From NCBI GenBank assembly GCA_946482335.1, contig CAMLRG010000065.1:1-27920 (forward strand): DNA of 27,920 nt, given 5' to 3'. The position numbers were made by a program, and so were the translations under genes. The stretch's first letter is position 1. Every line of letters starts with the position of its first letter. Positions 1 through 27,920 of this stretch are shown here, piece by piece. The notes below the pieces were generated by a model. It saw only the letters and a list, made by a program, of their open reading frames with translations, was not told the origin of the DNA and did no database searches. Source of the DNA: an uncultured Duganella sp. (GTDB lineage Bacteria; Pseudomonadota; Gammaproteobacteria; Burkholderiales; Burkholderiaceae).

Positions 1-1430
1 GATTCGTCGCACACCAGGATTTCCGGTTGCATCGTGAGGCAGCGCGCGATGGCGATACGCTGCCGCTGGCCGCCGGAAAATTCGTGCGGGTAGCGGTGAT
101 AAGCCTGTTGCGGCAAGCCGACGCGTTCCAGCAGCGCCAGCGCCATCCGCGTACGCTCCCCGTCGCCGGCGCCGATGCCGTGCAGCCGCATCGGTTCGAG
201 CAGGATCTGGCCGACCGTAAAGCGCGGGTTGAGGGACGCGTAGGGGTTCTGGAAAATGATCTGGATGCGGCGCTTGTAGGGCTGGAATTCCCTGGCGCTC
301 ATCGCCAGCAGGTCGCGTCCCTCGAACAGCACCCTGCCGCCGCTGGCCTGTTGCAGGCGCAGCAGGGTCAGGCCGACGGTCGACTTGCCGCTGCCCGATT
401 CGCCCACCACGCCCAGCGTCTTGCCGCGCGCCAGCTTGAAGGAAACCCCCTTCACCGCCTGGAATTCGCGCTTGCCGAACCAGCCTTGGCGCAGCCAGAA
501 GCTCTTTTTCAAGCCTTGCACGTCGAGCACGATGGCGTCGTCCGGCGCGCTGCCGCGCTGGCGTTGCGGCTGCGCTTCGGCCGCGCCGAAGCGGCCTTCC
601 ATATAGTCGTTGATGACAGGCAGGCGCAATGGGCGCGCGTCCAGCGACGGGCGGCAATGCAGCAGCGCGCGCGTGTACGGGTCCTTCGGTTCGGCGAATA
701 CGGCGCGGGCCTGGCCGGTTTCACGCACTTCACCATGGCGCATGACGATCACCTCGTCGGCGATTTCGGCCACCAGGCCCAGGTCGTGCGTGATGAACAG
801 CACCGCCATGCGGTGCTTCTTCTGCAGCCGGGCGATCAAATCCATGATCTGCTTCTGGATCGTCACGTCCAGCGCCGTGGTCGGTTCGTCGGCAATCAGC
901 AGCTTGGGCTGGCAGGCGATGGCCATGGCAATCATCACGCGCTGCTGCTGGCCGCCCGACATCTGGCTGGGGTAGGCGTCGATCTTTGCCGGCGGGTCGG
1001 GAATGCCGACTTCCGCCAGCAGCTCCAGCGTGCGGGCGCGCGCGCTGCGCCGGTCCATGCCCATGTGCAGGCGCAGCACTTCGCCGATCTGGAAGCCGAC
1101 GGTGAAGACCGGATTGAGCGACGACATCGGCTCCTGGAAGATCATCGCGATATCCCTGCCGCACATGGCGCGCCGCGCGGCGTCCGGCTGGTGCAGCACT
1201 TCGCGGCCTTCGAACAGCACGCTGCTGTGCGGGTCGATGAGCGTGGTGTGCGGCGGCAGCAGGCCCATGATGGCCAGCGAGCTGACCGACTTGCCGCTGC
1301 CCGACTCGCCCACCAGGGCTACCGTGCGCTCGTGCGGGATGTCGAATGAAACGCCCTTCACCGCTTCGACGGTGTTGCGCTTGTCGGTGCGGAAGCGGAT
1401 GCGCAGGTTGCGTACTTGGAGCAGCATCAT
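1..1430 (-). CDS. Peptide-type ABC transporter, fused double ATPase subunit (3' part cut by window edge)
   Basis: The frame reads leftward from an ATG at 1430 and is open to the window edge, giving about 476 visible residues. It has two nucleotide-binding domains. The first has Walker A GESGSGKS (residues 41-48), signature MSGGQQQR, Walker B LLIADEP and an H-loop ITHD. After a linker the second has GESGSGKST, signature FSGGQRQR and the beginning of Walker B (ILVCDE) at the edge. This is the DppD-DppF fusion layout seen in YejF/GsiA-type proteins, which energise uptake of di- or oligopeptides, microcins or glutathione at the inner membrane. The start ATG overlaps the stop of the upstream permease (ATGA), so translation is probably coupled. 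The substrate cannot be told from the sequence, and the roughly 60 C-terminal residues expected for the family lie outside the window. Confidence 0.93.
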
Positions 1431-2479
1431 TTCACCTTCGGGTCGAGCGCGTCGCGCAAGGCATCGGCAAACAGGGAGAAGGCCGTCACCAGCAGGGCCA
1501 TGGCGCTGGCGGCGGCGGTCAGCTGCCACCACTTGCCGAGGATCAGTTCGTTCTGCGCCTCGTTCAGCATCGAGCCCCAGCTCACCACGCCGACCGGCAC
1601 GCCGAAGCCAAGGAAGGACAGGATCACTTCGGCCTTGATGAAGCCGACCACCAGGATCGACAGCTGCACCAGCGCGACGTGGCTGACGTTGGGGAAGATG
1701 TGGCCGAACATCTTGCGCCAGGAAGAGGCGCCGATGGCGTCCGCCGCCATCACGTATTCGCGCGCCTTGTGCTTGATGTACTCGGCGCGCACCAGCCGGT
1801 AAGGTCCGGTCCAGCCGGTCAGGCCGAGGATCAGGACGATGGTCAGCACGCCTTTTTGCTGCAGCACCGCGGCCACCGTCAGGATCATGAGGATGGCGGG
1901 AATCGAGGTGAAGACGTTGTAGAACCAGTTGAAGAAGTCGTCCACCGGGCCGCCATGGAAGCCGGAAACGGCGCCGAACAGGGTGCCCAGGCCGACCGCC
2001 AGCGCGGCTGCCGCCAGGCCGACCACGATCGAGGTTTCGCCGCCCTTGATGGTCTTCTTGACGATGTCGTGGCCCCATTTGTCGGCCCCGAACGGCAGGC
2101 TGGCGGCGCGGGCCACCGTCGGCTCGGCGACCGCGCGGCCCAGGCTCGCGCGCAGCGCGCGCAAATCGTCGGCCAGCGGGTCGAATTCGTTGGCCGGTGG
2201 CGTGCCGCCCGGCCCGTGCGCAGTGGCAGGCGACGCCGGCGCCGGCGCGGCAGGCCCCGCCCCGGCGCCTGCCGCCACGGCCGGGGCGGCAAAGGTCGGC
2301 GGCGCATAGTTCAGCGCCACCTCCTCCTCCCAGTCGGCCGCCACCAAGCCGCTGGCGGACGCCGCCAGCAGGAGCAGGAAGGCCGCAACCACGGCCAGCG
2401 CCGCCATGGCGAGGCGGTCGGCCCGCAGGCGGCGCCAGGCAAGCGTCCACAGGCCGGCGGAATCGGGGATGGCGTGCAT
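1427..2479 (-). CDS. Peptide-type ABC transporter permease, DppC/OppC family
   Basis: Inner-membrane permease of 350 residues. It has a first membrane segment at about 23-47 and the family entry motif LPFGADKWGHDIV (128-140). A multi-span BPD_transp_1 domain follows, with the cytoplasmic coupling loop around EYVMAADAIGASSWRKMFGHIFPN and a C-terminal end ALDPKVK. Relatives are usually near 300 residues. The extra length is an Ala/Pro/Gly-rich stretch (about 59-97) in the first periplasmic loop, of unknown role. The ATG at 2479 is preceded by AAGGGCAG. The gene lies 9 bases after the partner permease and overlaps the ATPase gene by 4 bases, so the three form one operon. No substrate-binding protein gene is present in the window. 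Confidence 0.93.
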   Translation of the reverse strand: MHAIPDSAGLWTLAWRRLRADRLAMAALAVVAAFLLLLAASASGLVAADWEEEVALNYAPPTFAAPAVAAGAGAGPAAPAPASPATAHGPGGTPPANEFDPLADDLRALRASLGRAVAEPTVARAASLPFGADKWGHDIVKKTIKGGETSIVVGLAAAALAVGLGTLFGAVSGFHGGPVDDFFNWFYNVFTSIPAILMILTVAAVLQQKGVLTIVLILGLTGWTGPYRLVRAEYIKHKAREYVMAADAIGASSWRKMFGHIFPNVSHVALVQLSILVVGFIKAEVILSFLGFGVPVGVVSWGSMLNEAQNELILGKWWQLTAAASAMALLVTAFSLFADALRDALDPKVK

Positions 2480-2488
2480 GCGCTGCCC

Positions 2489-3424
2489 TTATCTCAGTTG
2501 TACGCGCGGATCGACAGCCTGGTACAGCAGGTCGGTCAGCAGGTTGAACGCCATGGTCGCGACCGCGACATACACGGTGATGGCCTTGATGACCGGGAAA
2601 TCGCTGCGCTCGACGGCCAGGATCACTTCGCGCCCGATGCCCGGGATCCCGAAAAAGCGCTCCAGCAAGAAGGCCCCGATCAGCATGGCCGGCAGGCTCG
2701 CCATCACATGCGTGATGATGGGGATGGCCGCATTGCGCAGCACATGCAGCCACATCACGCGCCGCTCCGGCAAGCCCTTGGCGCGCGCGGTACGCACATA
2801 ATCCTGCCCCACCTCGTCCAGCACGAAGGAACGGTACAGGCGCAGGGTCGGCGCCAGCGACACCGCCAGCCCGATCAGGATGGGCAGCGCCGCAAAGCGC
2901 AGGTTGTCCGGCAGGCCGGCGCCCCAGCCCTGCACCGGGAACAGCCCGGCCTGGTAGGCCAGCCAGTACTGGAACACGATGATGTAGACCAGGATGGAGA
3001 CCGACATGCCCACCGTGCACGCCACCATCACGGCGCGGTCGGTCAGTGAGCCGCGCAGGAACGCCACCGCCAGCGCCAGCCCGATGCCCAGCACGGTTTC
3101 CAGCACCGTCAGCGGCACCAGCACCGTCAGCGAGGCCGGCAGCCGGGTGGTGAGGATGTCGGCCACCGCTTCGCCCGTGGCCCAGCTCTGGCCAAAGTCG
3201 AAGGTGGCGATCTGCTTGAGGAAAATGCCCAGCTGCACATACCAGGGCTGGTCCACGCCCAACTGGCGGCGGATATTGTCAATGCCGGCGGCATCGGACA
3301 TCTTGCCGGCCAGGATGTAGGCCGGGTCGCCGCCCACCCAGTTAAACAGCACAAACACCAGCAACACCACGCCCAGCAGGGTCGGCAGCATTTGCCACAG
3401 GCGGCGCAGGATGAAAGAAGCCAT
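2489..3424 (-). CDS. Peptide-type ABC transporter permease, DppB/OppB family
   Basis: Inner-membrane permease of 311 residues, first gene of the leftward importer operon. The N-terminus MASFILRRLWQMLPTLLGVV followed by GGDP is the classic DppB opening. The coupling-loop motif is seen around DYVRTARAKGLPERRVMWLHVLRNAAIP, and the protein ends in YQAVDPRVQLR. It should pair with the DppC-type permease to form the channel. I chose the ATG at 3424. The frame stays open to a GTG at 3508, but the additional 28 residues are hydrophilic and unlike the family. No strong Shine-Dalgarno is visible before 3424, so the start is moderately certain. The operon is divergent from the first TonB-dependent receptor gene across about 230 bases. 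Confidence 0.92.
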   Translation of the reverse strand: MASFILRRLWQMLPTLLGVVLLVFVLFNWVGGDPAYILAGKMSDAAGIDNIRRQLGVDQPWYVQLGIFLKQIATFDFGQSWATGEAVADILTTRLPASLTVLVPLTVLETVLGIGLALAVAFLRGSLTDRAVMVACTVGMSVSILVYIIVFQYWLAYQAGLFPVQGWGAGLPDNLRFAALPILIGLAVSLAPTLRLYRSFVLDEVGQDYVRTARAKGLPERRVMWLHVLRNAAIPIITHVMASLPAMLIGAFLLERFFGIPGIGREVILAVERSDFPVIKAITVYVAVATMAFNLLTDLLYQAVDPRVQLR

Positions 3425-3652
3425 GTCGGAGCTGGACGGCGTGAAATGGCCGTAACGATAGCGCAAAACCCGCCAAGCTGCAGCCAACTGGTTTAACTTG
3501 CTTACCACAAGTTAATTTTTTTATGTTGCGGTTTCGTAACACACTGTAGCGAACTATTTCAATTCGGTTGCAAAAACTACACTCTTGCCTGAGAGTATTG
3601 TCAGTCTGAGCAACTTGACGCTTAGGCATTATCTCTGGGAGAAACCAAGAAT
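3425..3652. promoter_or_regulatory. Divergent intergenic region with an inverted repeat (3493-3515)
   Basis: This AT-richer spacer separates the leftward importer operon from the first rightward receptor gene and must contain both promoters. It holds a perfect inverted repeat TTAACTTG (3493-3500), 7-base spacer, CAAGTTAA (3508-3515), followed by a run of seven T. That fits a dimeric repressor or activator site, or a weak hairpin. No convincing -35/-10 pair and no Fur-box-like sequence was found by eye. TGGGAGAA at 3636-3643 is a plausible ribosome-binding site for the receptor. Confidence 0.45.
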
Positions 3653-6547
3653 ATGATGAAAGAAAACACCTTGTCCTATGCAATCCGCCTGGCATGCGCC
3701 AGCGGCCTGCTGGTGGCCGGCGCCTGCGCACCCGCCTTTGCCCAACAATCCGACGCCCCCATGCAGCGTGTGGAAATCACTGGCTCGTCGATCAAGCGCA
3801 TTGCACAGGAAGGCTCCCTCCCGATCCAGACCCTGAGCCGCAAGGACATCGAACAGACCGGCGTGAAGAACGTGGCCGACCTGATTGCAATTTTGCCGTC
3901 CATGCAAGGCATGATCACCTCGTCCGCTTCCATCAACGGCGGCGGCGGCGGCGTGCAGAGCGCCTCCATCCACTCGATCGGCACCGACTACACCCTGGTG
4001 CTGCTGAACGGCAAGCGCATGGCGCCCTATGGCACCGGCAGCGCGGTCAACCTGGCGTCGATCCCGCTCGCTGCGGTCGAAAAGGTCGAAATCCTGACCG
4101 ACGGCGCCTCCACCCTGTACGGTTCGGACGCCATTGCCGGCGTGGTCAACTTCATCCTGAAAAAAAACCAGACCGACCTGACGATCGATGCGACCTACAA
4201 CCGCCCGCAGCACAAAGGCGGCCAGAGCGCCAACGTGTCGATCACCAAGGGCTTCGGCGACTACCAGCAGGACGGCTTCAACGTGATGCTGGCGTACAGC
4301 CACGACCAGGCCAAGGCCTTGAACGCCGACCAGCGGCCTTTCGCCAACTCCGGCGTGGTCCAGTTCAACCACAACGGCAAGCAATATGCGACCTGGCAGA
4401 ACTCGATCAACTCGATCCCGGCCAATGCCGACGTGTATGACAGCGATGGCAACAACGCGACCTTCTCGCCCGACCTGGTCAACAATAACAAGTGCTCCGG
4501 CCCCAACACCTTCGCACGCGGCGGCGTCTGCCGTTACGACTACGCGGCCACCGTCGAACTGCTGCCTGAACTGAAACGCGACAGCCTGTTCACTTCCGGT
4601 GCATTGAAGATCTCCGACAAGACCCGCCTGAGCGGCGAATTCGTCTATTCCAAGTTCTCCAGCACCGCGCGCTACGCCGCACCGGCACAGCCGCTGACCA
4701 CCATGAGCACCGATCCGATCACCGGTGTGAAGACGGTCAGCCCGGTGTACATCGTGCCTTACCAGAAATCGGTTGAGCCGCTGCTGGCAGCGCAGGGCAT
4801 TGATCCGAGCAAGGTCACCGACGCCTACCTGTACTTCCGCGCCCGCGACGCAGGCGGCCGTACCGACGAGTGGGGCACCAAGGCACTGCACTTCTCGGCA
4901 GCGCTGGATTCCGAGATTGCCGACTGGGCCGTCAACGGGACTTACACCCACTCGCAGAACAAGCAGACCGACGATGCGGCTGGCGGCTACATGAGCGGCG
5001 ACAAGTTCGAAGCCCTGGTCAAGTCCGGCGCCTACAACCCGTACATCATCAACCCGAATGCCGCCTCGATCCTGGCGCCAGCGGTGCTGCGTGAAAACCT
5101 GGATACCATCAAGTCCAAGCTCGACGTATTCAGCGCCCATGCGTCGCGCGAAGTGTTCGCCATGGCCGGCGGCAACGCTGCACTGGGCCTGGGTGCCGAC
5201 TACACCATCCAGCGCTACGAAGACACGCCAAGCAAGATCTTGGTGGGCCCTGGCCCGGGCAATCCTGGCTGGACCGACACCATCATCGGCGGCGGCACCG
5301 GCTCCCAGCCGCTGGACGCCAAGCGCAAGAACTGGGGTGCATTCGCCGAGCTGCAGATGCCAGTGCTGAAGGACCTGGAAGTGACGGCTGCGACCCGTTA
5401 CGACAGCTTCGAGGCGGTCGAGAAGCGCAACACCAGCTATGACGTGAACGGCAATGCTTCGCCAGCCGGCAAACAGGGTAACGACGTCTCGAAAGCGACC
5501 TACAAGCTGTCCGCCAAGTGGCAGCCTTCGCGCCAGTTCATGCTGCGCGGCTCCTACGGCACCGGCTTCAAGGCGCCGACCATGAACAATATCGCCGACC
5601 CGCTGAAGAACGCCGGCTCGTCCAACTTCTTCGACTGCCCGATCAAGACCGCGACCGACCCGCGCTTCCCTTATTGCCGCGGCGTCCAGGAATACGGCTT
5701 GCTGACCGTGGGTAACCCAAGCACCGGCGCCGACGCACTGAAGCCGGAAACCTCGAAGCAGGCTACCCTGGGCATGCGCCTGGAGCCAATGGACTCGGTG
5801 TCCGTGGGCATCGACTTCTGGGACGTGAAGTTGAAGAACCAGATCCAGAAACTTTCGCAGGACATGCTGTTCCGCACCCCGGCGCTGGCCAACAAGTATG
5901 CGTCGATCTACTACGATCCGATCCAGAAATCGAAAGTGCTGGTGATGACGCAGTCGCCGCTGAACCTGGCCAGCTCGCACTACCGCGGCATCGATCTGGA
6001 CGCCACCTTGCGCAACGACACCCCGATCGGCAAGCTGACCACCAACTGGACCGCGACCTATATGCTGAAGGCCGAAAAGACCGTGCCCGACGCCGACAAT
6101 CCAGGCCAGAACCAGACCGAAAGCAGCATCGCCCGCTTCGACTCCTATGACGACGTGACCTTCCGCTGGATTTCGCGCCTGGTGTTCTCCCTGAAATCGA
6201 CCGACCAGTGGGCCAACTCGCTGACGGTGAACTACAAATCCGGGTACGCCGACAAGGAATACGTGGCGGACGATGGCCGTATCCGTATCGTCAATGCCGA
6301 CGGTTCCCTGGGCGGCTACCAGGACCTCAAGGGCCGGAAGGTCAAGGAGTACTACACCCTCGACTGGCAGACGAAGTACAACTTCAACAAGAACTTCGCC
6401 CTCACCGCCGGTATCCGCAACCTGCTGGACAAGGAGCCACCCCTGTCGATCCGCGACTCGGGCGGCGGCAACCAGGTGGGCTACGACGGTCGCTACACCG
6501 ACCCGTTAGGCCGCACCTTCTACCTGACCGGCAACTACAAGTTCTAA
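3653..6547 (+). CDS. TonB-dependent outer-membrane receptor 1
   Basis: Outer-membrane ligand-gated importer of 964 residues, powered by TonB-ExbB-ExbD. A signal peptide (1-30, cleavage after APAFA) is followed by a conserved RVEITGSSIKR segment (39-49), which begins the mature protein and may act as the TonB-contact region. The plug domain (about 50-170) shows the typical LVLLNGKRMAPYG, VEKVEILTDGAS and LYGSDAIAGVVNFIL motifs. The rest is a 22-strand-type beta-barrel with many aromatic and Asn-rich strands, ending in GNYKF with the terminal Phe expected for BAM insertion. The ATG at 3653 follows GGGAG. A strong terminator follows, so it is probably transcribed alone. The substrate is unknown. 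No Fur-like box was noticed upstream, which gives no support for iron control, and the neighbouring peptide importer makes a peptide or amino-acid-derived ligand possible. Confidence 0.95.
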   Translation: MMKENTLSYAIRLACASGLLVAGACAPAFAQQSDAPMQRVEITGSSIKRIAQEGSLPIQTLSRKDIEQTGVKNVADLIAILPSMQGMITSSASINGGGGGVQSASIHSIGTDYTLVLLNGKRMAPYGTGSAVNLASIPLAAVEKVEILTDGASTLYGSDAIAGVVNFILKKNQTDLTIDATYNRPQHKGGQSANVSITKGFGDYQQDGFNVMLAYSHDQAKALNADQRPFANSGVVQFNHNGKQYATWQNSINSIPANADVYDSDGNNATFSPDLVNNNKCSGPNTFARGGVCRYDYAATVELLPELKRDSLFTSGALKISDKTRLSGEFVYSKFSSTARYAAPAQPLTTMSTDPITGVKTVSPVYIVPYQKSVEPLLAAQGIDPSKVTDAYLYFRARDAGGRTDEWGTKALHFSAALDSEIADWAVNGTYTHSQNKQTDDAAGGYMSGDKFEALVKSGAYNPYIINPNAASILAPAVLRENLDTIKSKLDVFSAHASREVFAMAGGNAALGLGADYTIQRYEDTPSKILVGPGPGNPGWTDTIIGGGTGSQPLDAKRKNWGAFAELQMPVLKDLEVTAATRYDSFEAVEKRNTSYDVNGNASPAGKQGNDVSKATYKLSAKWQPSRQFMLRGSYGTGFKAPTMNNIADPLKNAGSSNFFDCPIKTATDPRFPYCRGVQEYGLLTVGNPSTGADALKPETSKQATLGMRLEPMDSVSVGIDFWDVKLKNQIQKLSQDMLFRTPALANKYASIYYDPIQKSKVLVMTQSPLNLASSHYRGIDLDATLRNDTPIGKLTTNWTATYMLKAEKTVPDADNPGQNQTESSIARFDSYDDVTFRWISRLVFSLKSTDQWANSLTVNYKSGYADKEYVADDGRIRIVNADGSLGGYQDLKGRKVKEYYTLDWQTKYNFNKNFALTAGIRNLLDKEPPLSIRDSGGGNQVGYDGRYTDPLGRTFYLTGNYKF

Positions 6548-6578
6548 ACACTCCCGATTTTTCCACCAGCATCACTTC

Positions 6579-6612
6579 CCCCCGCCGGCGCAAGCCGGCG
6601 GGGGCTTTTTTT
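6579..6612 (+). terminator. Intrinsic terminator of receptor 1
   Basis: A perfect 11-bp stem CCCCCGCCGGC / GCCGGCGGGGG with a GCAA loop is followed by C and seven T. It lies 31 bases after the receptor 1 stop codon. Confidence 0.95.
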
Positions 6613-6739
6613 ATCTGGAGAACCCCTAGGTATTTCACTTATACATGTTTCACGGACGCGACGGAATCGTCTCAAAATTGTATCGTGAGCCACTTTTCAA
6701 TTGACGCAAGATTAGCCGGAATGCTCTGATGTTTCCCGC

Positions 6740-6768
6740 AAGGAACCATCAAGGGAAAATGGTTCCTT
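6740..6768. promoter_or_regulatory. Inverted repeat upstream of receptor 2
   Basis: AAGGAACCAT (6740-6749) and ATGGTTCCTT (6759-6768) form perfect 10-base arms around a 9-base purine-rich spacer, about 75 bases before the receptor 2 start. It is not followed by a T-run, so it is not a terminator. It could be an operator or a 5'-UTR hairpin. The surrounding 6613-6841 stretch holds no gene I can support. Confidence 0.5.
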
Positions 6769-6841
6769 CAAATGGGAGCACCAAAGCAGTAGTCAAAAGC
6801 TGTAGCTCGTTTTTTTGGTACGACAATTTGGAGAGAAAATC

Positions 6842-9625
6842 ATGATGGAAAAGATCATGGCTCGTTCCGTACGCCTGGTGTTTGCCGGCGGTATGGCAGC
6901 CACCCTGGCCGCGCCGGCCTTTGCGCAAGAAGCCAACGCCCCGCTGCAGCGCGTGGAAATCACCGGTTCCAGCATCAAGCGCGCATCCACGGAAACCGCT
7001 TCGCCGATCCAGGTCATCAGCAAGGAAGACTTGATGAAGTCCGGCAAAGCCACCGTGGCCGAATACCTGCAAACCTTGACCGTGGACGGCGCCGGTTCGC
7101 TGCCGACCGGCTTCGGCAACGGCTTTGCCGCCGGCTCCACCGCCATTTCGCTGCGCGGCCTGGGTGCCACCTCGACCCTGGTGCTGCTGAACGGCCGCCG
7201 CATGGCACCGTTCGCCCGCGCCGACGACGGCCAGAAGAGCTTCACCGACCTGTCCACCGTGCCGATGCAGATCGTCGAGCGCATCGAAATCCTGAAGGAT
7301 GGCGCTTCCTCGACCTATGGCGCGGACGCGATTGCCGGCGTGGTCAACATCATCCTGCGCAAGGACTTCGAAGGCTTGCAGCTGAAAGGCGATACCGGCT
7401 GGTCGCGCTATGACGACGCCAAACAGAACAAGGCGTCCATCACCTATGGCCAGGGCAACCTGGACGACAACAAGTACAACTGGGTGGTCAACGCCGAGTA
7501 CTTCCAGTCCGACCGCCTGAAGAACAAGGACCGTGCCGAACGCGGCCACATCGGCCAGGCCGACTTGCGCGAATTCGGCTATCCGGTGGGGACCCAGTTC
7601 GCCGGCGGCTACATCAGCGGCGTGAACAACGCGTCGCCAAGCCCGGCCGGCTCGATCCGCAACCCGGCCAACAACACCTACAGCTCGCTGCCGGGCTGCG
7701 CTTCGCTGAGCGCCACCACCAACCAGACCGGCGCCAACGGCGGCTGCCTGTGGCACCAGGACCAGTTCCGCGACATGCAGCCGGAAATCGAATCGGTCAA
7801 CCTGTACACCCGCGGCACCTGGCAGTTGAAGGACGATCTGCAAGTGTACGCCGAAGCCGGCTTCTCCAAGCGCGACACTTCGTTCACCATGACGCCGCCG
7901 TCGATCACCCCGACCGTGGCCTTCCCGCCGAACGCGGCCAACCCGCTGGGCTTCATCAACTATGGCAACTTGCCGCTGATGGCCGCCACCCACCCGCAGA
8001 ATCCGTACGGCGCGGCAGCCCGCGTGCGCTACAGCGCCTTCGACGTCGGGCCGCAGGTACGGACCGCCAACAATACGTTCAAGCGCTTCGTGGCCGGCAT
8101 CAAGGGTGCCGCCGCAGGCTGGGAATACGATGGTGGCATCACGCACTCGGAATCCAAGCTGCACCTCGACTACAGCGCCATGCTGAACATGAACGTGCTG
8201 CGCGACGCCCTGGGCAACCCGGCCTCGAAATACTTCCCTTACTATATAGGCGCGGAAGCGTCGAAGAACCCGGCATCGCTGTATGAAGCGCTGGTGACGC
8301 ACGCGATTTCCGATTCGACCACCAAGCTGAGCGTGATCGACTTCCACGCGTCGCGCGAACTGATGCAATTACCAGGTGGCAACCTGGGCCTGGCGGTCGG
8401 CGCCGAGCACCGCAAGGAAAAGGTGGTCAACCCGTCGCTGTCGGGCACCCTCGACGGTTCGGTCAATGCCAGCTACGTGGCCGCCTTCGGCGACACCAAG
8501 GTCAGCGCGGTCTTCGCCGAATTGCTGGCGCCGGTCTGGAAAGGCGTCGAGCTGAGCGCTGCCGTACGTTACGACAAGTACGACAACTTCAACTCCACCA
8601 CCCCGAAAGCCGGCTTCAAGTGGACCCCGGTGCGCAGCTTCGCCCTGCGCGGCACGTATACCGAAGGTTTCCGCGCCCCCGGCCCGGCCGAAGGCAGCCC
8701 GAGCTCGCAATCGACCGGCACCTCGACCGTGATCGACCCGATCCGTTGCCCGGGCGGCAAGCCGGCCGCCGGCGGCGCCACCTCCACCGATTGCGGCATC
8801 CCGGTCGCGGCCGTCAAGGTCGGCAGCACCGCGCTCAAGCCTGAAACCTCCAAGGGCTCGACCCTGGGCGTGGTGTGGGATCCGTTCGACGGCACCAGCG
8901 TGGCGATCGATGCCTGGAAGATCAAGCGTTCCAACGAGATCAACCCGTTGCCGTACAACGAAGCGGCCGCCCTGCCAACCGCAATCCGCAACGACAACAA
9001 CCTGGTCGTGAACGGCGTGGTGATCCCGAATTCGGGCACCCTGGTGCTGACCCAGGCACCGTACCGCAATTCCAGCTTCACCGAAGTGAGCGGCGTCGAC
9101 CTGGACATCAAGCAGCGCATCCGCCTGGGCGACTACGGCCGCCTGAACCTGGGCCTGGTGTGGACCCATACCGCGTCCTGGAAGCGCCATGAGTCGGCCA
9201 CCACCGTCTACCAGTACGCCGGCACCCACGGCAACTGCGACACCTCGAACTGCGCCGGTACCCCAAAGAACAAGGGCAACTTCAACGCATCGTGGGATTA
9301 CGCCGACCTGAACCTGGCCGCCATGGTCAATTACCGCGACAGCATGGCCAATACTTACTTCGCCGGCGGCCTGTGCGCCTCGACCCTGGCCAACGGCAGC
9401 GGCGCGCCGGGCAATTGCAAGATTGCCTCGTTCACCACGCTCGACATGTCCGCACGCTACAACTGGAGCCAGCAGCTGACCTTCTTCGCCTCCATCAACA
9501 ACGTGACCGACAAAGTGGCACCGCTCGACCCGCTGACCTACGGCGGCATGAGCTACAACCCGATGGACGCTTCCGGCGCCATCGGCCGCTACTTCAAGCT
9601 GGGCGCGCAGTACAAGTTCTTCTGA
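6842..9625 (+). CDS. TonB-dependent outer-membrane receptor 2
   Basis: A 927-residue receptor of the same type as its upstream neighbour. The signal peptide runs to about residue 28 (APAFA). It is followed by LQRVEITGSSIKR, nearly identical to receptor 1. The plug carries LVLLNGRRMAPF, VERIEILKDGASSTYGADAIAGVVNIIL, and the barrel ends in FKLGAQYKFF with an aromatic C-terminus. The ATG at 6842 (followed by a second ATG) is preceded at 8 bases by GGAG. An in-frame TTG at 6815 would add nine non-signal residues and was rejected. It probably imports a TonB-dependent substrate across the outer membrane. The extracellular loops differ strongly from receptor 1 (for example a Cys-containing stretch around PGCASLS), so the ligand probably differs. 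The gene has its own terminator. Confidence 0.95.
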   Translation: MMEKIMARSVRLVFAGGMAATLAAPAFAQEANAPLQRVEITGSSIKRASTETASPIQVISKEDLMKSGKATVAEYLQTLTVDGAGSLPTGFGNGFAAGSTAISLRGLGATSTLVLLNGRRMAPFARADDGQKSFTDLSTVPMQIVERIEILKDGASSTYGADAIAGVVNIILRKDFEGLQLKGDTGWSRYDDAKQNKASITYGQGNLDDNKYNWVVNAEYFQSDRLKNKDRAERGHIGQADLREFGYPVGTQFAGGYISGVNNASPSPAGSIRNPANNTYSSLPGCASLSATTNQTGANGGCLWHQDQFRDMQPEIESVNLYTRGTWQLKDDLQVYAEAGFSKRDTSFTMTPPSITPTVAFPPNAANPLGFINYGNLPLMAATHPQNPYGAAARVRYSAFDVGPQVRTANNTFKRFVAGIKGAAAGWEYDGGITHSESKLHLDYSAMLNMNVLRDALGNPASKYFPYYIGAEASKNPASLYEALVTHAISDSTTKLSVIDFHASRELMQLPGGNLGLAVGAEHRKEKVVNPSLSGTLDGSVNASYVAAFGDTKVSAVFAELLAPVWKGVELSAAVRYDKYDNFNSTTPKAGFKWTPVRSFALRGTYTEGFRAPGPAEGSPSSQSTGTSTVIDPIRCPGGKPAAGGATSTDCGIPVAAVKVGSTALKPETSKGSTLGVVWDPFDGTSVAIDAWKIKRSNEINPLPYNEAAALPTAIRNDNNLVVNGVVIPNSGTLVLTQAPYRNSSFTEVSGVDLDIKQRIRLGDYGRLNLGLVWTHTASWKRHESATTVYQYAGTHGNCDTSNCAGTPKNKGNFNASWDYADLNLAAMVNYRDSMANTYFAGGLCASTLANGSGAPGNCKIASFTTLDMSARYNWSQQLTFFASINNVTDKVAPLDPLTYGGMSYNPMDASGAIGRYFKLGAQYKFF

Positions 9626-9646
9626 TCCCAACCCTGGGATTTTCGC

Positions 9647-9674
9647 AAAACGGCACTTCGGTGCCGTTTTTTTT
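9647..9674 (+). terminator. Intrinsic terminator of receptor 2
   Basis: AAAACGGCAC / GTGCCGTTTT with an extra-stable TTCG tetraloop, followed by further T (eight in all), 21 bases after the stop codon. Confidence 0.95.
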
Positions 9675-10101
9675 CGCCCGGCCTTGTAACCGCCAGGGTT
9701 CCCTCGGCAACGGGCAAACGTTGAAACTGTCGTAGAAATAAGACACAAATGATGTAAAACAAGTCATTCATGGAATAATATTCAACTGAGTTAACGCCAA
9801 TTCCCCGTTTTAAATTCGGTCACCCCTATTGATTGCCGAATCCTCAACAAGCCATATTGGTGCATTACTGCGCCGAAGTTGGTCACATCCAGCGGCTTTC
9901 CCCGCCAATCCAGCATCTTCTCACAGCAGTGCACGCTACCTGCCTTCAACATTGACATAAATTCCACCGAAGTGATCTCATACCGCATGGAAAAAACGTT
10001 TGGCGTTCTTTTTCATTGGCGTCCATCCGTGGGCATCAAACAAGCAACAGTGCTGTAACCGCTGGGAACCGCACTGATCTTCAATGAGGGAGTTTATAAA
10101 A
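9675..10101. other. Long spacer before receptor 3 with lower-GC sequence
   Basis: About 430 bases between the receptor 2 terminator and the receptor 3 start, visibly richer in A/T than the flanks. It contains a 65-codon leftward open frame (9791-9988) and, at its end, AGGGAG (10087-10092), the ribosome-binding site of receptor 3. The stretch near 9800-9830 reads like the end of a decayed mobile element, but no terminal repeats or transposase motifs can be shown. No clear sigma70 promoter was identified. Confidence 0.4.
9791..9988 (-). CDS. Small open frame of unknown function, possibly a remnant
   Basis: An ATG-initiated frame of 65 codons (beginning MRYEITSVEF, ending TEFKTGNWR) lies in the AT-richer spacer, opposite to the receptors. 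It has two adjacent Cys, no signal peptide, no membrane segment, and no Shine-Dalgarno before its ATG. I do not recognise the family. It could be a fragment of a lost gene or mobile element, or a chance frame. Its only support is that it is open and lies in sequence not otherwise used. Confidence 0.2.
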   Translation of the reverse strand: MRYEITSVEFMSMLKAGSVHCCEKMLDWRGKPLDVTNFGAVMHQYGLLRIRQSIGVTEFKTGNWR

Positions 10102-13014
10102 ATGATGGTGGAAAACATTCTGTCCCGTTCCGTTCGCCTGGTTTGCGCCGGCGGTATGGCGCTGGGCGTTTCGGCTGCGTTCGCGCAAGATGCGCAACAA
10201 CCGATGCAAAAAGTGGAAGTTACCGGTTCGCGCATCCCGACCGCTAACCTCGAAGGCACCAGCCCGATCACCGTGCTGGGCGCGAAAGACATCAAGGTTG
10301 ATGGCGTCCGTAACGTCGAAAGCCTGCTGAACAACCTGCCGCAAGTATTCGCAGCGCAGACCGGCTCCGTGGCCAACGGTGCGACCGGTACCGCCACCGT
10401 CAACCTGCGTGGCCTGGGCTCCAACCGTACCCTGGTGCTGGTCAACGGCAAGCGCCTGCCATCCGGTTCCGCCGGCACTGCCGCAGCCGACTTGAACCAG
10501 ATCCCTACCGCCCTGGTGAAGCGCGTTGAAGTGCTGACCGGCGGTGCCGGCGCCGTGTACGGTGCCGACGCTGTGGCTGGTGTGGTCAACTTCATCATGG
10601 AAGACAAGTTCGAAGGCGTGCGCGTCGACCTGAACTACTCTGGTTACAACCACTCCCAGAAGGGCACTGGCGGCGTTGCCGACATCGTGGCTGGCCGCGC
10701 CAAGACCAATGCCAACGAATTCAAGGTTCCTGGCGACAAGGACTTCGACGGCATCTCCAAAGACGCTTCCCTGTTGATCGGTGGCAACTTCGACAACAAC
10801 AAGGGTAACGCCACCCTGTTCTTCTCGTACAAGAAAGAGCACGAGCTGCTGCAATCGGAGCGCGACTGGTCCGCTTGCGCCCTGTCTTCCTCCAAGGCCG
10901 GCTTTGCCTGCGGCGGTTCCTCGACTTCCGCGACCGGCCGTCTGACCAACACCAAGACCGGCGTGGCGTACACCACCGACGCCGCTGGCAACCCACGCGT
11001 CTACAGCAACGCAACCGACCTGTACAACTACGGCCCGATCAACCACCTGCAGCGCCCTGACGAGCGTTATGGCTTCAGCGCATCGGTCAAGTACGACGTG
11101 ACCGACAAGGTGCGCGTGTACGGCGACTTCGCCTTCCACGACGACCGCACCGACGCACAGATCGCCCCAGGCGGCATCTTCGGTAACGTCTACACCATCC
11201 GTTACGACAACCCGTTCCTGACCTCGGCAATGCGCTCGGCCCTGTCGCTGAACGCGCCTGGCGACGAAACCGACGTCGTGATCCAGCGCCGTAACGTCGA
11301 AGGCGGCGGCCGCGTAGCCTTCTTCTCCAACACTTCCTTCCGCTCCCTGTTCGGCGTGAAGGGCGAGATCGGCCCATGGCAGTACGACGTGTTCGCACAG
11401 ACTTCCAAAGTGCGTTCCGCCGGCTCGTCCAACAACTACTTCTCGAAAGACCGCGGCGCCAAGGCGCTGGACATCGTCAACGTGAACGGCGTGGCAACTT
11501 GCGCCTCCGTTGTCAACGGCACCGACCCGAACTGCGTACCTTACAACCCGTTCAAAGTCGGCGGCGTGACCCAGGAAATGCTGGACTACATCCAGATCCC
11601 TGGCCAGACCTTCGGCCACACTGCACAGACCATCCAGGGCGCGACCATCGCTGCCGACCTGGGCGAATACGGCATCAAGCTGCCATCCTCGTCCAACGGC
11701 ATCGGCGTGTCCTTCGGTCTGGAGCGTCGTACCGAAGAGATGGTGCTGAATCCTGACGGCCCATCGCAGAACTTCGACCTGGACGGCTCGGGTGGCCCAA
11801 CCACTCCTGTGTCCGGCAAGTACACTGTGAAGGACATCTTCGCTGAAACCCGTCTGCCGATCCTGGAAGACAAGCCATTCGCCAAGATGCTGGCAGCTAA
11901 CGCCTCGTTCCGTCGCACCGACATCGACACCGGCGTGAAAGCCAACACCTACGGTGCGGGCCTGGAGTGGGCACCAGTGGACATGATCAAGGTCCGCGGC
12001 TCCTACCAGAAAGCGGTGCGTGCACCGAACATCATTGAACTGTTCTCGCCATCCGGCAACAACCTGTTCGACATGGACGCTGACCCATGCGCAGGCGCAA
12101 CTCCGTCCGCTTCGCTGGCAGAGTGCGCACGCACCGGCGTGACCGCAGCCCAGTACGGCAAGATCCAGGATTCCCCAGGCGGCCAGTACAACTTCCTGGC
12201 AGGCGGCAATCCTAAGCTGAACCCAGAGAAGTCCAAGTCCAAGACCCTGGGCCTGGTGATCCAGCCGATGCCTAACCTGTCCTTCACCGTGGACTACTTC
12301 GACATCAAGGTGGAAGACACCATCTCCAACGTTTCGCCAGAAACGACCCTGGAGAAGTGCATGGCCACCGGCGATTCGAAGTTCTGCTCGCAGATTACCC
12401 GTGACTCCCTGGGTACCCTGTGGCTGCTGCCTCAGGCATCGATCGTTGGCACCAACACCAACATCGGTACCCTGGCAACCAAGGGTGTAGACTTCGGCGC
12501 GAACTACTCGATGAAGCTGCCTAACGCCATGGGCCGTCTGGGCTTCGCATTCAACGGCACCCTGCTGGACACCTTCGAAGTTGAAGAGCTGCCAGGCGAC
12601 GGTTCCTACGACTGCGTAGGCTACTACAACGGCGCCGGCAAGTGCGGCCAGCCACGTCCTGAATGGCGTCACAAGCTGCGCGGCACCTGGGAAACCCCAT
12701 GGGGCGTAGCAGTGGCAATGACCTGGCGTCACTTCGGCAGCACCCTGCTGGAAAAAGCCAGCGACAACCCGCTGCTGAAGGGCACCGTCAACGAAGTTGA
12801 CCGCAAGCTGCCACGTATCAACTACCTGGACCTGCATGCTGCCTACAACATGACCCGCAACATCTCGCTGTCGGCAGGTATCAACAACGTGCTGGACAAA
12901 GACCCACCAATCACCTCCCAGATTGGTACCGGCCAGGGTAACGGCAACACCTTCCCATCGATGTACGACGCGATGGGCCGCAAGATCTTCCTGAACATGA
13001 CTGCCAAGTTCTAA
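10102..13014 (+). CDS. TonB-dependent outer-membrane receptor 3
   Basis: A 970-residue outer-membrane receptor. The signal peptide ends around residue 28 (SAAFA), followed by MQKVEVTGSRIPTANLEGTSPITVL. Plug motifs include VNLRGLGSNRTLVLVNGKRLPSG, VKRVEVLTGGAGAVYGADAVAGVVNFIM. The barrel contains a repeated family segment KVRGSYQKAVRAPNIIELFSP and ends in FLNMTAKF. The ATG at 10102 is spaced 9 bases from AGGGAG. An in-frame ATG at 10084 would place that ribosome-binding site inside the gene and was rejected. Codon choice differs from receptors 1 and 2, with many CGT, CCA, CCT, GCA and GTT codons, as in strongly expressed genes or a gene of different history. The ligand is unknown. It converges on the hydroxylase pair and shares their terminator. 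Confidence 0.95.
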   Translation: MMVENILSRSVRLVCAGGMALGVSAAFAQDAQQPMQKVEVTGSRIPTANLEGTSPITVLGAKDIKVDGVRNVESLLNNLPQVFAAQTGSVANGATGTATVNLRGLGSNRTLVLVNGKRLPSGSAGTAAADLNQIPTALVKRVEVLTGGAGAVYGADAVAGVVNFIMEDKFEGVRVDLNYSGYNHSQKGTGGVADIVAGRAKTNANEFKVPGDKDFDGISKDASLLIGGNFDNNKGNATLFFSYKKEHELLQSERDWSACALSSSKAGFACGGSSTSATGRLTNTKTGVAYTTDAAGNPRVYSNATDLYNYGPINHLQRPDERYGFSASVKYDVTDKVRVYGDFAFHDDRTDAQIAPGGIFGNVYTIRYDNPFLTSAMRSALSLNAPGDETDVVIQRRNVEGGGRVAFFSNTSFRSLFGVKGEIGPWQYDVFAQTSKVRSAGSSNNYFSKDRGAKALDIVNVNGVATCASVVNGTDPNCVPYNPFKVGGVTQEMLDYIQIPGQTFGHTAQTIQGATIAADLGEYGIKLPSSSNGIGVSFGLERRTEEMVLNPDGPSQNFDLDGSGGPTTPVSGKYTVKDIFAETRLPILEDKPFAKMLAANASFRRTDIDTGVKANTYGAGLEWAPVDMIKVRGSYQKAVRAPNIIELFSPSGNNLFDMDADPCAGATPSASLAECARTGVTAAQYGKIQDSPGGQYNFLAGGNPKLNPEKSKSKTLGLVIQPMPNLSFTVDYFDIKVEDTISNVSPETTLEKCMATGDSKFCSQITRDSLGTLWLLPQASIVGTNTNIGTLATKGVDFGANYSMKLPNAMGRLGFAFNGTLLDTFEVEELPGDGSYDCVGYYNGAGKCGQPRPEWRHKLRGTWETPWGVAVAMTWRHFGSTLLEKASDNPLLKGTVNEVDRKLPRINYLDLHAAYNMTRNISLSAGINNVLDKDPPITSQIGTGQGNGNTFPSMYDAMGRKIFLNMTAKF

Positions 13015-13024
13015 GATCTTCGAA

Positions 13025-13044
13025 GTGCCGCCCACGGGCGGCAC
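13025..13044. repeat. Stem-loop just after receptor 3
   Basis: GTGCCGCCC / GGGCGGCAC form a perfect 9-bp stem with a 2-base centre, 11 bases after the stop codon. It has no T-run of its own and sits just before the terminator, so it may protect the 3' end of the receptor transcript or help termination. Confidence 0.6.
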
Positions 13045-13049
13045 GGGTG

Positions 13050-13081
13050 AAAAAAAACCTCGCTTCGGCGAGGTTTTTTTT
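13050..13081. terminator. Bidirectional intrinsic terminator
   Basis: Eight A, CCTCGC, TTCG loop, GCGAGG, eight T: a fully symmetric terminator that works on both strands. It ends receptor 3 rightward and the hydroxylase operon leftward. Confidence 0.95.
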
Positions 13082-13123
13082 ATTGGGGGGTCTGGCCCTT
13101 GGGCCAGGCCCCGGTTGACCGGT

Positions 13124-14290
13124 TTACATATCCCAATCCGCCCCGGCCCCGCCCCGGAATGCATCGATCGCCTGCAGCATCGACCCCACCAGCTGCTGCT
13201 CCTTCGGATTCAATTCCGGCCGCCAGATTTCCAGCAGCAGGATCACTCGCGTCTCATTGCTGCGGTTCCAGGCTTCATGCTCGATGGTGTCGTCGAACAC
13301 CCAGGCCTTGCCTTCTTCCCAGGTGCGCGTCTCATTCCCCACCCGCAGCTGGCAATTCGGCGGCACCACCAGCGGCAAATGCACGATCAGGCGCGTATTG
13401 ATGATGCCCGTATGCGGCGGGATATGCGCCCCCGGCCGCAGCAGCGAAAACAGCACGCTGGGCGAGCGGCCCGGGATACGCGGCAGCGGAACCCGCTCCA
13501 TCGCCGCCATGGTGGCCGGGCAGCGCGCCGCGTTGTCCGCGTTCAGCTTGCCGTCTTCCCATAGGTAGAAAGCGCTCCAATCGCGATTGTTGTGCATGCC
13601 GCCCCGGTTCAGTTGCGGGCGGTTCGGATCGGGCTTGATATAGGGCTGGAAGGCTTCATGGTCCTTCAGCACTTCCAGCACTTCGGCGCGGATGGCCGGC
13701 GTGGCCGCTTCCAGTTCCTTCAGCCAGGGGAAGTCGGCATTGTCGAAATACTGTACCTGCGGCAAGCCCGGAAAGTAATACAGGCGCGGCTGCTGCAGGT
13801 AGATCTGCTTCTTGCCCAGCAATAGGTCCAGCGAGGCGCGGAAGCGCGCCGCCTCGGGTGCGTCGTCCAGGCCGGCCTGCGCCAGTTGCTCCATCAGGTG
13901 GCCTTCAAAGCTGCCGGCCGCCTTGTCCACGATCTGCTGCGCGCGCTGCACCAGCGGCTGCAACGGCGCCGGCGCCGGCCGCGGCGCGGCGCGCAGGATG
14001 GCCCGCGCATAGTTGGCGGCGCCGTGCAGGTCGCCGCTGGCGGCCAGCACTTCGGCTTTCAGCGCCAGCACTTGCAGGTTGGCCGGCTCGTAGGCAAGTG
14101 CCTGGTCCAGCGCCGCCAGGGCAGCCGGGTGGTCGCCCATCCCGACGCAGGCGTGGGCCAGGCCGAAATACACGGACGCATCGCCATGGCCGGCCGCGGC
14201 CAATTGTTCGAAGCACGGCCGCGCGGACGCGGCATCGCCGCGGCGCAAGGCCGCCATGCCGGCATCCGCCAGCGCAGCTACATCTATCAT
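13124..14290 (-). CDS. Aspartyl/asparaginyl beta-hydroxylase family protein with N-terminal TPR-like repeats (A)
   Basis: A cytoplasmic protein of 388 residues. Residues 1-125 are Ala-rich helical repeats of tetratricopeptide type. Residues about 165-360 form the Asp/Asn beta-hydroxylase domain (PF05118 type), a non-haem Fe(II), 2-oxoglutarate oxygenase. Visible active-site elements are the iron ligand H293 in HIPPHTG, the second iron ligand H338 in FDDTIEHEAW and R348, expected to bind 2-oxoglutarate. The stretch GNETRTWEEGKAWVFDD closely parallels human ASPH. The substrate is not known: a protein side chain, a peptide or a lipid-linked acyl chain (as in LpxO) are all possible. The ATG at 14290 follows AGGACA and sits 9 bases after the stop of paralogue B, so the two are one operon. 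Proximity to TonB-dependent receptors hints at a role in uptake or modification of their ligand, by inference only. Confidence 0.88.
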   Translation of the reverse strand: MIDVAALADAGMAALRRGDAASARPCFEQLAAAGHGDASVYFGLAHACVGMGDHPAALAALDQALAYEPANLQVLALKAEVLAASGDLHGAANYARAILRAAPRPAPAPLQPLVQRAQQIVDKAAGSFEGHLMEQLAQAGLDDAPEAARFRASLDLLLGKKQIYLQQPRLYYFPGLPQVQYFDNADFPWLKELEAATPAIRAEVLEVLKDHEAFQPYIKPDPNRPQLNRGGMHNNRDWSAFYLWEDGKLNADNAARCPATMAAMERVPLPRIPGRSPSVLFSLLRPGAHIPPHTGIINTRLIVHLPLVVPPNCQLRVGNETRTWEEGKAWVFDDTIEHEAWNRSNETRVILLLEIWRPELNPKEQQLVGSMLQAIDAFRGGAGADWDM

Positions 14291-14299
14291 TGTTTGTCC

Positions 14300-15478
14300 T
14301 TACAGGTCGAAGCCGCCACTGCCCTGGGCAAAGGCATTGATGCCACGGGTCATCTCCGTGATCATAGCCCGTTCCGCTTCGGAAAGGTGGGGATGCCAGG
14401 TGTCGAAGATCAGCACCACGCGCAGCTTGTCGCTGTCGTTCCAGGCTTCATGCTCGATGGTGTCGTCGAAAGCCCAGGTCTTGCCGACCTGCCATTCACG
14501 CGTTTCGTTACCGACGCGGAAGCCGCAGCCAGCCGGCACGATCAGCGGCAAATGGCACACCAGCCGCGTATTGGCCACCCCGACGTGGGCCGGGATGCGC
14601 GTTTGCGGCTTGAGCAGGGAAAACATGGCATTGGGCGTACGGCCCGGCTGGTCCGGCTGCGGCACGTCCTTCAGCGCCGCCATGGTGCGCGGGGCGCGCG
14701 CCACATTGGCCGGTACCGGATCGCCATCCTTGAGCAAATGGAAGGCGCTCCAGCGCGGCGAGTTGTTCAATTCCGCGAACTGGTTGTGCGGCTGGTCGGC
14801 GCTATAGGTCAGGTAGGGCTCGAAGCCCTCCTCGCCTTCCAGGATCTGCAGGAATTCGTCACGGACCGCATCGGTCTGCGCATCGAGCGCCTCCATCCAG
14901 GGGAACAGCTTGCGGTCGAAGAACTGGATCGGCGCCAGGCCCGGGAAGAAGTAATTCATCGGCCGCGAATCGAAGCGCTGCTTGCGGCCGAACATCAGGT
15001 CCAGCGATTCGCGGAAGCGCTGGCTATGCTCGCCGCCCACGTCGCGCACCATCGGCGCCATATGGCTGTCGAGGAAGCTGCCGAACTGCTCGTTGTACTT
15101 ATCGCGGAAAGCGATCGCATGCGCGACGCGGCTGCGGAAATTCGGGTGCAGCTGGTCCATCGGCAGCGACACCTGGGTGGCGCCGCCGTAAGCCGCGGCC
15201 GCCGCATGTACCTTGCCCTGGCGTTCCAGCATTTCGCCGCGCATCAGCAGCGCCAGCATGTCGGACGGTGCCACGGTGAGGGCGCCTTTGAGGGCGGCTT
15301 CCTGCCCTGCGTCGTCGCCCAGGTTACGGCAGGCAACGGCCAGGTTGATCCATTGCTGCTGGTCCTTGCCATCGAGCTTGACCAAGCGTTCGAGCAACGC
15401 GCGCGCCTGCACCATATCGCCGGCCTGCACCGCGCGCTTCACGTCCGCCTCGAGGGCTGCCACTTCCTTGCTGTCCAC
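14300..15478 (-). CDS. Aspartyl/asparaginyl beta-hydroxylase family protein with N-terminal TPR-like repeats (B)
   Basis: A 392-residue paralogue of the downstream protein, first gene of the pair. Helical repeats occupy about 1-130. The oxygenase domain (about 175-365) carries the iron ligands in RIPAHVGVANTRL (about H298) and FDDTIEHEAW (about H343), plus the 2-oxoglutarate Arg in KLRVVLIFD. All three expected catalytic positions are present, so it should be active. No ATG is available near the start. The GTG at 15478 has GGAG 7 bases upstream, while the adjacent in-frame TTG at 15481 is too close to it. The two paralogues share the oxygenase half better than the repeats, as expected of a tandem duplication with diverged substrate recognition. 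aroG lies upstream on the same strand without a terminator between, so some readthrough is possible. Confidence 0.87.
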   Translation of the reverse strand: MDSKEVAALEADVKRAVQAGDMVQARALLERLVKLDGKDQQQWINLAVACRNLGDDAGQEAALKGALTVAPSDMLALLMRGEMLERQGKVHAAAAAYGGATQVSLPMDQLHPNFRSRVAHAIAFRDKYNEQFGSFLDSHMAPMVRDVGGEHSQRFRESLDLMFGRKQRFDSRPMNYFFPGLAPIQFFDRKLFPWMEALDAQTDAVRDEFLQILEGEEGFEPYLTYSADQPHNQFAELNNSPRWSAFHLLKDGDPVPANVARAPRTMAALKDVPQPDQPGRTPNAMFSLLKPQTRIPAHVGVANTRLVCHLPLIVPAGCGFRVGNETREWQVGKTWAFDDTIEHEAWNDSDKLRVVLIFDTWHPHLSEAERAMITEMTRGINAFAQGSGGFDL

Positions 15479-15504
15479 CAAACCGCTCCAATTGAAAGGC
15501 TTGC

Positions 15505-15533
15505 GCTATATTTCGCAATATTTCAAATTGTAA
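15505..15533 (-). promoter_or_regulatory. Possible promoter of the hydroxylase pair
   Basis: On the minus strand TTACAA (15533-15528), a 17-base spacer and TATAGC (15510-15505) would start transcription near 15498, about 20 bases before the GTG start. The hexamers match the consensus only moderately, and the area is A/T-rich. Confidence 0.35.
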
Positions 15534-15581
15534 CGGTCGGGATGGAGTCAAGCCACTATCTGTTGAAAACTAACGACAGCT

Positions 15582-16640
15582 TTACTCGCCTTTCAGGCGG
15601 CGCTTGCGCACCGCGTCCGCCAGGTTTTCCAGCACCGCCACGCTGGTCTCCCAATCGATGCAGCCATCGGTGATCGACTGGCCATAGGTCAGCTCCTTGC
15701 CCGGCACCAGGTCCTGGCGGCCCGCCACCAGGTGCGATTCCACCATCACGCCCACGATGCGGGTATCGCCGCCGGCCACTTGCGCGGCGATGTCGGCGCA
15801 CACCGGCACCTGGTTTTCCGGCTTCTTGGAGGAGTTGGCATGGGACGCGTCGATCATCAGGCGCGCCGCCAGGCCGTAGCCTGCGATCGCCTTGCAGGCA
15901 TCTTCCACGCTGGCCGCGTCATAGTTCGGGGTCTTGCCGCCGCGCAGGATGATGTGGCAATCCTCATTGCCGTTGGTCGACACGATGGCCGAGTGGCCGC
16001 CTTTGGTCACCGACAGGAAGTGGTGCGGCTGCGAGGCGGCCTTGATCGCTTCCACCGCGATCTTGGTATTGCCGTCGGTGCCGTTCTTGAAGCCCACCGG
16101 GCAGGACAGGCCGGAGGCCAGCTCGCGGTGCACTTGCGACTCGGTGGTGCGGGCACCGATCGCGCCCCAGGAGATCAGGTCGGCGATGTACTGCGGGCTG
16201 ATCACGTCCAGGAATTCAGTACCGGCCGGCAAGCCCAGCTCGTTGATGTCGCGCAGCAGTTCGCGCGCCATGCGCAAGCCATCGTTGATGCGGAAGCTGT
16301 TGTCCATGTAAGGGTCGTTGATCATGCCCTTCCAGCCCACAGTGGTGCGGGGCTTTTCGAAGTAGACGCGCATCACCACTTCCAGGTCGCCCTTCAGGCG
16401 TTCGCGCAGCGGCGCCAGGCGGCGTGCGTACTCCATCGCTGCTTTCGGGTCATGGATCGAGCAAGGACCGATCACCACCATCAAGCGGTCATCCTGGCCA
16501 TGCAGGATGCGGTGCAGGGCGACACGGGCATCGGAAGCGGTCTTGGAAGCCGCTTCGGTGCAAGGGAATTCGCGGATCAGGTGCGACGGTGGCGTCAACT
16601 CCTTCATTTCGCGAATGCGCAGGTCGTCGGTACGTTGCAT
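15582..16640 (-). CDS. aroG: 3-deoxy-7-phosphoheptulonate (DAHP) synthase, type I
   Basis: A cytoplasmic enzyme of 352 residues that condenses phosphoenolpyruvate and erythrose 4-phosphate, the first committed step to aromatic amino acids. Its length matches E. coli AroG (350). Visible motifs: metal ligand C60 in IGPCSIHD, substrate-binding RVYFEKPRTTVGWKG (91-105), GARTTESQVHRELASGLS (162-179), GFKNGTDG (183-190) and the metal-site DASHANSSKK. D145, P149 and S179 correspond to E. coli D146, P150 and S180, where substitutions relieve feedback inhibition by phenylalanine, so this enzyme is probably Phe-inhibited. The ATG at 16640 follows CAGGAG. Its transcript begins with a Phe-rich leader peptide and an attenuator, so synthesis also appears phenylalanine-controlled. 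No clear terminator follows the gene. Confidence 0.97.
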   Translation of the reverse strand: MQRTDDLRIREMKELTPPSHLIREFPCTEAASKTASDARVALHRILHGQDDRLMVVIGPCSIHDPKAAMEYARRLAPLRERLKGDLEVVMRVYFEKPRTTVGWKGMINDPYMDNSFRINDGLRMARELLRDINELGLPAGTEFLDVISPQYIADLISWGAIGARTTESQVHRELASGLSCPVGFKNGTDGNTKIAVEAIKAASQPHHFLSVTKGGHSAIVSTNGNEDCHIILRGGKTPNYDAASVEDACKAIAGYGLAARLMIDASHANSSKKPENQVPVCADIAAQVAGGDTRIVGVMVESHLVAGRQDLVPGKELTYGQSITDGCIDWETSVAVLENLADAVRKRRLKGE

Positions 16641-16662
16641 GATGCTTTCTCCTGGTATGAGT

Positions 16663-16690
16663 AAAAAAAAACCGCCATCTCTGGCGGTTT
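16663..16690 (-). terminator. Attenuator terminator in the aroG leader
   Basis: On the minus strand AAACCGCCA (16690-16682), loop GAGA and TGGCGGTTT (16677-16669) form a perfect 9-bp stem running into nine consecutive T (16671-16663). It lies about 20 bases before the aroG start, between the leader peptide and the ribosome-binding site, so it must be conditional. Default folding would stop transcription before aroG. Confidence 0.93.
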
Positions 16691-16725
16691 GTCTTGGTAT
16701 CTGCTGGGATCTCGTTGCTACGTGA

Positions 16726-16781
16726 ACCGGCCGCTACTCCACCGCCTTTGGGTTGGAATTGCTAAAGTAAAAAAAGCCGGT
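16726..16781 (-). promoter_or_regulatory. Alternative pairing elements of the aroG attenuator
   Basis: ACCGGC (16781-16776) lies between the two Phe runs of the leader peptide and pairs perfectly with GCCGGT (16731-16726). GGCGGT (16746-16741), just before the leader stop codon, pairs perfectly with ACCGCC (16688-16683), the upstream arm of the terminator. A ribosome stalled at the Phe codons would leave GGCGGT free to take ACCGCC, an antiterminator. A ribosome reaching the stop codon would cover GGCGGT and let the terminator form. Confidence 0.72.
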
Positions 16782-16799
16782 AAAGAAGTGCAGGTGCAT
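16734..16799 (-). CDS. Phe-rich leader peptide of aroG (attenuation sensor)
   Basis: A 21-codon frame starting at ATG 16799 and ending at TAG (16736-16734). It begins MHLHFFTGFFYF and ends SNSNPKAVE. Five Phe and one Tyr fall within eight consecutive codons, much like the pheL leader peptide of E. coli pheA. The ATG is preceded by GGAA at 6 bases spacing. An in-frame ATG at 16811 would add four residues but lies only about five bases from the predicted transcription start. Its job is not the peptide itself but ribosome stalling when charged tRNA-Phe is scarce. The order promoter, leader peptide, alternative hairpins, terminator, aroG is the textbook attenuation layout. Chance is unlikely given the coincidence of all parts. 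Confidence 0.88.
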   Translation of the reverse strand: MHLHFFTGFFYFSNSNPKAVE

Positions 16800-16823
16800 G
16801 ACGAGTTCCATTGATTTCGATCC

Positions 16824-16852
16824 ACTATAACAACAGTTATCGCCTATTGCAA
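16824..16852 (-). promoter_or_regulatory. Sigma70-type promoter of aroG and its leader
   Basis: Minus strand TTGCAA (16852-16847), 17-base spacer, TATAGT (16829-16824). The predicted transcript start is near 16817, giving a leader of about 177 bases. The -35 hexamer overlaps the last two codons of the upstream PEP-CTERM gene. Confidence 0.75.
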
Positions 16853-17722
16853 GCCATTCCTTGCACGTCGCTTGCTACCCCGCGCGGCAAGCAGGCCCAA
16901 CAGGCCCAGCCCCAGGAGTGCCGACGCGGCGGGTTCGGGCACGGCAACCGGTTCGGTGCCGCCCAGCGCGCTGATGTAGACGGTGGTGTCGACGTCGTCG
17001 TCGCCCCGGTCGCCGACGATGAAGGTCAGGGTATGCGCCCGGTCGGTGCTCAGCCCGCTGACGGAGAAGGTCAGCCGCGGCGTGCAGGGATACGGGGACG
17101 ACGCGGGGGACGGGCACAGCACGCCATCGAGCTCCGTCCCGCCAATCACGGCCATCGCGGAATGGTCGATATTGACGGGCTGGCCGCCGACGAATGCAAT
17201 GTTGACGCCATCGATCAGGAGACCGAAGCCATCGACGAAATCGCCAACATATTCGGGAAACTCTTCGGAACCAAACACGGTATTGAAGAAGACGCTGCCG
17301 GTGCTGGTCGTGAAATTGATGTCGAGCTGCGTCACGTCGTAATACGTCGCGCTGCCGCCAATCGCAGCCAGGATATCTTGCTGGGCGCCGGTGCCGGTGA
17401 CGCCATAGCGGGTGGCGCGGTCGGCAGCCGTGTTGGGTCCATCCCCATAATCGAGAACATTGCCGGTGGACAGCATGATGCCGCCACCGATCTTGTAGGT
17501 GCCGCTGCTATTGGTGAATGTGCCGGTCGAGGCGCCGGTGGCATCCGCATGCCCGCTCAAGGTCGCGCTATTGACGGTAAAGCCAACCGCGCCGGCCGAA
17601 GCGGCCGCCGCCAACGCATTGGCATTGGTGTTGACCGTGGCGACGATTGCGTGCGCTGCGTTGCTGAAGATCAGGCTGCCGACCGAGAGGGTCAAGCCCG
17701 CAATGAGATGGAATGACTTCAT
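16844..17722 (-). CDS. PEP-CTERM sorted exported protein with choice-of-anchor L domain
   Basis: A 292-residue secreted or surface protein. The signal peptide (1-25, ends NAAHA) is followed by a beta-rich choice-of-anchor L domain (about 30-255) with its hallmark GSEEFPEYVGDFVDGFGLLIDG. The C-terminus is a sorting tag: VPEP (261-264), a Leu/Gly-rich membrane helix and a basic tail GSKRRAR. Proteins with this tag are cut and processed by exosortase (EpsH/XrtA) and are linked in the literature to exopolysaccharide and biofilm formation. The exosortase gene is not in the window. The ATG at 17722 follows AAGGGAA. The function of the anchor L domain is unknown. The stop lies inside the -35 box of aroG and no terminator separates them, so readthrough would enter the aroG attenuator. 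Confidence 0.9.
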   Translation of the reverse strand: MKSFHLIAGLTLSVGSLIFSNAAHAIVATVNTNANALAAAASAGAVGFTVNSATLSGHADATGASTGTFTNSSGTYKIGGGIMLSTGNVLDYGDGPNTAADRATRYGVTGTGAQQDILAAIGGSATYYDVTQLDINFTTSTGSVFFNTVFGSEEFPEYVGDFVDGFGLLIDGVNIAFVGGQPVNIDHSAMAVIGGTELDGVLCPSPASSPYPCTPRLTFSVSGLSTDRAHTLTFIVGDRGDDDVDTTVYISALGGTEPVAVPEPAASALLGLGLLGLLAARGSKRRARNGLQ

Positions 17723-17865
17723 GGGTTCCCTTCGTGGTGATTGAACAGCCAGCAGGGAGCAAAAGTCATTCCAGTTTGATAACGCCTTGTTTTTGCTTAA
17801 ACTATCACATTGCTAATAAGGCAATATGTATAAATTTCCGACAGGGCAACTTTTTACACGATAGC

Positions 17866-18498
17866 TCACTCGCCGCGGATCAGGCTCGCCACCTTGGTGG
17901 TGATGATATCGACCGCGGGCCCGTTGGCGCCGTGCGGCAGGATCACGTGGGCATGGCGCTTGGTGGGCTCGATGAATTGCTTGTACATCGGGCGCACCGT
18001 TTCCATGTATTGGCTGATCACGCTGTCCGTGCTGCGGCCACGCTCGGCGATGTCGCGCTGCAGGCGGCGGATGAAGCGCACGTCGGCCGCCGTGTCGACG
18101 AAGATCTTCAGCGACATCATCTTGCGCAGGTCGGCATCGTACAGCGCGAACAGGCCTTCGACCACGATCACCGGCGCCGGATTGACGGTGATGGTTTGCG
18201 TGGTGCGGTTGTCGATGGAAAAGTCGTACACCGGCATTGCGATCGGCTCGCCTTCGCGCAGCTTTTGCAGGTGCTCCACCATCAGGGGCCAGTCGAAGGC
18301 CTCGGGGTGGTCGTAATTGGTTTTGCGCCGGTCTTCCGGCGACATGTGGGTCTGGTCGAGGTAGTAGTCGTCTTGCAGGACGACCGAGACGACTTCGGCG
18401 CCGAAGGAGGACAGCACCTCGCGGGTGACGGTCGATTTGCCGCTGCCGCTGCCGCCGGCGACGCCGATGATGAAAGGTTTTTGGTTCGAATTGCTCAT
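17866..18498 (-). CDS. udk: Uridine kinase
   Basis: A cytoplasmic enzyme of 210 residues that phosphorylates uridine and cytidine to UMP and CMP in pyrimidine salvage. The P-loop GGSGSGKST is at 15-23. The family sequence LQDDYYLDQTHMSPEDRRKTNYDHPEAFDW follows, then VVEGLFALYD, FIRRLQRDIAERGRS (lid) and PTKRHAHVILP. Length and motifs fit bacterial Udk (E. coli 213). The ATG at 18498 lacks a clear Shine-Dalgarno. It lies downstream of tldD on the same strand, but a strong palindrome (18524-18552) stands between, so it may be separately transcribed or controlled. No terminator was recognised after it. Confidence 0.95.
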   Translation of the reverse strand: MSNSNQKPFIIGVAGGSGSGKSTVTREVLSSFGAEVVSVVLQDDYYLDQTHMSPEDRRKTNYDHPEAFDWPLMVEHLQKLREGEPIAMPVYDFSIDNRTTQTITVNPAPVIVVEGLFALYDADLRKMMSLKIFVDTAADVRFIRRLQRDIAERGRSTDSVISQYMETVRPMYKQFIEPTKRHAHVILPHGANGPAVDIITTKVASLIRGE

Positions 18499-18511
18499 AG
18501 GCCGCTATTTT

Positions 18512-18564
18512 AAACCGGTAAACCGGTGTCAGACCCTCAGGGTCTGACACCGACCTGCCGGTTT
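18512..18564. repeat. Two-tier palindrome between tldD and udk
   Basis: The core CGGTGTCAGACCCT / AGGGTCTGACACCG (18524-18552) has 14-base arms around a single base. An outer pair AAACCGG (18512-18518) / CCGGTTT (18558-18564) encloses it. It lacks a T-run on either side. It resembles dispersed REP-like repeats that I recall from Oxalobacteraceae genomes. It could end or stabilise the tldD message. Confidence 0.75.
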
Positions 18565-18571
18565 CGCGGCT

Positions 18572-20032
18572 TTAAGCAGTGCCGCCGACCGTCACGCCGT
18601 CCAGGCGCAAGGTCGGCTGGCCGACGCCGACCGGCACGCTCTGCCCTTCCTTACCGCATACGCCAACGCCGGGGTCGAGCTTCATGTCGTTGCCGATCAT
18701 GGTGATACGGTTCATCACATCCGGCCCGTTGCCGATCAGCGTCGCACCCTTGACCGGATAAGTCACCTTGCCATCCTCGATCATGTACGCCTCGGAGGCT
18801 GAGAACACGAACTTGCCGTTGGTGATGTCGACCTGCCCGCCGCCGAAGTTCACCGCATAGATCCCGTTCTTCACCGAAGCCAGGATTTCGTCCGGGTCCT
18901 TGTCGCCGCCCAGCATATAGGTATTGGTCATGCGCGGCATCGGCAGGTGCGCGAACGATTCGCGGCGCGCATTGCCGGTGACGTTCATCTTCATCAGGCG
19001 CGCATTCATGGTGTCCTGGATATAGCCTTTCAGCACCCCATCCTCGATCAGGGTGGTGCACTGGGTCGGGTTGCCCTCGTCGTCGATGTTCAAGGAACCG
19101 CGGCGGTTGGCCAGCGTGCCGTCATCGACCACGGTGACGCCCTTGGCCGCCACACGGTCGCCGATGCGTCCGGAGAAGGTCGACGACCCCTTGCGGTTGA
19201 AGTCCCCTTCCAGCCCGTGCCCAATCGCCTCGTGCAGCAGGATGCCCGGCCAGCCAGGGCCCAGCACCACGGTCATCGGGCCGGCCGGCGCCGGACGCGA
19301 ATCCAGGTTCACCAGCGCCGACTTGACGGCATCGGTCGCATACTGGTCCAGCAGTGCATCGGTGAAGTAGTCGTATTCGTAGCGCCCGCCGCCGCCGGAG
19401 GAACCAACCTCGCGCCGCCCGTTCTGTTCCACAATCACGGTCACCGACACCCGCACCAATGGGCGGATATCGGCCGCCAGCACGCCATCGCTGCGCACCA
19501 CCAGCACCACATCGTATTCGCCGGCCAGGCCCGCCATCACCTGCACCACGCGCGGGTCCTTGGCGCGCGCCATCTTCTCCACGCGCTCCAGCAGCTTGAC
19601 CTTGGAGGCCGCATCGAGCGACACCAGCGGGTCGTGCGGCATGTACAGCGAACGCCCGCCCACCGGCACCATCTTGCCGGCCACCTTGACCTTGCCGGCG
19701 CCGGCGCGCGCAATGGTGCGCGTGGCCGCCGCCGCGTCCAGCAGCGCCGCTTCGGAAATCTCGTCGGAATAGGAGAAGGCCGTCTTGTCGCCCGACACGG
19801 CGCGCACGCCGACGCCCTGGTCGATCGAGAAGGAACCGGTCTTGACGATGCCTTCCTCCAGGCTCCAGCCCTCGTTCTTGGTGAACTGGAAGTACAGGTC
19901 GGCGTAGTCGACCTTATGGGTGAACATGCTGCCGAGTGCTTTCAGCAGCTTGCTTTCGTCCAGGCCGAATGGCGTCAGCAGGATGTCTTTCGCCGCCGCC
20001 ATGGCAGACAGGTTGGGGTCGAATGGTTTCAT
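18572..20032 (-). CDS. tldD: Metalloprotease TldD
   Basis: A cytoplasmic zinc peptidase of 486 residues (family length about 480) that normally acts with TldE/PmbA to degrade unfolded peptides, process microcin B17-type precursors and destroy the CcdA antitoxin. The zinc motif HEAIGH (about 267-272) follows PGWPGILL. The C-terminal [30 protein letters not shown] is typical and includes a likely metal-binding Cys. The ATG at 20032 gives a family-like N-terminus ([24 protein letters not shown]). The frame stays open to about 20272 through the nitrilase gene, but that extension is another frame of that gene. It lies 38 bases downstream of the nitrilase in the same operon. The partner tldE/pmbA is not in the window. 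Confidence 0.95.
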
Positions 20033-20070
20033 ATCGGAATTTATTCTTTGGGTGATTCTTAAACCGGATT

Positions 20071-20880
20071 TTAGAGGATTCGGTGTTTCAATGCTGGCAG
20101 GCTCTCGCGCACGCCGTGCACGAAGGAATGGTCGAGTTCGCCGATCACCACGCCCTCGCCTTCGGCCAGCACAGCCTTGACCTCGCCCCACGGATCGACC
20201 AGCATCGAATGGCCCCAGGTGCGCCGGCCATTGACGTGGCTGCCGCCCTGGGCGGCCGCCAGCACATAGCACTGGTTTTCAATGGCGCGGGCGCGCAGCA
20301 GGATTTCCCAGTGCGCCTTGCCGGTGGTAAAGGTGAAGGCGGCCGGCACCACGATCAGGTCGAGCGGGCCCATGGCGCGGTACAGTTCGGGGAAGCGCAA
20401 GTCGTAGCAGACCGACATGCCGACCTTGCCCACCGCGGTCTCCACCGTGCCCACCGTCTTGCCCGGCACGATGGTGCGCGCTTCGTCGTACGATTCGGTG
20501 CCTTTGGTGAAGCCGAACAGGTGCATCTTGTCGTAACGGCCCACATGCCGGCCATCGGGACCGTAGACCAGGGTGGTGTTGATGACGCGCTCGGGGTCGT
20601 CGGAAGCCAGCGGCAAGGTGCCGCCCAGCAGCCAGATGCCGTGTTCGCGCGCCATGGCCGCCATGAAGTCCTGGATCTGGCCCTGGCCCAGCGCTTCGGC
20701 CTGGGCCACCTTGTCGCTGTCGCTCATGCCCATGATGGCCCAGTATTCGGGCAACAGCACCAGCTGCGCGCCCTGCGCGGCAGCCTCGCCGATCAGGCGG
20801 CGGGCGGTGGCGATATTCTCCACCACCACGGGGGTGGACACCATCTGGATCGCGGCAACCTTATGGGACGGTTTCGTCAT
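20071..20880 (-). CDS. Carbon-nitrogen hydrolase, Nit/omega-amidase-like
   Basis: A cytoplasmic nitrilase-superfamily amidase of 269 residues. The catalytic triad is visible: E45 in LLPEYW, K118 in RYDKMHLF and C158 in [14 protein letters not shown]. The family signatures [18 protein letters not shown] and [11 protein letters not shown] are also present. Closest characterised relatives are Nit1-type deaminated glutathione amidase (metabolite repair) and omega-amidase. Which of these it is cannot be decided here. The ATG at 20880 overlaps the stop of yhdP by 4 bases (ATGA), and tldD follows, matching the conserved yhdP-nit-tldD order of Burkholderiales. Confidence 0.93.
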
Positions 20881-23800
20881 GGCGTGGGCTCCTTTGGATT
20901 CTCAAGTTTGGTGATGACGGGCGCCTTCCACGGCCCGGTCACCTGCATCTGGTAAGTCAGCGCCTTCATCACCGGCGCGCTGAGGAACAGCTGTGCCAGG
21001 TAGCTGCCGATGCCGATCACCGGGTTGACCGCCAGCGCATACACCAGCGGCGCCGTGCCCAGGTTGACCTGCGGGATCACCACCACGTGCAGGTTGGTCG
21101 CTTCATTGGCGATGTCCGCCGTGCCATCCATCAACACGGTGGCCTGCACGCCGTGCATCTTCAGGTTGTCGGTCTTGACGATGCCGCGGTTGATGGTGGC
21201 GTTGGCCGTGATGCCGTCGAACTGCAAGCCTTCCGAGAACACGTCGTTGAAGTCCAGCTTCAGCAGGCGCGGCAAGGCTTGCAGGCTCAGCACCCCGAGC
21301 AGCTTGGCCGCGCCCGGGTCCTGTTTCAGGAACTGGCCTTTTTCCACATTCAGCGCCAGCGTGCCCGACAGGCTGGGCAAGTCCATATGGTAGGGCAAGC
21401 CCTTCCAGGCGATATCGCCACTGAGTTTGCCCTTGCCGTTGCGCAGCGTGTCGGCAAAGCCGAAACGCTCCAGCAGTTTGCCGGCATTATGGATGTCCAT
21501 ATTGAAGTTCAGCGCCGTGTTGTGCTGGCCATCCTTGCTTTGCCAGCGGCCGGTGCCGTGCAGCTCGCCATCGGCATTGGCCAGCGACAGCTTGCTGATA
21601 CGCCATTCGCGCGCCGAGGTGATCAGCGCATTGTAGGCGTGCAGCTCCAGCTGGCCCAAAGGACGGTTGAACCATTCCAGGCGCTCGACTTCGATGTCCA
21701 GCGCCGGGATGGTGGGCGAGGTGGTCGAGCTTTCCAGCAAGTCCTTCACTTCGGCCGCCTGCGATTCCGGGATGACCAGCGAGGACAGGCGTGCCGTCAC
21801 CTTGCCCACGCCTTTGCCGGTCGGCGACTCGTTCCACGTCACATAGCCGACCGCTTGCTGCGAATCGATGCTGGCCTGCCATACGCCCTTGCTGTGCGTG
21901 GTGCCGACCACCACGTTATCGAGCTTGCGCTCGCCGACGATCAATTCGGTGGCGCGCGCGGCCATGGTTTCCGGCACCACATATTGGGTGATATCGGCGC
22001 CTTCGCCGGCTTTGGCGGACGGCGGCGCCGCGTCTTCGCCGGCAATCTCGTCCGCCAACGCGATCCACTCGTCCACGTTGAGCGACTTGAGGCTGGCGTT
22101 GATCATCATGCCGCTGTCCGGTTCCGGCGCCGGCAGGTTGATGCCAATGCCCCCATTGACCAGCTTCCATGGGCCCTTGTTGACGCGCTGGCGGTGGTAG
22201 CGCGCGGCATAGGCATTGCCCAGCGCGATGCGGATATCGTCGCGTGCCACGCCCTGCTCGTTGGCCGCGCCGCCGTTCAGCTGGAAGTGGAGCGGCAGGC
22301 TGTCGGCGGCGGCCTTCTTCAGCGGCGCCGGGAAGTCGAAACTGGCGCCCTGCATCGACGAGTCGACCACCACTTCGTACTTGTGCTCGCGCGCCGTGAT
22401 CACGCCACTGTATTTCGTGCCGCCGCCCAGGTGCCTGGCCAGGCGCGCCATGCCTGCCGTGGGGTACTGTTTGCGCAAGCCATCGACCGTCACGTTGCCG
22501 CCGATGCGCACCTGGATGCTGCCATCCTTCTGGCTGCCGCCCGTCACCACCAGCGGTCCGCCCAGCAGCGTGCCGCCCAGGGCATTCAGGTTGACACCCT
22601 TCTCGTTGAATTCGATCTTGCCGGTGGCGCCGGCCACGGTCGGCATGTCATGCCACAGCACCACGTCGTTGCCCTGCAATTGCAGCGTGCCCTGCACCTT
22701 GGCATCGATGATGTGCGACAGCGGCAGGTGCAGCTTCAGCGCCAGCTTCGCATTGCCGCTGGCCGTGGTCTCGTCGGTGAAGTGGCCGATCCATTCCAGC
22801 ACCGGGCTGGCGGCAACGTACTTCAGGAAGTCCTGCATGGCGCCGGCGGCATTGCCGTCGATCTCGAGCCGGCTGTCATGGCTGCCCAGGTCCGGGATCA
22901 CGGCCTTGACGTTGCTCAGCGCGACGCCCAGGGTGCGCGCCGTATCGCCCTTGATCTCCATGCGCGCGCGGTCGAACACGATGCTGCCGCGGATTTTTTC
23001 GGCCTGGGGCCACAGCGGCGACTTGCCATCCTTGGCGAAATAACCGGGCTCGTAATTCAGTTTGCCGTCCAGGATGCGGCCGGCCACGCGGAATTCGCCC
23101 TTCGCTTTGTCGGGCGTGCCATCCTTGAACGGGAAGTGGGCCAGGTTGCCACGCAGGCGCAGCGAGGTATCGTGCAGCATGCCGTCTTCCAGCGCGCCCA
23201 CCAGCCACGTGCGGGTATGCTCGGGCGTCTGTTTCGGCAGATAGCGGCCGATGCGGTTGATGGTGAAGTTGTCCAGGCTGCCGGTGAAGTCGGCCGTGCC
23301 CGGGCCCTTGGCGCCGGGGCCGCGCGGCAGCAGGTGGCTGCCGGCCAGCTTGAGCTTCACGCCATCCTGCACCAGGTCCAGCTGTTCGAGCTTGACCGCC
23401 AGCTGTTTCGCATCAGCCAGCGACCAGCTGCCATGCAGCTTGAATTGTTCGAACACCATCGGTTCGTCGTCGAACCAGGCCGGCATCGCCAGCGTGAACC
23501 CTGGCGCGTCGAGTGCCACGCTACCGCCCTGCTCGCCGGCTTCGACGTGGCCGCTCAATTTCTCGAAGCCCGGCAGGTTCGGCAACGCCGGCATCGGCAG
23601 TGCCTTGGCCGAGCGGGCCACGGCGGGGCGCGCCACCAGCGCTTCCATGCCCAGTGCTTCCAGGTCGGCCCTGAATTTGTAATCCTTGGCTGCCGACAGC
23701 GGACCGCGCCACTCGGCCACCAGGTTGTGGACGCGGCCGCGCGGGGCCGCTTCCGCCAGCAAGTCGCGCTGCGCCGGCGGCAAGGGCAGGCGCGTCGCCA

Positions 23801-25025
23801 GCTCGGACAGGATCTTCAAGTCCAGCGCGGCGGCCTTGACTTCCGTCCAGGCCGGCTGCCTGGCGGCCGTCACGTGGCGCGCCGACGCGGTGGTCGGCGC
23901 CAGCTCGACGCCGTCGCGCGTGCGCAGCGAGACATTGCTCAGGGACAGGGTGCGCGTCACGGCCGGCGGCGTGCCCGGCGCGGCCACCAGGGTGGCGGCA
24001 TGTTCTTCGCTGGCGGCGACCCGGCCGCGCAGGGCTGCCACGTCCAGTTCCGGCAAATCGTTGCCCAGCGTGGCGACCACATTGTCCAGCGCCACGTCGG
24101 CCGTGATGGCGGCCGGGCGCGCATGGTCGATCGCCAGCCAGGCGCGCACGCCGCCGCTGGCCGATTGCACGTCGACCTGGAACGGCAGGTAAGGCTTCCA
24201 TGCCGCCAGGTCGGCGCGCCGCAATTCGGCGTAAATCTCGCCCTTCCACAGCTTGACTTCCGACACCCGGGAAAACGGCTGGTGGCTGAAGTCGGCGCGC
24301 ACATCGAGCGGCGCGGCCAGCGCGGCCGGCGGCGTGGCCTTGAAGGCGAACTGGTGGCGGCGCCATTTGTTCAGCATCAGGGCCGTGACGTTCTCCAATT
24401 GCAGCGGCGCGCTGCCGCGCTGCATATCGGTCCAGGTGATGCGGCCGTCGCGCACCACCACTTCGCGCTGCGCCAGCAGCCAGTCAGCGGTGCGGCCATC
24501 GCCCTTGCGCTCCAGGTCGATATACATGCCGCCGGCGTACAGCTTGCCGTCCGGCTCACGCCGCACGTCGATCTCGGGGCGATGGAATTCCAGCGATTCG
24601 AAGCGCAGCCCGGCGGCCGGCACGCTCCACCAGGACAGGGTGGCCGACACGCTCGGCAAGTGCAAGGCTTGCTGGCCTTGCGCGTTGCGCATCACCACGT
24701 CGCCCAGGATCAGTTGCGGGCGCAAGCCCTTCCAGGAAGCGTAAATGCGGTCGACCGTGACTTGCTTGCCCACCGCCTGGGTAGCCAGCCGTTCGATGTC
24801 GGGCTTATAGTGGTCGATATTGGGCAGCACCACCCAGCGCAGGGCCAGGAACAGGATGGTGAAGGCGAAATACAGCAGCAGGACCAGCTTGACGGTGAAG
24901 CCGAGGACGTGGTGGGTCGCCAGGTTCCAGAAGCGATAGGCGGCCTGCAGGCGATGCCAACGCTCCTTGAGCGGGGCCTCGACTGCCTCGATCTGCTCTA
25001 CCAGGTTGTCCTTCAATACGCTCAA
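20877..25025 (-). CDS. yhdP: YhdP family AsmA-like protein (envelope lipid transport)
   Basis: A 1382-residue inner-membrane-anchored periplasmic protein. An N-terminal cytoplasmic segment is followed by one membrane helix (about 41-65, VLGFTVKLVLLLYFAFTILFLALRWV). A very long periplasmic region of beta-rich AsmA/DUF3971-type repeats then ends in a hydrophobic tail PVMKALTYQMQVTGPWKAPVI. E. coli YhdP is one of the TamB/YdbH/YhdP group thought to carry phospholipids from inner to outer membrane. Length (about 1270 in E. coli) and layout fit. The start is a TTG at 25025, supported by AAGGG 6 bases upstream. No ATG lies near. First gene of the leftward block, divergent from glnE with about 100 bases between. 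Confidence 0.92.
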   Translation of the reverse strand: MSVLKDNLVEQIEAVEAPLKERWHRLQAAYRFWNLATHHVLGFTVKLVLLLYFAFTILFLALRWVVLPNIDHYKPDIERLATQAVGKQVTVDRIYASWKGLRPQLILGDVVMRNAQGQQALHLPSVSATLSWWSVPAAGLRFESLEFHRPEIDVRREPDGKLYAGGMYIDLERKGDGRTADWLLAQREVVVRDGRITWTDMQRGSAPLQLENVTALMLNKWRRHQFAFKATPPAALAAPLDVRADFSHQPFSRVSEVKLWKGEIYAELRRADLAAWKPYLPFQVDVQSASGGVRAWLAIDHARPAAITADVALDNVVATLGNDLPELDVAALRGRVAASEEHAATLVAAPGTPPAVTRTLSLSNVSLRTRDGVELAPTTASARHVTAARQPAWTEVKAAALDLKILSELATRLPLPPAQRDLLAEAAPRGRVHNLVAEWRGPLSAAKDYKFRADLEALGMEALVARPAVARSAKALPMPALPNLPGFEKLSGHVEAGEQGGSVALDAPGFTLAMPAWFDDEPMVFEQFKLHGSWSLADAKQLAVKLEQLDLVQDGVKLKLAGSHLLPRGPGAKGPGTADFTGSLDNFTINRIGRYLPKQTPEHTRTWLVGALEDGMLHDTSLRLRGNLAHFPFKDGTPDKAKGEFRVAGRILDGKLNYEPGYFAKDGKSPLWPQAEKIRGSIVFDRARMEIKGDTARTLGVALSNVKAVIPDLGSHDSRLEIDGNAAGAMQDFLKYVAASPVLEWIGHFTDETTASGNAKLALKLHLPLSHIIDAKVQGTLQLQGNDVVLWHDMPTVAGATGKIEFNEKGVNLNALGGTLLGGPLVVTGGSQKDGSIQVRIGGNVTVDGLRKQYPTAGMARLARHLGGGTKYSGVITAREHKYEVVVDSSMQGASFDFPAPLKKAAADSLPLHFQLNGGAANEQGVARDDIRIALGNAYAARYHRQRVNKGPWKLVNGGIGINLPAPEPDSGMMINASLKSLNVDEWIALADEIAGEDAAPPSAKAGEGADITQYVVPETMAARATELIVGERKLDNVVVGTTHSKGVWQASIDSQQAVGYVTWNESPTGKGVGKVTARLSSLVIPESQAAEVKDLLESSTTSPTIPALDIEVERLEWFNRPLGQLELHAYNALITSAREWRISKLSLANADGELHGTGRWQSKDGQHNTALNFNMDIHNAGKLLERFGFADTLRNGKGKLSGDIAWKGLPYHMDLPSLSGTLALNVEKGQFLKQDPGAAKLLGVLSLQALPRLLKLDFNDVFSEGLQFDGITANATINRGIVKTDNLKMHGVQATVLMDGTADIANEATNLHVVVIPQVNLGTAPLVYALAVNPVIGIGSYLAQLFLSAPVMKALTYQMQVTGPWKAPVITKLENPKEPTP

Positions 25026-25126
25026 GCCAGGCCCTTAACAATACTGCATTTTACCGCACCGCCCTGTGAAACTATGTTCCAATAGGCACGGTTTTGCTGG
25101 CTTTTTACACTCGCTAACACTTGTCA
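25026..25126. promoter_or_regulatory. Divergent yhdP / glnE intergenic region
   Basis: Only 101 bases separate the two starts, so promoters for both must overlap here or lie inside the genes. The yhdP ribosome-binding site (AAGGG on the minus strand) is visible at its left end. No clear Shine-Dalgarno precedes the glnE ATG, and no consensus promoter was identified with confidence. Confidence 0.4.
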
Positions 25127-27853
25127 ATGAGTACATCGTCCCTCGTATCCGCTTCCCGCTTCTACCAGCGCTGGCTGGCCGCCGATCCCTCCCGCCAGGC
25201 TAAAGTAGATGCTTTGGCGCAATTATCGCTTGCCTCGCTCGATTTTGCCGATGTTTTGGCAAGCGAACGGGGCGAGCTGCCGCTGGCGCGCGGCATGCGC
25301 CGCCTGCGCAACCTGGTGCTGGCGGCCCTGATCCGGCGTGACCTGGAGGGCCAGGCCGACCTGGATGAAGTGGTCACCACCATGACGCGGCTGGCCGACT
25401 TCGTGATCCAGTCCCACCTGGCGGAGCTGGATGCGGCCATGCGCGCCGCCCATGGGGTGCCGACCGGGGCCGAGTCGGGTGCCGAGCAACAATTGATGGT
25501 GCTGTCGATGGGCAAGGGCGGCGGCGGCGAACTGAATGTCTCGTCCGACATCGACCTGATTTTCGTCTATCCGGAAGATGGCGATACCGCCGCCGGGCCC
25601 GGCCAGCGCCAGCTGTCCAACCATGAATACTTTGTCCGCCTGGGCAAGCAGCTGATTGCCGCCATTGCCGAAATCACCGAAGACGGCTTCACCTTCCGCG
25701 TCGACATGGCGCTGCGCCCGAACGGCGCCTCCGGCCCGCTGGCCGCCAGCCTGGGCATGGTGGAAAACTACCTGATCGTGCAAGGCCGCGAATGGGAACG
25801 CTATGCCTGGGTCAAGGCGCGCGCCGTCACCGGCCGGGCCGAAGACATCGCTGCGCTGGACGCCATCGTGCGGCCCTTCTGCTTCCGGCGCTATCTCGAT
25901 TTCGGCGTGATCGACGCGATCCGTTCCATGCACGCCCAGATCCGCGCCGAAGTGGCGCGCCAGGAGCGGCTGCATCCCGAGCGCAGCCACAACGTCAAGC
26001 TGGGGCGCGGCGGCATCCGCGAAATCGAATTCCTGGCCCAGGTCTTCCAGCTGATCCGCGGCGGACGCGATCCCCAGCTGCGCGGCCGCTCCACGCGCGG
26101 CACCCTGCGCCTGTTGCCGGACAAAGGCTTGCTGGGGGCCGACGTGGTGGCGCGCCTGCTGGAGGCTTACACCTTCCTGCGCAACCTGGAACACCGCCTG
26201 CAATACATCGACGACGCCCAGACCCACACCCTGCCGCCCAACGAGGCCGACCGCCTGGCCGTGGCGCAGATGATGGGCTTGTCCGACGTGAGCACGCTGA
26301 TGGCCGAGATGGACGCCCACCGCCAATACGTGGCCGAGCAATTCGACGCCATCTTCGCCGACAAGCATGGCAACGCCAGCGAGGATGTCGATCCCGCCAC
26401 CAGCAACGCATGCGCCGACCCCGACAACCGCGAAGCCATCGAAGCCCGTTTTGCCAGCCTCGGTTATGACGACCCGGCCGCCGCCGCCCAGCGCCTGATC
26501 GCCACCTGGCAGGCGCCCAAGCTGGCCAGCCTGCCCGACGCCAGCCGCCAGCGCCTGGTGGCCCTGGTCAACGCGGCCCTGCCCCAGATCGCGCACGCCG
26601 CCCAGGCCAACAGTGCCGGCACCCAGATCGCCACCCTGGGACGCCTGCTCGACTTCCTGGAAGCGATCTCGCGCCGCTCCTCCTACCTGTCGCTGCTGAC
26701 CGAGTACCCGCACACGCTGGAACGCGTGATCACCATGATGCACGCCAGCGGCTGGGCCGCCCAATTCCTGAGCCAGCACCCGATCCTGCTCGATGAATTG
26801 CTGGATGACCGCATCCTCAGCGCTACCTTCGACCCGCTGGCCGCCGCCGCCGAACTGGAACGCCAACTGGCTACCGCGCCCGGCGACACCGAGCGCCAGC
26901 TCGACATCCTGCGCGAAGTGCACCACGCCCAGTTGTTCCACCTGCTGGCGCAAGACCTGGCCGGTTCGCTAACGGTGGAAAAGCTGGCCGACCACCTGTC
27001 GGCGCTGGCCGACGTGATTGTCGCCGCAGTGGTGCGCGCAGCCTGGCAGACCGTCGCCAAGCGCCATCTCGACGTGCCGAAGTTTGCCGTCATCGCGTAC
27101 GGCAAGCTGGGCGGCAAGGAGCTGGGTTACGTGTCCGACCTCGACGTCATCTTCCTGTTCGACGATGAGGACCAGGATGCGCCCGGCCTGTACGCCAAGC
27201 TGGCGCAGCGCTTCATCACCTGGATGACTTCGCACACCCCGGCCGGCATCCTGTTCGATATCGATACCGCCCTGCGGCCCGATGGCGCCAGCGGCATGCT
27301 GGTGTCCAGCGTTGGCTCCTTCGAAAAATACCAGCACACCTCGGCCTGGCTGTGGGAACACCAGGCCCTGACGCGCGCCCGCTTCTGCGCCGGCGATGCC
27401 GGCATCGGCCAGCGCTTCGAGCAAATCCGCTGCCAGGTGCTGCGCAAGGAACGCCCCGATGCCGCGGCACTGAAGCAGGAAGTGCTGGCCATGCGCCAGA
27501 AGATGCGCGACGCCCGCCCCAACCGCAGCGAGCTGTTCGACCTCAAGCAGGATGAAGGCGGCATGATCGACATCGAATTCATCGTGCAATACCTAGTATT
27601 GCAGCACGCCGCCCGCTATCCGGAACTGACGGGCAATATCGGCAATATCGCCCTGCTGCACCTGGCCGGCCAGCTCGGCCTGGTCGATGCCACGCTGGCC
27701 GGCGCGGTGGCCGACGCTTACCGCGACATGCGCAAATGGCAGCACCAGTTGCGCCTGCAGGGCCTGGAACAGGCGCGCATCGAGCCGGACCGGGTGGCGC
27801 CGCTGGCCGCCAACGTTAAACGCTTATGGCAAACCATCTTCCAAGGAAACTGA
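25127..27853 (+). CDS. glnE: Bifunctional glutamine synthetase adenylyltransferase/adenylyl-removing enzyme
   Basis: A cytoplasmic regulator of 908 residues that adenylylates glutamine synthetase when nitrogen is plentiful and removes the AMP when it is short, under PII (GlnB) control. The N-terminal removase domain has GKGGGGELN followed by SDID (about 129-143). The C-terminal transferase domain has GKLGGKELGYVSDLD (about 659-673). Each nucleotidyltransferase core is followed by a helical GlnD-type domain (NVKLGRGGIREIEFLAQ and MIDIEFIVQYLVLQHAARYP). Both Asp pairs are present, so both activities should be intact. I chose the ATG at 25127; a TTG at 25121 would add two residues. The stop at 27851-27853 falls inside a short tandem repeat, and a long palindrome follows. 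Confidence 0.96.
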   Translation: MSTSSLVSASRFYQRWLAADPSRQAKVDALAQLSLASLDFADVLASERGELPLARGMRRLRNLVLAALIRRDLEGQADLDEVVTTMTRLADFVIQSHLAELDAAMRAAHGVPTGAESGAEQQLMVLSMGKGGGGELNVSSDIDLIFVYPEDGDTAAGPGQRQLSNHEYFVRLGKQLIAAIAEITEDGFTFRVDMALRPNGASGPLAASLGMVENYLIVQGREWERYAWVKARAVTGRAEDIAALDAIVRPFCFRRYLDFGVIDAIRSMHAQIRAEVARQERLHPERSHNVKLGRGGIREIEFLAQVFQLIRGGRDPQLRGRSTRGTLRLLPDKGLLGADVVARLLEAYTFLRNLEHRLQYIDDAQTHTLPPNEADRLAVAQMMGLSDVSTLMAEMDAHRQYVAEQFDAIFADKHGNASEDVDPATSNACADPDNREAIEARFASLGYDDPAAAAQRLIATWQAPKLASLPDASRQRLVALVNAALPQIAHAAQANSAGTQIATLGRLLDFLEAISRRSSYLSLLTEYPHTLERVITMMHASGWAAQFLSQHPILLDELLDDRILSATFDPLAAAAELERQLATAPGDTERQLDILREVHHAQLFHLLAQDLAGSLTVEKLADHLSALADVIVAAVVRAAWQTVAKRHLDVPKFAVIAYGKLGGKELGYVSDLDVIFLFDDEDQDAPGLYAKLAQRFITWMTSHTPAGILFDIDTALRPDGASGMLVSSVGSFEKYQHTSAWLWEHQALTRARFCAGDAGIGQRFEQIRCQVLRKERPDAAALKQEVLAMRQKMRDARPNRSELFDLKQDEGGMIDIEFIVQYLVLQHAARYPELTGNIGNIALLHLAGQLGLVDATLAGAVADAYRDMRKWQHQLRLQGLEQARIEPDRVAPLAANVKRLWQTIFQGN

Positions 27854-27874
27854 AAGTCGGGATGAAAGTCGGGG
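27851..27874 (+). repeat. Short tandem repeat at the glnE stop codon
   Basis: TGAAAGTCGGGA (27851-27862) is directly followed by TGAAAGTCGGGG (27863-27874), 11 of 12 bases identical. The first copy begins with the glnE stop codon. It leads into the palindromic element after it. Confidence 0.7.
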
Positions 27875-27881
27875 TCAGCTC

Positions 27882-27920
27882 TGGCAACCGGACATTCGCG
27901 CAGCGAATGTCCGGTTGCCA
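27882..27920. repeat. Long palindrome after glnE (cut by window end)
   Basis: TGGCAACCGGACATTCGC (27882-27899) and its exact reverse complement (27903-27920) form 18-base arms around GCA. The window ends exactly at the last base of the second arm, so the palindrome may continue. It is preceded by GGGGTCAGCTC. It may act as a terminator-like 3' hairpin of glnE or be a dispersed repeat. No T-run can be seen. Confidence 0.8.

Follow-up and report, generated by a model that had tools for sequence, protein, structure and literature searches.

The aroG gene of the window (the whole stretch of 27,920 nucleotides of Duganella DNA that was analysed) is preceded by what is very probably a ribosome-mediated transcription attenuator of the classical trp/phe type, a reading to which we give a probability of about 0.92 and which would place the entry enzyme of the shikimate pathway under its control. 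The full layout can be read in the sequence, comprising a promoter-like site, a leader, control codons, three alternative pairings and a position before aroG. We infer from it that the leader is translated, that transcription can terminate there in the cell, and to which amino acids the element responds.

Layout of the element before aroG

The components lie on the minus strand and are given here in the direction of transcription.

16847..16852, minus strand: −35 hexamer TTGCAA of the putative leader promoter (promoter pattern search)
16824..16829, minus strand: TG-extended −10 hexamer TATAGT, 17 nt from the −35 hexamer (promoter pattern search)
16806..16809, minus strand: GGAA, likely ribosome-binding site of the leader peptide (read from the sequence)
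16734..16799, minus strand: leader peptide gene, MHLHFFTGFFYFSNSNPKAVE, 21 codons with 5 Phe and 1 Tyr, from the ATG at 16799 to the TAG at 16734
16776..16781, minus strand: ACCGGC, outer 5′ arm of region 1, lying among the control codons and pairing with 16731-16726
16750..16758, minus strand: region 1, inner 5′ arm TTCCAACCC, pairing in the predicted fold with the GG..GGTGGAG stretch of region 2
16741..16746, minus strand: region 2, GGCGGT, forming the 5′ arm of the antiterminator with region 3 as its complement, towards the end of the leader peptide gene
16726..16731, minus strand: GCCGGT, 3′ partner of the outer 1:2 arm in the predicted fold, directly after the leader stop codon
16683..16688, minus strand: region 3, ACCGCC, 3′ arm of the antiterminator by its pairing with region 2 and part of the terminator 5′ arm
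16669..16690, minus strand: intrinsic terminator hairpin 3:4, AAACCGCCA GAGA TGGCGGTTT, 9 perfect pairs (terminator pattern search)
16663..16671, minus strand: nine T, three of them inside the stem, the expected end of the short transcript (read from the sequence)
16648..16653, minus strand: AGGAGA, likely ribosome-binding site of aroG (read from the sequence)
15582..16640, minus strand: aroG, DAHP synthase (3-deoxy-7-phosphoheptulonate synthase), 352 aa (NCBIfam NF006723)

The AroG model NF006723 scores the aroG product at 594.9 bits against a cut-off of 568, and the gene lies within the pathway of the amino acid that the leader would sense. The original prediction had described promoter-like hexamers, a 21-codon frame with FFTGFFYF and a 9-bp hairpin with nine T, on one strand and in a stated order, and all of these are present. 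The −35 hexamer falls outside the interval 16641..16830 that it had delimited, and it missed both the antiterminator (16746-16741 with 16688-16683) and the 1:2 protector hairpin, which overlaps the control codons. Because these two structures are there, the predicted element has the full trp/phe-type layout: a promoter and a short frame with its own ribosome-binding site, a leader enriched in codons for pathway products (5 Phe and 1 Tyr of 21, a conserved feature), and an intrinsic terminator ahead of the structural gene. An in-frame ATG at 16811 would give an alternative leader of 25 codons.

Within 16500-17000 we found one promoter-like site, against 0.2 expected from shuffles. A promoter-like score of at least 9 (hexamer matches, plus 1 for TG) was reached by 51 of 77 upstream stretches, comprising the window and 76 relatives, against 6 of 77 after base shuffling; the three Burkholderia-type upstream stretches shown score just 6. 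The terminator-like match by itself is no rarer than chance (1 found, 0.6 expected from shuffles), and it is its conservation that lifts the terminator above chance.

The gene upstream (16844-17722, minus strand) encodes a choice-of-anchor-L protein with a PEP-CTERM-like C-terminus, those matches being below their cut-offs. It runs in the same direction as the leader and stops 45 nt short of the leader ATG, an arrangement that would also suit a hairpin serving as the mere 3′ terminator of this gene, next to a frame that is rich in Phe by chance. We consider this exceedingly improbable, because a relative of the gene (tblastn, E ≤ 1e-5, in up to 2.5 kb of upstream DNA per locus, shorter in some) was found at only one locus, L002, among the best 80 of 587 loci, whereas the leader is kept in 77 and the hairpin in 78 of the same 80. 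A promoter-like site between the upstream gene and the leader likewise argues against it.

The last codons of the choice-of-anchor-L gene overlap the −35 hexamer of the leader promoter. On the other side of aroG, two adjacent minus-strand genes (13124-14290 and 14300-15481) have a weakly TPR-like N-terminus and are similar to OlsC/LpxO hydroxylases towards the C-terminus, with every one of these matches far under the NCBIfam cut-offs. Three consecutive TonB-dependent receptor-like genes lie on the plus strand (3653-6547, 6815-9625 and 10084-13014), again with all matches below the NCBIfam cut-offs.

In the mechanism that we propose, transcription would start shortly after 16824 (around 16817) and a ribosome would begin to translate the leader peptide. 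With ample charged tRNA-Phe, and probably tRNA-Tyr too, the ribosome would reach the stop codon at 16736 and cover region 2, upon which regions 3 and 4 would pair and RNA polymerase would halt near 16663. When charged tRNA is short, the ribosome would stall in FFTGFFYF and cover region 1, so that 2:3 would pair before region 4 is made and the polymerase would continue into aroG. If the leader is not translated, 1:2 and 3:4 would both pair and transcription would end.

Conservation, alternative pairings and predicted folds

As the set of close relatives we used the best 80 of 587 confirmed related loci, whose titles name mainly Oxalobacteraceae and Burkholderiaceae together with some metagenome-assembled genomes under coarse names. 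Among these 80, an aromatic leader with an ATG start is kept in 77 and a terminator of the form ACCGYY...GGCGGT is present in 78. Relatives had been named in the original prediction as the place to check for the Phe/Tyr codons and the hairpin, and they keep both, with some compensatory changes in the stems. Loci L023 and L059, both metagenome-assembled, have neither leader nor terminator, and L069 (Candidatus Burkholderia humilis) is without the leader; its absence at the three loci is either a true loss or a matter of assembly quality. The leader of L057 is present at a contig edge and gave no sequence for later counts, which therefore cover 76 relatives and the window. After removal of near-identical leaders, 49 distinct ones were left. 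Alignment A2 holds the 43 of Oxalobacteraceae type, including the window, and excludes the six of Burkholderia type; its row L010 is misplaced near the terminator. The peptide tail shifts frame in L004, L028 and L042, with the RNA element unchanged.

The RNA around the leader frame is strongly conserved in A2, as it would also be in a ligand-binding riboswitch or a protein-bound leader with an incidental short frame. That the element is of this kind is very unlikely. No Rfam family reached its gathering threshold in the whole window, Phe_leader (RF01859, gathering threshold 55 bits) included, and a permissive search of 16500-17000 gave seven matches, each below its own cut-off. In 20 order-level regions searched on the strand of the element, the sub-threshold matches to amino-acid leaders were to Phe_leader in two (L131 with 36.6 bits and L221 with 30.0, cut-off 55) and to Leu_leader in one (L131 with 32.7 bits, cut-off 50), both of which are ribosome-mediated. 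The aromatic identity of the leader also survives synonymous and Tyr-to-Trp codon changes, which argues against an incidental frame.

We weighed in addition whether the element acts on the translation of aroG instead of on its transcription. The hairpin lies only 23-28 nt from the aroG start in L001, L002 and L039, as such a device might, but the distance exceeds 100 nt in L034, L062 and L063. Moreover, a T-rich tail follows the stem and the likely ribosome-binding site of aroG in the window lies outside it, and we regard control at the level of translation as highly improbable.

We examined the three alternative pairings in the 43 sequences of A2. For the 1:2 structure we counted 20 cells with a change on both sides, where shuffles gave 7.5, and obtained a covariation score of 0.148, where they gave 0.107; for both measures none of 500 shuffles was as high, in tests that leave the kinship among the sequences uncorrected. 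One pair position of the outer arm is U-A in 26 sequences, G-C in 9, C-G in 1, U-G in 1 and unpaired in 6. The outer helix is paired in 66.7% of cells and the inner helix in 91.9%. Sliding the 1:2 partner by +1 or +3 gave 25 and 22 both-side cells, respectively, against 20 in the proposed register. Further pair types in 1:2 showed no excess over shuffles (332 of 500 as high), and the number of pairs changed on both sides exceeds shuffles weakly (6 against 4.3, with 24 of 500 as high). The covariation picture for 1:2 is mixed.

The terminator 3:4 is paired in 98.7% of cells of A2, with both-side changes at two of its nine pairs and four cells changed on both sides, against 0.4 in shuffles. The antiterminator 2:3 is paired in 99.6% of cells, yet it is invariant across the 43 sequences. 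We extended the comparison to 117 leaders, consisting of the window, the 76 close relatives and 40 order-level regions (sets that overlap, L131 and L070 being the same locus), and searched for the best duplex that the sequence following the aromatic codons can form with the terminator arm. The more distant leaders have 2:3 duplexes that are longer and different from the window type GGCGGT/ACCGCC and are still matched, namely CGCTGGCGG/CCGCCAGCG, AACTGGCGG/CCGCCAGTT, CCTGGCGG/CCGCCAGG and GCCGGCGGT/ACCGCCGGC. When the search was restricted to the 5′ half of the hairpin, the duplex started 3-18 nt past the last aromatic codon in all 117 leaders; with a slightly longer arm, the best duplex of L171 lies elsewhere and that of L221 has only 4 bp. 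Because 6% of base shuffles on average match equally well, a single 6-bp match is not rare, and it is the shared position and the matched changes that carry weight, not any one duplex.

Fold predictions for the 117 leaders agree with an antiterminator that is mutually exclusive with the terminator and that ribosome stalling would release. The terminator formed in 113 of 117 folds without a ribosome and in 116 when the ribosome stood at the stop codon. When it was placed on the middle aromatic codon, with region 2 free and region 4 absent, the antiterminator formed in 115; region 2 was always kept free in these calculations, even within reach of the ribosome footprint, which favours the antiterminator. 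Once region 4 was added to the state with a stalled ribosome, the fold of lowest energy was the terminator in 102 leaders, including that of the window, and the antiterminator in 15. Since the terminator wins at equilibrium in 102 of 117, the energies suggest that read-through would have to be kinetic, with the antiterminator forming first.

Control codons and the signals they may read

In 60 distinct leaders TTTAGC lies in frame. With its TTT as anchor, codon −1 is TAC in 43, TAT in 8, TGG in 7 and another codon in 2; it thus encodes Tyr in 51 and Trp in 7, with TGG two base changes away from TAC and TAT. Codon −2 is Phe (TTT) in 56 of the 60 and codon −6 is Phe in 54. In these sequences, aromatic identity is preserved through synonymous and Tyr-to-Trp codon changes.

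Phe occurs in all of 114 distinct leaders, Tyr in 108, Trp in 41 and all three in 38, counts that are inflated by related sequences and uncorrected for kinship. Among residues other than Phe and Tyr, Trp accounts for 30 of 302 within the aromatic stretch and for 18 of 1300 elsewhere in the leaders, and 12 of these 18 stand immediately past the last Phe or Tyr. The original prediction held that the element senses charged tRNA-Phe. Given the Tyr codons, and the Trp codons in 41 of 114 leaders, Phe may be one of up to three signals. With control codons for Phe and Tyr, and for Trp in some relatives, the name ‘phenylalanine attenuator’ may be too narrow, and we suggest, as a hypothesis, extending the reading to aromatic amino acids in general.

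The element could accordingly be a real attenuator that monitors the aromatic amino acids as a whole, Phe being joined as a signal by Tyr and, in relatives, by Trp. The frequencies of Tyr and Trp among the 114 leaders, the enrichment of Trp inside the aromatic stretch and the replacement of TAC or TAT by TGG at codon −1 all point that way, and we hold this possible, at somewhat less than even odds. Against it, the leader of the window has 5 Phe, 1 Tyr and no Trp codons, related sequences swell the codon counts, and the FYF leader of Corynebacterium glutamicum is reported to respond to Phe and not to Tyr (PMC11802643). Trp codons were also considered as a mark of genomes with a single DAHP synthase gene, and we rejected this, as the two were not linked (12 of 29 against 7 of 19 genomes, p = 1); this lack of a link likewise speaks against Trp as a signal. 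The aromatic runs of relatives include YFWYYF, FYFYFFW and YFFWYWF, and such leaders offer a natural series for determining which charged tRNAs one attenuator reads.

The Phe codons of 77 leaders (the window and 76 loci) are TTT in 275 cases and TTC in 89, and those of aroG in 57 relatives are TTT in 74 and TTC in 297, the sequences being related. Possible readings of the TTT preference in the leaders are slow codons, a lack of RNA structure, or both. We set aside a tally of Phe codons in the genes of the window, at least two of whose eight frames (8369-9748 and 10081-13164) are antisense to likelier genes.

Distribution and comparison with known systems

Of 250 genomes drawn from the order to which Pseudoduganella violaceinigra belongs, 191 have AroG-type genes (E ≤ 1e-60). 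We took 100 upstream regions, those of the best-scoring AroG-type matches with the exception of G001 and G008, so that the sample leans to close relatives; the region of L153 is shortened by a contig end. A leader together with a hairpin was found in 40 of the 100, against 5 of 1000 dinucleotide shuffles, and a leader alone in 47 of 100, against 97 of 1000; the other 60 of these best-scoring regions had no leader with hairpin by the detection criteria used. The prediction of an attenuator before aroG was thus borne out at the level of sequence, by its parts, by its conservation and by this excess over shuffles.

A covariance model built from A2, for which 12 first-look candidates per genome were scored under strict filters, gave matches in 47 of 250 genomes (E ≤ 0.01), one per genome. 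Of these matches, 42 lie just 5′ of an AroG-type gene, which was recognised by place for 32 and by tblastn for 10. We took the other five (G177, G220, G105, G170 and G132), away from AroG genes, as chance: tblastn found no AroG-type gene near them in 1.3-2 kb (L244, from G220, ends at a contig edge), four are without an aromatic leader, and the frame flagged in L244 is unlike one. Judged from these sequences, the predicted attenuator is widespread in the order as sampled and far from universal. In part of a large environmental order, it would make a translation-coupled RNA switch the control point for entry into the shikimate pathway, and the covariance model offers a means of annotating it.

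None of five loci of a second DAHP synthase paralogue (L090-L094) has the leader. A class-wide draw, in which 101 of 143 genomes matched, added 29 new loci to the scan (L254-L282), and these held no credible leader; L258 and L276 have a frame and no hairpin, and we judged L264, flagged for a GTG-started frame of 45 residues with FWFKF and a hairpin followed by ATGATTT, to be chance. Tandem DAHP synthase genes were seen at G240:C1:3050112-3052290, G151:C1:2562489-2564629 and G030:C1:2636366-2638526, and the pairs of G240 and G151 have on their 5′ side a leader that contains codons for Phe, Tyr and Trp.

In E. coli, aroG is controlled by TyrR. That system shares with the present one the enzyme and a related end-product signal, and differs in using a DNA-binding repressor. 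Of 100 genomes of the order, none passed the cut-off of the TyrR-type HTH model TIGR04381 and 2 gave weaker matches, with a positive E. coli control. TyrR is reported to be absent from classes other than the gammaproteobacteria (PMC5343134). Nothing that we saw supports the replacement of a repressor by attenuation or a direction for such a change, and this part of the original prediction, that attenuation had taken over from a repressor, should be dropped.

The E. coli trp leader, the textbook attenuator, has the alternative pairings 1:2, 2:3 and 3:4. The leader of the window has the same three predicted pairings, with its stop codon near region 2, and differs in its codons, which are for Phe and Tyr instead of Trp, and in the gene controlled, aroG. 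E. coli pheL-pheA and pheST, which use terminator and antiterminator pairings, resemble it in a Phe-codon leader peptide, a terminator and an antiterminator (Rfam Phe_leader, RF01859), but they control the Phe branch or the Phe-tRNA synthetase, whereas the element described here precedes the first common enzyme.

Attenuators of proteobacteria were reportedly treated by Vitreschak in 2004. We found no description of an aroG attenuator in Betaproteobacteria among PMC titles and the beginnings of abstracts, a scope outside which most subscription papers fall. The predicted aroG attenuator thus appears to follow a known principle, with no earlier description found in this group. Neshat et al. are said to have described, in 2014, the aroR leader of the aroF operon of C. 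glutamicum. As reported, aroR encodes a Phe-Tyr-Phe leader peptide and precedes aroF, a DAHP synthase gene (PMC11802643, PMC4046766), and its attenuation is said to be relieved by limitation of Phe, with no response to Tyr (PMC11802643). As described there, aroR is like the predicted element in its leader, its DAHP synthase gene and its attenuation, and differs in belonging to an actinobacterium, of another phylum, and in its short FYF against FFTGFFYF here. With aroR-aroF, the attenuation of a DAHP synthase gene already has a reported precedent. For Burkholderia cenocepacia, 82 short 5′UTR transcripts have been reported (PMC5688073).

We tentatively propose, as an idea that falls a little short of being probable, that in Burkholderiales the leader before aroG acts as a multivalent attenuator, with codons for Phe, Tyr and, in many lineages, Trp. 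If so, running short of any one of these amino acids would release the shared first enzyme. In E. coli, the control of DAHP synthase by the three aromatics is divided among three isoenzymes. The ilv leaders of enterics, which serve the branched-chain amino acids, would be the counterpart of such a multivalent aroG leader, with several end-product amino acids read by each leader.
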